A stretch of DNA of 64,000 nucleotides from positions 248,001-312,000 of the forward strand of contig CASEVJ010000005.1 of NCBI GenBank assembly GCA_949291365.1, written 5' to 3'. Shown in pieces: positions 1 through 64,000 of the stretch; within the stretch, counting starts at the first letter, position 1; each line of letters starts with the position of its first letter. The DNA is from an uncultured bacterium. Its GTDB lineage: Bacteria; Elusimicrobiota; Elusimicrobia; Elusimicrobiales; Elusimicrobiaceae. The notes under the pieces are model-generated. The model made no database searches and was not told the origin of the DNA. It was given only the letters and a program-made list of their open reading frames with translations. A program made the translations under genes and the position numbers.

Positions 1-261
1 ACAGCCCGCCGCAGAAAGCGTACGCACCGCGCTTTCATTACACAGCCCGGCCGTAGCCAAACGCACATCGGATAAAAGTTCTTCCACATTCAGTTGCGGC
101 TCGTAAACAATTCCCCCCTGGGCCAAATCGCTGTTGGCTTCGTCCCAGCCGCCACAGCTAATAAGCATCACCTGCAGCCCTTTCCGGGCCGCTTCATAAG
201 CATAGACGGAGCCGGCAATCCCCGCCCCGATAACCAAACAATCCGTTTGCAGTGTTTTCAT
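1..261 (-). CDS. nadB: L-aspartate oxidase-like FAD enzyme, N-terminal part (cut by window edge)
   Basis: This is the first 87 codons of a minus-strand gene that runs off the left edge. The product begins with a dinucleotide-binding turn (CLVIGAGIAG, residues 8-17), the ADP-binding fold of the succinate dehydrogenase/L-aspartate oxidase flavoproteins. It continues to a SDLAQGGIVY stretch near residue 45, which matches the (A)QGGI segment typical of NadB. NadB oxidises L-aspartate to iminoaspartate in NAD synthesis. There is no Shine-Dalgarno sequence; a perfect TATAAT (complement of 269-274) lies 7 nt before the ATG, suggesting a leaderless transcript. A fumarate reductase flavoprotein is possible, because the C-terminal half is not in view. 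Confidence 0.65.
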   Translation of the reverse strand, partial: MKTLQTDCLVIGAGIAGSVYAYEAARKGLQVMLISCGGWDEANSDLAQGGIVYEPQLNVEELLSDVRLATAGLCNESAVRTLSAAGC

Positions 262-448
262 ACTTTTTATTATATAAAAAGCCCCAGCGGGCCGTTTTGG
301 AAAAAACACATTTTTTACTTGCTTTTCACAAAAACAAAATGTTATACTGTTTCTCATTTTTTTCAAGCATGCTAAAATTTTGTATAATATATGTGTCAAA
401 AGTTTCTCCGCTTCCTCCGTAAACAGATTTCAAATAAAGGAGAAAAAA

Positions 449-550
449 ATGACAAAGACAAACAGCATACTGGAAAAAATCGCTGAGGCGCTTGTAAAAG
501 TAGGGGATAACGTCCTTGGCGCGCATTATCTGGCTAATCACCTCAAATAA
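449..550 (+). CDS. Small 33-residue protein of unknown function
   Basis: A 33-codon ORF with a good ribosome site (AAAGGAG at 436-442) before the ATG. TATAAT at 383-388 could be its promoter. The peptide starts MTKTNSILEKIAEALVK and ends in HLK. The ILEKIAEALVKVGDNVL part could form an amphipathic helix. It has no cysteine and no signal peptide. The ORF is followed by three successive hairpins, the last a plausible terminator, so promoter, SD, ORF and terminator form a self-contained small unit. I do not recognise the family. It could be a small membrane-active or regulatory peptide, or the ORF could be incidental to a small RNA. Confidence 0.45.
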   Translation: MTKTNSILEKIAEALVKVGDNVLGAHYLANHLK

Positions 551-565
551 AGCCAGAACATCTAG

Positions 566-677
566 GCCAAGCGGTTTTATCCGCCTTGGCAGACGGGAAA
601 GAAGATTTCTTCTTCCCGTCTGAAACCCAGATGCCAATTTATTAAATTTAAAATCCCGCGTTTGCCACGCGGGATTT
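566..677 (+). terminator. Three tandem hairpins ending in a terminator
   Basis: Three stems follow the 33-codon ORF. One is at 566-590 (GCCAAGCGG against CCGCCTTGGC). A long one at 591-621 pairs AGACGGGAA with TTCCCGTCT. The last, at 650-677, has a GC-rich stem (AAATCCCGCG / CGCGGGATTT) followed by T's. The last is the best rho-independent terminator. The first two may be RNA structure in the same transcript. Confidence 0.55.
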
Positions 678-813
678 TCTATCTAAAAGCCCCTTGCCGC
701 CCTGCGATATGCACGCCCGCTGGCAAACAATTTCATACATAAACACAGCTTCCGGTATTCCGCCGTTATGTAACGCTGGGCGTGCGCAACGAATATTTCT
801 ATGTCATTCATAC

Positions 814-843
814 AAACAGCCCGGCAGTATTGCCGGGCTGTTT
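814..843 (-). terminator. Terminator after pilin-like gene
   Basis: A perfect inverted repeat (AAACAGCCCGGCA / TGCCGGGCTGTTT, 4-nt loop) lies just past the stop of the minus-strand pilin-like gene. It is symmetrical and could work in both directions. Confidence 0.65.
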
Positions 844-861
844 GGCTATTAAATCCGCCGG

Positions 862-1350
862 TTAGCACTCGCTTCCCGGAGAGGTATACCCCATGCTTTT
901 GCAAAAATCTTTCCCCTTGTCAGTGGCACCAAAACATTTTTCTTCAGACACTTTTCCGCTGGCATTGGCTTCCTGATACACGCACAGTCCGTACCCGCCA
1001 TCCACATGGGTAGCTTTTACGTAGCTGGTATTGGAAATACTAAATGTAAAATTTTTCCCCGTATAAGTAGAGCTAGTAGTAGACGCTCCTGGCAATTCCA
1101 AGGATAAAGCGCCAAAAGTCGTAGGCATAGAAGCGCTGTTGCCGCCATATATTCTGTCATAATAATAGGTATCCCGGGCGGCTGCTATCTGGTGGGAAAG
1201 CGTTTTGGCTTCCGTAAAAGCCCCTCTCTCCACCGATTTGGTATAAGAGCCCAATGCAATCCCGGCCAAAATGGCAATAATCACCACCACCGCCATCAAT
1301 TCCGCCAGCGTAAAAGCACGGCGGTCTGAAACAGCAATAAATTTTTTCAT
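862..1350 (-). CDS. Type IV pilin-like protein
   Basis: A 162-residue protein with an N-methylation leader: a short basic start, then RRAFTLAELMAVVVIIAIL at residues 10-28. The conserved Glu5 of the mature protein is present. The residue before the cleavage site is Ala instead of the usual Gly. A hydrophobic helix is followed by a helix (KSVERGAFTEAK) and a variable globular part with Cys residues near the C-terminus. This is the layout of pseudopilins and minor pilins processed by a prepilin peptidase. SD AAGGAG lies upstream of the ATG. No pilus assembly gene is adjacent; it is one of four isolated pilin-like genes in the window. Confidence 0.85.
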   Translation of the reverse strand: MKKFIAVSDRRAFTLAELMAVVVIIAILAGIALGSYTKSVERGAFTEAKTLSHQIAAARDTYYYDRIYGGNSASMPTTFGALSLELPGASTTSSTYTGKNFTFSISNTSYVKATHVDGGYGLCVYQEANASGKVSEEKCFGATDKGKDFCKSMGYTSPGSEC

Positions 1351-1476
1351 AAATCTTCTCCTTATCTAGCCAACTATCTTTTAGTATATAGGTTTTTGCC
1401 GGGAAATTCAAATTTTTATCCTCTTGAAACCCTCCCCCAAAATACTATAATGAGAGTAAATACCCCTATAAAATAA

Positions 1477-4020
<2,544 letters not shown>

Positions 4021-4039
4021 ATCTAAATCGGAGAAAGCT

Positions 4040-5593
4040 ATGCATAAACTAAAAGAAATCCTGGCCCCCGTTGGCAGAGGGCTGGTAAAACTGGGCAAAG
4101 CACTCATGCTGCCCATAGCCGTATTGCCTATTGCCGGGCTGCTTTTGCGCCTAGGCCAGCCGGACTTGTTGGATATTGCCTTTATGGCAGCAGCCGGGCA
4201 GGCCGTATTTACCAACCTGCCCATTATTTTTGCCCTAGGCGTAGCCATCGGCTTTGCCGAAGAAAATCATGGCGCCGCCGCATTGGCCGCTTATGTGGGC
4301 TATGTGATTTTGACGGCCTCTCTGGGCGTGCTGGACGAAACGATAGACATGGGCGTATTGGGCGGCATTATTGTCGGTATTACCGCCGGGCTGCTGTATA
4401 ATAAATACAAAAGCATTAAGCTTCCTTCTTATCTGGCTTTTTTTGGCGGGCGGCGTTTCGTGCCGATTATTACGGGGGCGGTCTGTCTGCTCATAGCCGG
4501 AGCGGCTTATTTTATCTGGCCGCCGATTGCCCGCGTGATTGGTGCTTTTGGAGACTGGACGATTACTTCCGGCAACACTGGGCTCTTTTTCTACGGCGCC
4601 GCCAACCGCCTGCTCATTCCGTTGGGATTGCACCATATTTTAAACAACCTGGTTTGGTTCCAGTTTGGAAGTTTTGAAATTGTAAAAGAAGGAGTAGTGA
4701 CGGTCGTGCAAGGAGATTTGACCCGCTTTTTTGCCGGAGACCCCATGGCAGGGCCCTTTATGGCGGGCTTTTTCCCTATCATGATGTTTGGTCTGCCGGC
4801 GGCCTGTCTGGCCATGATTGCCACCGCCAAAACCGCACGCAAAAAAGCTATTGGCGGGCTGTTACTGTCCATGGCGCTGACCTCTTTTCTGACGGGTATT
4901 ACAGAGCCCATTGAGTTTTCCTTCATGTTCCTGGCCTTTCCGCTCTATGTGCTGCACTCGCTGTTGACGGGGCTTTCCATGGTGGTCATGAATACGTTGG
5001 AAGTTAAACTGGGTTTCACCTTTTCCGCCGGTCTGTTTGACTATTTGCTCAGTTATGGCCTGGGCAAAAACGGGCTGTATTTAATTCCGGTGGGCATCGT
5101 CTATGCTTTAGTGTATTATTTCCTGTTCAAGTGGGCCATTGTCCGCTTCAACCTGACCACCCCCGGCCGCGAACCCGAAGAAACCGACCAGGAAGCCGCC
5201 CCCCTGCCGGCTGCCGCAGCCCCGGCTGGCGACGCCGTAAATGCCCAAACGGATACTCACGCTTCAGCAGCTGCACCCGCCCAAGAGCCCAGCGCCGCTG
5301 CCGCGCCCGCCGCAGAATCTTCCCCCGCCGCCGCGCCTTACCCGCCGGCAGATGACCAAAGCCGCGGGGCACAATACCTGCGCGGCCTGGGCGGCAAAGG
5401 CAATATCAAAACGATTGACGCCTGCGCTACCCGCCTGCGTTTAGAGGTGGTAAACGCCGACTGCATTGATACGCCCGCCCTTAAAGCACTGGGCGCGCGC
5501 GGTGTGGTCAAGGCCGCCGGCGGCTCGGTACAAGTTATTATCGGGCCAGAGGCAGATTTAATTTCAGACGAAATCAAAAAGTATCTTAAATAA
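4040..5593 (+). CDS. nagE: PTS N-acetylglucosamine transporter EIICB
   Basis: A 517-residue PTS permease of the glucose/GlcNAc family. Residues 1 to about 370 are the membrane EIIC domain, with many hydrophobic helices, AEENHGAAALAAYVGY and the GITEPIEF signature. An Ala/Pro-rich linker (about 385-440) follows, then a C-terminal EIIB domain with the phospho-Cys in IDACATRLRL. It imports and phosphorylates GlcNAc to GlcNAc-6-P. The GlcNAc specificity comes from the neighbouring nagB and nagA. GGAG at 4030-4033 supports ATG 4040 over an in-frame ATG that overlaps the upstream gene. The linker is GC-rich and gives spurious antisense ORFs. Confidence 0.92.
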   Translation: MHKLKEILAPVGRGLVKLGKALMLPIAVLPIAGLLLRLGQPDLLDIAFMAAAGQAVFTNLPIIFALGVAIGFAEENHGAAALAAYVGYVILTASLGVLDETIDMGVLGGIIVGITAGLLYNKYKSIKLPSYLAFFGGRRFVPIITGAVCLLIAGAAYFIWPPIARVIGAFGDWTITSGNTGLFFYGAANRLLIPLGLHHILNNLVWFQFGSFEIVKEGVVTVVQGDLTRFFAGDPMAGPFMAGFFPIMMFGLPAACLAMIATAKTARKKAIGGLLLSMALTSFLTGITEPIEFSFMFLAFPLYVLHSLLTGLSMVVMNTLEVKLGFTFSAGLFDYLLSYGLGKNGLYLIPVGIVYALVYYFLFKWAIVRFNLTTPGREPEETDQEAAPLPAAAAPAGDAVNAQTDTHASAAAPAQEPSAAAAPAAESSPAAAPYPPADDQSRGAQYLRGLGGKGNIKTIDACATRLRLEVVNADCIDTPALKALGARGVVKAAGGSVQVIIGPEADLISDEIKKYLK

Positions 5594-5594
5594 T

Positions 5595-6395
5595 ATGAAA
5601 CTAATTATCACTAAACATAATTTAGGGCTTTGGGCCGCCTCTTATATACGCACCCGCTGGCAAACGCGCGGCAAAGACCCTTTCGTTTTGGGGCTGCCTA
5701 CCGGCGGAACCGTAGAAGACATGTACGCCGCTTTGGCCGGGCTGGTCAAAAACGGCAAGATGAGTTTTCAAGATATTGTTACATTTAATATGGACGAATA
5801 CGTTGGATTGCCTCCGCAGCATGCACAAAGCTACCACTATTACATGAAACATCATCTTTTTGACCATGTGGACGCCCAAGAAAAAAACGTACACATATTA
5901 GATGGTATGGCCCCGGATTTGCAGGCGCAATGTACCCAGTATGAACAGGACATTAAACGTGCCGGCGGAATTGATTTGTTTCTGGGTGGCGTCGGGCGAA
6001 ACGGGCACCTGGCTTTTAATGAACCGGGCTCTGCTTTTGACTCCCGCACCCGCGTCATGGAACTGACGGAAAGCACCCGCCGCGCCAATGCACGCTTCTT
6101 TGATAATAACCCGGCGCTTGTGCCGACACAAGCGCTTACCGTAGGCATTGGCACCGTGCTTGACGCGCAGGAACTGCTCTTTTTAGCTTCCGGCCCCAGC
6201 AAAGCCGAAGCGGTGGCCCGGCTGGTCCAAGGGGAAATCACCCCAAATTGGCCGATTACCGCTCTCAAAACGCACCCGCAGGCCGCTTTACTGGCAGACC
6301 CACAGGCCGCCTCTGCACTAACCGGGACGGCCAAAACGCAGCTGGAAAAGGCCTGGGCCGCGTACCCGAACGAGGACGTAATTCTGACATTATAG
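5595..6395 (+). CDS. nagB: Glucosamine-6-phosphate deaminase
   Basis: A 266-residue protein, the usual NagB length. It shows GLPTGGTVEDMY (phosphate loop), the catalytic segment TFNMDEYVGLP with Asp/Glu, the SYHYYM lid, GGVGRNGHLAFNEPGS with the ring-opening His, and a C-terminal TALKTHP stretch. It converts glucosamine-6-P to fructose-6-P and ammonia. The start lies 1 nt after the nagE stop, so translation is probably coupled. It is part of the operon that begins at 1486. Confidence 0.95.
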   Translation: MKLIITKHNLGLWAASYIRTRWQTRGKDPFVLGLPTGGTVEDMYAALAGLVKNGKMSFQDIVTFNMDEYVGLPPQHAQSYHYYMKHHLFDHVDAQEKNVHILDGMAPDLQAQCTQYEQDIKRAGGIDLFLGGVGRNGHLAFNEPGSAFDSRTRVMELTESTRRANARFFDNNPALVPTQALTVGIGTVLDAQELLFLASGPSKAEAVARLVQGEITPNWPITALKTHPQAALLADPQAASALTGTAKTQLEKAWAAYPNEDVILTL

Positions 6396-6413
6396 CCACC
6401 AGGAGTGATACTT

Positions 6414-7559
6414 ATGACACACCGGCTGATTATCAATGCACGCGTTATTACGGCGGAAAAAGTGCTCCCTGACCACTGCATAGAAATCCAAGAAGGCCGT
6501 ATTGCCTCCATATTTCCCTGCCAGCGGCTGCAGTCCTTGGAAAAGGGAGTGGAAATCTGCGATGCGGACGACGCTTACGCTTCCGCCGGGCTGATAGATC
6601 TGCATATTCACGGTTTTGCCGGGTTTGGGCCGGAGCTGGCTTGCGAAGAAGCCCTGCTGGACATGTCTTTGCAATTGGCTAAAAACGGCGTAACGGGCTT
6701 TTGCCCTACGCTCTACTGCGGCCCCATCGCGCAAATGCGCCGCATTATTGAACAAACCGTCGGCGCATTTGGACGGGAACAGGGAGCGCGGCTGTTGGGA
6801 TATCATCTGGAAGGGCCTTTCATTTCACCCCGAAAACCGGGAGTCATGAAACCCCAAGACATTGCCCCCATAGACATACCGGCACTGGAGAGCTTATGGA
6901 ACGCCTCTAAAGGTCGCATTAAGCTCATGACCGCCGCGCCCGAGCTGCCCGGCATAGAACAGCTGGTTGCGTTCTGCCAAGAGAAAAATATTCTGCTCCA
7001 AGCCGGGCATACCAACGCCACTTACGAAGAATTCCTGCATGGGACAGAGCTGGGTATTACGCATGCCACCCACCTGTTTAACGCCATGAGCCCCTTTACC
7101 CACCGCGCGCCCGGTGCGGCGGGTGCAGTGCTGATGAACCCCAATCTGTCAGCCGAAATTATTGCCGATGGTGTGCATGTGCACCCGGATGTGGTGCAAT
7201 TTTTGGGCCGCGTCAAACCCATGCAAAATATCGTGTTAGTTACCGACGCTTTGCTACCCACCGGCAAACCGCAGCCGCCCTTCCTGGCTAACGGGGAAGA
7301 AGTGGTATTTGACGGAGGCGTGTGGAAACGCGCCGCAGACGGCGTGATAGCCGGCTCGGCCCTAACCATGCTGCAAGGCATTAAAAATCTGATCAGTTTC
7401 GGCTTTACGCTGCCGCAGGCCGTCGGCTGCGCCAGCACCAATCCGGCCCGGTTGCTGGGGCTACACAACAAAGGAGGCCTGGCTCCCGGCATGGACGCAG
7501 ACATCACGCTTTTTGACCGCCAGCTGCGCCCGCTGCGCACCTTTTTATCCGGTCAATAG
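6414..7559 (+). CDS. nagA: N-acetylglucosamine-6-phosphate deacetylase
   Basis: A 381-residue amidohydrolase. Visible motifs are DLHIHGFAGFG (metal-binding His pair region), YHLEGPFIS (Glu ligand), AGHTNATYEE (His ligand), THLFNAMSP, ADGVHVHPD and VTDALLPTG (catalytic Asp). It removes acetate from GlcNAc-6-P to feed NagB. ATG 6414 follows AGGAG (6401-6405) at 8 nt. An in-frame GTG at 6405 sits on the SD and was rejected. It is last in the sugar operon; a GC hairpin (7614-7637) lies in the gap before the next gene. Confidence 0.95.
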   Translation: MTHRLIINARVITAEKVLPDHCIEIQEGRIASIFPCQRLQSLEKGVEICDADDAYASAGLIDLHIHGFAGFGPELACEEALLDMSLQLAKNGVTGFCPTLYCGPIAQMRRIIEQTVGAFGREQGARLLGYHLEGPFISPRKPGVMKPQDIAPIDIPALESLWNASKGRIKLMTAAPELPGIEQLVAFCQEKNILLQAGHTNATYEEFLHGTELGITHATHLFNAMSPFTHRAPGAAGAVLMNPNLSAEIIADGVHVHPDVVQFLGRVKPMQNIVLVTDALLPTGKPQPPFLANGEEVVFDGGVWKRAADGVIAGSALTMLQGIKNLISFGFTLPQAVGCASTNPARLLGLHNKGGLAPGMDADITLFDRQLRPLRTFLSGQ

Positions 7560-7652
7560 TTGAGTGTGTGCCCGCCATTTTGATAAAATATAGATAAATT
7601 AAAGCACAGCACAAGCCGCCGCGGTACTGGGCGGCTTGATTTATCTAACACT

Positions 7653-9053
7653 ATGAGCGCGCAAGTTCAAACAACCAAAACTGGCAACCCTTTCAAAGCC
7701 CGTACCATTTCCAGCTTGCTGATTAAATTTTCAGCTCCGGCAGTGGCGGGCATGTTTGTCAGCGCGCTCTATAATATTATTTCCCGTATTTATGTAGGCC
7801 ATGAATTTGGCGCACCCGGCATTGCCAGCATTACGCTGCTGTTTCCGATGGGCTTTTTCTTCATGGCGTTCAGCGTGCTTATTGGCGTGGGCGCCAATGC
7901 GCTTTTCTCTATCCGGCTGGGAGAGAAAAATGAAGAAGAAGCTCAATTTATTTTGGGTAACGCTTTTGTGGCGCTTTTCTTAATTAGCGCATTTTTAATG
8001 ACGCTGGGATACGTTTTTATGGATCCCATTTTGGCGTTTTTAGGAGCCGATGAAGTCACCCTCCCCTATGCCAAGGCCTATATGCAGGTGGTATTGCCGG
8101 GGTATTGTTTGTTCAACGTCGGCGCGGGTATGAATAACTTTATCCGCTCTTCCGGCCACCCCAAGACCGCCATGGCCACCCAGTTTATCGGGGCTTTTTT
8201 AAACCTGACGGTAGCGCCGCTGACTATTTTTGTGTTGGGGTGGGGTATGCGCGGGGCGGCCTCTGCCACCGTATGCGGGCAGGCGGTATCTTTTACCTGG
8301 ATTTTGCTTTTCTTTTTAGGCCCCCGCAGCAAATACAAATTACATTTTCGGTATATGCGTCTGCGCTGGAGCATTCTCTCTGCCAGCGCGCTGATTGGCG
8401 TTTCCCAATCGGTGTTCCAGCTGGCTTCCAGTGCACTTAACCTTTTGTTAAACCACGCCCTGCTCAAATACGGCGGGAACGTGGCTGTGTCCGCCATGGG
8501 GATTGCCATCAGCTCCAACGCTATTTTCCTCATGCCGCTTTTGGGGTTAAGCCAAGGGGCCCAGCCGCTGATTGGCTACAATTACGGCGCACGCAAATAC
8601 GCCACCTCTTTCCAAACGCTCAAAATGGCCATACGCTGGGGGATTATGGTGGGATTTACCGGCTCTATGATTGCGCTGCTTTTTGCCCCCTATATTGTGC
8701 GTATTTTTAACGGGACAGACCAGGAGCTGATTGCCCTGGCTTCCAAAGCGGTGCGTATTTTGAATATTTTTACCGCGTTTGACGCGCTGCAAATATTGGG
8801 CAGCAGCTTCTTCCAGGCCATTAATAAGCCGTTCCGCGCCGCGGTATTGAGCTTGTCGCGCCAGGTGCTGATTATTATTCCGCTGGTGCTGATACTGCCG
8901 CTGTTCTTTGGGCTTTACGGCGTATTTTTCGCCCCCCCGATTGCGGACTTCCTCTCCTGCATATTGACGTACTTTATGCTGCGCGGTTATTTTGCCAAAT
9001 ACAAGCAAAATTTCTTCTTCAGCCGTAAATTCTCCGCTTCAAAAGCAAGATAA
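7653..9053 (+). CDS. MATE family multidrug/organic cation exporter
   Basis: A 466-residue protein with about twelve hydrophobic segments and the two-fold MATE architecture. Typical segments are SRIYVGHEFG and GASITLLFP-like text after helix 1, VGANALFSIRLGE in helix 2-3, and GLSQGAQPLIGYNYGARKY in the second half. This last is the most diagnostic (GxxxGxQPxIxYNYGA). It is likely a Na+- or H+-coupled drug antiporter of the inner membrane, closest by eye to the MepA-like branch. No convincing SD. It may share a transcript with the next gene (11 nt gap). The substrate cannot be inferred. Confidence 0.88.
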   Translation: MSAQVQTTKTGNPFKARTISSLLIKFSAPAVAGMFVSALYNIISRIYVGHEFGAPGIASITLLFPMGFFFMAFSVLIGVGANALFSIRLGEKNEEEAQFILGNAFVALFLISAFLMTLGYVFMDPILAFLGADEVTLPYAKAYMQVVLPGYCLFNVGAGMNNFIRSSGHPKTAMATQFIGAFLNLTVAPLTIFVLGWGMRGAASATVCGQAVSFTWILLFFLGPRSKYKLHFRYMRLRWSILSASALIGVSQSVFQLASSALNLLLNHALLKYGGNVAVSAMGIAISSNAIFLMPLLGLSQGAQPLIGYNYGARKYATSFQTLKMAIRWGIMVGFTGSMIALLFAPYIVRIFNGTDQELIALASKAVRILNIFTAFDALQILGSSFFQAINKPFRAAVLSLSRQVLIIIPLVLILPLFFGLYGVFFAPPIADFLSCILTYFMLRGYFAKYKQNFFFSRKFSASKAR

Positions 9054-9064
9054 AACCTGTTACG

Positions 9065-9742
9065 ATGAAAACGAATATGAAACTGTATAAAAAAATCGGT
9101 GTGTTTTTTGCCGGGTTATTTTTCTGCGGCTTTGGCACGGCCATTTGTACGCAGGCAGATTTGGGCACTTCGCCTATTTCCTCACTTCCTTATGTGTTGA
9201 CATTTGTCACCCACTTGTCTTTTGGCACCACTACTTTTATTGTGAATATGTTTTTTATTCTTGCCCAGGTGCTATTATTAAAAAAAGATTTTAAAAAAAT
9301 CCAGTATCTGCAAATTATAGTTACCTTGTGCTTTGGCTTTTTTATTGATTTAGGTATGTATTTGGCCGAACCCTTTAAAATGAATGTATACGCAAACCAG
9401 CTGTGCATGCTTTTCATTGGCTCTGCCATACTGGCTTTCGGGATTACATTGGAAATTATAGCCAATGTAATGTATGTGCCCGGAGAAGGCGTCGTGAAAG
9501 CCATTTCCCAAAAAACACAATACAAATTTGGCAAAGTAAAAGTACTTTTTGACGCGTCCCATTGTCTTTTGGCTTTATTGATTAGTCTGTTTGTTTTGCA
9601 TGCCGTGCACGGGCTGCGCGAAGGAACGCTGCTGTCCATGTTGCTGGTAGGCAATTTAGTCATTGTCTACAGTAAAATATGGGATAAGATGAAGCGGAAA
9701 TTTCGCCCGCAAATCAGCGCAGTTTCAAAGCCAGCTCATTAA
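9065..9742 (+). CDS. YczE/YitT-like integral membrane protein
   Basis: A 225-residue protein with about five to six hydrophobic helices. The first half carries LFFCGFGTAICTQADLGTSPISSLPY, the pattern of the YczE/YyaS/YitT group (small membrane proteins of unknown transport function), and ANVMYVPGEGVVKAIS follows later. Its 3' end overlaps the 3' end of radA by 29 nt in convergent orientation. ATG 9065 is used; an in-frame ATG at 9077 is an alternative and neither has a clear SD. The position just after the MATE gene suggests co-expression. Function is unknown. Confidence 0.75.
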   Translation: MKTNMKLYKKIGVFFAGLFFCGFGTAICTQADLGTSPISSLPYVLTFVTHLSFGTTTFIVNMFFILAQVLLLKKDFKKIQYLQIIVTLCFGFFIDLGMYLAEPFKMNVYANQLCMLFIGSAILAFGITLEIIANVMYVPGEGVVKAISQKTQYKFGKVKVLFDASHCLLALLISLFVLHAVHGLREGTLLSMLLVGNLVIVYSKIWDKMKRKFRPQISAVSKPAH

Positions 9743-11078
9743 TTTCGGCAATTTCCTGCACAGACAAAGAGGCAAGTTTCTTTTTTTCTTCTTTGGCAAG
9801 CGGCGCGGAAAACGCGGTTTTAAAGCCCAAGCGCTGTGCTTCTTCCAAACGTCTGTCCATTAAAGGCACTTTAGCTATTTGGCCCAAGATGCCCACTTCA
9901 GCCAAAAACATATAGTCATGCGGCACGGGCACATCGCGCACGGAACTGATTACCGCCGCACAAATAGCCAAATCCAGCGCCGGGTCTTTCAGCTTTACCC
10001 CGCCGGCTACGCTGACATAGATGTCTTTATTGTCCAAAGTCAGCCCCACATGCTTTTCCAAGGCGGCAAAAAGCAGCAGACAGCGGTTTAAGTCCACGCC
10101 CGTAGCTATCCGGCGCGGATAGGGATAATGCGTCGGGCTGGCCAGGGCCTGCACTTCGGTCAAAATCGGGCGCGACCCCTCCAGCGCCAGCGTATAGGCA
10201 CGGCCTTTTAACGCGGTGCGGGCAGATGTCTGCGCAAAATATTCCGCCGCATTTTCCACCCCTTCCAAGCCGTGGCCCGTCATTTTAAAAAGGCCGATTT
10301 CCTGCGTGGAGCCAAAACGGTTTTTGTGCGGGCGCAGCAGACGCAGCACATTGTCTTTTTCCGTATCAAAATAGAGCACGCTGTCCACCATGTGCTCCAA
10401 AATTTTCGGCCCGGCCAGTTCCCCGTCTTTGGTCACATGCCCCAGCACAAAGGTCATAATCCCTTTGGGCTTGCACAGGCGCACTAGCTCGGCGGCGCAT
10501 TCGCGCACCTGGCCGATAGTGCCCGCGGAAGAGGTAAACTCCGGGTGATAGACCGTCTGAATAGAGTCCAGCACCAACACGTCCGGCTGCACCTTTTCCA
10601 CCGATTCTATGATATTTTGAATATTGGTCTCACAGTGCAAAAAGATATTGGGGTTCTGCACGCCCAGCCGCTGGGCGCGGCCGGAAATTTGGTTAATGCT
10701 TTCCTCTCCGGAAATATACAGCACTTTTAAACTTTTTGCCAGTGCGTCTGCCACTTGCAGCATCAGCGTACTTTTGCCAATGCCTGGTGCCCCGGCCAAC
10801 AGGGTAATCTGCCCCTTAACCAGCCCGCCGCCCAGCAGGCGGTCAAACTCGCCAATGCCGGTGGGCACACGCTGCTCCTGCACGGCGCGGCTGTCTGAAA
10901 GTTTCACAATTTCAGAAGAAAAATCCGTAAACGAACGGGTGCGTTTTTCCTTTTTACTTTCCTGCTGTTTTACCTCTTCCGCCAGCGTGTTCCACGCGCC
11001 GCACTGCGGGCACTGGCCCGCCCATTTGGGGGACTCAAAGCCGCATTTTTGGCAGATGAACACCGTTTTAAATTTCAT
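9714..11078 (-). CDS. radA: DNA repair protein RadA
   Basis: A 454-residue protein, normal RadA length. An N-terminal zinc ribbon (CQKCG...CPQCG, residues 9-26) precedes a RecA-like ATPase with Walker A GAPGIGKSTL near residue 95, then the RadA-specific KNRFG motif and a Lon-protease-like C-terminal domain. It acts in recombination intermediate processing. An SD (AAAGGAG) lies upstream of the ATG. It is last in the run of minus-strand genes that starts at dnaB, 9 nt after mlaD. Confidence 0.95.
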   Translation of the reverse strand: MKFKTVFICQKCGFESPKWAGQCPQCGAWNTLAEEVKQQESKKEKRTRSFTDFSSEIVKLSDSRAVQEQRVPTGIGEFDRLLGGGLVKGQITLLAGAPGIGKSTLMLQVADALAKSLKVLYISGEESINQISGRAQRLGVQNPNIFLHCETNIQNIIESVEKVQPDVLVLDSIQTVYHPEFTSSAGTIGQVRECAAELVRLCKPKGIMTFVLGHVTKDGELAGPKILEHMVDSVLYFDTEKDNVLRLLRPHKNRFGSTQEIGLFKMTGHGLEGVENAAEYFAQTSARTALKGRAYTLALEGSRPILTEVQALASPTHYPYPRRIATGVDLNRCLLLFAALEKHVGLTLDNKDIYVSVAGGVKLKDPALDLAICAAVISSVRDVPVPHDYMFLAEVGILGQIAKVPLMDRRLEEAQRLGFKTAFSAPLAKEEKKKLASLSVQEIAEINELALKLR

Positions 11079-11087
11079 AGCGCTCCT

Positions 11088-12356
11088 TTAGCGGGCCATG
11101 GTGGCCAACCCGAAGAACGAGGAAATATCCTGGTCGTTAAAAGAGATATTGGCTTTAAGATTGAAATCATTGGTTTCCAACGCATCGCGCATCCATGCAC
11201 CAACGGAGAAATATTTATTTACACGCAAATCCACCCCGTAGGAAAGGTTGGGTTTGTTAAATAAGCGGTCATTAATCACGCGGTCGCGGCCCCAGTCGGT
11301 AAATTCCACTCCGGCAGTAAAGCGCTGCAGGAACTCGTGGTTATAGAACGGCTTGAGTTCCAGCGACACACCGCCCGCGCCGCGTATCAAACCGGCTGAC
11401 ACATTGGCCCAGCGGTTATAGAGCCCAAAGCGCAAATCCAGTTTATTGCGCTCTATATAGTCGCCGTCACCCAAGGTATCGTCCTCATTACCGATATTGG
11501 AAATACCCGCGCGGTAATAGGTGTACCCGCTGGACGGGAAAATTTCCAACGCCAAATCACTGGTGGCTACGCCGGGCTTGGTGGCATAGAAAAAATCATA
11601 GTCCCAATATACGCGGAAGCGGCTCATACGGCCCACAAAGGATTTCACTTCCGTCATAGTTTCTTTGAGCTCACCCACGCTCTGTTTGACCTGTTCTTTC
11701 ATCTCTTTGTCTTTAATCAAGCTTCCCAGCACACCGTCTTGGTTGGTAATACTGTCCATAATGGCGTTGAGTTTGTCGGTAATTTCTTCCAAATTTTTCA
11801 TGGAGCTGGTCACATATGGGCGCATGGTTTGCACCAGCTGGTTGACGTTGGCGGAAAGCTGGCGTATGTCGCGCATGGCGTCATTTAACTGCGCGCCGAA
11901 CTGGCCCTGATTATTAATACTGTCTACCAATTGCTTGACGCTGGCCATGGTTTCCGCCAGCTGTTCGTCCATGGGTTTTTCATCTAAACCCTGCACATAA
12001 TCGCCGGGCTGGTACTGCCCCAAGCTTTCATCGCCTTGCGTGACTTTGATATATTTTGTGCCGATAATCCCCGTCATCACCACGGCAAAGCGGGCTCCTT
12101 TATATATGGGCACATCGGTACGAATAGCGGCCACCACAATAACGTCGTCCCCTTCTATTTTAATCTCTTTTACTTTGCCCACTTCCACACCGGCAAGTTT
12201 AACCGCCGCTTTTACCGGCAAACCGGAAACGTCCGCAAAGCGCACATTCAAATCATAGGTGCGCGTAATGGAAAGCCCCCCTAAAAAATATAAAGAAAAT
12301 CCCAGGACTGCCAGCCCCAGTACAGTGAAAATGCCTAATTTTGTTTCCGGTTTCAT
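11088..12356 (-). CDS. MCE/MlaD-type lipid transport protein with barrel-like C-terminal half
   Basis: A 422-residue protein. A single N-terminal transmembrane anchor (residues 8-28) precedes one MCE domain (about 38-115: DVSGLPVKAAVKLAGVEVGKV, then GTKYIKVTQG). A helical, probably coiled region follows (about 130-250). The last 165 residues are rich in alternating aromatic and polar strands (YWDYDFFYA, LDLRFGLYNRW, VNKYFSVGAWM) that look like an outer-membrane beta-barrel or porin-like segment. Classical MlaD is about 180 residues, so this protein may span the periplasm. TAGAAT (complement of 12363-12368) lies 6 nt before the ATG, predicting a leaderless promoter separate from mlaF. Confidence 0.85.
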   Translation of the reverse strand: MKPETKLGIFTVLGLAVLGFSLYFLGGLSITRTYDLNVRFADVSGLPVKAAVKLAGVEVGKVKEIKIEGDDVIVVAAIRTDVPIYKGARFAVVMTGIIGTKYIKVTQGDESLGQYQPGDYVQGLDEKPMDEQLAETMASVKQLVDSINNQGQFGAQLNDAMRDIRQLSANVNQLVQTMRPYVTSSMKNLEEITDKLNAIMDSITNQDGVLGSLIKDKEMKEQVKQSVGELKETMTEVKSFVGRMSRFRVYWDYDFFYATKPGVATSDLALEIFPSSGYTYYRAGISNIGNEDDTLGDGDYIERNKLDLRFGLYNRWANVSAGLIRGAGGVSLELKPFYNHEFLQRFTAGVEFTDWGRDRVINDRLFNKPNLSYGVDLRVNKYFSVGAWMRDALETNDFNLKANISFNDQDISSFFGLATMAR

Positions 12357-12451
12357 AATTTTATTCTACCTTAAATGGATTTGTAAATCCGCCCCTTTTG
12401 CACATGCTACTCCCTAAAAGGCCGCTTATGCAGGCCCGGCAGGGCCAGGGC

Positions 12452-13216
12452 TTACTCCCTCATTAACTTCATTTTAATCGGCCCCTGGCTGGAGCCGTCC
12501 ACAAACTGCCGCACATACGGATTATCCGTTTTGCGGAACTCCTCCGGCGTGCCGTACATCATGATTGTTCCTTCATGCAAAAAAGCAATGTAGTCCGATA
12601 TTTTAAAAGCCGAATGCATGTCGTGCGTAATCACCACGGAAGTTACGCCTATTTTCTTTTTCATCTCCAAAATCAAATCGCTGATAATGTCCGACATTAT
12701 CGGGTCTAACCCGGTGGTGGGCTCATCGTACAAAATGCATTTTGGGCTGACCGCCAGCACCCGCGCCAAACTGACGCGTTTGCGCATACCGCCAGACAGC
12801 TCCGACGGGTTCAGCGCCGCAACGCTGGGCTTGAGCCCCACCATGGCCAACTTTTCTTTAATAACAGCGGGATATTTCTCCTGGGGCACATCCGTCAGAT
12901 ATTTAAGCCCAAAAGACACGTTTTCCCCCACCGTCATAGAATCAAACAGCGCGCCTTCCTGAAACAAATAGCCAAAATGCCGCCGCACCGCCGCCAGGCG
13001 GAACGGATCCTGCACGCGGGAAATGTCTTTGCCATTGACGATAATTTTGCCGCCGTCGCAGTCCAGCAGGCGCATCATGCATTTTATCAGCGTGCTTTTA
13101 CCCGAGCCGGAACCGCCCAAAATAGAGGTAATTTTGCCGTCCTCTATGTTGAGGTTCACGTCTTTAAGCACATGATGGGAGCCAAAGCTCTTTTTGAGAT
13201 GATGTATCTCTATCAT
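12452..13216 (-). CDS. mlaF: Mla-type ABC transporter ATPase
   Basis: A 254-residue ABC ATPase. Walker A is GGSGSGKSTLIK, the signature is LSGGMRKRVSLARVLA, Walker B is CILYDEPTTGLDP, and the switch His lies in VITHDMHS. Text such as YLFQEGALFDSMTVGENV is characteristic of MlaF/Ttg2A lipid transporters. It powers the permease encoded immediately upstream (the stop and start codons abut, TAAATG). The substrate is probably phospholipid moving between membranes; the direction is not inferred. Confidence 0.93.
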   Translation of the reverse strand: MIEIHHLKKSFGSHHVLKDVNLNIEDGKITSILGGSGSGKSTLIKCMMRLLDCDGGKIIVNGKDISRVQDPFRLAAVRRHFGYLFQEGALFDSMTVGENVSFGLKYLTDVPQEKYPAVIKEKLAMVGLKPSVAALNPSELSGGMRKRVSLARVLAVSPKCILYDEPTTGLDPIMSDIISDLILEMKKKIGVTSVVITHDMHSAFKISDYIAFLHEGTIMMYGTPEEFRKTDNPYVRQFVDGSSQGPIKMKLMRE

Positions 13217-13993
13217 TTAAATTCCAAACGCCGTTAAAATGGCGGTCAAGAAATAGTCCAGCACCAAAATCAATACAATGCACGTCACCACCGCCCCGGT
13301 GGTGGATTTGCCCACCCCTTCGGCGCCGCCGCGCGTGCTGACCCCTTGGTAGCAGCACACCGTAGCCACCAAAAAGGCAAAAACAAAGGATTTCAAAAAT
13401 CCGTGCATAAAGTCATTTACGTCCATAAAAGACGTAATATCCGTCAAATATACTTCCCCCGGCACCCCCAGCGCATACACGGCCACCAAATAGCCGCCCA
13501 CAATGCCAAATAAATTGGAAAACAGCGTCAATACCGGCATCGTCAGCAAAAAGGCAAACATACGCGGAATAACCAAATATTGGATAGGGTGCGTGCCCAG
13601 CGTGTAAAGTGCGTCCAGCTGTTCCGTAACCGCCATGGTGCCAATGTGCGCCGTCACCGCCGCCCCGGCCCGGCCGGCCACTACCACGCCGGTCAACACG
13701 GGGCCCAATTCGCGGATTAAAGAAAAAGCCACAATTGTTCCCACATAAATCGGGTCTCCAAAAATACTGCCTATGGTGTTGCCCGCCTGCAGTGCCAACA
13801 CCATACCGGTAAACAAACTGGTCAACGCCGTCACGCCAAAAGATTCCACCCCCACGCTGACGCTCTGACGCACAAACTGGTCAAACTCAAAGCGGGAACG
13901 CACCAGCCAGAAGCAAACCGAGCGCACCATATCGGCCGCGCCTCCGGTTTTGTCCATCCAACGGGTAATCATCGTTCCTATAGCGGTAAACAT
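13217..13993 (-). CDS. mlaE: Mla-type ABC transporter permease
   Basis: A 258-residue membrane protein of the MlaE/YrbE family. It has an amphipathic N-terminus, GMVLALQAGNTIGS, then ELGPVLTGVVVAGRAGAAVTAHIGTMAVTEQLDAL, the family hallmark, and five hydrophobic helices. It forms the membrane part of the MlaEF complex with the following ATPase gene. Its start overlaps the 3' end of alr by 16 nt, so this part of the minus strand is probably one transcript. No MlaA, MlaB or MlaC gene is in the window. Confidence 0.93.
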   Translation of the reverse strand: MFTAIGTMITRWMDKTGGAADMVRSVCFWLVRSRFEFDQFVRQSVSVGVESFGVTALTSLFTGMVLALQAGNTIGSIFGDPIYVGTIVAFSLIRELGPVLTGVVVAGRAGAAVTAHIGTMAVTEQLDALYTLGTHPIQYLVIPRMFAFLLTMPVLTLFSNLFGIVGGYLVAVYALGVPGEVYLTDITSFMDVNDFMHGFLKSFVFAFLVATVCCYQGVSTRGGAEGVGKSTTGAVVTCIVLILVLDYFLTAILTAFGI

Positions 13994-15099
13994 GATTCTT
14001 TATAAAACCTCGGCACACGGGGCATGAGCAAGGTGGTCAGCTCATAGTCAATCGTCCCCGCTAATTGGGCCAGCTCCCGGGCCGTAATTTGCTGACCCTG
14101 CTGACGGCCGATAAGCACGGCCTCGTCCCCCACACGCGCCTGGGGCACGGACGAAACGTCCACCATGGTCATATCCATAGTAATATTGCCCAGCACCCGG
14201 CAGCGCACGCCGCCGATAAGTACCTGGGCTTTGTTAGACAAAGCGCGCAAATAGCCGTCTCCATATCCCACGGCTATTGTAGCTACTTTCATGGCGGCCG
14301 GCGCAATAAAACTGCGGTTATAGCTAATGCTGGCACCGGCGGCAACGTCTTTTATAAACACAATGCGGCTCTTAAAAGATAAAACCGGCTCAAACCCCTC
14401 AGAAAGGCCCAACGTACAATGCCCCGCCCGCACCATGTCACAATAGCTGTCTGGGCGCAGCTCTATCGCAGGGGAAGCCGCCATATGACACAGCTGCACC
14501 GGTATTTTGTGCAGGCGCACATTGGTCATGGTATCGCGGAAATAACCAATTTGTTCCTCGGTATAAGCCGGGTCGCTGTCCACGCTGGACAAATGGGTAA
14601 ACAGCCCTTCCAATTCAATAAATTCATCGCCGTTCAATTCGTGGATAATATGCATGACCCCGCCGCGGCGGGTGCCAATGCGGCCCATGCCGCTGTCTTG
14701 CTTGACGTGGCAGCGGGCTTTTTTGCCCAATTTGCGCGCAAGTTGTTTAATTGCTTTGGCCGCTTCCATGCTGGCTACGGCAACAGATAAATCGTTTTCT
14801 ATGGCGTATTCAAACGCTTCAAACGGGTATAAGCTGCCCAACACCAATATCGGCAGCGTTACCCCGGCCCGGCGCAGCAAAATACCTTCTTCCACCGAGG
14901 CCGCGCCCAAAAAATCACACAATTTATGTTCTTGGGCATACAGCGCCAGCCGCTGCGCCCCATGCCCATAGGCATTGGCTTTGACCACGGCCAAAATCTT
15001 CACGTCCGGCCCCACTTTGGAGCGGACTTTCTGCAAATTGCGCCCGTAGGCGGCCATATCTATTTCCGCCCAAGTAGGGCGCAGAAAAGGGATATCCAC
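13978..15099 (-). CDS. alr: Alanine racemase
   Basis: A 373-residue PLP enzyme. The Schiff-base Lys lies in VVKANAYGHGA near residue 40, QDSGMGRIG follows, and the second catalytic Tyr is probably in ISYNRSF. VGYGDGYLR and the ITMDMTMVDVS segment complete the family pattern. It supplies D-alanine for peptidoglycan. Translation begins at a GTG, 2 nt after the dnaB stop, with GGAG just upstream. It overlaps the mlaE start at its 3' end. Confidence 0.94.
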   Translation of the reverse strand: MDIPFLRPTWAEIDMAAYGRNLQKVRSKVGPDVKILAVVKANAYGHGAQRLALYAQEHKLCDFLGAASVEEGILLRRAGVTLPILVLGSLYPFEAFEYAIENDLSVAVASMEAAKAIKQLARKLGKKARCHVKQDSGMGRIGTRRGGVMHIIHELNGDEFIELEGLFTHLSSVDSDPAYTEEQIGYFRDTMTNVRLHKIPVQLCHMAASPAIELRPDSYCDMVRAGHCTLGLSEGFEPVLSFKSRIVFIKDVAAGASISYNRSFIAPAAMKVATIAVGYGDGYLRALSNKAQVLIGGVRCRVLGNITMDMTMVDVSSVPQARVGDEAVLIGRQQGQQITARELAQLAGTIDYELTTLLMPRVPRFYKESCLPL

Positions 15100-15101
15100 G
15101 G

Positions 15102-16508
15102 TTACTCCGGCAACACCATTACCCCCGCTTCCGCCGGGCCCATCACTTCCGGGTCGGGGGCGGGATTGGTAAAGAGGGTGTATTCGCTGATAAAATTCAA
15201 ATCTATATCCCCTACCGGGCCGTTGCGCTGTTTGGCAATAATCAGCGTGGCCTTGCGTTTAAGGGATTCGTCATCACGTTTATAATATCCGTCGCGGTGG
15301 ATTAAAGCCACCAAATCGGCGTCCTGCTCTATGGAGCCAGACTCGCGCAGGTCGGACAGCTGGGGTTTATTGTCGGCACGGGATTTATCCTCGTTTTTGC
15401 GGCTTAACTGGGACAGCGCCAGCACCGGCACCTGCAGGTTGCGCGCCAGCTCTTTAAGCATGCGGGAAATTTCGGACACTTCCTGCTGGCGGCTTTCGGC
15501 CCGGCCCGAAGAGCGGATTAACTGCAAATAGTCTATGATAATCAGCCCCAGCGTCTTGCCCTGTTTAGACAGCTCATTGGCTAAACGCCGCGAACGCATG
15601 CGGATTTCCGTAATGGTAATGCCGGGCGTATCGTCAATAAACAGCGGCGCTTCAGACAAGCGGGCCAGCTCCCGCGTCAAATCTTTCCATTTGCTGCGAG
15701 GGAAATAGCCGTTGCGCACCTGGTGCACTTCCGCCATAGCCGCCGAGCAGAGCATACGCTCATAAATGGAATGGCGGCCCATTTCCAAAGAGAAAATAGC
15801 CGTCGGCACCCCGCAGTTGACGCACGCATGGTGGGCAATATTAAGGGCCAGCGCGGTTTTACCCTGGCTGGGGCGCGCGCCTAAAATAATAAGGTCAGAT
15901 TTGCGGAACCCGCCCGTCTTATAGTCAAATTCGCTAAATCCGGTCGGCACGCCTTTGACGGGGTTTTTGTCCAGGTGGGCCTTTTCTATCATTTCCATTA
16001 CTTGCACCGCCAAATCTTTAGATGATACAAACCCCTTCAAATCCTGCTTTTGGCTTAATTTAAATATTTGCTCCTGGGCAATATCTATCAGCTTTTCAGG
16101 TTCCTCTTCTTCTTTATAGCACTCCTGCACCAAGCTCGTAGCGGTGCGGATTAAATCACGCACCAAAAACTTTTTATACACGATATTGGCATAATGTTCC
16201 ACATGGGCGGCGGTGGACACCTTATTGATTAAATCGGACAGATAGAGTTCTCCCCCTACCTGCAGCAACAGGTTTTGGGTTTTCAGCTCTTCGGTCAGGG
16301 TCACCAAATCTACGGCCTGGTTCTTTTCGGCCAAGGTTTTTATGGCGGCAAAAATTTTCTTGTGGGCGTCTTTATAAAAATGCTCCGGCTTTAAAATATC
16401 CAGCGCACGCTCCACGGCGTCATTTTCCAGCAGCATAGACCCCAGCACAGCCATTTCCGCGTCTAATGCCTGCGGCGGAATTTTTTCTTCCAGTGTATTA
16501 CTTGCCAT
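15102..16508 (-). CDS. dnaB: Replicative DNA helicase DnaB
   Basis: A 468-residue helicase. The N-terminal primase-interacting domain (about 10-110) begins at IPPQALDAEMAVLGSML. The RecA-like domain has Walker A GARPSQGKTALALNIA and Walker B LIIIDYLQLI, then LSQLSRKNEDK and LRESGSIEQDADLV. It unwinds DNA at the replication fork. The length is normal and no intein is seen. An SD (AAGAGG) lies upstream of the ATG. It heads the minus-strand run dnaB-alr-mlaE-mlaF-mlaD-radA. Confidence 0.96.
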   Translation of the reverse strand: MASNTLEEKIPPQALDAEMAVLGSMLLENDAVERALDILKPEHFYKDAHKKIFAAIKTLAEKNQAVDLVTLTEELKTQNLLLQVGGELYLSDLINKVSTAAHVEHYANIVYKKFLVRDLIRTATSLVQECYKEEEEPEKLIDIAQEQIFKLSQKQDLKGFVSSKDLAVQVMEMIEKAHLDKNPVKGVPTGFSEFDYKTGGFRKSDLIILGARPSQGKTALALNIAHHACVNCGVPTAIFSLEMGRHSIYERMLCSAAMAEVHQVRNGYFPRSKWKDLTRELARLSEAPLFIDDTPGITITEIRMRSRRLANELSKQGKTLGLIIIDYLQLIRSSGRAESRQQEVSEISRMLKELARNLQVPVLALSQLSRKNEDKSRADNKPQLSDLRESGSIEQDADLVALIHRDGYYKRDDESLKRKATLIIAKQRNGPVGDIDLNFISEYTLFTNPAPDPEVMGPAEAGVMVLPE

Positions 16509-16839
16509 ATAAAACCTCTTACAGCGAAAAATAAACGGGCTCCCGCACAGGCGGGCGCCTTTTACTTATTGTAGCAATTTTAGCCGCGGCGCGCCGCCTC
16601 TTTATCCCGCTCCTATACACTCCCTGCCAGCAGGCAAATTATATTTCACTATCAAAGAGTTTTCGACCCTTTTTCCCTATACAAAACGCTCTTTCTCCCT
16701 TCCCCAGCCCGCCGTGGATATTGTGCCCCTTGCACCATTTTCCCACATTGGACACGGGCACTGCCAGCCCCGCCAGGGGCTCTCTTACCCGTCCGCCCAC
16801 CCTTTGCCCCATATTGGGCACAAGACACTGGCTCTTATA

Positions 16840-16874
16840 CCCTTTGCACGCACATCTTGCGCTGTGTCCGGCTT
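16840..16874 (+). repeat. 35-bp direct repeat, copy 1
   Basis: Starts CCCTTTGCACGCACATCTTG and recurs 61 nt downstream with two mismatches (TG versus CA before TCCGGCTT). It lies in the C-rich spacer between dnaB and hinT. Confidence 0.8.
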
Positions 16875-16900
16875 CTCCCCTACAGGCCACCAGCGGCACC

Positions 16901-16935
16901 CCCTTTGCACGCACATCTTGCGCTGCATCCGGCTT
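16901..16935 (+). repeat. 35-bp direct repeat, copy 2
   Basis: Second copy of the repeat at 16840-16874, offset by 61 nt. The 26 nt between the copies are unrelated to the repeat. Two copies are too few to suggest a CRISPR. Confidence 0.8.
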
Positions 16936-17115
16936 GCCCCCGCAGATGTTGCGCCCCTGCATTGCCTATACGAAATTCCGACACTACCCCATGCACTCTC
17001 CGGCCCAAACAAACACCTCTCCCCCTAAAGAAAAGCCAGATACCTGTAAACCGCTCATTTTGCCGTCTGTCTTTGCCGGGGCCCTGTTAAAAGCGGCACG
17101 GGGACATTTATTTTA

Positions 17116-17121
17116 TATAAT
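17116..17121 (+). promoter_or_regulatory. -10 element placed for a leaderless hinT mRNA
   Basis: A perfect TATAAT ends 6 nt before the hinT ATG. Transcription from it would begin at or next to the start codon. No SD exists and no clear -35 is visible. Confidence 0.55.
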
Positions 17122-17127
17122 GGAAAC

Positions 17128-17463
17128 ATGAACTGCATATTCTGTGGAATAGTAAGCGGGGAAATCAAAAGCCAAATCATCTATGAAAACGATGACGTGG
17201 TGGCGTTTAAGGATTTAAATCCGCAGGCCCCCACCCACTTGCTGATTATCCCTAAAAAACACATCAGCCGCTTGGATCAAGCCCAAGACGGCGACGCTCA
17301 ATTGCTGGGCAAAGTACTGCTGGCAGCCCGGGATTTAGCCAAAAAATACGACTTAAAGGACTTCCGCCTGGTAACCAACAACGGCAAAGGCGCCGGCCAA
17401 AGCGTGGATCATCTGCACTTTCACCTCATGGCCGGGCGGCGCTTTCTGTGGCCGGCGGGTTAA
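17128..17463 (+). CDS. hinT: HIT family nucleotide hydrolase (HinT-like)
   Basis: A 111-residue histidine-triad protein. It has CIFCGIVSGEI at the N-terminus, DLNPQAPTHLLIIPKKHI, and the catalytic triad in VDHLHFHLMAGR (HxHxHxx). HinT enzymes hydrolyse AMP-linked phosphoramidates such as aminoacyl-AMP-lysine. It is complete and of standard length. It stands alone between two spacers. Confidence 0.94.
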   Translation: MNCIFCGIVSGEIKSQIIYENDDVVAFKDLNPQAPTHLLIIPKKHISRLDQAQDGDAQLLGKVLLAARDLAKKYDLKDFRLVTNNGKGAGQSVDHLHFHLMAGRRFLWPAG

Positions 17464-17790
17464 CCGCTAAACGCCAGTTTATCCCGGCCCAGCCGGGAGA
17501 TTTCCTGCCAAAACACACGCCCCCAGAATCCCTGGGGGCGTGTTACATAAGACAGCAGAATAAAGGTAAAGGCACAAAAAAACAAACTATGCTCTGACGG
17601 CAAGCTGGGGATATTCGTTCAAAATTTCAGCTTTGCATTATTTTTCCACCGAAAAATATAAAGAAATTTTTCAAGCGCTAATCAAAATAATTTATTTGCA
17701 TTTACCAGGTTATATACTTGAAATATCCTGTTTAGGTACAAAAACCCCGGGCTTACACCCGGGGTTTTTATTACACATACTATAATTGAC
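17464..17790. other. 327-nt spacer with two hairpins
   Basis: Contains a GC-rich hairpin at 17515-17543 (ACACGCCCCC / GGGGGCGTGT, no T-run), possibly ending hinT, then AT-rich sequence and the bidirectional terminator at 17741-17769. No ORF is supported. Confidence 0.6.
17741..17769 (-). terminator. Bidirectional terminator
   Basis: AAAACCCCGGG / CCCGGGGTTTTT with a 6-nt loop, just past the stop of the minus-strand Cys-rich protein gene. It is nearly identical to the terminator after adhE at 22895-22924. Confidence 0.85.
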
Positions 17791-18978
17791 CTATTGCGCT
17801 AGTCTACAAGAGCATTGATATATTCTCTTAATCCAATAAGGATTTAACTCGTTTCCTGTCGTAAATCCAGGATCATCCACTTCTACACTCGTGGAAATAC
17901 AAGTGCCATTCCTACATATTTGACCACTAGGACACGGAACCGCAGCGCTGCAAGCCAGAGCCAATAAAGTCTCACTATTTTTAAAGTTCATAAACGGATC
18001 TATTGAAGCAAACCGTGCAGCCACAAACTGAGGAACCGTTTGGTTAGCTTTTGTGATAGATATCGTAGACCCGTAACAGCCAGGGGTATTCAGTCTATTA
18101 CACGTTGAACAGGCACCAGTTGTACTACAGGCATACAGATCCAGCGTTCTGCCTTCGTTTCCAGGTCGGCATCTGTTCGCTTCAGTAATCCCTTTATAAG
18201 CCAACCACTGGTAAATAGTTGACCCTACATTCTCTTCGGATATCAGGGAATCAATGCAACAATAGTCCGATCCGGAAGATGAATAATACGTTTCACCACT
18301 GCTACAAATATCCACACATGTCCCATTCTGACGTTTCTGGCCCGACGGACAAGCTGCCTCTACACACTCCGTCCCATTCCACTCTTGCTCTGCCGTACAA
18401 CATTTTTCCTGATTGGGGTTTTGTTCGCAAGTAGCTTCCGCCCCTTCCCCACAGACCAAGAAGATACCCGCAGAGCCGCCCATAGTCAATCTTTGCCAGC
18501 TGATTTTATGATCCGTAGCATCACAGGTGGGGAAAGTATGACCAAAAATTTGCAATCTAGTCAATATGGCCTTATTTTGCGCTGTCATGCTCTGCGCTGT
18601 TGAATTATTTATCTGGGAAACCGCTAAATCATGGCTAAAATTTAACGATCCTACAGTCGCACTGCCATTCCCCGCCGTCAAATAAGCGGTGGATATGGCA
18701 GGAGCAGAATGGGTAGACTGCAAATTCAAAGTACCGGAGCGAACAATAAAACTGCCCGTATTTAAAGCGCGCGAATCAGAACTTTTTTTAGCCACATTCA
18801 GCGCAGTTCCGGCATCAAGGGAGCAGGAACCCAAAAGCCCCACATCGCACGTCCCGTCAACGGACAAATCACTATACGCCGCATACGGTACGGGGAAATA
18901 CGTTACCATCTTGATATTATTGGCGGCAAAGCAGGGAACTGCCAGCAGCCCTAATACGACCAGTAAAAATCTTTTCAT
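17791..18978 (-). CDS. Secreted Cys-rich protein of unknown function
   Basis: A 395-residue protein with a clear signal peptide (MKRFLLVVLGLLAVPCFAA). The mature N-terminus reads NNIKMVTYFPVPYAAYSDL, a segment I associate from memory with exported Elusimicrobia proteins. Residues 25-170 are Ser/Thr/Asn-rich and strand-like. From about 175 on there are many Cys residues in short repeats (CCTAEQEWNGTEC, CPSGQKRQNGTCV, CPSGQICRNGTCI) resembling small disulphide or EGF-like turns. It is probably a surface or periplasmic protein. A bidirectional terminator follows. The biochemical role is unknown. Confidence 0.75.
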   Translation of the reverse strand: MKRFLLVVLGLLAVPCFAANNIKMVTYFPVPYAAYSDLSVDGTCDVGLLGSCSLDAGTALNVAKKSSDSRALNTGSFIVRSGTLNLQSTHSAPAISTAYLTAGNGSATVGSLNFSHDLAVSQINNSTAQSMTAQNKAILTRLQIFGHTFPTCDATDHKISWQRLTMGGSAGIFLVCGEGAEATCEQNPNQEKCCTAEQEWNGTECVEAACPSGQKRQNGTCVDICSSGETYYSSSGSDYCCIDSLISEENVGSTIYQWLAYKGITEANRCRPGNEGRTLDLYACSTTGACSTCNRLNTPGCYGSTISITKANQTVPQFVAARFASIDPFMNFKNSETLLALACSAAVPCPSGQICRNGTCISTSVEVDDPGFTTGNELNPYWIKRIYQCSCRLAQ

Positions 18979-19405
18979 AAGAGCCCCTCCTTAACAGACA
19001 TAGGCACACTAGAAATTTACTAAAAAAAACCTATTGCGTCAAGGGGTTTTTTGTATTTTTTTGGTTGAAGAAACAGCTAAAGAAATTTTTAGCCCCCAAT
19101 TTATCCTCTAAAACTCGCTTTTTGGCTCTCCAAAAGCTGTTTTTATGATGAGACATGCCCGCTTTTTATTGGAGAATTTGCCCAAGGGGACTAAAAATAT
19201 CTGAAAAGAAGAGATTAAAGACATGTAAACAATGTAGCCATTAAACCTACCGGAGCGAATAACATCTTACAAATGCACATTCCAGCGCTATTGCGACCAG
19301 CAAACAGAACGAAACCCTTTTGCAGAAACTTACCCAGCGCTCTAGACCTCCGCCTTTCCCGGGTGAAACTGCCGGGACATAGAGAAATTTTACTTTTCAA
19401 TTCAC
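18979..19405. other. 427-nt spacer, no supported gene
   Basis: AT-rich at the left, which should contain the promoter of the minus-strand secreted protein. No tRNA or clear terminator is visible. A 71-codon minus-strand ORF (19215-19430) that runs into the 3' end of rex lacks an SD and family features. Confidence 0.5.
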
Positions 19406-20044
19406 TTAACGGGCCTTTAGCCGGGCGCACAGCTCCGCCAGCCCGGACGCTATATCTTCCTGCTGTACCGCCACCCCTTTGGGCACCGCCAGCTTGACCG
19501 GGGCAAAATTCCAGATGGCCTTAATACCGCAAGCCACCAATGTATCCGTTATGCCCTGGGCGGCGGCACCGGGCACGGTCAGCACGGCGATTTTCAGTTT
19601 TTTCTCTTCTATCACGCTTTTTAACTGTGCGGTATGATAGACCTGCACCCCGTGTATTTCGTGCCCTACCCGTTCCGGGTGGGTATCAAACGCAGCCACA
19701 ATTTCCAGCCCGTGGTTTTTAAAGCCGGAAAACCCCAGCAGCGCCGCGCCCAAATGCCCCGTACCAACTAAAAAGGCCTTATTTAAGTTATCCCAGCCCA
19801 GAAAATTTTCAATAGCAGTAATCGTACCGCGGATTTTAAAGCCCGCACGCATTTTGCTGGGGGCCCCTACGGCCTGTAAATCTTTTTTAATCACAATGGC
19901 AGGCACCTGGGTTTCTTCCGCCAGCTCGGTGGAAGAGGCCAATTCTCTGCCATACCCGTGCCAGTCATACAGCACGCGCAAATATTGCGGCAAGCGGCGT
20001 ATAGTCTGCACACTAATGCTTTTTTTACGTGAAAATAAAGACAT
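19406..20044 (-). CDS. rex: Redox-sensing transcriptional repressor Rex
   Basis: A 212-residue protein with the two Rex domains. An N-terminal winged helix (SVQTIRRLPQYLRVLYDW, then VPAIVIKKDLQAVGAPSK) precedes a Rossmann domain with FLVGTGHLGAALL and the C-terminal swapped helix region IWNFAP. Rex binds DNA when NADH is low and releases it when NADH accumulates, de-repressing fermentative genes. It is divergent from adhE, with palindromic sites between them. SD GGGAG lies upstream. Confidence 0.93.
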   Translation of the reverse strand: MSLFSRKKSISVQTIRRLPQYLRVLYDWHGYGRELASSTELAEETQVPAIVIKKDLQAVGAPSKMRAGFKIRGTITAIENFLGWDNLNKAFLVGTGHLGAALLGFSGFKNHGLEIVAAFDTHPERVGHEIHGVQVYHTAQLKSVIEEKKLKIAVLTVPGAAAQGITDTLVACGIKAIWNFAPVKLAVPKGVAVQQEDIASGLAELCARLKAR

Positions 20045-20070
20045 AAAAACTTGCTCCCGTCAGAAAAATC

Positions 20071-20088
20071 TGGATATTACAATATCCA
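20071..20088. promoter_or_regulatory. Palindrome 1, candidate Rex operator
   Basis: TGGATATTACAATATCCA is a perfect 8-bp inverted repeat with a 2-nt centre, 27 bp upstream of the rex ATG. It is probably an autoregulatory site. The sequence differs from the commonly described Rex box (TTGTGAA...TTCACAA). Confidence 0.6.
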
Positions 20089-20146
20089 TATGGTATGTTT
20101 TTTCTGTTTTTTTGTCAAGCCGGCTTTTAAAACTTTAGACGAAATA

Positions 20147-20175
20147 TTGACAGCAGTTTTCAAAACAGCTATCAT
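20147..20175 (+). promoter_or_regulatory. adhE promoter
   Basis: TTGACA (20147-20152), a 17-nt spacer, then TATCAT (20170-20175). The -35 is perfect. The -10 directly abuts the second candidate Rex operator, a position suited to repression. Confidence 0.7.
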
Positions 20176-20177
20176 AT

Positions 20178-20193
20178 GGATATAAAAATATCT
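20178..20193. promoter_or_regulatory. Palindrome 2, candidate Rex operator at adhE
   Basis: GGATATAAAAATATCT, an imperfect inverted repeat sharing GGATAT/ATATC with the palindrome at 20071. It covers the expected transcription start of adhE. Confidence 0.5.
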
Positions 20194-20236
20194 ACATCTT
20201 GTTTTACCAAAGATATTTTAAAAAGGAGAACACGTT

Positions 20237-22882
20237 ATGGCGGACAAAAAAACCAAAGCGCCGGCCGTGGCCACCCCCGAAGAGTTGGCCCACCTGGATC
20301 AGATTGTAGAAAAGGTGAAAAAAGCCCAGCGCATTTATGCCAATTATACGCAGGAGCAAGTGGACAAAATTTTCCGCGCCGCAGCCATTGCCGCGGCACA
20401 GAACCGCATTCCGCTGGCCAAAATGGCCGTGGCGGAAACGCGCATGGGTGTAATGGAAGACAAAGTAATCAAAAACCAGTTCTCTTCCGAATACATTTAT
20501 AACCAATATAAAGACACCAAAACCTGCGGGGTGCTTTCTGATGATGACTCCTTTGGTTACCGCCAGGTGGCAGAACCTATTGGCTTAATTGCCGGCGTCA
20601 TTCCGACCACTAACCCTACCTCTACGGCTATTTTCAAAAGTTTGCTGGCTTTGAAAACGCGCAACGGCATTATTTTCTCTCCGCACCCGCGCGCCAAAGA
20701 ATGCACCATTGAAGCGGCCCGCATCGTACTCAACGCCGCGGTGGAAGCCGGCGCGCCGGAAGGCATTATTGGCTGGATAGACAACCCGACTATGCCGCTC
20801 TCCAATGCGCTCATGCACCACAAAGACATTAACCTTATTTTAGCCACCGGCGGCCCGGGTATGGTAAAAGCGGCCTACTCTTCCGGCAAGCCGGCCATCG
20901 GCGTAGGCGCGGGCAACACCCCGGTCGTGATTGACGCCACCGCCAATATCAAAATGGCCGTCAGCTCCGTTATTATGAGCAAAACCTTTGACAACGGTAC
21001 CATCTGCGCCAGCGAACAGTCCGTCATCGTGGAAGACGCTATCTACGATAAAGTCAAACAGGAATTTATTGACCGCGGCTGCCACTTTGTCACCGGCAAA
21101 GACCGCAAAAAACTGGCCGACACCATTGTTAAAGACGGTAAACTCAACTCTGCCATCGCCGGACAAAGCGCCGAAACCATTGCCGAAATGGCAGGCATTA
21201 AAGTACCTGCTGACACCAAGATTTTAATTGCCGAAGCGGAAAAAGTGAGCGACGAAGAACCCTTCGCCCGCGAGAAACTTTCCCCGGTGCTGGCTTTCTA
21301 CCGCGCCAAAGATTTTGACCACGCCGTGCAGCTGGCGCGCGACTTAATTCTCTACGGCGGCGCAGGCCACACCTCCGTGCTCTATACCGACGAAGCTAAC
21401 GAAGCGCACATTGACATCTTTAAAGATATGCCCACCGCCCGCACCTTGATTAACATGCCTTCTTCCCAGGGTGCTATCGGTGACGTGTATAACTTCAAAC
21501 TGGCGCCATCACTCACGTTGGGCTGCGGCTCTTGGGGCGGCAACTCAGTCAGCGAAAATATCGGAGTCAAACACCTTATGAACGTAAAATCCGTCGCGGA
21601 ACGCCGCGAAAATATGTACTGGTACAAAGTACCTTCCAAAATCTACTTCAAACGCGGCGCACTGGAGCAGGCCCTGGCAGAACTGGCCGGCAAACAGCGG
21701 GCTTATATTATTACCGATAAAACGATGGAGCAGCTGGGCCATGTACGCGCGGTAGCGGAAGTGCTGGAAAGCATTGGTATTAAATTCCGCGTGTTCTCCA
21801 ACGTAATCCCCGATCCGAACATTGAAAACGTAACCGAAGCGCTGACCATTGCCAACTCCTGGCAGCCCGACGTAATTATTGGTCTGGGCGGCGGATCTGC
21901 CATGGACGAAGCCAAAATGGTGTGGCTGATGTACGAAAACCCCGACACCAGCTTTGAAGACATCGCCATGCGCTTTATGGATATCCGCAAACGCATTTAT
22001 GCGGCTCCTCCGCTGGGCAAAAAAGCCGTCATGGTGGCTATCCCCACCACGTCCGGAACCGGCTCTGAAGTCACGCCGTTTACCATCATTACCGATGAAA
22101 AAACCGGCACCAAATACGCCATTACCGATTATGCGTTAACCCCGGATATGGCTATCATTGACCCGGAATTTGTGCTGGGCATGCCCAAGACGCTGACCGC
22201 CTGGTCTGGTTTGGACGTGCTGACCCACGCCATTGAGGCCTACACCTCTGTATTTGCCACCAACTTTACAGACGGGCAGGCGCTGGAAGCCATGCGCTTG
22301 GTATTTAAATACTTGAAGAGCTCCTATGACAAAGGCGCGCAGGACATCAACGCCCGCGAAAAAATGCACTATGCCGCCACCATTGCCGGTATGGCCTTTG
22401 CCAACGCATTTTTGGGTTTGTGTCACTCCATGGCCCACAAACTGGGTGCTATGTACCACGTACCGCACGGGTTGGCCAATGCGTTGCTGCTCACCTACGT
22501 CATTGAGTTCAACGCTACCGACAAACCCACCAAACAGGGCTTGTACCCACAGTACAAATACCCGTTTGTGCGCGGCCGCTATGCCAAGATTGTAGACTTC
22601 CTGTTGCCCAATAATGATATGGGCGACGATAAGGACGCCAAGGTACAGAAACTCATTGAGATGATTACCCAACTGAAAAATGACCTTAATATTCCCAAAT
22701 CCATCAAGGAATATGGTATTTCGGAGCAGGAATTCTTGGCAAATTTGGACAAACTGTCCGAATTGGCCTTTGACGACCAGTGCACCGGCGGCAACGCCCG
22801 CTACCCGCTGGTAAGCGAAATCAAAGAATTGTATTTGAAAGCTTACTATGGTGAGCCGGTCAAACACAAAAAAAGCAAATAA
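20237..22882 (+). CDS. adhE: Bifunctional acetaldehyde-CoA/alcohol dehydrogenase
   Basis: An 881-residue AdhE of standard length. The N-terminal aldehyde dehydrogenase half (about 15-440) has its Cys in FDNGTICASEQSV. The C-terminal iron-dependent alcohol dehydrogenase half (about 455-865) has GLGGGSAMDEAK and the metal-binding GLDVLTHAIEAY and HSMAHKLGAMYHVPHG. It reduces acetyl-CoA to ethanol with two NADH. It is the presumed Rex target. SD AAAAGGAG lies upstream and a strong terminator follows. Confidence 0.97.
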   Translation: MADKKTKAPAVATPEELAHLDQIVEKVKKAQRIYANYTQEQVDKIFRAAAIAAAQNRIPLAKMAVAETRMGVMEDKVIKNQFSSEYIYNQYKDTKTCGVLSDDDSFGYRQVAEPIGLIAGVIPTTNPTSTAIFKSLLALKTRNGIIFSPHPRAKECTIEAARIVLNAAVEAGAPEGIIGWIDNPTMPLSNALMHHKDINLILATGGPGMVKAAYSSGKPAIGVGAGNTPVVIDATANIKMAVSSVIMSKTFDNGTICASEQSVIVEDAIYDKVKQEFIDRGCHFVTGKDRKKLADTIVKDGKLNSAIAGQSAETIAEMAGIKVPADTKILIAEAEKVSDEEPFAREKLSPVLAFYRAKDFDHAVQLARDLILYGGAGHTSVLYTDEANEAHIDIFKDMPTARTLINMPSSQGAIGDVYNFKLAPSLTLGCGSWGGNSVSENIGVKHLMNVKSVAERRENMYWYKVPSKIYFKRGALEQALAELAGKQRAYIITDKTMEQLGHVRAVAEVLESIGIKFRVFSNVIPDPNIENVTEALTIANSWQPDVIIGLGGGSAMDEAKMVWLMYENPDTSFEDIAMRFMDIRKRIYAAPPLGKKAVMVAIPTTSGTGSEVTPFTIITDEKTGTKYAITDYALTPDMAIIDPEFVLGMPKTLTAWSGLDVLTHAIEAYTSVFATNFTDGQALEAMRLVFKYLKSSYDKGAQDINAREKMHYAATIAGMAFANAFLGLCHSMAHKLGAMYHVPHGLANALLLTYVIEFNATDKPTKQGLYPQYKYPFVRGRYAKIVDFLLPNNDMGDDKDAKVQKLIEMITQLKNDLNIPKSIKEYGISEQEFLANLDKLSELAFDDQCTGGNARYPLVSEIKELYLKAYYGEPVKHKKSK

Positions 22883-22894
22883 GCTTTGACGCAC

Positions 22895-22924
22895 AAAACC
22901 CCGGGCTTACAGCCCGGGGTTTTT
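22895..22924 (+). terminator. adhE terminator
   Basis: AAAACCCCGGG / CCCGGGGTTTTT hairpin 12 nt after the stop. Confidence 0.9.
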
Positions 22925-23108
22925 ATGTGTGCAGCCAGTAGCAATATTATCCTTCAGCCACTTTTATAAAAGCCCATTTATTTCCTTACCATACGTAGAA
23001 CAGAGGCATTTGACTTCAAGCTCTTTTTACAAAGAGAACACCAGGTAAGATTTTTTATTTTGACCGATACATTTAAACCATAAACCCATCTAATGCTGTT
23101 TGGGACAT

Positions 23109-23138
23109 AAAAATCCCCGCGCTTACCGACGGGGATTG
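23109..23138 (-). terminator. Terminator after pilin-like gene
   Basis: AATCCCCG / CGGGGATT stem with an A-run on the left, giving a T-run on the minus strand, just past the stop at 23151. Confidence 0.75.
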
Positions 23139-23150
23139 AACAAGCCAATG

Positions 23151-23621
23151 CTAATCAATAATATAGCGCGTAATGCCACTGCCTGCATCCTGCCGGCTGG
23201 ATCTGGTAGCCCCCGGCAAGCCGGTGCACAAATATTGTTTTTCTTTGGCATCACAAAGGTATTTGCCGCGGTGCGGATAATCCTCCGCCGCAAAATCAGT
23301 AGATACATAACGCAATACTCCTTCCCAGCGAGGAATAGAAGAAGTTGTTTGGCTGTTTAATGTCAATCCCGTGGCCCCAAAAGTAAGCTGCACATCATCC
23401 GGAATATCAATAGATACGTCCAAATCATCCATACTGCTTGGGCCCACACCGTTGACCTGTTCATAAAGCTGAAAATGTTTTCCCAGCGTTTTTAAAGCTA
23501 CCAACCTCTCCACCATGCGGGCTTTTTCAACAGAACGCTGATACTGCGGCAATGCCACTGCTGACAGTATGCCTATAATCAACACCACTACCAATAGTTC
23601 TATTAATGTAAACCCTTTCAT
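23151..23621 (-). CDS. Type IV pilin-like protein
   Basis: A 156-residue protein with a very short leader MKG, then [25 protein letters not shown]. This is the canonical class III prepilin N-terminus, with Glu5 and a cleavage site after Gly3. A helix (SVEKARMVERLVALKTLGK) and a 100-residue variable domain with two Cys (CDAKEKQYLC) follow. An SD (GGGGAG) precedes the ATG. No assembly genes are adjacent; it lies between adhE and an unknown secreted protein, transcribed away from the latter. Confidence 0.9.
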   Translation of the reverse strand: MKGFTLIELLVVVLIIGILSAVALPQYQRSVEKARMVERLVALKTLGKHFQLYEQVNGVGPSSMDDLDVSIDIPDDVQLTFGATGLTLNSQTTSSIPRWEGVLRYVSTDFAAEDYPHRGKYLCDAKEKQYLCTGLPGATRSSRQDAGSGITRYIID

Positions 23622-23698
23622 CGTTCGCTCCCCTGCTAAAACAAATATTATATATATATTGTAGAACTATTTTTCTCTATTTCAACAGAAAAACCCCC

Positions 23699-23726
23699 TT
23701 GTCAAAAGAGGCAGTTTTGCTATAAT
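23699..23726 (+). promoter_or_regulatory. Promoter
   Basis: TTGTCA, 16-nt spacer, TATAAT preceded by TGC (extended -10). Drives the secreted protein gene at 23754. Confidence 0.7.
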
Positions 23727-23753
23727 AAAGTATCTTCGTATTACGGAGCATAT

Positions 23754-24590
23754 ATGAATAAATCATTGGCCGTTTTTTTCTTTCTTTTTCTGACGGCACC
23801 GTTGTTTGCCGCCGTCTCCACCTGTGAAACGCGGGTGGACAAACACCCGGGTTCCTCTACGCAAGAGCGGGTGGACTACTGTCTGAATGAAGAGTTGGAT
23901 ACAACGGACGGCACGCCTACAACCGAGGTGGTGCTTTCAGACGTATATTCCGTGCAATATCCCAAACCCAAAACCAAAAAGTCCGCCCCGAAACAGGAAG
24001 TAACCAAAATCTACGAACAGGAACCCGTCTCCATGGAATACCTGGATCAAGATCGCTATCCTGTTTTCCGCAATGATATTTTGCCCCGCATTAATGAGGA
24101 TTTTGCCCACGAAGCGGCCTTGGATGCGTTAAACGCCGGCAGAGAAAAAGCCCCCGCCAAAAAGAAAAATCTCACCAAACCGGGCCGCGAAATGAAAGCC
24201 GTCCCCGCGCAGGATCCGCTTTTGGCAGATACGGCTTCCTATCAGCCCCCGGTACAGCCGGCATATGGTTACACCGACCCGGCCCAAACCCAACAAACGT
24301 CGGCCTATGCCCCGGCCGCCGGCACTGCCGCTGCGACAACCACCGCCGCACCAACCGCTGCCTCCGGTACCGCCGCTTACGCTCCGACGCTGTACAATCA
24401 GCCCCAGCAGCCGGCTAATACTGTACAAACACCGGTAGCAGACATACAGCAGGCCCAGGCCTTGCAGAATGACCCGCTGTATCAAAATAACACCGCCAAC
24501 GGGACAACCCCTGCCGGCTTCACAGACGGCGGCGTAATGGGCCCCAGCGGTTTTGGCTATAACGAAACTGACCCGGCTTTTCAGCCCTAA
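23754..24590 (+). CDS. Secreted low-complexity protein of unknown function
   Basis: A 278-residue protein with a signal peptide (MNKSLAVFFFLFLTAPLFAA). The first half holds two Cys (near 24 and 43) and charged stretches. The second half (about 155-270) is rich in Ala, Pro, Gln, Thr and Tyr and looks disordered (ATTTAAPTAASGTAAYAP). It could be a periplasmic linker or a surface-exposed protein. A small membrane protein gene follows 37 nt downstream and ends at a terminator, so the two are likely an operon. No family is recognised. Confidence 0.65.
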   Translation: MNKSLAVFFFLFLTAPLFAAVSTCETRVDKHPGSSTQERVDYCLNEELDTTDGTPTTEVVLSDVYSVQYPKPKTKKSAPKQEVTKIYEQEPVSMEYLDQDRYPVFRNDILPRINEDFAHEAALDALNAGREKAPAKKKNLTKPGREMKAVPAQDPLLADTASYQPPVQPAYGYTDPAQTQQTSAYAPAAGTAAATTTAAPTAASGTAAYAPTLYNQPQQPANTVQTPVADIQQAQALQNDPLYQNNTANGTTPAGFTDGGVMGPSGFGYNETDPAFQP

Positions 24591-24627
24591 ACATTGACAA
24601 CTCTTATCAGGAGAATTACAATAAATT

Positions 24628-24930
24628 ATGGCTATCTTACATTATCTGTTTGTCAGGCCGTTTTCGGCCAAGGGTTTCTGGTGGGGATTGACTGACGTAT
24701 GCGTCAAGGCGCTCACTATCGTTGTGTGGGTATACCTGATGTGCATTCAGGTATCTTTAGTCTGGCAATCCATTCAGCTAGATTATAATCCGCTTAATCA
24801 GCTGTGGTGGTTTTCATACGCGTTTTTGATGTTTTTCGGCGGTTCTTTGCTGGCCTATATTCTTCTGTTCGTGCGTGATTATGACGATGGATACGAGGAA
24901 GAAGAGTTGGCAGAGCCGGAAGAAAAATAA
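24628..24930 (+). CDS. Small two-helix membrane protein
   Basis: A 100-residue protein with two hydrophobic segments (about 24-48 and 61-84), a Trp-rich loop, and an acidic C-terminal tail (YDDGYEEEELAEPEE). AGGAG lies about 14 nt before the ATG, longer than usual. It shares a likely transcript with the upstream secreted protein and is followed by a terminator. Function is unknown. Confidence 0.6.
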   Translation: MAILHYLFVRPFSAKGFWWGLTDVCVKALTIVVWVYLMCIQVSLVWQSIQLDYNPLNQLWWFSYAFLMFFGGSLLAYILLFVRDYDDGYEEEELAEPEEK

Positions 24931-24946
24931 ACACTATTCTGCGCTC

Positions 24947-24971
24947 AAAACCCGCCGCAAGGCGGGTTTTT
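24947..24971 (+). terminator. Terminator
   Basis: AAAACCCGCC GCAA GGCGGGTTTTT, 16 nt after the stop of the small membrane protein. Confidence 0.9.
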
Positions 24972-25372
24972 GTTTTCCCCAGCAAAGCCCTACGCGGGCT
25001 TATTTCCCTTCTTTTCAAAACATATACAAGCAGAACGCTCCGCTGTATATTTTATGATAACAGAAATTATTTTTTCTGCCATTGCCACCCTGCCTGCGGT
25101 GCTCTAGCGTGCCGTACGCGTTGCCGGCGCCCCGGTTGCCGTATATCTGTAGGATTACCCGATAGACTTGCTTTTCACCGTTTGGGCTCCTTCATTCCAC
25201 CAACGGTAAAACGGCATTAAACGACATTTTCTTTGGCTTGGCGGAGTGTCTGCCCCACGTCTTTATGCGCGTACTCTTTTTCCAGTACTAAAACCGCATC
25301 GCCCAAACGGGCGCTTTGGCGCATAAAAAAGCCCCGGCTGTAAACTGCCGGGGCTCTGGCTGAAAAACAAAC
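24972..25372. other. 401-nt spacer with possible gene remnants
   Basis: No intact gene is supported. On the minus strand, 25217-25324 reads as 35 codons (starting MRQSARLGDAVLVLEKEY) with protein-like composition but no SD. On the plus strand, an ORF from 25055 is broken by two stops within 35 codons. Both may be decayed coding sequence. The YwqK-like gene terminator is at 25330-25355. Confidence 0.35.
25330..25355 (-). terminator. Terminator of YwqK-like gene
   Basis: AGCCCCGGC / GCCGGGGCT stem, with six A's on the left that give the T-run on the minus strand. Confidence 0.85.
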
Positions 25373-26044
25373 TTAATATACTTTTTTGAGCGTTAATACG
25401 CCGTCTTCAAAAAACCACTCTTCTATCAAGTCTCCCGTTTCGCTGAACTTTTTGGTCACGCCGTTGGGCTTTCCGTCTTTATGCGGAGAAATCAGCGCAA
25501 TGGTGCCGTTGGGGTGGTAAATAATTTTGTCTCCGATTATTTTATCGTTTTTATAGGAACATTCGGAGCGCAAATCCCCGTCTTGGGTATACACGCGGCA
25601 CAGCCCGTTGAGATATCCTTTTTTATATTCAGACACTTCCAAAATTTTGCCCGAAGGATAATACTTGGTCTGGCGGCCTTCCTGGCAGTCGTCTACATAG
25701 TGCATTTCTTTGTGCAGGCGCCCGGTCGGGTGGTATACACGTACCAATCCTTGCAGCTGACCGTCTTTGTAGGATTTTTCAATACTGACCTTGCCGTTTT
25801 CAAAATAAATACGGCAGGATCCATTGCGCACGCCAGCTTTAAAATCACATTCAAAATACACTTTGCCGTTTTCAAAAAATTCTTTTACTTTGCCATCCGG
25901 CAGCGCGCCTTCTTTTTTTACAATATCCAAATTTTTATCCAGGGTCTCCCGGTACACTTCTTTCCCGTCCACAAAATAGGTTCTTACAAACCCTATGTGC
26001 AAGGGGTCATTGAGACTGGCGGTTTTGCGCACGATATCAGCCAT
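25373..26044 (-). CDS. YwqK-like MORN_2 repeat protein
   Basis: A 223-residue protein made almost entirely of six to seven repeats of about 23 residues. The pattern is YxxGKxxxxxxYKxGxxxGxxxxYxxxG (for example VKEFFENGKVYFECDFKAG and YHPTGRLHKEMHYVDD). This is the MORN-variant repeat of the YwqK group, some of which are annotated as antitoxins. There is no signal peptide and no toxin gene beside it. Its SD (GGAGGA) lies in the end of the upstream BaiN-like gene, 3 nt away, so the two are co-transcribed. The role is unclear. Confidence 0.75.
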   Translation of the reverse strand: MADIVRKTASLNDPLHIGFVRTYFVDGKEVYRETLDKNLDIVKKEGALPDGKVKEFFENGKVYFECDFKAGVRNGSCRIYFENGKVSIEKSYKDGQLQGLVRVYHPTGRLHKEMHYVDDCQEGRQTKYYPSGKILEVSEYKKGYLNGLCRVYTQDGDLRSECSYKNDKIIGDKIIYHPNGTIALISPHKDGKPNGVTKKFSETGDLIEEWFFEDGVLTLKKVY

Positions 26045-26047
26045 ACT

Positions 26048-27274
26048 TTATTCCTCCGGCATAGCCAGGGCCGCGGTAAACCCGCACCCCCAGGCAAAAT
26101 GTAAATTAAATCCTCCGCTGCGTCCGTCTACATCTAACAGCTCCCCCAGCACATACAGCCCGGGGCAACACAGCGACTCCAATGTATTATAGTTTATTTC
26201 GGCGCAATTTACACCCCCCGCTGCGGCCATAGCTTCTGTCCAAGGGCGCAGCGAGAGCACCGTAAAAGGCCACGCCCCCAGTGTACGGGCCACCGTGCGC
26301 CGGGTGTTTTCCGTCCATTGCGCTACCGGGAGATTTTTGCGTATCCCGGCAAAATCAATCAACAAATTGGCTATATTTTCATGCAAAATTCCGGCAAAAA
26401 ATTCTTTGGCATTGCGCTTGCCAAAACGGGCCATGCGCTCTTGTAAAAACGCTTCTTTCTGGCTAATATTAGGCAGCAAATCCACCGTTAGCGGCACCGG
26501 CCCGCGGCGCAGGGCGCGCCCTATCACCCCGCTGACATTAAGCACCGCCGGGCCCGAAAGCCCATAGCCCGTAAATAAAATCTCCCCCTCATTTGTCATT
26601 TCCTGCGGCGTTCCGGGCCACACCCGCACCCGTACCTGTGCACGAATACCCTGCAAACGGGCCACCGCCTTTTCTTTTACGTTCAGCGCGCATAACGCGG
26701 GGGTAATCTGCGTAATATGATGCCCAAGACAGCGGGCCAGCGCATAGCCGTCTTCCGTACCGCCCGCCTGCGGATACGCCCGCGAACCGCAGGCCAACAC
26801 CACATACCGGGCGGAAAACACCTCTCCGTTTTGCAGGGTCACGTTAAAAAATTTTTTCTTTTGTATGCGTTCGGCTCGGCATTCCGTTTTTAAGCATACA
26901 CCCGCCTCTTGGCATGCCAGGCGCAAGGCCTCTGCCACAGCGGTAGATTTACCCGTCAGCGGGAAGATACGCCCCTGCTCTTCCTGCACGGTGAGCACGC
27001 CCAATTCATGAAAAAAATCCAAACATTTCGTAAAAGGGAACTTTTGCAGCACGGCTTGCACCAAACGACTCCCCCCCTGATAATCCTGTGCCGTCACATA
27101 GGCATTGGTCAAGTTGCAGCGGCCGTTTCCACTGACCAGAATTTTCCGTCCGGGCTGTTTTTCTTTTTCCAACAGCAACACCTTTTTGCCGCGCCGTGCA
27201 CATTGCAGCGCACACACCTGTCCGCTGGCTCCGGCCCCTATAATAATGACGTCGTAAAAAGGAATGTCTTTCAT
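26048..27274 (-). CDS. BaiN/HI0933-family flavoprotein
   Basis: A 408-residue FAD protein. The N-terminal ADP-binding turn is VIIGAGASGQVCALQCARRGKKVLLLEKE. The family-specific GRKILVSGNGRCNLTNA follows near residue 45. A GEILFTGYGLSGPAVLNVSG segment and a C-terminal VDGRSGGFNLHFAWGCGFTAA that closes the FAD site complete the pattern. Members act as oxidoreductases of poorly known substrate; some are linked to bile acid metabolism. TATAGT with a TGC extension (complement 27282-27290) lies 7 nt before the ATG, predicting a leaderless mRNA. Confidence 0.88.
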   Translation of the reverse strand: MKDIPFYDVIIIGAGASGQVCALQCARRGKKVLLLEKEKQPGRKILVSGNGRCNLTNAYVTAQDYQGGSRLVQAVLQKFPFTKCLDFFHELGVLTVQEEQGRIFPLTGKSTAVAEALRLACQEAGVCLKTECRAERIQKKKFFNVTLQNGEVFSARYVVLACGSRAYPQAGGTEDGYALARCLGHHITQITPALCALNVKEKAVARLQGIRAQVRVRVWPGTPQEMTNEGEILFTGYGLSGPAVLNVSGVIGRALRRGPVPLTVDLLPNISQKEAFLQERMARFGKRNAKEFFAGILHENIANLLIDFAGIRKNLPVAQWTENTRRTVARTLGAWPFTVLSLRPWTEAMAAAGGVNCAEINYNTLESLCCPGLYVLGELLDVDGRSGGFNLHFAWGCGFTAALAMPEE

Positions 27275-27630
27275 GTTTGTTACTATAGCAAATTTGACGA
27301 CGGGCCGTAACCAACAGCCCTATTAGGCCGTCTTTGTCCCCGTACGCCGGTGCTTTGCCGCACAATCTGTCACCGCCAGCCAGCACACCGCCCACGGCGC
27401 AGTGGAGGCACTTTTTAAGCCCGCGCGTCATGCTCCATACAGCTGTTCTAGCCGTATATTTTACCCTTTAGCGCACTCTGCTGGGCCGTATTTCTTGGCT
27501 AAGGTTAATTTTTGCACAGAGCGATGAGCCCTCTTTTGAAAAGATGAATGACGCAGAGCTCCAAAAAAGCAACGGACGGAAGATTTTCAGCCAGAAAATA
27601 TTCCCAAAACAACTGGAGAATTCTATATAC
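27275..27630. other. Spacer without a supported gene
   Basis: Contains the baiN-like promoter at its left end. The stretch from 27300 to 27430 has coding-like GC composition on the minus strand but no SD or family match, and may be decayed sequence. Confidence 0.4.
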
Positions 27631-27659
27631 AAAAAACCCCTTCTCGCGAAGGGGTTTTA
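27631..27659 (-). terminator. tRNA-Met terminator
   Basis: AAAACCCCTTC / GAAGGGGTTTT stem directly after the tRNA 3' end, with A's on the left giving the minus-strand T-run. Confidence 0.85.
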
Positions 27660-27662
27660 TAA

Positions 27663-27739
27663 TGGTGTCACCGGGTGGGCTCGAACCACCGACCTAGCGC
27701 TTATGAAACGCTCGCTCTAACCAGCTGAGCTACGGTGAC
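27663..27739 (-). tRNA. tRNA-Met (CAT anticodon)
   Basis: The reverse complement folds as a full cloverleaf. The acceptor is GTCACCG/CGGTGAC, the D arm is GCTC...GAGC, the anticodon arm is AGCGT-TTCATAA-GCGCT, the T arm is GGTGG-TTCGAGC-CCACC, and the CCA is encoded. The initiator hallmarks (three G-C pairs in the anticodon stem, mismatched first pair) are absent, so it is an elongator tRNA-Met, or tRNA-Ile2 if C34 becomes lysidine. Confidence 0.93.
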
Positions 27740-27805
27740 ATAAATTGGACATGAATATTATATCAAAAGCGCGGCGGGACTTGCAATCCCGCCGCACTGA
27801 TGACA

Positions 27806-28405
27806 TTAATCAATCATCGTATAGTCATTTAATTTATCCGGCACCTGGCCGCTCTTGGCCATAGCAAAGTCTTTGTCTGCGGCTTGCTGGTCACCTAGTT
27901 TCAGGTAAGCCGCACCGCGGGCATTATATACATCAGCCGCCGGGCGCAAATTCAACACATAAGAATAATCTGCCACGGCTTGGTCGTATTCTCCCAGCAT
28001 AAAATTAACGCCGCCGCGGGAGAAAAATATTTCCGGCTTGGTAGGGGCCAGCACCAAGGCCACATTGAGCACCTGCAAGGCCTCCTGGTAATACCCCTGG
28101 GCCGCCAAGACCGACCCCAACGCCGAATATCCTTCCGGTTCATACGGATTCATTTCCAACAGTTTTTCAAAATCTTTCTGGGCTGCCGTATAATCCCCGG
28201 TAAAGAAATAGGCCGCCCCGCGCGCGGCATACACCGCCCCATTGTCTGGATTAATCTGTAAAGCACGGTTATATGCTTGGAGCGCTTTCTGGGGGTTTCC
28301 ATCCTGAAAATAGCCGTCCCCGCGCACTTTCCACTCCGCAGAGGTAGGCAACGTCTGGCATGCGCACAAACAGGCCGCCGCACAGATATAAAGTATCTTT
28401 TTCAT
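27806..28405 (-). CDS. TPR-repeat lipoprotein
   Basis: A 199-residue protein with a lipoprotein signal peptide (MKKILYICAAACLCAC; lipidated Cys near residue 16). About four TPR units follow (for example GDGYFQDGNPQKALQAYNRALQINPDN, broken here at its loops, and GDYTAAQKDFEKLLEMNP). TPR lipoproteins of this size usually scaffold envelope complexes. ATG 28405 follows GGAAGGAG at good spacing and is chosen over an in-frame ATG nine codons upstream. No partner can be named from context. Confidence 0.85.
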   Translation of the reverse strand: MKKILYICAAACLCACQTLPTSAEWKVRGDGYFQDGNPQKALQAYNRALQINPDNGAVYAARGAAYFFTGDYTAAQKDFEKLLEMNPYEPEGYSALGSVLAAQGYYQEALQVLNVALVLAPTKPEIFFSRGGVNFMLGEYDQAVADYSYVLNLRPAADVYNARGAAYLKLGDQQAADKDFAMAKSGQVPDKLNDYTMID

Positions 28406-28563
28406 AGTATACACTCCTTCCTGAAGTCCCAAAAATTATACCACAAAAGACCTATCCCCTTCTAGGCACAAAAACAGGTATTTTTTGGGCCTTAAGGCCC
28501 TGTCGCTTTTTGACTGGCAAATGATAGAGTATAAATGTCAGAAAGAAACCATTTACCCCCAAA

Positions 28564-28630
28564 CCGCTGCAGTCCCAAACCCTGCTGCAGCGGTTCCCCT
28601 CTAAACCCCCGGTCACCCTTCCGGGGGTTT
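28564..28630 (+). ncRNA. Candidate small RNA or leader: stem plus terminator
   Basis: An 11-bp perfect stem (AACCGCTGCAG 28562-28572 / CTGCAGCGGTT 28585-28595) is followed by a terminator (AAACCCCCGG / CCGGGGGTTTTG, 28603-28630). It lies upstream of the glycosyltransferase, which has its own TGA-TATAAT. TATAAA at 28530 could start a transcript of about 95 nt. Evidence is structural only. Confidence 0.35.
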
Positions 28631-28690
28631 TGTTTTCGGTTTATACGCTGGCGTTTGATATAATAAATGAAAGAACCGCCAGGAGGGGTT

Positions 28691-29449
28691 ATGGCCGAAA
28701 AAATCAGTTTGTTTATCATTACCAAAAACGAAGAAGCCAATATCGCCGCATGTATTATGAGCGCAAAAGAGCTGGTAGATGAAATTGTGGTAGTGGATTC
28801 CTTCTCTCAAGACCGCACCGCGCAAATAGCCAAAGAGCTGGGGGCCGCCGTCTACCAACGGGATTTTACCGGCTTTGCCGACCAAAAAAACTTTGCCCTG
28901 CAGCAGACCACCTCTCCCTGGGCGCTGAATTTAGACGCTGATGAAAAGCTCTCCCCCCAGCTGTGCCAACAAATCCGCCATATCTTGCCCGATACTCCTT
29001 ATGCCGGCTTTACGCTGCCGCGCGCCAATTGTTTTTTGGGCAAACCCATGAAACACAGCGGGCTGGATAAAGAATACCATTTGCGTCTGGTCAAAAAAGA
29101 CCTCGCCCGCTACGAAGGGGAACTGGTGCACGAAAAACTGCGCGTAGACGGCCCGGTAGGCCAAATAAACACGCCTTTTTGGCATAATTCATACAGCAAT
29201 ATAGAGTCCTATTTCAGCAAATTCAACCAATATACCACCCTGGCCGCCCGGCAAATGCACCAGAAAGGGCGCAAATTTTCGCTCCTGTTTGTGCTAGTCA
29301 CCATTCCGTTTGAATTTTTCAAACGCTATGTGCTTAAATTAGGTGTTCTAGACGGTATGCGCGGGTTTATATGGGCGTCTTTCTCCTCTTTTTATGTCTT
29401 TGTCAAATATATGAAGCTCTGGGCCCTGCAGCAGCAGGACAACGACTAA
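28691..29449 (+). CDS. Family 2 glycosyltransferase (WaaE/KdtX-like)
   Basis: A 252-residue GT-A enzyme. It has ISLFIITKNEEANIAACI at the N-terminus, EIVVVDSFSQDRT (nucleotide-binding Asp), LNLDADEKLS (DxD-type metal site) and GELVHEKL. A C-terminal hydrophobic segment (about 195-245) could anchor it to the membrane. This pattern is the WaaE/KdtX group that adds a glucose to the LPS core. AGGAGG (28681-28686) fixes ATG 28691; an in-frame ATG at 28667 lies upstream of the SD. It stands alone. Confidence 0.88.
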   Translation: MAEKISLFIITKNEEANIAACIMSAKELVDEIVVVDSFSQDRTAQIAKELGAAVYQRDFTGFADQKNFALQQTTSPWALNLDADEKLSPQLCQQIRHILPDTPYAGFTLPRANCFLGKPMKHSGLDKEYHLRLVKKDLARYEGELVHEKLRVDGPVGQINTPFWHNSYSNIESYFSKFNQYTTLAARQMHQKGRKFSLLFVLVTIPFEFFKRYVLKLGVLDGMRGFIWASFSSFYVFVKYMKLWALQQQDND

Positions 29450-29555
29450 AGACTTGCACCACAATGCCGGCCTCTTTTTGGGACAGGGGAGAACGGTTTC
29501 CCTTACCGGTGAACTTCCTGTTTTCTTTCCCGTAAGCCCTGCGGCCCCGCGGTTT

Positions 29556-29969
29556 TTATTTTTCCGGGGGCACCGCTTCTTTCCGCCGCACACGCCGGCA
29601 GGGATGACACCACACGCAGACGTTTTGGCCCGGCCCATTCGCCGGCAAATACAGAGCACCGCCTGACGGCTCTTTACAATCCAAACAAAAAGATTTTTTC
29701 ACAGCCCACCGCTGTTTATCTGCCATGTACTGCCTAACACAAGCGGCATAGGCCGCCCGCTGCTGCTGCAACGTCTTTCTCAAAAAACGCCTGTTCTGAC
29801 TGCTAAAAAAACGGTTATATACTTTAAGCAATTCCTTCAGCAGGCCGCCGGCACCCGCACATACCAGCGCGCCATTCCTGCCCATCAAGGCCGCTCCTTC
29901 TTTGGCGGCCTGTGCATAAATACAGTTTTCCAGACGGATTTTATCCCACTTTGGCATCCCCTGCCCCAT
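29556..29969 (-). CDS. Hypothetical protein with Cys pairs
   Basis: A 137-codon ORF with codon use resembling its neighbours. It contains a helical stretch (LLKELLKVYNRFFSSQNRRF and onward to RAAYAACVRQYMADKQR) and two C-terminal Cys pairs (FCLDC and VCVWCHPC) that could form a zinc ribbon. GAGGG lies only 2 nt before the ATG, a poor spacing. No family is recognised. It may be a real small protein or a decaying gene, because the DNA to its right (29970-30436) is also coding-like but broken. Confidence 0.4.
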   Translation of the reverse strand: MGQGMPKWDKIRLENCIYAQAAKEGAALMGRNGALVCAGAGGLLKELLKVYNRFFSSQNRRFLRKTLQQQRAAYAACVRQYMADKQRWAVKKSFCLDCKEPSGGALYLPANGPGQNVCVWCHPCRRVRRKEAVPPEK

Positions 29970-30436
29970 ACCCTCTTACTGCAGATTTTCTCTTTGTTAC
30001 CGACTTGGCTTTTGCCAACGCTTGGCAATCCTTGGTTTGCCGGAGCCATTTTTACTCCGGGGTTCTCTTGTTCATGGCCTTGCCGTATACCAACGCCGTC
30101 AAACACCCGCCAGCACTGCCATATATTGGCTCCTGCCCTTTCCAGGCAGGCGGCAACGCCCAAGAAGAGAAAGCTGCTCTGCTATATATTTGTTCCTGCC
30201 CTTTCCTTGCACGCTACGCCGGGCCGTTGGCTGCGGCGGCCTCAAATCCCCGGCTGCCATTGGCCGCGCTGCATTTTTCCCGAGTGAAATTTCGGCTCTG
30301 CACGCAGTGCTATTTGAAACCAAAAGACAAAACAACCACCGGCCCGCCATAAACCTTTTTGACGCGCAAACCGGGAGGAGGCGTTTGCCCCCTCCCATCG
30401 GCCCGCGCATTCTTTTTTTGCGCCGGGAACCGAAAT
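29970..30436. other. 467-nt spacer with a short direct repeat
   Basis: GC-rich on average and without a supported gene. A 23-nt segment (ATATATT..., ending TCCTGCCCTTTCC) occurs at 30121-30143 and, with two or three changes, at 30184-30206, 63 nt apart. ORFs on both strands lack SDs and family features. Confidence 0.45.
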
Positions 30437-30523
30437 TTATTTTAGGTGATACCACTCACTGGCAAACCCCCACACCGCCACTGCCAGCAAGAGCGTCAGA
30501 ACGACGCGAAGCAGAATGTCCAT
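30437..30523 (-). CDS. Possible 28-residue transmembrane peptide
   Basis: The minus strand encodes 28 residues starting MDILLRVVLTLLLAVAVWGF and ending SEWYHLK, one hydrophobic helix with a charged N-terminus. This is the form of many single-span small proteins, including some type I toxins. There is no SD. The start is preceded by a CTAAC-AGA-GTTAG palindrome (30532-30544). The same TTAG-type motif occurs upstream of the divergent regulator at 30902. Seen only as an ORF; function unknown. Confidence 0.3.
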   Translation of the reverse strand: MDILLRVVLTLLLAVAVWGFASEWYHLK

Positions 30524-30901
30524 AACAAAAACTAACAGAGTTAGCAAAATAAACAAACTATTATTTCAGACGTTTCTATTTATAATATACGCTCTTTGAA
30601 AACAATATTTTGTAACTTTACTAACTCAAAGCACTATTTATTTGCTAAAATAAGACCGCATAGATCAGGCAAGAAATATGCGGCCGGGACGGTGGGGAAC
30701 AACCTATCACTAGGCCATGATAGCGGCCCGGAGCCCCGGGCCTTCCCCGCAAAACGCCTCGCCAGCGTTTGTCCGTCCGAAGAAAACAGAGAAAGAACAA
30801 AGCGGATTTGCTCCGCATATTGTTAGTATAGTAAGTTTTGTTAGCGTTTGTCAAGTTTTTCCTGTTTTTCTCTTTTTTGTCTGATTATAAAGGAGAAAGA
30901 T
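30524..30901. other. Regulatory spacer upstream of the repressor-like gene
   Basis: Contains TATAAT-like sequences around 30590, a GC-rich structured block (30655-30770, including CCCGGAGCCCCGGG) and several copies of (T/A)GTTAG: complements at 30532-30537 and 30621-30626, direct at 30539-30544, 30821-30826 and 30839-30844. These may be operators for the adjacent regulator. Confidence 0.4.
30820..30844 (+). promoter_or_regulatory. Paired TTGTTAG sites, candidate operators
   Basis: TTGTTAG at 30820-30826 and again at 30838-30844, 18 nt apart (about two helical turns). They precede the repressor-like gene by about 60-80 nt. Confidence 0.4.
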
Positions 30902-31609
30902 ATGAACAAATTTGAAAAACAGTTAGAAAAATGGAATCACGGTGTCTTGCGCGGCGCCCAGGCAAAGTTAGCGAAGACACTGGGCGTTTCCACCGCTACC
31001 ACCGCGCTGTGGGCCACCGGCAAGCGCCGCCCCTCCAAAGGATACGTCGCCCAAATGGCCCAGCTGTTTGGGCTGGATTCTTTTGACGTATTTAAACTCT
31101 TTGATTACCGTTCCACTACCTACCCCGAGCCCAGAGCCGTTCCGTCCGTGCATGCCCTGCGGGATCAGGATAATGGGGGCTGCTCGTATTTAGCCGGAGA
31201 AGGGTTTTTGCACGAGTCAGACGCATTCCCCGAGCAAAGCAACAGCGTGCAGCTGCCCTTTTTAAATTCCGTCCCCGCTCATTATCCCAATTATGAAGAA
31301 AGCGACATTATAGAGTGGTGGAGCGTGCCGCGGCGCTTTGCGCAAGGAGCCAAGTACATACTGCGCACGGCTGACACGGGCTGGGACAAACATGCCGACA
31401 AAGACGATTTGTGCCTGGTCAAGCCCGGGCAGGAGCTGGCGGAAGGGAAAATTGTCCTGCTGGAAGTACAGGCCGGGCGCTATGTGACCCGACGCGTCCA
31501 AAAGGAAGGCGCCCAAACGCTATTTTTATCTGCCGATGGAAAGAAGAAAGAAACGGCCCCGCAAGGGCGGATATTGGGCATGCTGGTTAAACGCATCAGC
31601 AATGTCTAA
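30902..31609 (+). CDS. XRE/S24-like transcriptional regulator
   Basis: A 235-residue protein with the CI/LexA-like two-domain plan. An N-terminal helix-turn-helix (about 18-65: AKLAKTLGVSTATTALWATG) precedes a C-terminal S24 peptidase-like beta domain (about 150-235: KYILRTADTGW, DLCLVKPGQELAEGKIVLLEV). The self-cleaving dyad seems to be lost. The GDSM serine position reads ADTG, and the VKR lysine position reads VTRR. It may therefore be a repressor not controlled by RecA cleavage. AAAGGAG supports ATG 30902. TTGTTAG repeats lie upstream. Confidence 0.75.
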   Translation: MNKFEKQLEKWNHGVLRGAQAKLAKTLGVSTATTALWATGKRRPSKGYVAQMAQLFGLDSFDVFKLFDYRSTTYPEPRAVPSVHALRDQDNGGCSYLAGEGFLHESDAFPEQSNSVQLPFLNSVPAHYPNYEESDIIEWWSVPRRFAQGAKYILRTADTGWDKHADKDDLCLVKPGQELAEGKIVLLEVQAGRYVTRRVQKEGAQTLFLSADGKKKETAPQGRILGMLVKRISNV

Positions 31610-31652
31610 ATGTCAAATTTCCCCTTGTTTTTGGCAATAAAAGGACTATACT

Positions 31653-31658
31653 TATAGT
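31653..31658 (+). promoter_or_regulatory. Promoter of the candidate structured RNA
   Basis: TTGGCA (31631-31636), 16-nt spacer, TATAGT (31653-31658). An overlapping alternative is TTGTTT (31625-31630), 16 nt, TATACT (31647-31652). Either would start transcription around 31659-31665. Confidence 0.6.
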
Positions 31659-31659
31659 A

Positions 31660-32046
31660 TCCCGGAACGGGTTGGGATATGCAAGGCAGAAAATGTGCGT
31701 CTGCTGTCAGTTTTGCCCGGTGACGCAAGACGGCAAAAGGCGCATAAACTGGTCGGGTCACGCCGGCAAGATACCGCGAAGAACGGTGAAGCGTAAGTAC
31801 GTGGCTTTGAAGCAGAAAATTAAATGTTCCTTGAAAATCAGACCGCAAGACCGCAACACACCAGTGCGTACGCTTGGGTTTTTGCCGTCGGGCAAATACC
31901 ACTGAGAAACGGGCTGTTGGTTGGGGTGGTTTGAAAGGGATGTTTCACTGTTTTGTGATCTTAAGCCCATTACCGGGAAGGGAAGAAAATGAATGAGTGC
32001 ACCTAGAGTCCTCCGTATTTATGGAATACGGGGGGCTCTTTTTTGT
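31660..32046 (+). ncRNA. Candidate structured noncoding RNA, about 390 nt
   Basis: A non-coding interval with its own promoter on the left and a clear terminator on the right (32011-32046: CTCCGTATT / AATACGGGGG then T6). Several long-range stems can be drawn by eye. TTTTGCC/GGCAAAA (31711-31738) sits inside TGTGCG/CGCATA (31694-31746). AAGCGTA-x-GTAC pairs with GTGC-x-TACGCTT (31789-31800 with 31864-31875). TTTGCC-GTCG-GGCAAA is at 31881-31896. GGGCT pairs with AGCCC (31911-31968), and TCCCGG with CCGGGA as a closing helix (31660-31665 with 31973-31978). It lacks the conserved cores of RNase P RNA, tmRNA and SRP RNA. Identity unknown. Confidence 0.5.
32011..32046 (+). terminator. Terminator of the candidate RNA
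   Basis: CTCCGTATT-TATGG-AATACGGGG hairpin followed by CTCTTTTTT. The 190 nt from here to the yggS promoter hold no supported feature. Confidence 0.8.
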
Positions 32047-32258
32047 GTGCAAAAATAAAAGACCGTCTTAATGCCGGCAGAACCTGCCCCAAAAAAGAAG
32101 CCCTTTTTGTACACAAACAAGCAGAAATACCGCCTTTTTCGGTGCGCGCTCTTCCTGACCAACGCCCCCTGCCGCCGCAAGGGAGACCCCGCCCGAAGCT
32201 CCCCCCTTTGAAAATTGCTGATTTAAGTAAATTTTGATATAATATGTCAAGGGTTTTT

Positions 32259-32951
32259 ATGAATGCGGCAGACAGAATAAGCCAAAATGTGCAAGCCGTA
32301 CAAGATGCCATCGTACAGGCATGCCGGCGCAGCGGACGCAGCCAAGAAAACGTGCATTTGATGGCGGTTACCAAATACGCCAAAGACGAAGATGTGCTTG
32401 CGTTGCTGGCCAGCGGACGGGTGCTCCATATAGGCGAAAGCCGCGTCCAGCAGGCAGCCGCCCGCTGGAATGACCCTAAATTTGCAAGCTACACCACGGT
32501 AAAACACTTCATAGGCCATTTGCAAAGAAACAAAGCGGCCCAAGCCGCCAAGCTGTTTGACTTTATAGATTCCATAGATGACCTGCGCACCGCCCAAGCT
32601 CTGGACGGATATGCCCAGAAACTGGGCAAGCGTTTATATGTCATGGTACAAATTAAACTGACAGACCGGCAAAGCCAGTCCGGCATTGCGTTGGAAAACG
32701 CACCGTTTTTGGTAAAACAGCTGCAAGATTTGAAAAATTTATGTCCGTGCGGATACTTGGCTATTGCGCCGCAAACGGATGATGTGCAAACGCTGCGCCC
32801 GTTGTTCAGAGAAGTCAAAGCGGCGTTTGACCGGGATTTTCCGCTTTCGCTTTCCCAAAGATATTTGTCTTTGGGAATGAGTGCAGATTTTGAAACGGCA
32901 GTGGAGGAGGGCGCCACCTTGCCGCGGATAGGCAGCCGGTTGTTTGGCTGA
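32259..32951 (+). CDS. yggS: YggS/PLPBP-family PLP homeostasis protein
   Basis: A 230-residue PLP-binding protein: VHLMAVTKYAKDEDV carries the Lys, then IGESRVQQA, HFIGHLQRNKA, and a C-terminal SLGMSADFETAVEEGATLPRIGSRLFG that binds the cofactor phosphate. It buffers free PLP and affects amino-acid and keto-acid pools. TATAAT preceded by TGA (32235-32243) would start transcription near 32250, so ATG 32259 (AAGGG just upstream) is preferred over ATG 32244. A DUF167 gene follows 14 nt downstream, the common yggS/yggU arrangement. Confidence 0.92.
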   Translation: MNAADRISQNVQAVQDAIVQACRRSGRSQENVHLMAVTKYAKDEDVLALLASGRVLHIGESRVQQAAARWNDPKFASYTTVKHFIGHLQRNKAAQAAKLFDFIDSIDDLRTAQALDGYAQKLGKRLYVMVQIKLTDRQSQSGIALENAPFLVKQLQDLKNLCPCGYLAIAPQTDDVQTLRPLFREVKAAFDRDFPLSLSQRYLSLGMSADFETAVEEGATLPRIGSRLFG

Positions 32952-32965
32952 ACTTTGGAGGAATT

Positions 32966-33232
32966 ATGATTATAAAGGTTCGCGTCATTCCGACTTCGGG
33001 GCGCAATGAAATCATCAGCCGCATTGGCAGCGTATTGCGGATGAAGATTAAAAATAAAAAAGTGGATGACGACCCCGCCAATGCAATCATGAAAACATTT
33101 TTGGCCGATTTCTTTGCCGTCAAAGAAGAGCAAATCATCATCGTCAAAGGGGCCAAAGGCAAAGAAAAAACCGTGGAAGTGCGCGACAAAAGCGAAGAAG
33201 AGCTGCGCAAAATCATGGATTCCATTCCGTAA
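32966..33232 (+). CDS. DUF167/YggU family protein
   Basis: An 88-residue protein with the DUF167 pattern: IKVRVIPTSGRNEI at the N-terminus, then VDDDPANAIMKTFLADFF and IIIVKGAKGKEKTVEV. Structural relatives form a small alpha/beta fold of unknown function. A strong SD (GGAGGA) lies upstream. It shares a transcript with yggS and ends at a terminator 17 nt downstream. Confidence 0.88.
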   Translation: MIIKVRVIPTSGRNEIISRIGSVLRMKIKNKKVDDDPANAIMKTFLADFFAVKEEQIIIVKGAKGKEKTVEVRDKSEEELRKIMDSIP

Positions 33233-33248
33233 GCATATTGTAAACGAT

Positions 33249-33277
33249 AAAAACCGGGTTATTAAACCCGGTTTTTT
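33249..33277 (+). terminator. Terminator of yggS-DUF167 operon
   Basis: AAAACCGGGTT-ATTA-AACCCGGTTTT followed by T's. Confidence 0.9.
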
Positions 33278-33336
33278 ATTTTATACAAGTAAGACTATAT
33301 TTTTGTTCGTCCAATAATTTTCCCCCATTTTGCTCA

Positions 33337-33936
33337 TTAAGGTAGTTTGTAAAATACTAGGTTATATTGGCTCTTTAAATTTACTCCTCCAAATAATTGC
33401 CTGCAAAAATTATTCATTGCTTTCTGATTAATTCTTTCCACGCAATATAATCCTTTCTCTGACGTATTATTATCCTCTACATGTACAAAAACGAATCCTC
33501 CCCCTTTATAAGGGCCATTTTTCAACAGAGCTATAGTATAAAGGAATCCCGCCGGGGGATTAAAAAGATGAATAACTAATTCATACAGCTCATTGGCGCG
33601 AACGGCATTCGTGGAAGCAATCCATAGACTAAAAAAGGACGTGCTAGGTTTCTGTGGCAAAGAATCAAAAGAAAGATCCAGTCCGTCAAAATCAAAAGAG
33701 TATTTGTTGTTAGCCATAAAATATATCTCCTGTGCATTTGCCAGTGCCCGCACGTTGGCTAACATGGTGGAAGAACGGGACGTCCATACTGCTTTTTCGT
33801 ATTGGGGCAAGGCAATGGCTGCCAAGATGCCAATAATTAGCACCACCACTAAAAGCTCTATAAGCGTAAAGCCGCCAAATCTGCATTCAACGGGGATTTT
33901 CTCTTCGAGAAATATTTTTTGATAAATTTTGTTCAT
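33337..33936 (-). CDS. Type IV pilin-like protein with long leader
   Basis: A 199-residue protein. The pilin segment [18 protein letters not shown] starts only at about residue 20, after an unusually long leader beginning MNKIYQKIFLEEK. Helix KAVWTSRSSTMLANVRALANAQ and a variable domain follow. ATG 33936 has no SD and sits in the loop of a perfect 13-bp inverted repeat, so translation may be controlled, or the true start may have been lost. An in-frame TTG at 33942 is the only other nearby choice. It is isolated from other pilus genes. Confidence 0.75.
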   Translation of the reverse strand: MNKIYQKIFLEEKIPVECRFGGFTLIELLVVVLIIGILAAIALPQYEKAVWTSRSSTMLANVRALANAQEIYFMANNKYSFDFDGLDLSFDSLPQKPSTSFFSLWIASTNAVRANELYELVIHLFNPPAGFLYTIALLKNGPYKGGGFVFVHVEDNNTSEKGLYCVERINQKAMNNFCRQLFGGVNLKSQYNLVFYKLP

Positions 33937-33950
33937 AAACAAAATTTATC
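33921..33950. repeat. Perfect 13-bp inverted repeat over a start codon
   Basis: GATAAATTTTGTT at 33921-33933 and its exact complement at 33938-33950, with the 4-nt loop CATA containing most of the minus-strand start codon of the pilin-like gene. Confidence 0.85.
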
Positions 33951-34030
33951 AAAAAAAAACGAGTCAAGCCCTTTAAATTTCCCACCTGCCTTCAACAAAA
34001 ACAGTCCCTTTCAAGCGCACCAATTCCATA

Positions 34031-34059
34031 AAAAACCCCGTCTTTTCGGCGGGGTTTTT
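34031..34059 (-). terminator. thrS terminator
   Basis: AAAAACCCCG / CGGGGTTTTT hairpin between thrS and the pilin-like gene; symmetrical. Confidence 0.85.
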
Positions 34060-34073
34060 GCTTTTAGCAAAAG

Positions 34074-35825
<1,752 letters not shown>

Positions 35826-35907
35826 AAGTATCCTTCAGCGGGAATACCGCTTAAATTTATATAATCAAGTATATCAAATTACAGGGTGCGCCTGCCGGAC
35901 GCGGAAT

Positions 35908-37647
35908 ATGACTTTTCTACACGATTTATACCACTCATTTAAAACCAATTACAAATTGCTTTTGCTTGCCTCTCTGCCGGCACTGGCTTTGACGGCGTTT
36001 GGGCTGCACCAGCTGGAAGTGGCGGCCCCGCAGATATGGACGGCTGCCTTGGCGGCACGCCTGCTGGTGGAGTTTTGTTTTCTGGGCGCTTGTTTGGCAT
36101 TGTTAAACTTAATCGGCATTAAAAACAAATGGGTGCTGGCGTTGTTTCTTTATGTCTATTATTTGGCCTGTACGGCAGACATGGTGCTTTTGTGGTATTT
36201 CAAGGAACGTTTCGGAGCGAAATATTTGGAAACCATGGAAGGAGGAGACTATGCTTTCTTAACCGACTGGCGCGTACTGTTATACCTGATATTCTTTTTG
36301 CTCTTTTGTATTTTTTCCATACGCCGCTTTTTTACGCCGCCCACCCGCAAAACTGCTGCCAAGCAGCTGGGAATATGCACGGTTGTCCTGCTGGCCTGCA
36401 GCTGGCTCAACCCGCTGGCGCTGCTGCCTAAACCGTACGATTTTTTAACCGCTTATTTAATGCCCCCCTCCCCCGTCTACACCCTGCGCGCGGTGCTGGC
36501 CCGCCCCCAGCAGCCCATGATTACGGACGTTTTGCCCACCCAAACCGCCGCCACCGCCCAAAAATACAACGTATTTACCGCCCGCAACAGCGGCATAGGG
36601 AAGGATTACAAACGCGTGATTTTAATTGCCACTGAGTCCCTTTCCGCCAAATACATGCACCGCTTTAACCCGCTTATCCCCTCTGCCGCCAGCCAAACCT
36701 ATGACCAGCTGTTTGAGCGCTACCCTTCCGTCACCTTGCACACGGTCACGCTGTCTACGCTTTACGGGCTGACGGTCATTTTTTCTTCCCACCCCAATGC
36801 CAAATTAAATTACGAAAGCGGCTACCCCCTTTCCTTTGTAAAAGAGCTGCAAAAGCACGGCTTTCACACGGCTTTTTTGCGCGGCGCCAACGAAAATTAT
36901 ATGGACGAAAACCTGCTCTTCCGCCAAGCCGGTTTTGATATCGTGCGCGGGAGTACTTTTTTCTCGGATTTGCCCGATTATGAACCCTATATTGACTGGT
37001 GGGGGTTAACTGACCGCAAACTTTTTGAATATACCGCCCAATACCTGCAAGAGCACAAAGAGAGAAAAACCTTTATCACACTGCTGACAGTGGACACCCA
37101 TGTACCGCTGGGCCGGCTGGACTATTTAGACCACGAATATGAAGAAATTGACGCCGATTTTTACGATGTGCCCACCATGCCCCGCGCCTACGCGCGGGCC
37201 GGGCAGGATTTGCGCTATTTTCTGCAGCTGCTGGATAAAAAGGGTCTCCTGGACGAGGATACATTGGTACTGGTAACCGGGGATCACCCGTCTTTTTCCA
37301 ATACACCCACCAATGCCCTCTTTACACCCTATAAGCGGGTGTTTGACCGTATCCCCTTTGCCATTATTACCCGCACCCCGCTTAACAATCCTCTGGCACA
37401 GGACGAGCTGGCCAGCCAGCTGGATATTGCCCCCACGGTAATGGATTTGCTCAACCTGCCGCAGCCCAAAGGATTTTTTGGGCACAGTCTATTTGATCTG
37501 GAAGAGCAGAGAAGCATTTTTGACGTCAAAGAAGACTATGTCGTTGTCACAACGCAAGAAAAAATGGAAATGATTCCCCTTTCCTCCTCCAACCCACAAG
37601 ACCAGCCCGTGCTGGAGCTTATCACCACATTTTGGACAGAGCCCTAA
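35908..37647 (+). CDS. Membrane sulfatase / LtaS-like phosphotransferase
   Basis: A 579-residue inner-membrane protein. About five N-terminal helices (residues 15-190) precede a periplasmic sulfatase-fold domain (about 225-550). Its predicted catalytic Thr is in LIATESLSAKYMH, then STLYGLTVIFSS, a TVDTHVPLG segment and the metal-binding VTGDHPSFSNTP. This is the alkaline-phosphatase superfamily plan of LTA synthases and phosphoethanolamine transferases, which move phospholipid head groups onto glycans or lipid A. ATG 35908 is chosen because earlier in-frame codons overlap thrS; the SD is weak. The acceptor is unknown. Confidence 0.85.
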   Translation: MTFLHDLYHSFKTNYKLLLLASLPALALTAFGLHQLEVAAPQIWTAALAARLLVEFCFLGACLALLNLIGIKNKWVLALFLYVYYLACTADMVLLWYFKERFGAKYLETMEGGDYAFLTDWRVLLYLIFFLLFCIFSIRRFFTPPTRKTAAKQLGICTVVLLACSWLNPLALLPKPYDFLTAYLMPPSPVYTLRAVLARPQQPMITDVLPTQTAATAQKYNVFTARNSGIGKDYKRVILIATESLSAKYMHRFNPLIPSAASQTYDQLFERYPSVTLHTVTLSTLYGLTVIFSSHPNAKLNYESGYPLSFVKELQKHGFHTAFLRGANENYMDENLLFRQAGFDIVRGSTFFSDLPDYEPYIDWWGLTDRKLFEYTAQYLQEHKERKTFITLLTVDTHVPLGRLDYLDHEYEEIDADFYDVPTMPRAYARAGQDLRYFLQLLDKKGLLDEDTLVLVTGDHPSFSNTPTNALFTPYKRVFDRIPFAIITRTPLNNPLAQDELASQLDIAPTVMDLLNLPQPKGFFGHSLFDLEEQRSIFDVKEDYVVVTTQEKMEMIPLSSSNPQDQPVLELITTFWTEP

Positions 37648-37700
37648 ATACTTTCTGGCTCCCAGCTTTATCCCCTACCCATGCAAAGCTTTTTATTGAA

Positions 37701-37734
37701 AAAACAGCCCGGCCAGTAATGGCCGGGCTGTTTT
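37701..37734. terminator. Bidirectional terminator
   Basis: AAAACAGCCCGGCCA / TGGCCGGGCTGTTTT, 4-nt loop, between two convergent genes. Confidence 0.9.
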
Positions 37735-37752
37735 AGCATCACTTATACGCTG

Positions 37753-38202
37753 TTACAAATCTGTAAATCCTTGTTCATTCTTAAGCCATGTACACATATC
37801 CTCTGCTAAATCATCACTGGCCGAACACTTTTTCGTAACTGTTCCATTAGGAGCAAAAATATACCAAATTTCTGGGTCACAGGTAACACCAGTTCCTCGA
37901 CAAACCATAACGCTTATCCCATTGGTATCATCGCAATCATTGATATCATAAGAAAAATTTTTAGTAGCAAGACGCCAGCTCCCTCCAAAAGTATCCATTG
38001 AGTTACAACTATCATCTCTTAATCCTTCCATAATCAATATCCGCGCTTCCGTTTCAAACGCTTTCATAAGCGTCATCATTTCCGTATAGCGGCTTTTTTC
38101 CACCGCTTTGGTATATTGCGGCAAAGCCACCGCAGCCAAAATACCGATAATCAACACCACCACTAACAGCTCTATAAGCGTAAACCCTTGCCTATTGCGC
38201 AT
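37753..38202 (-). CDS. Type IV pilin-like protein
   Basis: A 149-residue protein with the classical leader MRNRQG and [24 protein letters not shown], cleavage expected after Gly6, Glu5 present. The helix [21 protein letters not shown] is followed by a variable domain with six Cys residues, some in CxxxxxCD-like spacing, so disulphides are likely. An AGGAGG SD precedes the ATG. It is flanked by a sulfatase and the yajC-sec operon, not by pilus assembly genes. Confidence 0.92.
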
Positions 38203-38390
38203 AATTTATTCCTCCTTTTTAACTGATTTCAGCCCTATTATACAAAAACTCTTTCGCATATAGCACCGCTTGGCGTTGCTCAAGGCCAACCAGCCAACAC
38301 CGCAGACCTGGGTTTGCTCCTCTCGGGTACGTCCAAATATGCTAAAATCTTAAGGTATCTGTATATTTACTTCTATTTTACGGAGGCAGC

Positions 38391-38699
38391 ATGAATACAG
38401 CACAAGCCGGCAGCGGCAACCTGTTCTTTATGCTCATGATTATTGTAATCATGGTCATGATTTTCTGGTCAGGCCGCGGGCAAAAGAAACGCGAGGCTGA
38501 AAGACAGGCCAGAGTGGACGCTTTGCAAAAAGGCGATGAAATTATCCTACCGGGCGGCGTAGTAGGCACCGTAGTGGGGTTTAAAGACAACGCCGTAGAA
38601 GTCAAAGTATCTGAAAATGTCAAACTCACCGTTTTGAAATCGGGCATTGTAGGGTTCCGCACCAATGCAACGCCTGCTAACCAAGGAGGAACCAAATAA
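38391..38699 (+). CDS. yajC: Preprotein translocase subunit YajC
   Basis: A 102-residue protein: one N-terminal transmembrane helix (NLFFMLMIIVIMVMIFW), then a QKKREAERQARVDALQKGDEIILPGGVVGTV segment typical of YajC. It is an accessory to SecDF. Its stop overlaps the secD start (TAATG). SD GGAGG lies upstream. Confidence 0.95.
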   Translation: MNTAQAGSGNLFFMLMIIVIMVMIFWSGRGQKKREAERQARVDALQKGDEIILPGGVVGTVVGFKDNAVEVKVSENVKLTVLKSGIVGFRTNATPANQGGTK

Positions 38700-40114
38700 T
38701 GTCCAAACCGCTGGCCATTAAATGGATTGTCATCATTGTGATTCTGTTGGGGTCTATAGCACTCATTTACCCCAATTACCGTTGGTATTCCAAACCGAAT
38801 GCCGAACGCGAAAAGCTGGAAGCTCTGGGCGAACGCCCGCAGCGCATTCTCAACCTGGGGTTGGATTTGCGCGGGGGCAGCAGCTTGCTGTTGGAGCTGG
38901 ATGTAAGCAAACTCAGCGACCGCGAACCGCTTAACGAAGCCATGGCGCGCGCCATTGAAATCATCCGCAACCGCATTGACCAATACGGCGTGGGTGAAAC
39001 GTCCATCACCCGCCAGGGTGAAAAATGGATTTTGGTGCAGCTGCCCGGCGTGGCCAATCCGGCCGCGGCGGAAGCGCTTATCGGCAAGACGGCTATGTTG
39101 GAGTTCCACATTGTAAAAAATGACACCACCGCCGCTGAAAAGGCCATTGCCAAGCTTGAAAGCATGGAAGAGCCCTACGACCAGGACGGCGCGTTAAAAC
39201 CCGAAATTGCCAAACTTTTGCCGGAAGAATATACCATTTTCCGCACCAAAGACGGCGGCTACAATGTGGTAGATAAAGTGGCCAAAGTAACCGGGGCCGA
39301 TTTGGATGACGCCCACCTGACCATGTACGGTGAAAACGGCTACCCCGAAGTGGCTTTCTCTTTCAATGCAGAAGGGGCCAAAAAGTTCGGTCAGCTGACC
39401 GGTTCCAACATCGGCAAACAGCTGGCTATCGTGCTGGACAACACTATCCAGTCCGCCCCCGTGGTGCAGAGCCGCATTACCAAAGAAGGCCGCATTTCCG
39501 GCACGTTTACGCTGGAAGAAGCGCGCCAGCTGACCATTGTGCTCAAAGCCGGCGCCCTGCCCGCCCCGGTGCGCATTATTGAAAAACGCACCATCGGGCC
39601 TACGCTGGGTGAAGACTCTATCAAATCCGGTTTAGGCGCCTCTTTGTACGCATTGCTGGCTATCTTGCTGTTCATGATTATTTACTACAAATGGGCCGGC
39701 TTTATCGCTGATACGGCCCTGGTGCTGAACTTGGTGCTATTGATGGCGGTCATGAGCTATTTCTCCGCTACGCTGACGGTGCCCGGCATTGCCGGTATCA
39801 TCTTGTCTTTGGCCATGGCTATTGACGCCAACGTACTGATTATTGAACGCATGAGAGAAGAAAAACTCTTGGGCAAGCCCATACCCACTATTATCCAGCT
39901 GGGTTATGATAAAGCGTGGTCTGCCATTTTTGACTCCAATATCACGACCATTATCGTGGGTTGCTGTCTGCTGCAGTTTGGCACGGGCCCGGTCAAGGGC
40001 TTTGCCGTTACGCTTATTATCGGCTTGACCGTCAGCTTGTTCACGGCCGTATTTGTCACGCGCGCCATGTATGAGCTGATTCTCACGTCCAACCCCAAGG
40101 AGATCAGCTTATGA
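38699..40114 (+). CDS. secD: Protein translocase subunit SecD
   Basis: A 471-residue RND-type membrane protein. There is one N-terminal helix, a large periplasmic domain with LGLDLRGGSSLLLELD, and a C-terminal five-helix bundle containing GSGLGASLYALLAILLFMIIYY-like text and IDANVLIIERMREE. It uses the proton motive force to pull secreted proteins out of SecYEG. It overlaps yajC and secF at its two ends, an obligate operon. Confidence 0.96.
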   Translation: MSKPLAIKWIVIIVILLGSIALIYPNYRWYSKPNAEREKLEALGERPQRILNLGLDLRGGSSLLLELDVSKLSDREPLNEAMARAIEIIRNRIDQYGVGETSITRQGEKWILVQLPGVANPAAAEALIGKTAMLEFHIVKNDTTAAEKAIAKLESMEEPYDQDGALKPEIAKLLPEEYTIFRTKDGGYNVVDKVAKVTGADLDDAHLTMYGENGYPEVAFSFNAEGAKKFGQLTGSNIGKQLAIVLDNTIQSAPVVQSRITKEGRISGTFTLEEARQLTIVLKAGALPAPVRIIEKRTIGPTLGEDSIKSGLGASLYALLAILLFMIIYYKWAGFIADTALVLNLVLLMAVMSYFSATLTVPGIAGIILSLAMAIDANVLIIERMREEKLLGKPIPTIIQLGYDKAWSAIFDSNITTIIVGCCLLQFGTGPVKGFAVTLIIGLTVSLFTAVFVTRAMYELILTSNPKEISL

Positions 40115-41136
40115 TGACCTTTTTCCCGAAAACCAATATTGATTTCCTTAAATATAGGAAAGTATATTTCACCATTTCGGCCCTGATTTTTGTGTTGGGC
40201 ATTTACTTGTTTGCCACCAAAGGGCTGAATATGGGTGTAGATTTTACCGGCGGCACCATGGTGCAGGTAAAATTTGAACAAACCGTAGATATGGCTAAAG
40301 TGCGCCAAGCGTTGACCCAGACGGGCAGCGAATCGGAACTGCAGTCCTATGGAGACAACACCTACGCCGTGCGTGAAAAAGGCGCCGAAGGCAATATTGA
40401 CGAAGTGCAAGCGCGTGTGGAAAAAGCGTTAGACACGCTCAACGTGCCTTATGTGGTGCAGCAGACCAACTTCGTGGGGCCTTCCGTAGGCCAAGACATG
40501 ACGGAACGCGCCGTGTGGGCCATTATTCTGTCTTTAGTATTCATCATTATTTATGTGGCGTTTCGCTTCAGCAACATTTTGTGGGGCACCTCGGGCGTGA
40601 TTGCCTTGTTCCACGACTTGTTTGTCATGGCGGTGGCATTTGCCATAACGCAGCGTGAAATTGACCTGGTGGTAGTGGCGGCATTCTTAACGGTAGCCGG
40701 TTTCTCTATTAACGACACCATCGTTATTTTTGACCGTATCCGCGAAAATATGCGCCTGCACCCGCGGGCTTCGCTGGGAGAACTGATTAACCTCTCCATC
40801 AACGAAACCCTCTCCCGCACGGTCATTACCTCTATTACCGTGGTGGGCTCGCTGTTCATTCTGTATTTCTTCGGCGGGGAGGCGCTTAACTCGTTCTCCT
40901 TTGCCATGCTGGTGGGTTGTATCTGTGGGTTCTACACCACCGTGGCGTTGACCACTCCGCTGGTGTATGTGTGGTCTCACGGCGGGGAAAACAGAGAAGC
41001 CCCGCAGGCCGCTGCTCCCGCCCGCAAAGCCGTGGAGCATGCCCCCAAGCCGGAAAAAGCCGACAAACCGGCCCCGGCCCATGCGGCAGGCCCGTCTAAA
41101 AAGTCCGTACGCAAAAGCCGCAGAAACAGAAGATAA
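40111..41136 (+). CDS. secF: Protein translocase subunit SecF
   Basis: A 341-residue partner of SecD. It has the N-terminal GLNMGVDFTGGTMVQVKF signature, helices with VAGFSINDTIVIFDRIREN, then NETLSRTVITSITV. The last 45 residues are a Lys/Pro/Ala-rich cytoplasmic tail longer than in Escherichia coli SecF. It overlaps secD by 4 nt (ATGA). A terminator follows at once. Confidence 0.96.
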   Translation: MMTFFPKTNIDFLKYRKVYFTISALIFVLGIYLFATKGLNMGVDFTGGTMVQVKFEQTVDMAKVRQALTQTGSESELQSYGDNTYAVREKGAEGNIDEVQARVEKALDTLNVPYVVQQTNFVGPSVGQDMTERAVWAIILSLVFIIIYVAFRFSNILWGTSGVIALFHDLFVMAVAFAITQREIDLVVVAAFLTVAGFSINDTIVIFDRIRENMRLHPRASLGELINLSINETLSRTVITSITVVGSLFILYFFGGEALNSFSFAMLVGCICGFYTTVALTTPLVYVWSHGGENREAPQAAAPARKAVEHAPKPEKADKPAPAHAAGPSKKSVRKSRRNRR

Positions 41137-41141
41137 AGTTT

Positions 41142-41177
41142 AAAAAGCCGGGCGCGCGAAAGCGCGTCCGGCTTTTT
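41142..41177 (+). terminator. yajC-secDF terminator
   Basis: AAAAAGCCGG...GCGCG-AAA-GCGCG...CCGGCTTTTT hairpin just after secF. Confidence 0.9.
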
Positions 41178-41255
41178 AGCCCGCTACAAGCGGCACTTTT
41201 TATATGAATTTTTTTGCAGAGAATTGATATAAAAAGTGATTGCACAAGCAACAGC

Positions 41256-41885
41256 ATGAGAAAAATCAAACGCTTTAAAATCAGCACCCGCCAAAAAGAA
41301 ATCTCCCGCAAAATCCTGCGCCTGGGGCTGGATTTGCCCGCCGCCGGATTAAACGGCGAGCTGGAATTGGCACGCTTTGTATTGGAGCTGGCGGCGCAAA
41401 TAGACCCGGGCACCGTCTATGAGTTAAACGAAAACGCCCTGTGGGACTTGGAAAACGAAACCATAGCGGCGGAAGGGCTCTTCAGCGCGTGCGCCGTTAC
41501 GCTGGGGGAACAGGCGACCCAATATACGCAATCTTTGGAAGGCACCAAACAGCTTATCGCCTACACTGTTTTGTTTGAGTTTCTGCGTACGGCTGTTTTA
41601 TTCGTTACGGATTTAGTAAAAGAGCAAGCCGAAAAAGAAGAATATGAAGCGCTGGAGCCGCAGTTTGTCTACGTGCCCAAACTGGGGCTGGCACCGGAGC
41701 CAAAACTGTTTAAAGAAGCCCCGCGTACCGATATACAAACCGCAAGCAAAATTCTGCCCCAGCTGCTGCAGCGAGTGCAGGCAGAAAAAATAGATGTATC
41801 GTGGGACGGGCAAGCCCCCCGCCCCTTGCTGACCTCGGTGTTTATTATCCCCTGGCAAAAGAAAAAACGCAAAGGAAAAAAATAA
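41256..41885 (+). CDS. Conserved-looking cytoplasmic protein, unknown
   Basis: A 209-residue protein, soluble and basic at both ends. The central text CAVTLGEQATQYTQSLEG and the downstream helix LFEFLRTAVLFVTDLVKEQ recall, weakly, the activation domain of cobalamin-dependent methionine synthase (an AVTLG strand followed by an inactivating helix). I cannot claim membership. ATG 41256 lies about 25 nt after a TGA-TATAAA -10 and has no SD. The stop overlaps the next start by one base (TAATG), so it is translationally coupled to the DUF374 gene. Confidence 0.55.
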   Translation: MRKIKRFKISTRQKEISRKILRLGLDLPAAGLNGELELARFVLELAAQIDPGTVYELNENALWDLENETIAAEGLFSACAVTLGEQATQYTQSLEGTKQLIAYTVLFEFLRTAVLFVTDLVKEQAEKEEYEALEPQFVYVPKLGLAPEPKLFKEAPRTDIQTASKILPQLLQRVQAEKIDVSWDGQAPRPLLTSVFIIPWQKKKRKGKK

Positions 41886-42577
41886 TGCCCAAACCGACTT
41901 CACTTGAAAAGAAAAAAGTTTCCTGGAAACATGTATTTGGTTCGGCCGCCATTTATGGCTATACGCTTTTTTTGGGATGGACGACGCGCATTTATTGGTT
42001 TAAAACAGAAGAGTTCCTGCAACTGGAAAAAGAAGGCAAAAACTTTATTTACGCCATTTGGCATAACCAGCAGCTTTTCCTGCTCTATCCCTACCGCGGC
42101 CAAAAAATATGCTCATTAATCAGCTTGAGTGACGACGGGGAATATATCGCCCGTGTTTTGCCCAAATTCGGCATGAAAGCCGTGCGCGGCAGCACCACCC
42201 GCGGCGGAGCGCGTGCGCTGATTAAACTGATGAATATTGCCGAAGCGGGATATCACCCCATGCTCACGCCAGACGGCCCGCGCGGCCCCATTTACCAAGT
42301 ACAGCAGGGCATTCTGTTTTTAGCCAAAAAAACCAGTCTGCCCATTATCCCTGTAGGCACGGCGTTAAGCCATAAATTTAAGGTTGGCTCCTGGGACAAA
42401 ATGCGCGTACCGCTGCCGTTTGGCAGTACGGCCTTAAGCTATGGCAAAGCGATTTATGTAACTGAAGAGAGCGACATGGACGCCGTCGCCGCTGAATTAA
42501 AAGCAGAATTAGACAAAGTAACCGACCACTCCGAACGCTTTATAAACAAAAAGCCGTTTGATAATACCAAAGGATAA
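41885..42577 (+). CDS. DUF374 / lysophospholipid acyltransferase-like protein
   Basis: A 230-residue protein with an N-terminal hydrophobic segment (about 20-32). FIYAIWHNQQLFLLY carries the His, and LISLSDDGEYIARVLPKFG, VRGSTTRGGARAL and MLTPDGPRGP follow. The WHN...D and TPDGPRGP motifs define DUF374, a relative of glycerolipid and lipid A acyltransferases. It probably acylates a lipid precursor at the inner membrane. The start shares a base with the upstream stop. A hairpin with T-run at 42591-42617 could be its terminator. Confidence 0.88.
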   Translation: MPKPTSLEKKKVSWKHVFGSAAIYGYTLFLGWTTRIYWFKTEEFLQLEKEGKNFIYAIWHNQQLFLLYPYRGQKICSLISLSDDGEYIARVLPKFGMKAVRGSTTRGGARALIKLMNIAEAGYHPMLTPDGPRGPIYQVQQGILFLAKKTSLPIIPVGTALSHKFKVGSWDKMRVPLPFGSTALSYGKAIYVTEESDMDAVAAELKAELDKVTDHSERFINKKPFDNTKG

Positions 42578-42590
42578 TCTGCTCACCGCC

Positions 42591-42617
42591 GGCCTTCTGC
42601 AAATACAGAGGCCTTTT
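42591..42617 (+). terminator. Probable terminator
   Basis: GGCC-T-TCTG / CAGA-GGCC stem followed by TTTTTATTT. The rest of the gap to 42772 holds nothing I can name. Confidence 0.6.
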
Positions 42618-42772
42618 TATTTCTCTCCGCTTTTCCCGTTTGGCCTTTGTACGGCTCTATCGCAATCATTGCCGCCTAGCAGCAAAGGGCTCTTTGCTTT
42701 TTGCTAACAAACACCCCACGGGCTCTTGGGAGCGAGAGGAACAGTAAATTGCCGGAGCAAGCGCTTTTGGCT

Positions 42773-43393
42773 TTATTTCTTTAGGGTCAGCAGGGTCAGC
42801 TCCGCCGTTACGGAACCGTCATCATAATAAATCAAATGCGGCACAAATCCCGCTTCATAGGGACGGTACTGGGCAAAAGACATGCGGGCCGTGCCAAAAG
42901 TTTTACGGTAAACCACCGTCTGTGGATAGCTTTCCCCAAGTGCATATTCGTAATGGGCTTTGGCAGCCCCGGTATAGGTAACGGTGCGCCGTCCGTTTTG
43001 CTCCCGACAGTTTTTATACTGGGCCGGAGGCCATAACAGCAGTGTCAAAAAACTTTCGGCTTTGGCCCGCACAACAGCCATATCAGCCGGCGGCACCAAT
43101 ACCTCAAAAGTTACATTTTTGGGCTCCACCTGGGCCTGCATCAGCTTATACCCCCCCGCCAGCGCAAACAATACGGCCTGATAACTGTTTTCTTCCGTTT
43201 TCTTGATTTGCAAAATACCTTTCATTTCACCGCCGCGCGCTTTAAGCACCGTCTTAAAAGCCACCAAAGATTGTCCCTGGTCAAAAAAAGAAGGCCGCGC
43301 CAAATCTCTCCCGTCGCAAGATTGTTTTAACCCCAGTGAAGCACACCCCCCCAGCCCACATAAAACAGCCAACAGTACGATTGCTTTTTTCAT
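42773..43393 (-). CDS. Outer-membrane-type lipoprotein, unknown
   Basis: A 206-residue lipoprotein with signal peptide MKKAIVLLAVLCGLGGC and the acylated Cys near residue 17. The mature part has strand-rich text (QSLVAFKTVLKARGGEMKGILQIK, broken here; FALAGGYKLMQAQVEP), reminiscent of the LolA/LolB half-barrel or DUF3261 lipoproteins that carry hydrophobic ligands. A family assignment is only a suggestion. It is divergent from the WecA-like gene. ATG 43393 is chosen because the signal peptide starts there; a longer in-frame start has no signal. Confidence 0.7.
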   Translation of the reverse strand: MKKAIVLLAVLCGLGGCASLGLKQSCDGRDLARPSFFDQGQSLVAFKTVLKARGGEMKGILQIKKTEENSYQAVLFALAGGYKLMQAQVEPKNVTFEVLVPPADMAVVRAKAESFLTLLLWPPAQYKNCREQNGRRTVTYTGAAKAHYEYALGESYPQTVVYRKTFGTARMSFAQYRPYEAGFVPHLIYYDDGSVTAELTLLTLKK

Positions 43394-43449
43394 CACGCTA
43401 TCTTCTCCCTGCCGCTGACGCGGCGCTTTTAATATTATATGATAACTAC

Positions 43450-44478
43450 ATGGAGACCTTGTATCTTTATCTGCTGACTGCGTTAATTTCCTGTGTGGTA
43501 ACCGCACTGGTTTTGCCTTTTTTGCGGCTATATTTGGGCCGCTATCTCCGCGATGTCCCGGGCGGGCTTAAAAAACACGCCGCCGCCGTGCCGGTGGTGG
43601 GAGGCAGCGCCGTTCTGCTGGGGCTGTGCGCCAGCTTGGTGTTTATCCGCCTGACCACGGCGTTTCCTTCCGGCACTTTGCACAGTTTGCGCGGCATTTT
43701 GCTGGGCGGCCTGCTGATTTTTGCGCTAGGCCTGGCCGATGATTTTAACAAACCACAAGGCATCAGTATCACCCTGCGTCTGCTGGGGCAGGCCACAGCC
43801 GCCCTGCTGCTTATCCGCTACGGGATACATGTCTCTTTGTTTGATTGTCCGCTTTTGTCTTATACGCTGACGGTACTGTGGGTATTGGGGATTACCAATG
43901 CCTTTAATTTGCTGGATATTTCGGACGGATTATGCGTCAGCCAGGCGGCGGTCTGCTGTTTGGGTCTGTGCGTGATTGCCCTGCCGTCGGAATTTATTTA
44001 CGTCAATTTCTGCGCGTGTGCGCTGCTGGGGGCCTGTACGGGCTTTTGGCCGTATAATCACAGCAAGCGCATTAAAACCTTTCTGGGAGACAGCGGCAGC
44101 ACCCTGCTAGGTTTTGTTATTGCCGCTCTGTCCATGGGCACCGGATACAGCCAGCACTCCAACCTGGGGTTTTTGGCGCCGCTGCTGATTTTGGCCATAC
44201 CGCTTTTTGATACGGGCTTTGTCTGCCTGATGCGCGTATGCAAAGGCAAAAATCCGCTCTGCGGCAGCAATGACCATGCGGCCTTGCGCCTGATGAAAGT
44301 GGGGCTCTCTAAAAATGAAACGCTTTTGCTGTTTATGGGCGCCGCTATCTTTTTTAATATTCTAGCTTTTGCCGTAACCAAAACAAGCATGATTGCCGCC
44401 GCCACGGTGTATTTTGTAGCGGCGCTGATTTTGGGTCTGGCGGCCTTATTCCTCTCCCGCATACGTATAAAAGGATAA
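43450..44478 (+). CDS. MraY/WecA-type glycosyl-1-phosphate transferase
   Basis: A 342-residue polytopic membrane enzyme with about ten helices. Diagnostic motifs are VPVVGGSAVLLGL, ALGLADDFNKPQG (DDxx metal site), TNAFNLLDISDGLC (NAxNLxDxxDGL) and KTFLGDSGSTLLGF. It transfers a UDP-linked sugar-1-phosphate to undecaprenyl phosphate to start a surface glycan. The lack of MraY-specific text and of cell-wall neighbours favours the WecA/TagO side. TATGAT ends 6 nt before the ATG, predicting a leaderless mRNA. Confidence 0.88.
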   Translation: METLYLYLLTALISCVVTALVLPFLRLYLGRYLRDVPGGLKKHAAAVPVVGGSAVLLGLCASLVFIRLTTAFPSGTLHSLRGILLGGLLIFALGLADDFNKPQGISITLRLLGQATAALLLIRYGIHVSLFDCPLLSYTLTVLWVLGITNAFNLLDISDGLCVSQAAVCCLGLCVIALPSEFIYVNFCACALLGACTGFWPYNHSKRIKTFLGDSGSTLLGFVIAALSMGTGYSQHSNLGFLAPLLILAIPLFDTGFVCLMRVCKGKNPLCGSNDHAALRLMKVGLSKNETLLLFMGAAIFFNILAFAVTKTSMIAAATVYFVAALILGLAALFLSRIRIKG

Positions 44479-44517
44479 GCCCCGGCCTCAACCGCTAAAA
44501 CTGATATAATAAACGCT

Positions 44518-45651
44518 ATGAAAATACTTGTTTTTGGGGGAAGTTTTGACCCTGTTCACAAAGGCCATATCGCCATGTTAAAAAAGGCCCTGCAAATTAT
44601 CCGGCCTGATGTGGCGCATGTTGTGCCGGCGTACCATTCCCCGTTCAAAGCCAAATCTCCCACCCCTTTCAAGCTGCGTATGCAAATGGCCAAAGCCGCT
44701 TTTGCCCCGTTAGACAGCAATATTATTTTTGACGATTACGAGCTTAAACGCGGCGGCAAAACCTACTCGTACCAACTGGTGCAATACCTGCGCCAGCGCT
44801 ATGCCAACCCGGACATTTACCTGCTGGTCGGTACAGACTGCCTTAACGATTTGCACGCCTGGCAAAACCCGGAATACATTTTCCAGCATGCTACCGTCGT
44901 AGCCGGCAGACGTAAGGGCTTTGCAGAGCATAAGGCCGATTTTAAACATCTGTTTTTGCCGGGTGTATTTCCCAAAATGTCCTCCACACGGGTACGGGCG
45001 CACATTCTAGCCAGCGGCTCCGTTCCGCAAGACAAAGTGCCTGCCGCCGTGGGCCGGGTTATCCTAAAAAACGATTTGTATGGGCTGGAAGTACACCGCT
45101 GGCTCAAAGCCCATTTAAAGCCCAACCGCTATCTCCACTCCGTAAAGGTGGCGGAACAATGCTCCCTTTTAAGCGACATCTACGAAGTCCCCGCAGAAAA
45201 GGCCGTCCAAGCCGGCATTCTGCACGACGCCGCCAAAGGGTTTTCCGGAGCGGAGCTGGTTTCTTTTTGCAAAGAACATCAAATCAAAGTCCCCTACTTT
45301 GAAGATATTTGCCGGTTTGAACCTTCTTTGCTGCACTCCTATGTATCGGCTTGGCTGGCCAAGCATGAATTCGGCGTAAAAGATAAAGACGTATTAAACG
45401 CCATTGCAGAACATACGCTGGGCAGCTTGCAGATGACTACGTTGAGCAAGATTTTATTTGTGGCCGATATTTCTTCCAAAGACCGCAAATATAAAGACGC
45501 CTTCGTCATACGCACGCTGGCCGCACAGGATTTGGAAAAAGCCCTGCTCTACGCGGCCAACCGTAAACTTTGGTTTACTATAGACAGCCAGAAATGGCTT
45601 TGCCCGGCAGGGATTGAGTTATGGAATCATCTGGTAAAATGCGCGGTTTGA
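44518..45651 (+). CDS. NadD-YqeK fusion: NaMN adenylyltransferase plus HD hydrolase
   Basis: A 377-residue protein with two enzymes. Residues 1 to about 190 are nicotinate-nucleotide adenylyltransferase (GGSFDPVHKGH nucleotidyl-transfer motif, GTDCLNDLHAW, and a C-terminal MSSTRVR). Residues 195-375 are a YqeK-like HD domain (RYLHSVKVAEQC, GILHDAAKG with the HD pair, AIAEHTLG, FVADISSKDR) that in relatives cleaves diadenosine tetraphosphate. The two are usually separate neighbouring genes. TATAAT preceded by TGA ends 7 nt before the ATG (leaderless prediction). The next gene overlaps its 3' end. Confidence 0.9.
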   Translation: MKILVFGGSFDPVHKGHIAMLKKALQIIRPDVAHVVPAYHSPFKAKSPTPFKLRMQMAKAAFAPLDSNIIFDDYELKRGGKTYSYQLVQYLRQRYANPDIYLLVGTDCLNDLHAWQNPEYIFQHATVVAGRRKGFAEHKADFKHLFLPGVFPKMSSTRVRAHILASGSVPQDKVPAAVGRVILKNDLYGLEVHRWLKAHLKPNRYLHSVKVAEQCSLLSDIYEVPAEKAVQAGILHDAAKGFSGAELVSFCKEHQIKVPYFEDICRFEPSLLHSYVSAWLAKHEFGVKDKDVLNAIAEHTLGSLQMTTLSKILFVADISSKDRKYKDAFVIRTLAAQDLEKALLYAANRKLWFTIDSQKWLCPAGIELWNHLVKCAV

Positions 45652-46544
45652 TTGAAAAGGGATTGCTGGTCTTGCTGTTGGCACTGACGGGCTGGGCGGC
45701 GTATGTACAGTTTTCTTCCCAGGCGGCCCGGGCTTTGTCCGCAGGCGAAGACCGCACCTTATATATAGCCATACTGACACAGCCGGCTATGTTGTTCTCA
45801 TACAATCCCGCTTCTGAAAAGACCGTTTTAACCACCATCAAACGCCGCAAAACTCCCAAAGACCCTTCCGAAAACGCTGCCCACTTTTTTAGTGCGGCCG
45901 GTGTGGAGCCGGAACAAATCCGCTACTATATTCCCCGTACGCTTAAACGAGACGATTTTTGGGAACAGTTTAAACAAACCCTGTCTGATTGGCGCTTTAA
46001 TCCTTGGCTGGCGGCAAAGTCCGCCTGGGAATATTTCTCTGCCTATCACGACAAACGCACCAATTTGAACCTGGCTGAATTTCTGCTCTATGCCATGCAA
46101 TTAAGCCGTATGGAAGTAACCGACTTTACCGTGCGCAACGCCGGAGAAAAAGCCCCCGCCAAAACAACCGCCAAGAACACCGTCCCCCGCGACCATATTG
46201 CCGAACCGGTGGAAGACCGCGCCCCGCTGGCGGTGGAAGACCGCCCGCTGTTGGTAGAGGTTTTAAACGGCGGAGGTAAAAAAGGCGCCGCGCTGGAATT
46301 GACCCAGTTTCTGCGCGACCAAAGCCAAAAAGGGCTCCTACAAGTGGACGTGCTGCAGTATGACAATTACCCCGGCCCGACACAACCCAAAACCCGCATT
46401 GTAGACTATACCGGCCGCCTGGCCCAAATCAAACAGCTCAGCACGGCTATCGGCATAAACGTAGAAATTGAATCTGAAAAACAAGGTACCGCCATTTGTG
46501 ACGTGCGCCTGATTATCGGGGAAGATTTCAAACAGCCGCTGTAA
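45621..46544 (+). CDS. Membrane-anchored LytR_C-domain protein
   Basis: A 307-residue protein with one N-terminal transmembrane helix (about 10-30). A 160-residue extracytoplasmic region of unknown type follows, then a C-terminal LytR_C-like domain (about 208-305): LLVEVLNGGGKKGAALELTQFLRD, VDVLQYDNY, then RIVDYTG and QLSTAIGI. LytR_C domains occur in cell-wall and envelope proteins without a known catalytic role. The start lies inside the end of the NadD-YqeK gene (31 nt overlap); ATG 45639 is an alternative. Confidence 0.75.
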   Translation: MESSGKMRGLIEKGLLVLLLALTGWAAYVQFSSQAARALSAGEDRTLYIAILTQPAMLFSYNPASEKTVLTTIKRRKTPKDPSENAAHFFSAAGVEPEQIRYYIPRTLKRDDFWEQFKQTLSDWRFNPWLAAKSAWEYFSAYHDKRTNLNLAEFLLYAMQLSRMEVTDFTVRNAGEKAPAKTTAKNTVPRDHIAEPVEDRAPLAVEDRPLLVEVLNGGGKKGAALELTQFLRDQSQKGLLQVDVLQYDNYPGPTQPKTRIVDYTGRLAQIKQLSTAIGINVEIESEKQGTAICDVRLIIGEDFKQPL

Positions 46545-46611
46545 CTTTCCGGGCCGCTTTTTCATTTATCCAAAATTCCGGCAATAATATCCTGGGAATT
46601 TTAAGACATAA

Positions 46612-46638
46612 AAAAACCGCCTTGCTATGCAAGGCGGT
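46612..46638 (-). terminator. Terminator after histone H1-like gene
   Basis: AAACCGCCTTG / CAAGGCGGTTT hairpin with an A-run on its left (T-run on the minus strand). Confidence 0.85.
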
Positions 46639-46653
46639 TTTGGGTATACGAAA

Positions 46654-46902
46654 TTATTTTTTCTTGGCTACTTTTTTAGCCGGTTTCTTGGCAACTTTTT
46701 TAGCGGCAGCTTTTTTAGCCGGTTTCTTCACAGCAGCTTTTTTCACAGCCACTTTTTTCGTTGCTTTTTTGGCGCAAGCTTTCTTGCACGTCTTTTTGGC
46801 GCAAGCTTTCTTCGCCGGTTTCTTTACGGCAGCTTTCTTAACGGCTACTTTTTTAGCCGGTTTCTTGGCGGCTACTTTTTTCACGGTTTTCTTAACGGCC
46901 AT
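46654..46902 (-). CDS. Histone H1-like Lys/Ala-rich protein
   Basis: An 82-residue protein composed almost only of Lys, Ala, Val, Pro and a few Cys/Thr, in imperfect repeats such as KKVAVKKAAVKKPAKKA (present twice). This is the low-complexity histone H1 C-terminal-like type (Hc1/Hc2, AlgP) that coats DNA. Two or three central Cys (KKACAKKTCKKACAKK) are unusual and might allow disulphide cross-links. It has a good SD (AGGAG) and its own terminator. The DNA repeats come from the protein repeats. Confidence 0.88.
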   Translation of the reverse strand: MAVKKTVKKVAAKKPAKKVAVKKAAVKKPAKKACAKKTCKKACAKKATKKVAVKKAAVKKPAKKAAAKKVAKKPAKKVAKKK

Positions 46903-47205
46903 TTTACTCTCCTAGGATAATTAGTTTTAACCTCATAAAAAATAATACCACAAAAACTGGTAAAAATCAAATTTTTCCCGTCTAAAAATAATTTTTTCAA
47001 AAAAATCAAGCCCCCTCTTTCCCGCCTGTCAGCCGCCGCAAAAAGTTTTCTCCGTCGGTGCAAAAGGTGCAGAATTGTTTTTTTCTCTTGCTAAAAACAA
47101 AAAATATTTTTTTCCAAAAATTTTTTCAAAACACTTGACATCTATTTCAAAAAACAAAAACATGCTCTTTTAAAAGCGTGTTTTTTAAAAGTTAGTTTTA
47201 TTAAC
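46903..47205. other. 303-nt AT-rich spacer
   Basis: Strongly A/T-rich with homopolymer runs. It should contain the promoter of the H1-like gene and, at 47160-47186, the terminator of the CYTH gene. No ORF is supported. Confidence 0.5.
47160..47186 (-). terminator. Terminator of CYTH-domain gene
   Basis: ACATGCT-CTTTTAAA-AGCGTGT hairpin flanked by A- and T-runs, 20 nt past the stop at 47206. Confidence 0.6.
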
Positions 47206-47829
47206 TTATGCTTTTTCCTGTAATAATTTTTCCGCACCGGCCACTTTGGATATCACCGCTGGCTCCAATCCGCAGCGGTGGTTCAGGCGGGCCAGCAATG
47301 CAGCAAATTGTTTTTCGCCGCCTTTTTTAAGCTCCAATTCTATCTCCCGCCGCGCCTGCCTCTTTCCGGCGACAGTGACCACATATCTGTCCAACGCCGC
47401 TTCACACTGCAGCGCACGGACGCGCACAATATAAATACGCCTGTGGTTATGTAATTTAAACCGTACGTACAACCCCAGCAAGTTGGCCCCCTGCCAGCGT
47501 TCACAGCGCTGCAGCATTTTCAATGCCTGCGCCAACGAACGGGCCTGGGGCAGCGGCTTTGTCCACTCCTTACGCCGGGCCAAGCCATTTACCAGCACCG
47601 TGCGGGTTTTCAGGGTCGCTTCAAAAAACCCATTTTGCCGGCGAATGCGCAATGCTATTTTCTGCGCAGAAAAATCCCCGCGTGCATTGTCCAAATAATA
47701 ATCGGTAATACGCACGTCCTGCGCCGTGGGCAATCCATCTACCAGCTCCGCCGCCAAGGCGCGTTCAAAACGGCCAAACGCCCCCCGCACTGACGCGTCC
47801 CACTTATATTCTCTTTCCATGTCTGCCAT
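47206..47829 (-). CDS. CYTH-domain protein (triphosphate tunnel-like)
   Basis: A 207-residue protein with the CYTH opening MEREYKW (ExExK), DYYLDN, ALRIRRQNGFFEATLKTR (basic residues of the tunnel) and ARREIELELKKG (ExExE) near 175. CYTH enzymes hydrolyse tripolyphosphate or thiamine triphosphate, or make cAMP. The specific substrate is unknown. ATG 47829 has no SD; TACACT preceded by TGC (complement 47836-47844) ends 6 nt before it, fitting a leaderless mRNA. ATG 47820 is an alternative. Confidence 0.8.
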   Translation of the reverse strand: MADMEREYKWDASVRGAFGRFERALAAELVDGLPTAQDVRITDYYLDNARGDFSAQKIALRIRRQNGFFEATLKTRTVLVNGLARRKEWTKPLPQARSLAQALKMLQRCERWQGANLLGLYVRFKLHNHRRIYIVRVRALQCEAALDRYVVTVAGKRQARREIELELKKGGEKQFAALLARLNHRCGLEPAVISKVAGAEKLLQEKA

Positions 47830-47911
47830 ATATAGAGTGTAGCAAAAACGACCGCCCATTTACCTGGCTGCACCGCCTAAAAAAGTATAATAAAAAAAAG
47901 GAGGCCACCTT

Positions 47912-48397
47912 ATGAAAAAACTGCGTCAGCCCACTTCTTTAAAATGTTTTGCCTGCGGCCGGGAAAACCCGCTGGGGCTGCATTTGGAATGGTATAACAA
48001 TTACGATGAAAATCAGGTAGAAGCCACTTTTGAACTGGGAGATGATTATTGTTCTTATCCCGGGGTGGTGCACGGGGGCATTGTAGCCACCATTTTAGAT
48101 GAAACTTCCGGCAGAGCTGTTTTACTGGCCAACGACTTCAACCGGCTCATGGTCACACTAAAAATGGAAGTGGTATACAAAAAAGTCACTCCCACCCACA
48201 CGCCGCTCAAGGCCGTAGGCCGCGTAATTAAAAACGGCGCCGGACGCGCCCAAGTGGAAGGAGAAATCCTGCTTCCGGACGGCAGCGTCAGTGCCAAATG
48301 CACCTCTCTGCTCTACAAAATGCCGCAGGAAGTAAAAGACAACTGGGGGCCGGAAGCCGAAGAATGGGCCCGCACCACGCCCAAAGTGGAAGAATAA
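47912..48397 (+). CDS. PaaI-like hotdog-fold thioesterase
   Basis: A 161-residue protein. CFACGRENPLGLHLEWY at the start and VVHGGIVATILDETSGRAV (HGGxxxxxxDE) at about residue 54 are typical of PaaI/YigI acyl-CoA thioesterases; KVTPTHTPLKAVGRV and AKCTSLLYKMP follow. The substrate is unknown. A strong SD (GGAGG) precedes the ATG. It is convergent with the aldehyde dehydrogenase gene. Confidence 0.88.
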   Translation: MKKLRQPTSLKCFACGRENPLGLHLEWYNNYDENQVEATFELGDDYCSYPGVVHGGIVATILDETSGRAVLLANDFNRLMVTLKMEVVYKKVTPTHTPLKAVGRVIKNGAGRAQVEGEILLPDGSVSAKCTSLLYKMPQEVKDNWGPEAEEWARTTPKVEE

Positions 48398-48461
48398 GAA
48401 ATGCTTTTCCTTTTGCGCAGGACATTTTATTGCGATAAAGAGTCCGTTTGCGCTGGGAAAT

Positions 48462-49826
48462 TTAGCGCAAGAATAATTTGAGCAGACGCTTTTTCCAGCG
48501 GTCATACGGCTGGTAGCGCACGGGCAAATCCAGCCAGGTTTTCCGCTCCAAAATGCTTTTTTTGTGAGAGAAGGTGTCAAACCCAAACTGCCCGTGATAG
48601 CACCCCATGCCGCTTTCCCCCACGCCGCCAAAAGGCATATAGGGCGTAGTTAAATGCATAATAACATCGTTGATACAACCGCCGCCATAGCGGCAGCGGT
48701 GCGTGATTTGCTTGATACGCTTTTGATTGCTGGAAAAGATGTACAGCGCCAAAGGACGGGGGCGGCTTTCCAGCCGCTTCAACTCTTCTTCCAGAGATGT
48801 ATAAGATACTATAGGCAGCACCGGGCCAAAAATTTCTTCTTTCATCACTTCGTCCTGCCACGACACGCCGCCCAAAAGTGTAGGTTCTATTTTTAACAGG
48901 CCGGCGTCACTTTTTCCGCCAAACACTACTTGCTGCTTGTCCAGCAGGCCCACCAGCCGGTGAAAATGTTTTTCATTAATAATCCGTCCATACGCTTCAT
49001 TATGCAGCGGATCCGGGCCAAACTGACGCCGAATTTCCGAGCCAAGGGCCTCCGTCAGTTCTTTTTGAATATGCTCCGGGCATAAAATGTAGTCCGGGGC
49101 CACACACGTTTGCCCGCAATTTAAAAATTTGCCAAATACAATTCGCCGCGCCGCCAGTGCGATATTGGCAGATTCGTCTACAATACACGGGCTTTTGCCG
49201 CCCAGTTCCAAAGAAACCGGCGTCAGATTTTCCGCCGCCTGCCGCAGCACTTCTTTACCAACGGCGGCACTGCCCGTAAAAAAAATATAATCAAACTTCC
49301 GTGAAAGCAACGCTTGGTTTTCCGCTCGCCCGCCGCGCACCACGCTTACATACTCCGGCGGAAAAACCGCCGCCATAATCTGCCGGACAATCTCGCTGGT
49401 GTGTGCAGCATAGGCACTGGGTTTAAGCACCGCCGTATTACCCGCCGCCACGGCATCTACCAATGGCTCCACGCAAAGCAAAAACGGGTAATTCCACGGA
49501 CTGATTATCAGCACATTGCCCCGGGGAACAGGCCGGATAATGCTCCTGGCGGGGAAATTAGCAAGGGAGGTGGGGACAGTTTTATCTTTGGCCAGTTTAT
49601 GTAAGTTTTTCAAAAAATATGAAATTTCCTCTAATGCCAGCCCCACTTCGCACATATACGCTTCCATTTCACTTTTGCCCAAGTCTTGCTGCAGAGCCCG
49701 GCAAATGTCATCTTGGCGCTGGATAATGGCCTGTCTTAATTTCTTTAAATATTCCAACCGGGTTTTTACAGGCAGCGTCTGCCCGCTGGCAAAAAAGCGA
49801 CGTTGTTTTTGTAAAATATCGTTCAT
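48462..49826 (-). CDS. Aldehyde dehydrogenase (class 3-like)
   Basis: A 454-residue NAD(P)-dependent aldehyde dehydrogenase. Catalytic Glu is in LTPVSLELGGKSP, catalytic Cys in LNCGQTCVAPDY, the NAD-binding FFTGSAAVGKEV lies before them, and a C-terminal PFGGVGESGMGCYHG segment is typical. The short length and LPVRYQPYDRWKKRLLKLF tail place it with ALDH3-type (fatty or aromatic aldehyde) enzymes. ATG 49826 with GGGGG upstream is used; a longer in-frame start lacks homology-like sequence. Confidence 0.92.
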   Translation of the reverse strand: MNDILQKQRRFFASGQTLPVKTRLEYLKKLRQAIIQRQDDICRALQQDLGKSEMEAYMCEVGLALEEISYFLKNLHKLAKDKTVPTSLANFPARSIIRPVPRGNVLIISPWNYPFLLCVEPLVDAVAAGNTAVLKPSAYAAHTSEIVRQIMAAVFPPEYVSVVRGGRAENQALLSRKFDYIFFTGSAAVGKEVLRQAAENLTPVSLELGGKSPCIVDESANIALAARRIVFGKFLNCGQTCVAPDYILCPEHIQKELTEALGSEIRRQFGPDPLHNEAYGRIINEKHFHRLVGLLDKQQVVFGGKSDAGLLKIEPTLLGGVSWQDEVMKEEIFGPVLPIVSYTSLEEELKRLESRPRPLALYIFSSNQKRIKQITHRCRYGGGCINDVIMHLTTPYMPFGGVGESGMGCYHGQFGFDTFSHKKSILERKTWLDLPVRYQPYDRWKKRLLKLFLR

Positions 49827-49950
49827 ATATTTTCCCCCAAATAGCCGGACGCACCAGCAATTATCCCTACTATACAAATTTTCACAGCAGTATTGTTCCG
49901 GCTCCTGCAACCATTCTACTCCTTCCCAATCATTTGCTTTAACACAAAGC

Positions 49951-50005
49951 CACCCCTTACGGGGTGTCTCTAGAGATGATGTTTCAGACAGGACTCGAAC
50001 TGGTG
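49951..50005 (-). repeat. Degenerate tRNA-Val 3' fragment plus terminator (left copy)
   Basis: 55 nt that align without gaps to 51323-51377 (tRNA terminator, CCA end and T-arm of tRNA-Val) at roughly 80% identity by eye. The T-arm core GGACTCGAAC is exact; the anticodon and D arms are absent. It resembles an attachment-site scar or a decayed tandem tRNA. Confidence 0.7.
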
Positions 50006-50134
50006 TACTTTATGAAATATTCTCCCATTTACGCCAACCACAGGCCTAAACGCGGCGGGTGCGGGGTTGAAAGAACAAGCTCGTATAGGTACCCGCCCCT
50101 AAAAACGCAGAGAAAAAACTTGGATACTTTTCCT

Positions 50135-50191
50135 TTATCGGCAAAATATAATTACTTATTTATAATATATTAATTGATTTATTGCCGATAA
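50135..50191. promoter_or_regulatory. TTATCGGCAA inverted repeat upstream of Fic gene
   Basis: TTATCGGCAA (50135-50144) and its exact complement (50182-50191) flank a 37-nt AT-only-like core. TTATCGGCA recurs inside the start of the gene (50265-50273). TATACT-like -10 sequence follows near 50198. It is possibly the operator of the Fic protein's own HTH domain. Confidence 0.5.
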
Positions 50192-50222
50192 TGCGTTATA
50201 CTACAGTAAAGAGGGTACCTTT

Positions 50223-51113
50223 ATGGCATATATATCAGTAGCGCAGGCCGCTAAAAAATGGAAATTATCGGCACGAAGTGTGCGAAACTATTGCACCCGG
50301 GGGCGTATTCCTGGGGCATTTTTAACAGGAAAGACATGGAATATTCCGCAGGATGCCTCTAAACCCGCTCGTAAACCCAAACCCAGCAAAGCAGCCAACG
50401 GCATATTGGAAGTATTAAAGGCAGAACAAGCGGCAAAACAGCACGGTGGGTTTTATCACAAAATACAAATAGACCTTACTTATAACTCCAACCACATAGA
50501 GGGAAGCCAGCTGACGCATGATCAAACCCGCTATATTTTTGAAACCAATACCATAGGCGTGGAAGAAGGAGTAGTAAAAGTAGATGATATTGTAGAAACG
50601 GCCAATCATTTTAAGTGTATTGATATGATTATTGAAAATGCCAATTATAAACCCAGCGAACATTTTATCAAGCAATTACACGGTGTACTTAAAAACGGCA
50701 CATCGGATAGCCGTAAAGCGTGGTTTGCGGTGGGGGAGTATAAACGCCAACCCAATGAGGTAGGCGGACATCCTACAACTCGGCCGGAACATGTGGCGGC
50801 CAAAATGAAAGAACTGATCACAAAGTATAACCGCAAGGGAAAACATACCTTTGAAGAACTGTTGGATTTTCACTACCAGTTTGAGAGTATTCACCCTTTC
50901 CAAGACGGAAATGGTCGTATCGGACGGCTTATCTTATTTAAAGAATGCCTGCGTAATAACATTGTTCCGTTTATCATTACGGAGAATATTAAGCTGTTCT
51001 ATTACAAAGGCCTGAGCGAGTGGCCCTACAACCGCGAACGTTTAATAGATACATGTTTATCTGCCCAAGATCAAATGAAAGTGGTGCTGGATTATTTCAA
51101 AATCAAATATTAA
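50223..51113 (+). CDS. Fic-domain AMPylase with N-terminal HTH
   Basis: A 296-residue protein. Residues 1-45 are a helix-turn-helix of the excisionase/MerR type (ISVAQAAKKWKLSARSVRNY, then GKTWNIPQDA). Residues about 85-95 carry the inhibitory motif SNHIEGS, typical of class II Fic proteins. The catalytic motif HPFQDGNGRIGR is at about residue 225, complete with His and the two Arg. Such enzymes transfer AMP (or other nucleotides) to target hydroxyls and auto-inhibit until activated. It lies alone between tRNA fragments without an antitoxin gene. SD AGAGGG lies upstream. Confidence 0.92.
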   Translation: MAYISVAQAAKKWKLSARSVRNYCTRGRIPGAFLTGKTWNIPQDASKPARKPKPSKAANGILEVLKAEQAAKQHGGFYHKIQIDLTYNSNHIEGSQLTHDQTRYIFETNTIGVEEGVVKVDDIVETANHFKCIDMIIENANYKPSEHFIKQLHGVLKNGTSDSRKAWFAVGEYKRQPNEVGGHPTTRPEHVAAKMKELITKYNRKGKHTFEELLDFHYQFESIHPFQDGNGRIGRLILFKECLRNNIVPFIITENIKLFYYKGLSEWPYNRERLIDTCLSAQDQMKVVLDYFKIKY

Positions 51114-51130
51114 GACAAGGCAATAGCAGC

Positions 51131-51152
51131 CGGGACTCGAACCTGTGTTCTC
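51131..51152 (-). repeat. tRNA T-arm fragment (middle copy)
   Basis: A 14-nt match (GACTCGAACCTGTG) to the T-arm of tRNA-Val at 51349-51424, directly after the Fic gene. No other tRNA parts remain. Confidence 0.55.
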
Positions 51153-51320
51153 AAAAATAATGGGCGTCAAAGTCCAAAGAGGATCAAGGAATTTTTGCCG
51201 TCAGAGAACAACGGGAGAGTAAGGGGTACTTGAGGGCCACATGCAAGTACTCTACGACGGCAAGTAATAAAAGCGCAAGGATTTTTTCGTCGTAAAGACA
51301 CCCCGTACAGCCGCAAAAAA

Positions 51321-51340
51321 GGCACCCCTTGTGGGGTGCC
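51321..51340 (-). terminator. tRNA-Val terminator
   Basis: GGCACCCC-TTGT-GGGGTGCC preceded by an A-run (T-run on the minus strand), 8 nt beyond the CCA end. Confidence 0.85.
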
Positions 51341-51348
51341 TCTAGAGA

Positions 51349-51424
51349 TGGTGGACCGGACAGGACTCGAACCTGTGACCTCCTGCGTGTAAAGCAGGCG
51401 CTCTACCAGCTAAGCTACCGATCC
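51349..51424 (-). tRNA. tRNA-Val (TAC anticodon)
   Basis: The reverse complement folds fully. The acceptor is GGATCGG/CCGGTCC (one G-U), the D arm is GCTT..., the anticodon arm is CCTGC-TTTACAC-GCAGG, the T arm is ACAGG-TTCGAGT-CCTGT, and the CCA is encoded. Intact copy at the right end of the Fic islet. Confidence 0.95.
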
Positions 51425-51522
51425 CAAATTATCTATATGTTTATTTTATCAAATAATCGGCCGTTTCTGCTCGTTTGTTTTTCAACTTATTTTATTTTGC
51501 AATAAACTTGCCCGTTGTGGTG

Positions 51523-51600
51523 TTGTATACATGGAAGATCTTCATGCGTATCTTCTTCCTGTATATGCCAGTCTCCAGCCCTAGCGGGGCTGGAGTTTTT
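51523..51600 (+). ncRNA. Candidate small RNA with two hairpins
   Basis: The first stem pairs ATACA-x-GGAAGA with TCTTCC-TGTAT (about 51528-51565). It is followed by a terminator CTCCAGCCC / GGGCTGGAG and T5 (51573-51600). No plus-strand gene ends here, so the terminator implies a short transcript. No clear promoter was found. On the minus strand a 17-codon ORF overlaps. Confidence 0.3.
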
Positions 51601-51675
51601 ATAGTCAATTGACCAAAACTATTCTAGCCCTTATGTCTGTCCCGCCGCTTTTGACGGGCCCCGGTGTTTTCCTGC

Positions 51676-52917
51676 TTATTTTGGGCGCTGGCGCGCCGCT
51701 TCCAGCAACAGTTCCAACGCTTTGAAAGAGGCCTTGGCAATATTTCGCTCCCGTGTGGCAGAAAAATGAAATAGCTGCGCGTGCGTCTCTCCCGGCCCCG
51801 CTACGGCAATCCACACCGTGCCGACCGGCTTTTCAGCACTGCCGCCGTCCGGCCCGGCTACGCCGGTAGTCGCCACCGCAAAATCCGCCCCCGTCAATTT
51901 ACGCACCCCCTGGGCCATTTGCCGGGCTACGGATTCACTCACCGCGCCATATTTTTGTAAATCGGCGGCAGACACCCCTAACACCGCTATTTTAACCTCA
52001 TTGGCATAAGACACTACCCCGCCCAAAAAATAGCGCGAAGCGCCTGGCACCGCCGTAATCAGCCGGGCTATATTTCCCCCGGTACAACTTTCTGCCGCAG
52101 CCACGGTGACGCCCAACCGGGCTATTTCTTGCGCAAACACATCTTCCGGCGCTCCCTGGGCTGCCTCTGTAAACTTCCGTCCGGCTAGGGCCTGCTTTAA
52201 ACGGCTCCAATATTTCTCCAATTGCTTCTCCGCCGGGCCTTTAGCCGTCAGCCGCAAACGCACAAACCCCGCAGAAGGCAAATACGCCAGCCCCAGCCCC
52301 GCAGGCAGATGCGATTCATATTCATTTAGCCCCATCGCCAGTTCGGATTCCGGAACGTCCAGCACTGTCAGCATTTTATAGCGGAGCAAATCACCCGCCA
52401 AACGTTTTTCCAGCCGGGGGATCACTTCGTCTTTTATTAAATGTTCCGCTTCAAACGGCACCCCCGGCAAAGATACTAGCACCCGCCCGTCTTTTTCAAA
52501 CCACATTCCGCTGGCGGTGCCTTTGCGGTTGCGCAGCAAGAGGCACTTTTCGGGCAGGAGGGCCTGATTTTTGTTATATAGGTTCATACTCCCCTTGGGA
52601 TAATGGGAAACGAATTCTTCCACCCACTTGTAAGCCTGCTCATTAAACACCAGGCGGGTGCCGAAATAATCGGCTAAAGTTTTCTTAGTTAAATCGTCTT
52701 TGGTGGGGCCCAGCCCGCCGGTCATAATCACAATATCGGCCTGCTTTAAAGCCATATCCGCGGCACAGCGGATTTGCTGCGGCGTATCCGCCACCGAGAG
52801 CATTTGCACCGTCTCTATCCCCAGCTGCGCCAAAGCGGCGGCGGCAAAACGGGAATTGGTGTCCAAAATCTGCCCCAGCAAGATTTCATCTCCAATAGTT
52901 ACAATAATTGCTTTCAT
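51676..52917 (-). CDS. cinA: CinA: NMN amidase / ADP-ribose pyrophosphatase family
   Basis: A 413-residue protein with both CinA domains. The N-terminal MoaB-like half has GDEILLGQILDTNSRF, MTGGLGPTKDDLTKK and SLPGVPFEAEHL. The C-terminal PncC-type half (about 255-410) has AAESCTGGNIARLITAVPGASRYFLGGVVSYANEVK-like text and ATTGVAGPDGG. It recycles NMN to nicotinate mononucleotide in NAD metabolism. TAAAAT with a TGC extension (complement 52924-52932) ends 6 nt before the ATG, so the mRNA is probably leaderless. Confidence 0.94.
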   Translation of the reverse strand: MKAIIVTIGDEILLGQILDTNSRFAAAALAQLGIETVQMLSVADTPQQIRCAADMALKQADIVIMTGGLGPTKDDLTKKTLADYFGTRLVFNEQAYKWVEEFVSHYPKGSMNLYNKNQALLPEKCLLLRNRKGTASGMWFEKDGRVLVSLPGVPFEAEHLIKDEVIPRLEKRLAGDLLRYKMLTVLDVPESELAMGLNEYESHLPAGLGLAYLPSAGFVRLRLTAKGPAEKQLEKYWSRLKQALAGRKFTEAAQGAPEDVFAQEIARLGVTVAAAESCTGGNIARLITAVPGASRYFLGGVVSYANEVKIAVLGVSAADLQKYGAVSESVARQMAQGVRKLTGADFAVATTGVAGPDGGSAEKPVGTVWIAVAGPGETHAQLFHFSATRERNIAKASFKALELLLEAARQRPK

Positions 52918-52970
52918 AGCTTTATTTTAGCACTTCCTTTTGTGTGTCAGCTCTCTTTTGCCTGAGATAA

Positions 52971-53007
52971 AAAAGCCCCGCCAAAGCGGAGCTTACATAA
53001 GCGGGGC
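52971..53007 (-). terminator. Terminator of NlpE-like gene
   Basis: AAAAGCCCCGC / GCGGGGC stem with an internal hairpin and a left A-run (T-run on the minus strand). Confidence 0.75.
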
Positions 53008-53011
53008 ATTG

Positions 53012-53425
53012 TTATTTTTGCTTCAAAATATAAAAAGACGCCATTTCTCCCTCAATAGGCTGGCCTTGCATATCCAGCTGTTGCAAGGCGCCTTCTTGCA
53101 GCTGATAGTAAAACACTTCGCCGGTTTTGTCCGTCGTGGTCAGCAGGCCCTCTTCCAGCACAAAGGTTCCTTCGTCCACATATTTACTGTCCCGCTCCAG
53201 ATATTCGGATAATTTGGAAAATGTACCGTCTGCATTTAAAGTCAGCTCCGTGCGGATGCCCGGGCAATCAGCCGCGGGAAGAACGCCCTCATACACTCCA
53301 TAAAACCCTTTCGTACTGCCAGCCGGCACAGAGGCCGCAGTATCCTTAACGGGCATCTTGGCGCAAGCAGCGGCAAAGAGTACTAGGGCGGAAAATACAG
53401 AAATAAAAGTAAGACTTCGTTTCAT
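53012..53425 (-). CDS. NlpE-N-domain lipoprotein
   Basis: A 137-residue lipoprotein. The signal peptide ends at LVLFAAAC (acyl Cys near residue 21). A single NlpE N-terminal domain follows: GVYEGVLPAADCPGIRTELTLNADGTF, ending in the strand-rich KTGEVFYYQLQEGALQQLDMQG (broken here). E. coli NlpE relates to copper resistance and envelope-stress sensing by Cpx. The CxxC of the E. coli protein is reduced here to ADC. SD AAAAGGAG lies upstream. Confidence 0.85.
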   Translation of the reverse strand: MKRSLTFISVFSALVLFAAACAKMPVKDTAASVPAGSTKGFYGVYEGVLPAADCPGIRTELTLNADGTFSKLSEYLERDSKYVDEGTFVLEEGLLTTTDKTGEVFYYQLQEGALQQLDMQGQPIEGEMASFYILKQK

Positions 53426-53510
53426 TTTTTTCTCCTTTTCTATTATTTTAATATATTAGGTTGCGCGGCAAAAGCGGACGGGCAAATATTGGATTTTCTA
53501 TAATACAATT

Positions 53511-53957
53511 ATGGATAAAAAAGAACAAGCGGCCGCTTTATTTAAAAGCGGCTATAATTGCGCCCAGTCCGTATTGCTGGCGTTTAAAGACGAATTGAAT
53601 TTAAATGAAGAGCAAGCCCTGCGTTTGGCCTCTTCGTTTGGCGGCGGCATGGGCCGCCTGCGCGAAGTATGCGGCGCAGTCAGCGGCCTGTTCATGGCGG
53701 CAGGGCTTAAATACGGCCCGGCCGCCCCCCAAGACCATGCCGCCAAAACCGCCCACTATGCGCTCATACAACAACTGGCGGAACAATTTAAAAAAGAAAA
53801 CGGCTCCATTATCTGCCGCGAACTTTTGGGCCTGCCCGGCGCGCAAAACCCGGAGCCCGAAAAACGCACCGCGCAATACTATAAAGTGCGCCCCTGCGCT
53901 GAAAAAGTGGCTTTTGCCGCCGGGCTAATGGAAGAGCTGCTCAAACAGCGCGGCTGA
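53511..53957 (+). CDS. C_GCAxxG_C_C family protein
   Basis: A 148-residue protein with the family Cys pattern: GYNCAQSVL near residue 16, FGGGMGRLREVCGAVSG, then IICRELLG and a late VRPCAEKVAF. Members are thought to be redox or metal-binding proteins, some with a split-Cys core. The function is unproven. TATAAT (53499-53504) ends 6 nt before the ATG and there is no SD, predicting a leaderless mRNA. Confidence 0.88.
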   Translation: MDKKEQAAALFKSGYNCAQSVLLAFKDELNLNEEQALRLASSFGGGMGRLREVCGAVSGLFMAAGLKYGPAAPQDHAAKTAHYALIQQLAEQFKKENGSIICRELLGLPGAQNPEPEKRTAQYYKVRPCAEKVAFAAGLMEELLKQRG

Positions 53958-54146
53958 CTTTTCGCCCCAGTCCAACCCGTTGTCCCGCCGCGGGCGCACC
54001 GTCAGAGGCAAAGCCGCATGGCCTATTACCGCAAAAAATCAGAATGCGGCAAGCATGACACAAGCGGCCGCCCCGCAGGCAAGGTTTGCGGCCTTATACT
54101 GCAAAATAATCCCCCGCTAACGGCTTTTGTTTTGTTATAAAAAAGT

Positions 54147-54680
54147 ATGTCTGCTAAACTGGAAAAATATTTTACCCCCGGCTGCGTCATTACCGTCAAC
54201 GACAAAATACAGCGGGGATACCGCTATGTCCTCTCCTGCCGGCCGGGCCAATGTTTTGCACCGGATTTTGCGCCGCAGCTGACACCTGCGCAAATGCTGG
54301 CGCGCGGAGTATTTGAAGGCCATTATTTGACCGATTGCCAAGATGAATTTCCGGCAGAGTGGTTTGCCCAAGCCAAGCTCTCCCCAACAGGGCCGGACGT
54401 GTCCCTCAATCAGTTTCATGTCAAATCCCGCCAGCCGCTTTCGGTATGGAGAGAAAAGGGCTGGATTATCCTGCCCGACGTGCGCGGCTGGTTTCAATGG
54501 TATTGCCGCTATTATTTAGGGCGGCGTCTGCCGGACGTGGACACGGTGCAAATTAAACGCTGGCGCTCTTTTGCCCGGCATCGGGCGCAAATTCTCAAAC
54601 ATTGTCCGCCGGGGCACAGCGAATGCCGCCCCCGCCAGCGCCAGGCGCTTTTGCAATGGGCGTATAATCCGGATTTTTGA
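54147..54680 (+). CDS. Conserved hypothetical protein (GVFGGxYxTDCxxEFP-type)
   Basis: A 177-residue soluble protein. The segment LTPAQMLARGVFEGHYLTDCQDEFPAEWF matches in form a widespread uncharacterised family with the text GVFxGxYLTDCxxEFPxxWF (recalled, not searched). A C-terminal helix-rich part has several Trp and Arg (RGWFQWYCRYYLGRR). TATAAA (54136-54141) ends 5 nt before the ATG, with no SD. Convergent with the uridine-kinase-like gene, 1 nt apart. Confidence 0.75.
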   Translation: MSAKLEKYFTPGCVITVNDKIQRGYRYVLSCRPGQCFAPDFAPQLTPAQMLARGVFEGHYLTDCQDEFPAEWFAQAKLSPTGPDVSLNQFHVKSRQPLSVWREKGWIILPDVRGWFQWYCRYYLGRRLPDVDTVQIKRWRSFARHRAQILKHCPPGHSECRPRQRQALLQWAYNPDF

Positions 54681-54681
54681 T

Positions 54682-55275
54682 TTAGTTTTTATCGGACGTA
54701 TCTAAAATAATATCGGCGCGGCGGGCGGTATCACAATGCCGGAAATACCGCTCTTCCCGGGGTATCCAGCGGTTAATAAAATCATTCAGTTTTTCTTCGC
54801 TCTCGCGTTTTTGCAGGCGGCGGTATTGGCTGTCTGTATCCAGCTTTAAAAATACTTTATACGCATAATACGTTTCCAACGCAGGCAGCAGAGAATACGT
54901 GCCCTCTATTATATACACGGGCTGGGGGACAATGGAGCGCGCTTTTTTCCAGCGGTCGGCATGTGCGTCATAGGGGCGGTACAAAAACGGCAAGCCCTGC
55001 ACCGCGGGCACCAACACTTCCTGCGCCAGCCGCTCCCAGTTTATATGTCCACCCGGCATTTGCAAACGCTGCGGCGTACGCAGGGCAAAAGGCAAATAAA
55101 AATCGTCCGTATGAAACACCGGCGCGCCCAGCGCGTCCGCCAGTGCGCGGGCCAATGTAGTTTTGCCGCTGCCGCAGGCACCGTCTATGGCTATCAGAAA
55201 GGGTAGCTGGGTACGGGATATTTGTTTCTGCACGGCAGACAGCACTTTATCAAAAGGATTTTTGCAAAATGCCAT
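54682..55275 (-). CDS. Uridine kinase-like P-loop kinase
   Basis: A 197-residue kinase with Walker A IDGACGSGKTTLARAL, HTDDFYLP (substrate Asp), NWERLAQEVLVP, YIIEGTYSLLP and a lid helix with basic residues. This is the small P-loop kinase type of uridine kinase/phosphoribulokinase. It lacks the full Udk length, so the substrate is not certain. The start overlaps the A-run of the preceding terminator region; no SD is obvious. Confidence 0.8.
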   Translation of the reverse strand: MAFCKNPFDKVLSAVQKQISRTQLPFLIAIDGACGSGKTTLARALADALGAPVFHTDDFYLPFALRTPQRLQMPGGHINWERLAQEVLVPAVQGLPFLYRPYDAHADRWKKARSIVPQPVYIIEGTYSLLPALETYYAYKVFLKLDTDSQYRRLQKRESEEKLNDFINRWIPREERYFRHCDTARRADIILDTSDKN

Positions 55276-55280
55276 AAAAA

Positions 55281-55305
55281 AGGCGGCCCATGCCCCGGGC
55301 CGCCT
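55281..55305 (-). terminator. Terminator of DUF362 gene
   Basis: AGGCGGCCC / GGGCCGCCT stem; six A's on the left give the T-run, which overlaps the start of the next minus-strand gene. Confidence 0.75.
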
Positions 55306-55311
55306 GCTCCT

Positions 55312-56421
55312 TTATTTAATTTCTATCAGTTCGTAATCCGTATTTCCCAAGCCCATTTCCCGCGCGTAATCCACACAAACGCGCCAATTGGTTACGGGCG
55401 TCAAATCGGTAAAATGGTCGCCGTGTGTATGCTCCCGCTGAGCCAACAAACTGTTTTGCATGACGGGCTGGCGGTTGGCAGCGTCGCCGCAGGCCGTGTC
55501 CAACGCCACCGGGTCAAACGAAGCGAACATGCCAATATCGGGCACAATGGGCACATCGTTTTCGGCGTGGCAGTCGCAATACGGGGAAATGTCTATGGCT
55601 AAACTGATATGGAAATGCGGCCGCCCGTGCAACACCGCGGCGGAATATTCCACAATTTTCTTGTTAAGCACATCATTGGACTCATCGTTAGGCGCTGTCA
55701 CCGCGTCCATCGGGCAAACGCCAATACAGCGCCCGCAGCCCACACATTTGGCATGGTCAATAGACGCTTTGCCACCGCTAATACTGGGAGCGTCATGCGC
55801 GCAAATGCGCACACAGGCCCCGCACCCCACGCAGTTTTCCGTATGCACATAGGGCTTGCCCGCGCTGTGCATTTCCATTTTGCCGGCACGCGAACCGCAG
55901 CCCATGCCGATATTTTTCAAAGCACCGCCCGTGCCGGCGCATTCATGGCCTTTGAAATGGCTTAACGAAATAATAATGTCCGCGTCCATAATGGCATGGC
56001 CGATTTTAGCTTCTTTGACATATTTGCCGCCAGGTACGGGCACCAAGGTTTCATCGGTGCCTTTGAGCCCGTCGGCAATAATAATTTGACAGCCGGTAGT
56101 CTGGGAAGTGTAGCCGTTGGAAGCGGCGGAAGCCAAATGGTCTAGCGCATTTTTACGGCCGCCCACATATAAGGTGTTACAATCAGTCAAAAACGGCTTT
56201 CCCCCCAGCTCTTTAACCACTTCCGCCACGGCGGTGGCGTAATTGGGTCGCAGAAAAGCGAGGTTGCCCGGCTCTCCAAAATGGATTTTGATAGCCACAA
56301 ATTTATTTTTAAAGTCAATCTGATCTATGCCAGCGGATTTAATAAGTCGCTGGAGCTTTTTGGGCAGGCCTTCGCCCAGTTTGGTACGCATGCTGGTAAA
56401 ATATACTTTAGATTTAGTCAT
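55312..56421 (-). CDS. DUF362 protein with two 4Fe-4S clusters
   Basis: A 369-residue protein. The N-terminal DUF362 domain (about 1-190 and again after the ferredoxin part) has KIHFGEPGNLAFLRP and SLSHFKGHECAGTGGALKNIGMG (broken here). Residues about 205-270 hold a 2[4Fe-4S] ferredoxin insert: CVGCGACVRICAHDA and CVGCGRCIGVCPMDA. Its role in metabolism is unknown; an electron carrier or anaerobic redox enzyme is likely. SD GGAGG fixes the ATG; an upstream extension lacks one. Confidence 0.88.
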   Translation of the reverse strand: MTKSKVYFTSMRTKLGEGLPKKLQRLIKSAGIDQIDFKNKFVAIKIHFGEPGNLAFLRPNYATAVAEVVKELGGKPFLTDCNTLYVGGRKNALDHLASAASNGYTSQTTGCQIIIADGLKGTDETLVPVPGGKYVKEAKIGHAIMDADIIISLSHFKGHECAGTGGALKNIGMGCGSRAGKMEMHSAGKPYVHTENCVGCGACVRICAHDAPSISGGKASIDHAKCVGCGRCIGVCPMDAVTAPNDESNDVLNKKIVEYSAAVLHGRPHFHISLAIDISPYCDCHAENDVPIVPDIGMFASFDPVALDTACGDAANRQPVMQNSLLAQREHTHGDHFTDLTPVTNWRVCVDYAREMGLGNTDYELIEIK

Positions 56422-56496
56422 AGGTGCCTCCGTTGTTTTATTATATAATCTGCTAAAAGGTTTTGCACGGGGCTGGAGTGCACCCCAGGGGGATTT

Positions 56497-57268
56497 ATGC
56501 AATACACACGGCTGAAAAACGGACACGAAATTCCGCTCATTGGCTTTGGTACCTATCAAATTGACGACCCGGCCCAGGCGCCGCATATCTTTCAGCAGGC
56601 CCTGGCGCTGGGCTACCGCCTACTGGATACGGCCGCTTTTTATAACAACGAAGAATATGTGGGGCAAGCTCTGCGCCAAAGCGGTTTAAAGCGCAAGGAA
56701 GTTTTTTTAAGCAGCAAAGTTTGGAAAGACCAACATGGCTATGATGCTACACTAAATGCCTTTGACGCTTCCCTGCGCAAGCTGGGCACCGATTATCTGG
56801 ATTTATATCTTATTCACCAGCCCGCCGAAAAAAATCTGGAAACCTGGCAGGCCCTGGAAACGCTTTATAAAGAAGGCCGTGTCAAAGCTATCGGCGTGTC
56901 TAACTTTCAGCCGGCCGATTTGGAAGAGCTGGTGCAGCAAGGCGATATTATCCCCATGATTGACCAGGTGGAATACCACCCGCTTTACCAGCAAAAGGCC
57001 TTGCGGGCGTACTGCCGCCGGCTGGACATCAAACTGCAGGCCTACAGCCCCGCTGATGCGAGGGGAAGCGTTACAACTGCCGCTTATGGGCAAACTAGCA
57101 GACAAATATCACAAAACACCGGCACAAATTGTGCTGCGCTGGATTATACAAAACGATGTAATCCCCCTGCCCAAAGCAGCCAGCCCGGCCCGCATGAAAG
57201 AAAATTTAGGCGTATTTGACTTTGTCCTGTCGGAAGAAGATATGCTGCAAATAGCTGCTTGCTCTTAA
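56497..57268 (+). pseudogene. Aldo/keto reductase with a frameshift
   Basis: An aldo/keto reductase of about 257 residues if repaired. GFGTYQIDDP, then LLDTAAFYNNE (catalytic Asp and Tyr), SSKVWKDQHG (Lys), LIHQPAEKN (His) and IGVSNFQPADL are all present. At about 57052-57058 the frame shifts. The first frame continues as QAYSPADARGSV and ends at 57219 in unrelated text. The next frame reads LMRGEALQLPLMGKLADKY...PLPKA and ends normally at 57268. One extra base near the CCCC run explains it. It could be a true pseudogene or a sequencing error. Confidence 0.85.
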
Positions 57269-57323
57269 CGCAAGCCCGCCTTTTATACCCGGGCAAACAT
57301 GCTGTCCGCTACTGGCTAGTGGC

Positions 57324-60300
57324 TTATTTCAGGGGCGACTCAACGCCTTTGGGCCGTTTAGGCACTTTTTCAAACATTTCGTGGGCTGTTTGGGCCACAT
57401 AGTCCACCCATTCTTTTTTCAATTCAACCACGGGCGAAGTTCTATACCCTGCAAAAGGAGTCATATCCTCCCCCCAGCAAAATTGGCGAATGCCCCGTTC
57501 TTTGGGCTGCAAGTGTATTTTGGCGTCCGGAGCAGAAAGATAGCGTTGTTTCCAAGGCCCTATATTGTGCACCGTGCCGGGGCAGGCCCGCTCCAGTTCC
57601 AGCAAATTCACCAGCAGTCCCCGCGGGGTTTTAGAATCGGCCACTTTGCGCAGCAACTCCAACTCTTTAGCCAAAGTGCCCAACGCTTTCTGCTGTTGCG
57701 GCGGAGCAGTGCGTAACTGGCGGCGGACTCTTTTAACACTTTGGGCCAGCGGATAAAAATCTTTCCCGTTCAGCAAAGCGCGGCCGGCCAGGCCGTCGCC
57801 GTTGTATTGCATACGCTGCAACATTTTACTGAACAGTATTTCCCGGGAAGTGCCCGTGGCAAACTGGGCGGGCAAATCCTCTGCCAAGGAAGCTTGCATA
57901 CGGGCTGTTGTAACAAACCAATCCGTCTTGCGAAGTACGTCCGGGTAATCCCACAGCGCTTTGCGCACATTGCATAAAAAGGTACCAGAGAAACATCCGT
58001 TCACATATATAGAGGAATGAAGTGAACGGCTTTGCTGCAGCTGGGGCAAAAGAGTCGGAGCGGATAATACCCAGTTAGGTCTGTCTCTTCTTTCTTTTAA
58101 AAGTCCCTTCCAAATGCCTTTTTTGGATATACCGCCATGCACATGTGCCAGCAAAATATTTTCCTGGCCGGATTTAAAAAACCTTAACGCCTGGGATATC
58201 GGCTCCAAATGCACGATTTGCGGCTGAAAAAACCCCACCATTGTTTTGCGGGCCCAAGCATGATTGATATCCAGTCCGTCCCCCCATACAAACACGCTGT
58301 TGGGCGTGCGATAGGCCTCCGGCAAAAATAAAATGCGGTTTTGAAAACCCAGCGACATCTTTTCCCCGAACACGGGCTTCTTGTACAAAGCACGCTCTAA
58401 TGCATAATATTCTTTAAGCTGGAACGGCGAAAACGCCTCCTTATTTTTTCCCAGCACTTCCAATTGCTTACGTAAGCCGGAGGCATTAGACAAAACTCTG
58501 GCGTTCCAATCCAAAAAATGATTATCAAACCGGTCCCCCCACACAATGGCACGGTGTATTTCCCTGTCTGTAGCCGAGTGAAGCTGGGCCGGCTGTCTTT
58601 TGCGCAAACGCAACAGATAATCCATATATTGTGTCAGCAGCTGTTTACGGCCGCCACGGGCAAAAATACCGGACGGCTCCGCCGGGAAAACAATCTCTTT
58701 CCAGTCGGCAAAACCGGCTTCCGTATTGTATATCCGGCTCAAACGCTGCGCCGCATCGGTTTGTTTTTCCAATTCCACAAAGCGCGACACGTCCTGCAGC
58801 GCCTGGCGCATTGAACTGGCGTCTCCCCGCAAAGCTGCCGCGGTGGTAATTCCTTTGCGTTTCCACTTTGTCTCCAGTTCCCGCATTATCCCTCGTCCCC
58901 ACTGGGCACTGGCAGCCATATCCTGCACTTCATGCTGGGACAACAGGTACTCTCTCCAGCCGCTGACATTATCCTTCTGCATCTGGTAAATTTCGCGGAA
59001 CAGCTGGGGTGCCCGCTGCAAATCCTTTTCCGCTTGGGAGGCCTTTTTAAGCAATGACCCTGTTTTAGATAAAGAAAACGAAGGCGTACTCTGACCAAAC
59101 AGCCCAAACATTTCCCGCGCCGTATCCGCCACATAATCCACCCACTTGGGCTCCAGCCGCACAAACGGCACCATATAATTGTCCACATCTATTTTCCAGG
59201 GTTTCAGCCCCCACATAAAAGAGCTGGATGTTTCCGGCATAAAAGATTGCATCATTAAAAGCCGCTCAAAATGCTGTACATATCCCGGATGTCGCTGGCC
59301 AAACAGCGTCAGCGCGCTAATCAGCTCCTGCTGGTCGGACGCTTCTGCCATGTAAAACAACAGTTTCAAATCATCACGCATGCGCTGCAGCGCGGCTTGC
59401 TCTGCCTTGGGGGCTGCCGCTATTTCCCGCTCTATACGCGTTATGCTGGCCCGCAGTGGGTAGACTTCCCGCCCTTTCACCCAAGCCCGCGCCGCCAGGC
59501 CGGCACCGTTATCGGTGATATTTAAAAGCAGTTTATTTAATAATCTTTCCCGCACGCTGTTGCCCGTTACAAAAGCCGGCAACGGCTTGGAAGAGGCCGG
59601 CTGCAATGGCGCCACGGAAACAAACCACTCGGTTTTTTGTGCGGCCTGGGGGAATTCTTCAAATAAGGATTTTAAATCTCTAAACACACTGCCCATCTGG
59701 CAACTGTTAATATAGACGGAGGTCAACGGGGAGTCCGCCTGTAAAACTGCTTTTACCAGCTTATCTGCAGAGAAAGTGGCCGCCGGACGTGTCTCTCCGG
59801 GCAGCGGTCTGCCCAGCACGGCTTTCCACTTGCCGTTTTGCGATATATAGCCATGCCCATTCAAAAATATCACATTTTCTTCTCCGCTGCGTAAAAACGG
59901 GGCAATCGCGGAAAAGGGCTGCGCACGGAAAATCTGCTCCATAGGGAACCCTAACGGAGATTTGTTAGCCAACATACTTAATGCGCCTATTTCATCGCCC
60001 CATACCCATAATGTATTCGGAGAGGGCTGCAAAAAAGGCACATTCATCGTACGCAGCTGCAGCAAAGTCAGTTTTTCTGTATCTAAAGGAGAAAAGGAAA
60101 TTTCTTTAATTAATTTTTGTACTTCTTTTCGCTGCAGGGCAGACAGTCCTTCCTGGTTTTGCAAATCCAGCAGGCGCCGTCTCACAGCTGCGCGGGAAGC
60201 CAGCCCTTCCTTCGGCCAAGCCAGTTCCTGCGGCGCGACTAACTCATCGCGAATATCCAACACCTTCTTTATTTCTTTGCCCAAAACCGCTTTTCCCGGG

Positions 60301-62795
60301 TGGCTCCCCGCGGGCAAAGCAACCATTTTTTGCTGCAACAAAGCAAGGTATTTGTCTGCCAGTTCCACCCGCCAAAAATCAGAAAAGAGTACTTCTTTCC
60401 CAGATAAAGAAATATCAAAACTGCCTGCAGGCAGGGCTTTTTCCGCCCGTAATTTCTGATAAAAAGCCAAATCCTGCTCCAGACGCACATATTCCTGGCT
60501 GTCGCGCAATGCGCGGCCCATGCGGGAAGAATTTTGGGACAGCTCCTTAAGCAGTTTATCCGCCGGGCCATTCCATTTTTTCAGCAAGGCCTGCATTTGT
60601 TCAAAAGTAGTCTGGGCCGACCCCGCCAACAACCCCCAATCCGCGCTCTGCAAGGCCAGCGCAACGGGCTTGTCTTGCATAGCCAGGCGGGTGGTACGCA
60701 GCGCGCTCTGCGTCAGCACACTGCTGCCTGCCTTTGAGGAGGAAGCCGCTTGGAGCAAGGGCTTGGACGCCGCGGGTGCCGCCTTCAGAGTGATTGGGTG
60801 GGCCGGGAGCGCCGGGCGCACGGCTGCGGTCTTGTCTGTTCCGGCCAAAGAAAGCAGCATCGGCGCCTGCGTGTTAGCCGCGGCGGCGGGCGCAGCCGGA
60901 CGGGGGGCTGCTTGCGGCTGCAAGGCAGCTACGGTTTTGACTAAATTTTGTTTTGCGTTTTTAGCGGCGGAAGTCTGGCGGAAAACACGTAATTTTTTCA
61001 GCCGGGAAGACAAAGCCGCCAGCTTGCGCACATCGGCGTTAATACGTCCCGCCCGTACAGCAGCCAGCCCCCGCTTAAGCGAAAGCCCCCACTGCACCCC
61101 TTTAATGGCGGCCGCCGGCAAAGCCAGCGTATAATAAACGCCCAAGCCCATATCCACCACAGAGGAGACGCTCTTGGCCGCGTGATAAATTTTCTGTCCG
61201 GTTTCTTTGCGTTGATAGACAGGGCTGTCCTGATTATATTTTTCAAGAGTAACAGAGGTCTGGGAGGGTACGTCTGTTTTCTGCTCTTTCAGGGCCAGTA
61301 TCTGCGCCTGCAAACGCAGAGAGGAGGGCATCGTTTCCGCGCCCGCCAGCTCAAAATAATTTTCCTCCGAACGGCGGGGGTCATACAACTGTTGCTGAAG
61401 CTGTTTAATTTGCTCGTCTAACTGGCGGTTTTGCTCCAGGGCTTCCCGGCGGGCTTTTTCCACTTTCTGCACTTCTGCTTCAAACACGTCATAGAACAGC
61501 CCGTCTAACCGCATTTCCGTCTGGGCGTTTAAATCCCCCATTACATTTTCAAAATACAGCCGCGTCACCAAAGCCGGTGCAGAAAGATGCAAGCGCTGGG
61601 CAACACCCTGCAGTTGTTTGGACGCGCCGGATGTCTGTCCGCTGGCAAGCGCCCCTGTCAGAAAAGGAAGCAGCGTTTTGCATTGTACGGAGAAAAACAG
61701 AGGAGTGGCACCTTTTCCCAGCTCCCGGCCATGGGCCCAGTCTTCCAGTTCCACCTCACAGCTGCCCAACCCGTATTGCGCCAACAGCCGCTCCGCGTCC
61801 GGGCTGGGACTGCCTTGATTATACAGCATGCGGGCCAACTCTTCCCAAGCGTTCCCGTCCGCTTCGCCATACAAATTCGGCAGCACGGCCATGGCGGAGA
61901 CATTGCCCAAATAGCGTCCGCGGCTGAATTGCACTTTGTTAATCCACCAGCCGGTCATGAAAACGTCTATTTTTTGCCAGAAATTCTCCGGTTCTTTGTC
62001 CACCGCTTTTGCCAGCACAGGGGCCAATAATCTTTCCTGCCCCATAGCCGAAAGCGCCGCCGCCCCCGCCAACAGCTCACGCGCAATCAGCGGCTGTTGC
62101 ACATCTTCCTGCAGCACCTGGGCAATCAGGCGGGCATCTTCTTCCGTCCGGGCCAACAGCGCCATACTCTCCAATGCATCGGCGCGCCCTTCGCAAAAAA
62201 TACGGTATCCGCTGCCCTGATTACATTGGGCGGGCTGGGTTAAAATACGCCGGTACAGCTCCCGCAGGGCAACGAGATCCCGCGCGGCAAAAAACTGATA
62301 TTGCTGCTGCAGCGGCAGCAGCGGCAGCGCCACTTCCAGCACACTCTGCACGACTATTGGATAATAGGCCCCTTCCGTACGGTAGAGCTCCATCAGCTCC
62401 GCCACGGCGGAACGGATTTCCTGTATATCCGCTTCCGTCAGTTCGGCCTGCGGGCCGGCGGGAGAAGGTTCATTGGACGGCATAAAAGCGTCGCGCAGTT
62501 GTTTGGCGCGGCGATATACCGGGCTGTTTTGATACAGGGATAAATCTGTCAGATTGGCCTGATGTACATGGACGCTTTCATAGGCGTTTTGGGAGGAGGG
62601 ATTGGCTGGTTTGTAGCTGTCATAAGCGCCGCGTTCCCCCCGCAGAGCCACCCGGCGCATGGTATTGGAGGCATGGTCTAACCAGCTGGATTTTTCAAAA
62701 AAAGTACCGCCGGGCCGCTGCCAAGCCCAAAGCCCGCCGGCACTCTGCACCAGCAGTGCCGCACTGATAAATAAAGAAAGAATGCGTCTGGCCAT
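57324..62795 (-). CDS. 1823-residue secreted protein with two caspase/legumain-like (clan CD) domains
   Basis: Signal peptide MARRILSLFISAALLVQSAG, then a helical-repeat-like region (about 100-430), a coiled coil (about 430-480), and an Ala/Pro-rich linker (about 620-690). Two related domains follow. Domain 1 has its His in VIFLNGHGYIS (His981) and its Cys in SVYINSCQMGSVF (Cys1032). Domain 2 has LLAHVHGGIS (His1553) and SSIYVNGCFSGTF (Cys1601). His-to-Cys spacing of 48-51, a preceding hydrophobic strand and C-x-x-G-S/T-x-F fit clan CD peptidases (legumain, caspase, gingipain). Each domain is followed by text like KTEWFVSVA or KTDWFVTTA and by WVDYVAxTAxEMF (residues 1218 and 1796). No activity is proven. 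TATACT ends 7 nt before the ATG. Confidence 0.8.
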   Translation of the reverse strand: MARRILSLFISAALLVQSAGGLWAWQRPGGTFFEKSSWLDHASNTMRRVALRGERGAYDSYKPANPSSQNAYESVHVHQANLTDLSLYQNSPVYRRAKQLRDAFMPSNEPSPAGPQAELTEADIQEIRSAVAELMELYRTEGAYYPIVVQSVLEVALPLLPLQQQYQFFAARDLVALRELYRRILTQPAQCNQGSGYRIFCEGRADALESMALLARTEEDARLIAQVLQEDVQQPLIARELLAGAAALSAMGQERLLAPVLAKAVDKEPENFWQKIDVFMTGWWINKVQFSRGRYLGNVSAMAVLPNLYGEADGNAWEELARMLYNQGSPSPDAERLLAQYGLGSCEVELEDWAHGRELGKGATPLFFSVQCKTLLPFLTGALASGQTSGASKQLQGVAQRLHLSAPALVTRLYFENVMGDLNAQTEMRLDGLFYDVFEAEVQKVEKARREALEQNRQLDEQIKQLQQQLYDPRRSEENYFELAGAETMPSSLRLQAQILALKEQKTDVPSQTSVTLEKYNQDSPVYQRKETGQKIYHAAKSVSSVVDMGLGVYYTLALPAAAIKGVQWGLSLKRGLAAVRAGRINADVRKLAALSSRLKKLRVFRQTSAAKNAKQNLVKTVAALQPQAAPRPAAPAAAANTQAPMLLSLAGTDKTAAVRPALPAHPITLKAAPAASKPLLQAASSSKAGSSVLTQSALRTTRLAMQDKPVALALQSADWGLLAGSAQTTFEQMQALLKKWNGPADKLLKELSQNSSRMGRALRDSQEYVRLEQDLAFYQKLRAEKALPAGSFDISLSGKEVLFSDFWRVELADKYLALLQQKMVALPAGSHPGKAVLGKEIKKVLDIRDELVAPQELAWPKEGLASRAAVRRRLLDLQNQEGLSALQRKEVQKLIKEISFSPLDTEKLTLLQLRTMNVPFLQPSPNTLWVWGDEIGALSMLANKSPLGFPMEQIFRAQPFSAIAPFLRSGEENVIFLNGHGYISQNGKWKAVLGRPLPGETRPAATFSADKLVKAVLQADSPLTSVYINSCQMGSVFRDLKSLFEEFPQAAQKTEWFVSVAPLQPASSKPLPAFVTGNSVRERLLNKLLLNITDNGAGLAARAWVKGREVYPLRASITRIEREIAAAPKAEQAALQRMRDDLKLLFYMAEASDQQELISALTLFGQRHPGYVQHFERLLMMQSFMPETSSSFMWGLKPWKIDVDNYMVPFVRLEPKWVDYVADTAREMFGLFGQSTPSFSLSKTGSLLKKASQAEKDLQRAPQLFREIYQMQKDNVSGWREYLLSQHEVQDMAASAQWGRGIMRELETKWKRKGITTAAALRGDASSMRQALQDVSRFVELEKQTDAAQRLSRIYNTEAGFADWKEIVFPAEPSGIFARGGRKQLLTQYMDYLLRLRKRQPAQLHSATDREIHRAIVWGDRFDNHFLDWNARVLSNASGLRKQLEVLGKNKEAFSPFQLKEYYALERALYKKPVFGEKMSLGFQNRILFLPEAYRTPNSVFVWGDGLDINHAWARKTMVGFFQPQIVHLEPISQALRFFKSGQENILLAHVHGGISKKGIWKGLLKERRDRPNWVLSAPTLLPQLQQSRSLHSSIYVNGCFSGTFLCNVRKALWDYPDVLRKTDWFVTTARMQASLAEDLPAQFATGTSREILFSKMLQRMQYNGDGLAGRALLNGKDFYPLAQSVKRVRRQLRTAPPQQQKALGTLAKELELLRKVADSKTPRGLLVNLLELERACPGTVHNIGPWKQRYLSAPDAKIHLQPKERGIRQFCWGEDMTPFAGYRTSPVVELKKEWVDYVAQTAHEMFEKVPKRPKGVESPLK

Positions 62796-62893
62796 ATACT
62801 TTAGTATAGGTATTCCCTTATTTACGTCACAAGGGTCATAAGTCCTAAAAAAACAGGGCCTAAAGACCCAGACAAAATTGCTATGATAAACCC

Positions 62894-63409
62894 ATGACCC
62901 GCTTGATTGCTTTACAAACCGACATTACCCGTCTGCAGGCAGACGCCATTGTCAACGCCGCCAACTGCTCACTTTTAGGCGGTGGAGGCGTAGACGGGGC
63001 CATACACCGTGCCGCCGGAGCACAGCTGCTGCAGGCCTGCCGCGCGCTGGGCGGCTGTAAAACGGGACAGGCCAAAATTACCCCCGGCTTTGCCTTGCCC
63101 GCCAAATACATCATTCATACCCCGGGGCCGGTATGGCATGGCGGTAGCCGGCGGGAGCAGGATTTGCTGGCTTGTTGTTACCGCTCTTCTTTGGAGCTGG
63201 CGCGGACGCACCAGGCCAAAACCGTGGCTTTCCCGTGCATTTCCACCGGGGTCTACGGCTTTCCGCAAGAATTGGCGGCCCGTACGGCGCTGGCGGCGGT
63301 GCGGGACTATATAGCCGCATATCCCCAGGCCTTTGAAATAATTTATTTTGTTTGTTTTTTAGCGACAGACCTGGCCATTTATCAAAACCTGCTGGCGGAA
63401 AAAATATGA
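62894..63409 (+). CDS. Macrodomain (O-acetyl-ADP-ribose deacetylase-like)
   Basis: A 171-residue macrodomain. VNAANCSLLGGGGVDGAIHRAAG (adenine and ADP-ribose loop), GKITPGF-like AKITPGFALPA, then VAFPCISTGVYGFP in the second loop, match the MacroD/YmdB type. It removes ADP-ribose from proteins or hydrolyses O-acetyl-ADP-ribose. TATGAT with a TGC extension ends 6 nt before the ATG. It overlaps the next gene by 4 nt (ATGA). It is divergent from the giant clan-CD-like gene. Confidence 0.92.
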   Translation: MTRLIALQTDITRLQADAIVNAANCSLLGGGGVDGAIHRAAGAQLLQACRALGGCKTGQAKITPGFALPAKYIIHTPGPVWHGGSRREQDLLACCYRSSLELARTHQAKTVAFPCISTGVYGFPQELAARTALAAVRDYIAAYPQAFEIIYFVCFLATDLAIYQNLLAEKI

Positions 63410-63897
63410 TAAAAAGTTTTCCCCCAATCGTCGGCCCCCGCACCCGTGTGTTAATTGTGGGCAGCATGCCCGGCAAGGCCTCGTTGGAGGCGGGGCAATA
63501 TTATGCCCACCCGCGCAACCAGTTTTGGCGCATTATTTTTGACACGTTTGAACATGGCCGCACCCCGGAAAATTATGCCGACAAAACAGCCGTTTTGCTT
63601 CGCCACGGGCTGGGCCTGTGGGACACCCTGGCCAGCTGCCTGCGTCAAGGCAGTGCAGACGCCCATATCCGCCGCCAAACGCCCAACGATTTCCCGGCGC
63701 TTCTGCGCCGCTTCCCCCAAATACAGACTTTGTTATTTAATGGCGGGGCCGCGTTTGCCTTCTACCGGCGCGCCTTTGGGGAGCCGCCCTGCCGGTTTTA
63801 CCGCTTGCCCTCCACCAGCCCGGCACATGCCGCCCTTTGCTATGAGGAAAAAAAGGCCCGCTGGCAGCAGGCACTTTTAGGACAGAAGCACCTATAA
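63406..63897 (+). CDS. Mug/UDG-superfamily DNA glycosylase (deoxyinosine type)
   Basis: A 163-residue protein. It has LIVGSMPGKASLEAGQYYAHPRNQFWRI (GxxPG...Y...N/NxFW, the active pocket of the hypoxanthine/uracil glycosylase group), GLWDTLASC, TLLFNGGAAF and LPSTSPAHAA (the second motif). It probably removes hypoxanthine or uracil from DNA to start base excision repair. It overlaps the macrodomain stop (ATGA), so the pair is coupled. No terminator is seen before the window ends. Confidence 0.85.
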   Translation: MIKSFPPIVGPRTRVLIVGSMPGKASLEAGQYYAHPRNQFWRIIFDTFEHGRTPENYADKTAVLLRHGLGLWDTLASCLRQGSADAHIRRQTPNDFPALLRRFPQIQTLLFNGGAAFAFYRRAFGEPPCRFYRLPSTSPAHAALCYEEKKARWQQALLGQKHL

Positions 63898-64000
63898 ATC
63901 CGCTTGATTTTTCCTACAGCAACCGCATAAGTAGCGGCAAAAACCTTATTAAGTTTTTTATTTTGTTGCGGCAGCCATAACACCGCTAGCGACATCTCTT

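Follow-up and report, generated by a model that had tools for sequence, protein, structure and literature searches.

A structured RNA with a mini-ORF set against its terminator in a genus of Elusimicrobiaceae

What is encoded between a regulator gene and yggS in an uncultured member of the Elusimicrobiaceae, and what might its product do? The window analysed here, 64,000 nt of contig C5, is contained in a 1.39 Mb genome (G000), and the initial annotation, made from the letters of this stretch, had proposed an orphan structured RNA at this place. We call it RNA1 and place it, by homologues and covariation, at 31659..32044 on the plus strand; it is about 390 nt long and has its own promoter and its own terminator, both conserved. 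The interval folds to −152.3 kcal/mol, 5.65 SD below shuffled sequences, and 0 of 100 shuffles folded as low. It had been stated that no ORF fits the interval. That part fell, since ORFs of 77 aa (plus strand) and 98 aa (minus strand) overlap it, but the non-coding reading stands: ORFs at related loci differ from those in this genome, and a coding reading was rejected on that ground. Conservation at RNA1 is explained by base-pair covariation, not by the overlapping ORFs.

Covariation, proposed initially as a check on the RNA, is present in each of three clades taken separately and goes beyond shuffled and slid controls, by which we recognise a structured non-coding RNA. The clade A structure (alignment A4, 17 rows) has 111 pairs; double changes occur in 65 of these, where shuffles give 34.0 (SD 3.1; 0 of 500 shuffles) and the best slid control 37. 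For clade B (A3, which took in 24 of 32 available rows) there are 71 pairs, with double changes in 39 against 25.5 when shuffled (0/500); counted by cells, double changes number 182 against 63.9 (0/500). Clade C (A6, nine rows) has 106 pairs, 45 with double changes against 21.3 (0/500). Locus L047 was left out of another alignment, A5, for its two N. The percentages of cells paired, 91.1% in clade A and 94.8% in clade B, favour the structures because these were drawn from the same alignments. Compensatory changes in the three clades uphold a closed multi-branched domain of about 250–360 nt, and with the Rfam negatives given below they bear out the orphan structured RNA first proposed.

In this genome the closed domain spans 31659..31977 (plus strand, as are all its parts). 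A closing helix had been seen at once and is confirmed as helices P1/P2, 31659–31689 with 31948–31977; its 3′ strand ends just ahead of an SD-like stretch. It is well supported in clades A and C, and in clade B it is visible by eye and absent from the counted structure. Inside lies a hairpin arm at 31696..31744 (31696–31716 / 31725–31744) of 16 pairs (helices 3 and 4), 12 of which show double changes. The next arm, 31749..31815 (31749–31763 / 31797–31815), carries an inner hairpin (31774–31777 / 31783–31786) and holds the sequence best conserved in clade A (GTAAGTAC..GGCTTTGAAGCAGAAAA). A long-range helix at 31824..31943 (31824–31830 / 31937–31943) encloses a core arm, 31853–31924, that belongs to the plan shared among clades; the helix reads AUGUUCC/GGGAUGU in this genome and its clade B counterpart AAGAGUU/AAUUCUU, in other letters. 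An ACAG/CUGU pairing is common to clades A and B. Some pairings read from the single sequence fared less well. The 11-bp pairing of 31789–31800 with 31864–31875 is complementary here, yet the relatives do not preserve it, with 81.3% of cells paired where shuffles give 80.6%; a double change occurs at one pair, and both strands sit in other, covarying helices. Of two TTTGCC/GGCAAA hairpins, the first gives way to a covarying TTTTGC/GCAAGA helix and the second (31873–31886/31891–31906) stands.

The promoter of RNA1 is TTGTTT-16-TATACT (31625..31652, plus strand; TTGTTT at 31625–31630, TATACT at 31647–31652), with an A/T-rich dyad between the hexamers. It lies about six bases upstream of the TTGGCA-16-TATAGT chosen in the initial annotation, and it is the conserved one. 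The TTG-to-TATA(C/A)T spacing, 16 nt between hexamers in this genome, is common to 60 of 61 RNA1 promoters from all clades; the odd row (G081) was mis-anchored in the comparison, and its promoter is legible in its sequence. One genome (G098), near-identical to another (G020), was left out of the promoter and mini-ORF counts. The mean score of the dyad is 4.72, where shuffles give 3.62 (standard error 0.14), with the same centre in 28 promoters and an adjacent one in others; it may be an A-tract and not an operator. At the other end, what had been read as a strong terminator is an intrinsic one at 32005..32044 (plus strand), with stem 32005–32019 / 32025–32039 and a T-run to 32044, and is helix 16 of the clade A structure. 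Setting aside one mis-picked row (G080), RNA1 terminator hairpins have 13–15 bp and −18 to −28 kcal/mol.

Is this a known RNA? Rfam 15, run on the whole window, gave no match of RNA1 at the gathering score, so that this check of the orphan status, too, came out in its favour. Search of RNA1 up to E 10 returned nothing credible (best E 0.84, a eukaryotic lncRNA region), and neither did 20 diverged RNA1 loci up to E 5. RNase P RNA and tmRNA, which had been set aside from the letters, are both encoded elsewhere in the genome: ARAGORN finds no tmRNA in the window and the genome's own is at C10:64437-64782 (124 bits), and the class A RNase P model finds none here and a copy at C1:52132-52469 (215 bits). 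A tmRNA (RF00023) is likewise structured with a short internal reading frame, but RNA1 has neither a tRNA-like end nor a tag frame. SRP RNA and 6S RNA had been dismissed as well, and RNA1 matches the models of neither; this exclusion rests on those models, as neither RNA was located in this genome. RF00013 (6S RNA) has no match in the RNA1 region or anywhere in the genome, and the SRP models have none in RNA1 or elsewhere in the genome, with a tool that misses the B. subtilis SRP RNA too. None of 61 Elusimicrobiota genomes had a match to the small SRP RNA (RF00169) at its cut-off, and the large SRP RNA was not found in this genome; the missing SRP RNA reflects either a divergent SRP RNA or a limit of the tool. 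No description of RNA1 was found in titles and abstract openings of the open-licence literature on Elusimicrobiota noncoding RNA and riboswitches, Avelusimicrobium, and structured-RNA classes.

We scanned 340 genomes of the phylum with two covariance models, R1 for the 140-nt 5′ core of RNA1 (built from 12 sequences) and R2 for the 76-nt 3′ core, which captures the core arm (23 sequences, clade B alone). R1 matched in 33 genomes and R2 in 47, for a union of 61; a local R2 match (E 8.5e-11) at locus L078 of G027 makes 62. Of the 66 genomes in the genus, 62 thus have an RNA1 relative, with one match each, and the other 274 genomes of the phylum have none, in scans whose stricter filters lose weak matches and leave absence outside the genus unproven. 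Although R2 was made from clade B only, it recovers 9 of 9 loci of clade C/G027 and 8 of 17 of clade A at the expected place. A DNA search of 61 genomes gave 13 matches, every one inside the genus. Among 14 contig matches, 13 are from MAGs of Elusimicrobiaceae/Elusimicrobiales, including Candidatus Avelusimicrobium excrementipullorum, and some of the MAGs that carry RNA1 come from the gut of sheep, yak and roe deer; the 14th, inside alaS of a Clostridia MAG, was rejected as chance. In viral contigs one RNA1 pattern had three matches, with no credible R2 support (best E 0.18), and a second had none, so among the viral contigs searched we saw no sign of transfer to phages. Four genomes of the genus have no match. 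In G003 the contig stops behind the neighbouring XRE/S24-like gene, and in G022 and G036 that gene was likewise not found. G082 (L071) keeps the neighbouring gene and yggS and has lost RNA1, save a promoter-like remnant read by eye. As far as found, RNA1 is the first example of a structured RNA family that spans the genus, a group of little-known gut bacteria.

Its genomic setting is nearly constant on one side. The gene directly upstream (30902..31609, plus strand) encodes an XRE-type HTH / S24-like regulator and is present in 63 of 66 genomes of the genus; by comparison of coordinates, 60 of 61 genome-wide R1/R2 matches lie directly downstream of it. The exception, G081 (L135), has lost the regulator gene and the divergent RNA described below, and keeps RNA1 with its promoter. 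In Pfam the regulator matches HTH_31 (E 4e-4) and Peptidase_S24 (E 8e-4), but neither match reaches its curated cut-off. The copy in this genome lacks the Ser/Lys dyad of S24 proteases, which 9 of 59 homologues retain, all of them from clade C or G027; the regulator has lost the protease dyad in clades A and B and keeps it in clade C. Downstream, the gene is yggS in clade A and others in clade B, and 8 of the 18 loci read have it on the opposite strand; therefore RNA1 is not the leader of the next gene. The initial annotation had thought a riboswitch unlikely and had given the next gene a promoter of its own, and it was right on both: in G000, yggS (32244) begins 200 nt further on and shows a promoter-like start of its own. 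A yggS leader, riboswitch or attenuator was rejected, there being no conserved same-strand gene downstream.

The conserved block upstream of the regulator gene turned out to be a minus-strand TTGACA..TATACT promoter. It belongs to a second structured RNA that had been missed, RNA2 (30647..30819, minus strand), divergent, with −35 at 30854, −10 ending at 30825 and a terminator hairpin at 30650–30685. In 27 loci with the divergent promoter recognised and enough flank, RNA2 is terminated and about 170–190 nt long. Double changes occur in 20 of its pairs in clade B (nine rows) against 7.3 when shuffled, and in 21 in clade A (eight rows) against 8.4 (0/500 in both). RNA2 was folded in clade C as well. 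It has no Rfam match and is unrelated to RNA1. A crude duplex test in 26 genomes gave no preference for pairing between the two RNAs (mean −121.1 kcal/mol, against −121.3 with mismatched partners). Behind RNA2 we read from the sequence a 28-aa hydrophobic mini protein, MDILLRVVLTLLLAVAVWGFASEWYHLK (30437..30523, minus strand), of a size like that of type I toxins; similar small ORFs occur at clade B loci. An inverted repeat, GAGTTAGTAAAGTTA / TTTGCTAACTC (30612–30629, 30532–30548), precedes it and resembles the repeats at the divergent promoter. G081, with RNA1 and neither regulator nor RNA2, and G082, with the regulator and no RNA1, are natural experiments.

The 3′ end of RNA1 holds a feature that also escaped the first reading. 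The order is closing helix, SD-like stretch, ATG, 5–6 codons, stop, terminator. Here the SD-like stretch AAGGGAAGA (31978..31986, plus strand; sequence and alignment) comes directly 3′ of the closing helix; the SD-like AAGGGAAG precedes the mini-ORF ATGAATGAGTGCACCTAG (MNECT*; 31989..32006, plus strand), and the terminator is directly after, its stem beginning inside the stop codon. Pairing of the SD-like stretch with 16S rRNA is assumed, because no 16S 3′ end could be located in the assembly. An automatic test scored the mini-ORF in 53 of 61 RNAs, which are not 53 independent events since the species are related. There are six codons in 31, five in 21, and one was scored with a longer alternative start; the stops are TGA (23), TAG (19) and TAA (11). 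The mini-ORF was read by eye in seven more (G016, G091, G073, G086, G004, G015 and G099), where the script had missed terminators or stem starts. In 42 of the 53 scored RNAs, stop and terminator stem overlap by exactly 2 nt, the last two bases of the stop being the first two of the stem. Shuffled linkers yield a 5–6 codon frame at that place in 2.2%. The mini-ORF is genuinely absent in G030, which has lost it together with the terminator and keeps the RNA1 core; with G082, which has lost RNA1, this means that neither RNA1 nor mini-ORF is strictly essential.

The encoded peptides vary (MNECT, MKEST, MEESTR, MERLEN, MNKPVR, MKRAT, MEKAIS). Start, length and stop position are kept while peptide sequence and type of stop codon drift, which argues for translation as such. 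We take the conserved mini-ORF as a signature of translation, not proof, and infer that it is translated and that the ribosome matters, not the peptide. In clade C the closing helix takes up part of the SD-like bases, so access of a ribosome there would need opening. A self-complementary hexamer also lies in the mini-ORF (31992–32003 in the window). In clade A, 13 of 17 mini-ORFs have a perfect 6-nt palindrome, with GTGCAC, GTCGAC and CTGCAG interchanging among related species; such palindromes are in 18 of 43 distinct mini-ORFs, some of them mis-picked, against 5.3 expected. The overall count, 29 of 59, is too low, since the script picked the wrong frame in a few clade B RNAs. The palindrome does not occur in clade C, in G027 or in much of clade B, and is a lead only toward self-pairing of RNA1.

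The reading we prefer, at a probability of about 0.35, is that RNA1 works in trans as a structured RNA, its mini-ORF serving to dock it on ribosomes. The SD-like stretch abuts the closing helix, and a ribosome would fit between this helix and the terminator hairpin. The footprint of a ribosome is given as about 13 nt past the initiator codon (PMC8708949); with the ATG 16–19 nt upstream of the terminator stem, an initiating ribosome should just fit before it. The terminator hairpin would begin near the front edge of an initiating 70S and, lying at the mRNA entrance, would slow the ribosome once it moves. Closing helix, SD-like stretch and terminator would together form a clamp for one ribosome. 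The structured domain would then be presented on the platform side of the small subunit, where it may act on translation or where RNA1 may be protected and localised. The neighbouring XRE/S24-like protein may repress the RNA1 promoter, the least supported step. Taken furthest, RNA1 would be the first known ribosome-docking RNA holding a ribosome at initiation to act on it, and with RNA2 and the XRE/S24-type protein would form a genus-specific three-part translational switch; we consider this extension unlikely.

SgrS and RNAIII are dual-function small RNAs, structured and trans-acting, with a short ORF. RNA1 would resemble them in joining a trans-acting structured RNA and a short ORF on one transcript, and differs in that its ORF has only 5–6 codons, is 3′-terminal and fused to the terminator, and its peptide drifts. 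The txe and LEE4 minigenes, as described in PMC8708949, also combine an SD with a very short ORF, and there, as proposed for RNA1, occupancy by the ribosome matters and not the peptide; they lie in leaders of real genes, whereas the RNA1 minigene is the end of a separate RNA. In the LEE4 leader, ribosomes occupying a six-codon minigene, which has a strong ribosome-binding site, keep RNase E off the mRNA (PMC8708949). This precedent, and the drifting peptide, fit a possible though less probable explanation, in which the structured domain acts elsewhere (on a protein or by mRNA pairing) and the ribosome on the mini-ORF only keeps nucleases from the 3′ end. The terminator hairpin protects that end already, however, and the base-exact placing of the stop on the stem (42/53) would be left unexplained. 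We doubt rather more that RNA1 is a stress effector under the XRE/S24 repressor, a toxic minigene that on release ties up ribosomes or drops peptidyl-tRNA. The constant neighbourhood (60/61 RNA matches), the dyad between −35 and −10 and the conserved divergent promoter beside the regulator speak for it; yet only 9 of 59 proteins retain the Ser/Lys dyad, the RNA1 promoter has none of the TTAGTA-type repeats found near the regulator's start, G081 keeps RNA1 without the regulator, and the toxicity of minigenes, according to PMC8708949, declines with length.

The remaining explanations are all improbable to us. The palindromes (13 of 17 in clade A, 18 of 43 distinct) would suit a self-assembling scaffold in which the linker hexamer pairs RNA1 copies, as palindromes in OLE and GOLLD are described to covary between copies (PMC12286853), and RNA1 shares with OLE, ROOL and GOLLD, as that source presents them, an elaborate covarying fold and a possible self-complementary contact. 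RNA1 is smaller than these, however, has no Rfam match, is a chromosomal single copy and ends in an SD-mini-ORF; neither clade C nor G027 has the palindrome, much of clade B lacks it, and codons could account for part of its signal. Slightly less probable still is a sensor in cis, with the domain gating the SD-like stretch and a ribosome at the stop melting the terminator to let reading run on into the next gene. A closing helix that abuts or overlaps the SD-like stretch and a stop codon on the terminator stem would serve this well, but what follows RNA1 differs between clades and in 8 of 18 loci runs on the other strand, and in G000 the next gene, 200 nt on, has a promoter-like start of its own. 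We give even less weight to the peptide as the product, a signal or effector made from a structured mRNA: start codon, length and stop are kept, and MEEST[RKN] and MNECT/MKEST recur inside clades, but little beyond Met is common across them (MNECT, MERLEN, MNKPVR, MKRAT, MEKAIS), and a peptide needs no ornate domain of hundreds of bases. Least probable is a strongly diverged housekeeping RNA, SRP or 6S. Neither was located in the genome, and the small SRP RNA stayed below its cut-off in all 61 Elusimicrobiota genomes; against this, searches up to E 10 or 5 match RNA1 to no SRP or 6S model, order-mates without RNA1 likewise yield no SRP RNA (the tool missed the B. subtilis SRP RNA in both searches), and G082 has lost RNA1.

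It is uncommon for a structured RNA class to span a genus and have no known relatives, and such classes are usually a sign of new biology; the unrelated structured RNA2 at the same locus makes RNA1 more striking. That the stop codon of a translatable mini-frame forms part of the RNA's own terminator is an arrangement not met in descriptions so far. The mini-ORF against the terminator suggests, from sequence, an RNA built to sit on ribosomes; if a ribosome is truly held at the mini-ORF, RNA1 would be a compact, testable design for an RNA acting on ribosomes.

Follow-up and report, generated by a model that had tools for sequence, protein, structure and literature searches.

What does a giant protein with a signal peptide and a duplicated caspase- or legumain-like module do in a gut bacterium of the Elusimicrobiota, and on which side of the membrane would its modules work? 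The gene is carried by contig C5 of a genome of 1.39 Mb, and among named relatives that genome is best matched by uncultured Elusimicrobiales and Ca. Avelusimicrobium excrementipullorum. Its reading frame is unbroken in the window, the 64,000-nucleotide stretch of this contig that was analysed (Table 1). We consider it fairly probable that the product is a tandem cysteine protease of clan CD, anchored in the membrane, with a sensor outside and its modules in the cytoplasm.

Table 1. Position in the window of the gene and of the features of its product, with the basis of each assignment where one applies.
Feature	Position	Strand	Basis
Whole gene, 1823 aa	57324..62795	-	ORF call and full-length orthologs
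Signal peptide, residues 1-24 (MARRILSLFISAALLVQSAGGLWA)	62724..62795	-	Sequence; aligned and conserved in 9 relatives
N-domain, putatively exported, residues 25-540, conserved cysteines 191, 201, 346, 372	61176..62723	-	
Putative transmembrane segment, residues 546-564	61104..61160	-	Kyte-Doolittle 1.49; conserved position in the alignment
Basic stretch, residues 567-640 (20.3% K+R, 1.4% D+E)	60876..61097	-	
Caspase-like module A, residues 826-1239	59079..60320	-	Alignment, profile, tandem model
His981, predicted catalytic	59853..59855	-	
Cys1032, predicted catalytic nucleophile	59700..59702	-	
Helical linker between modules, residues 1240-1395	58611..59078	-	Tandem model
Caspase-like module B, residues 1396-1819	57339..58610	-	Alignment, profile, module B model
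His1553, predicted catalytic	58137..58139	-	
Cys1601, predicted catalytic nucleophile	57993..57995	-	

The original prediction, made from the DNA letters, had recognized no known family in the flanking sequence, and this holds for Pfam and NCBIfam, where the whole protein gave nothing over cut-off. Weak matches to PF01650 (Peptidase_C13, legumain) recurred in several members of the family, with best E-values of 0.0085-0.019; these are below the curated cut-off, which was never reached (0 matches over it in 30 family genomes). PF00656 (Peptidase C14) had no match in the protein or its genome. The protein matched no model of the known anti-phage defence systems in PADLOC, a sequence-profile search of the PDB returned no real match, and no match was found among phage records. 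A 2012 survey of prokaryotic caspase homologs placed Elusimicrobia among the groups without metacaspases (PMC3501461), and no description of the module family was found in the open-licence papers searched. Because the C13 and C14 Pfam cut-offs are missed and no Pfam family claims the protein, we regard the family as undescribed and lineage-restricted, a new and divergent member of clan CD whose tandem, membrane-anchored architecture is unusual.

Judged by sequence comparison, the protein is not an orphan and belongs to a lineage-restricted family of many members. When 248 genomes of the phylum were searched with a profile, only 18, from two of 76 genera, contained modules; outside the phylum, the distribution search covered close relatives only. 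Six full-length two-module relatives occur in the genus, five of them with 48-51% identity to the window protein, while the relative in G022 was matched in two pieces (44% and 52% identity). Three single-module relatives were also found, and more distant members comprise proteins of 820-840 aa (some in tandem), a protein whose frame spans 418 aa, and the terminal part of a 4592-aa ORF. Further proteins with two caspase-like modules are encoded in L092 (4165-6930) and L098 (3-5327), and in L042 (2064-12924, G016:C2) a tandem pair of module genes is flanked by ftsK and a gene for polynucleotide phosphorylase. Module genes in L092 and L095 adjoin an AsmA/DUF748 gene; in L092 a gene for KDO transferase is adjacent as well, and these neighbors are a hint of an outer-membrane setting. 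A 24,491-aa frame in L099 (G009:C5), considered as a giant module protein, was rejected because its length is an artefact, half of the sequence retrieved there being N.

In the two-module orthologs the gene neighborhood is conserved, with a macrodomain/glycosylase pair on one side and an aldo-keto reductase/DUF362 pair on the other (the aldo-keto reductase is missing in G022); the single-module relatives have the DUF362 side in common. The gene is transcribed divergently from the macrodomain gene and has no evident operon partner, so synteny offers no functional clue. The aldo-keto reductase gene in the window (56497-57268, plus strand) is split into two frames with a break near residue 185, which we attribute to a frameshift or an assembly error; the corresponding frames are open, at 273-285 aa, in L056, L057, L059 and L060.

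The AlphaFold2 model of module B (pLDDT 92.0, pTM 0.90) contains a strand at 155-161 followed by His163 (= His1553) and a strand at 203-209 followed by Cys211 (= Cys1601), and in the tandem model the His and Cys of module A likewise each follow a strand. A dyad in which each residue comes after one of two central strands is typical of clan CD (PMC4357240). Foldseek matches in the PDB were almost all clan CD proteins (legumain, MALT1, metacaspase, GPI transamidase and Raptor), and a viral C14 protein was matched with an E-value of 1.4e-4 and a probability of 1.00. Single E-values against the PDB were weak (2e-3 to 0.3, the best being 1.9e-3) and TM-scores low (mostly 0.2-0.4), so what carries the argument for the fold is that the listed matches agree with one another, together with the dyad and the conservation. 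Among 22 closer modules, Cys is present in 22/22 and His in 21/22, module B of L060 being the exception. Across 19 divergent modules, with a mean column identity of 24%, no column other than those of the His and the Cys is invariant among the 145 without gaps, as one would expect for an active site and not for a fold retained without catalysis. Divergent members of the family also carry LDACHSGQ, which we take to resemble the metacaspase motif. The clan CD dyad read by the original prediction is thus borne out by the predicted structure, by a Foldseek list dominated by this clan despite weak single E-values, and by the invariance of the His and Cys in divergent relatives; neither a predicted structure lacking the caspase-haemoglobinase fold nor, among the 19 divergent modules, a loss of conservation at the two residues, which that prediction had named as counter-evidence, was found. 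These results support a caspase/legumain-type clan CD fold with a predicted His-Cys dyad for the modules. A fixed pseudo-dimer of modules A and B was considered and set aside, since their relative placement is unsupported in the tandem model (pTM 0.64).

The signal peptide recognized at the outset aligns and is conserved in 9 relatives. In the N-domain that follows it, four cysteines are invariant among the two-module orthologs, and other members have mostly even numbers of cysteines; past the hydrophobic segment, only the catalytic cysteines are conserved. The position of this segment aligns across relatives. Its Kyte-Doolittle value is 2.0-2.3 in the single-module group, and it is only moderately hydrophobic in the two-module group (1.49 in the window copy). 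The basic flank that follows it carries a charge of +14. The combined hydrophobic-plus-basic score of the window copy was reached by 2/200 shuffles, and the scores of most members were rarely reached, the exceptions being L057 (71/200), L059 (33/200) and one L042 protein, for which shuffles equalled the score often. Residues 126-397 of the N-domain are common to a multi-TM paralog elsewhere in the genome (L041, G000:C10). The 1787-aa frame of this paralog has the same N-domain and hydrophobic-plus-basic segment, and its C-terminal end is a multi-TM domain without a Pfam match; it can be read as the same front end placed on another kind of effector. A hidden module in L041 was rejected (profile comparison probability 0.2%), the multi-TM domain being there instead.

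A receiver-like (REC) domain forms the C-terminus of four orthologs and two single-module relatives. The ortholog receivers match PF00072 with E-values of 1e-5 to 3e-5, below the Pfam cut-off; the phospho-acceptor Asp is present in 6/6 and the Ser is kept, while the usual conserved Lys is replaced. Since the window copy, L058, L035 and L038 lack it, the domain is dispensable. The window ORF ends after module B with no receiver, and this copy has lost the domain; a search for a relic, with the ortholog C-terminus as query, gave nothing significant in the window. In L044 (1111-6977, G057:C9), a module protein gene adjoins a gene for an N-domain protein without a module, consisting of a signal peptide, the N-domain, a hydrophobic segment and a REC domain; the same components are here divided between two genes. 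Receivers normally work in the cytoplasm. The hydrophobic segment with its basic flank, the distribution of cysteines and the receivers at the ortholog C-termini make it probable that modules A and B are cytoplasmic rather than exported.

We propose that the N-domain would be periplasmic and disulphide-bonded and would act as a sensor, that the chain would cross the inner membrane once, at about residues 546-564, and that both modules would lie in the cytoplasm behind this outward-facing sensor. A signal at the N-domain would then govern whether substrates in the cytoplasm, or the protein itself, are cleaved, and in the orthologs the C-terminal receiver-like domain could be an alternative signal input controlling cleavage. 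Such a protein would be a one-protein bacterial counterpart of a death receptor and its caspases, its periplasmic sensor being joined directly across the membrane to a pair of caspase-like proteases in the cytoplasm, and in several species it would also be wired by the receiver to phospho-signalling. We offer this analogy tentatively, with confidence short of even. Self-processing, in which one or both modules cut their own chain, for example at the linker or the basic stretch, and free a fragment from the membrane, is compatible with the membrane-receptor model. It is conceivable, although on balance somewhat unlikely: some clan CD enzymes process themselves (PMC4357240), the MARTX-CPD offers a likeness in cutting its own chain, and the linker between the modules is long and helical, but no cleavage motif was identified in the protein.

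The surface or periplasmic enzyme of the original prediction is not supported for the modules, although the signal peptide and N-domain are probably exported. If the whole mature chain were exported and the modules cut extracellular or periplasmic proteins, the conserved signal peptide and the weakness of the hydrophobic segment in the two-module group would be readily explained. L092 and L096, which have a signal peptide and no hydrophobic segment, add to this case, and their modules may be exported. For the window protein we nevertheless think this unlikely, given the conserved position of a hydrophobic segment with a +14 flank, the cysteine distribution and the C-terminal receivers of the orthologs, all of which argue against export of the modules and for the membrane-anchored arrangement with the protease modules inside.

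Modules A and B are homologous (33% identity over 388 aligned columns, E = 9e-59), and the two copies lie about 570 residues apart as predicted; the profile gives a length of about 415 residues rather than the 300 first estimated. The alignment recovers H981, C1032, H1553 and C1601 together with the motifs W[VF]WGD, KT[ED]WFV and WVDYVAxTAxEMF, and confirms that both dyads are intact in the window copy. His and Cys lie 51 positions apart in A and 48 in B, with a family-wide range of 46-54. In the tree, the A modules form one clade and the B modules one side of a branch (100/100); because they separate in this way, a single old duplication was inherited by the seven orthologs. In ortholog L060, Arg replaces the module-B His and the module A dyad is kept, indicating that module B can lose its dyad and that the two modules are therefore not interchangeable. 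This substitution favors a reading in which, at least in some species, catalysis falls to module A and module B serves as a pseudoenzyme or regulator. We judge that reading quite improbable, because 6/7 B modules, the window's included, retain both the His and the Cys, and because B, not A, is the closest module to the single-module relatives in the tree. That both modules are inactive scaffolds retaining only the fold is very unlikely, since nothing specific favors it beyond the existence of pseudo-orthocaspases (PMC6426788) and the dyad alone is invariant across very divergent members.

Comparison with known systems places the proposed arrangement of two cytoplasmic proteases behind an outside sensor close to, and yet apart from, several described proteins. 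Legumain is the best Foldseek match in the PDB, and shares the HG followed after about 48 residues by C and the C-x-S-G pattern after the Cys strand; the recurrent subthreshold PF01650 matches are a further likeness. However, structural alignments have only about 10-14% identity, and the modules described here have an extra N-terminal helical region and C-terminal helices within a tandem, membrane-anchored protein. Metacaspases, orthocaspases and the paracaspase MALT1 (C14) share the fold, the dyad and, in divergent members, LDACHSGQ, but the C14 Pfam model (PF00656) matches neither the protein nor anything else in its genome. The Trichodesmium metacaspase with a CHASE2 receptor is a membrane protein whose sensor lies outside and whose metacaspase is believed to act in the cytoplasm (PMC3501461), and thus resembles the proposed arrangement. 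Its enzyme is N-terminal and single, and its CHASE2 sensor is flanked by four TM helices (PMC3501461), whereas the protein described here has an unrelated N-domain sensor, one putative TM segment and a duplicated enzyme. The C-terminal domains of the six relatives resemble response regulator receivers (PF00072) in keeping the phospho-acceptor Asp, and differ from them in the subthreshold score, the replaced Lys and the absence of the domain from the window copy.

Bacterial caspase-like proteases are relevant to how regulated cell death and proteolytic signalling arose, and the Pfam models on which surveys rely do not score this module family above their cut-offs. If the predicted topology is true, the protein could convert an outside signal into protein cutting inside the cell. 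One polypeptide offers a putative sensor, an apparent membrane crossing and two predicted protease modules as a testable system.
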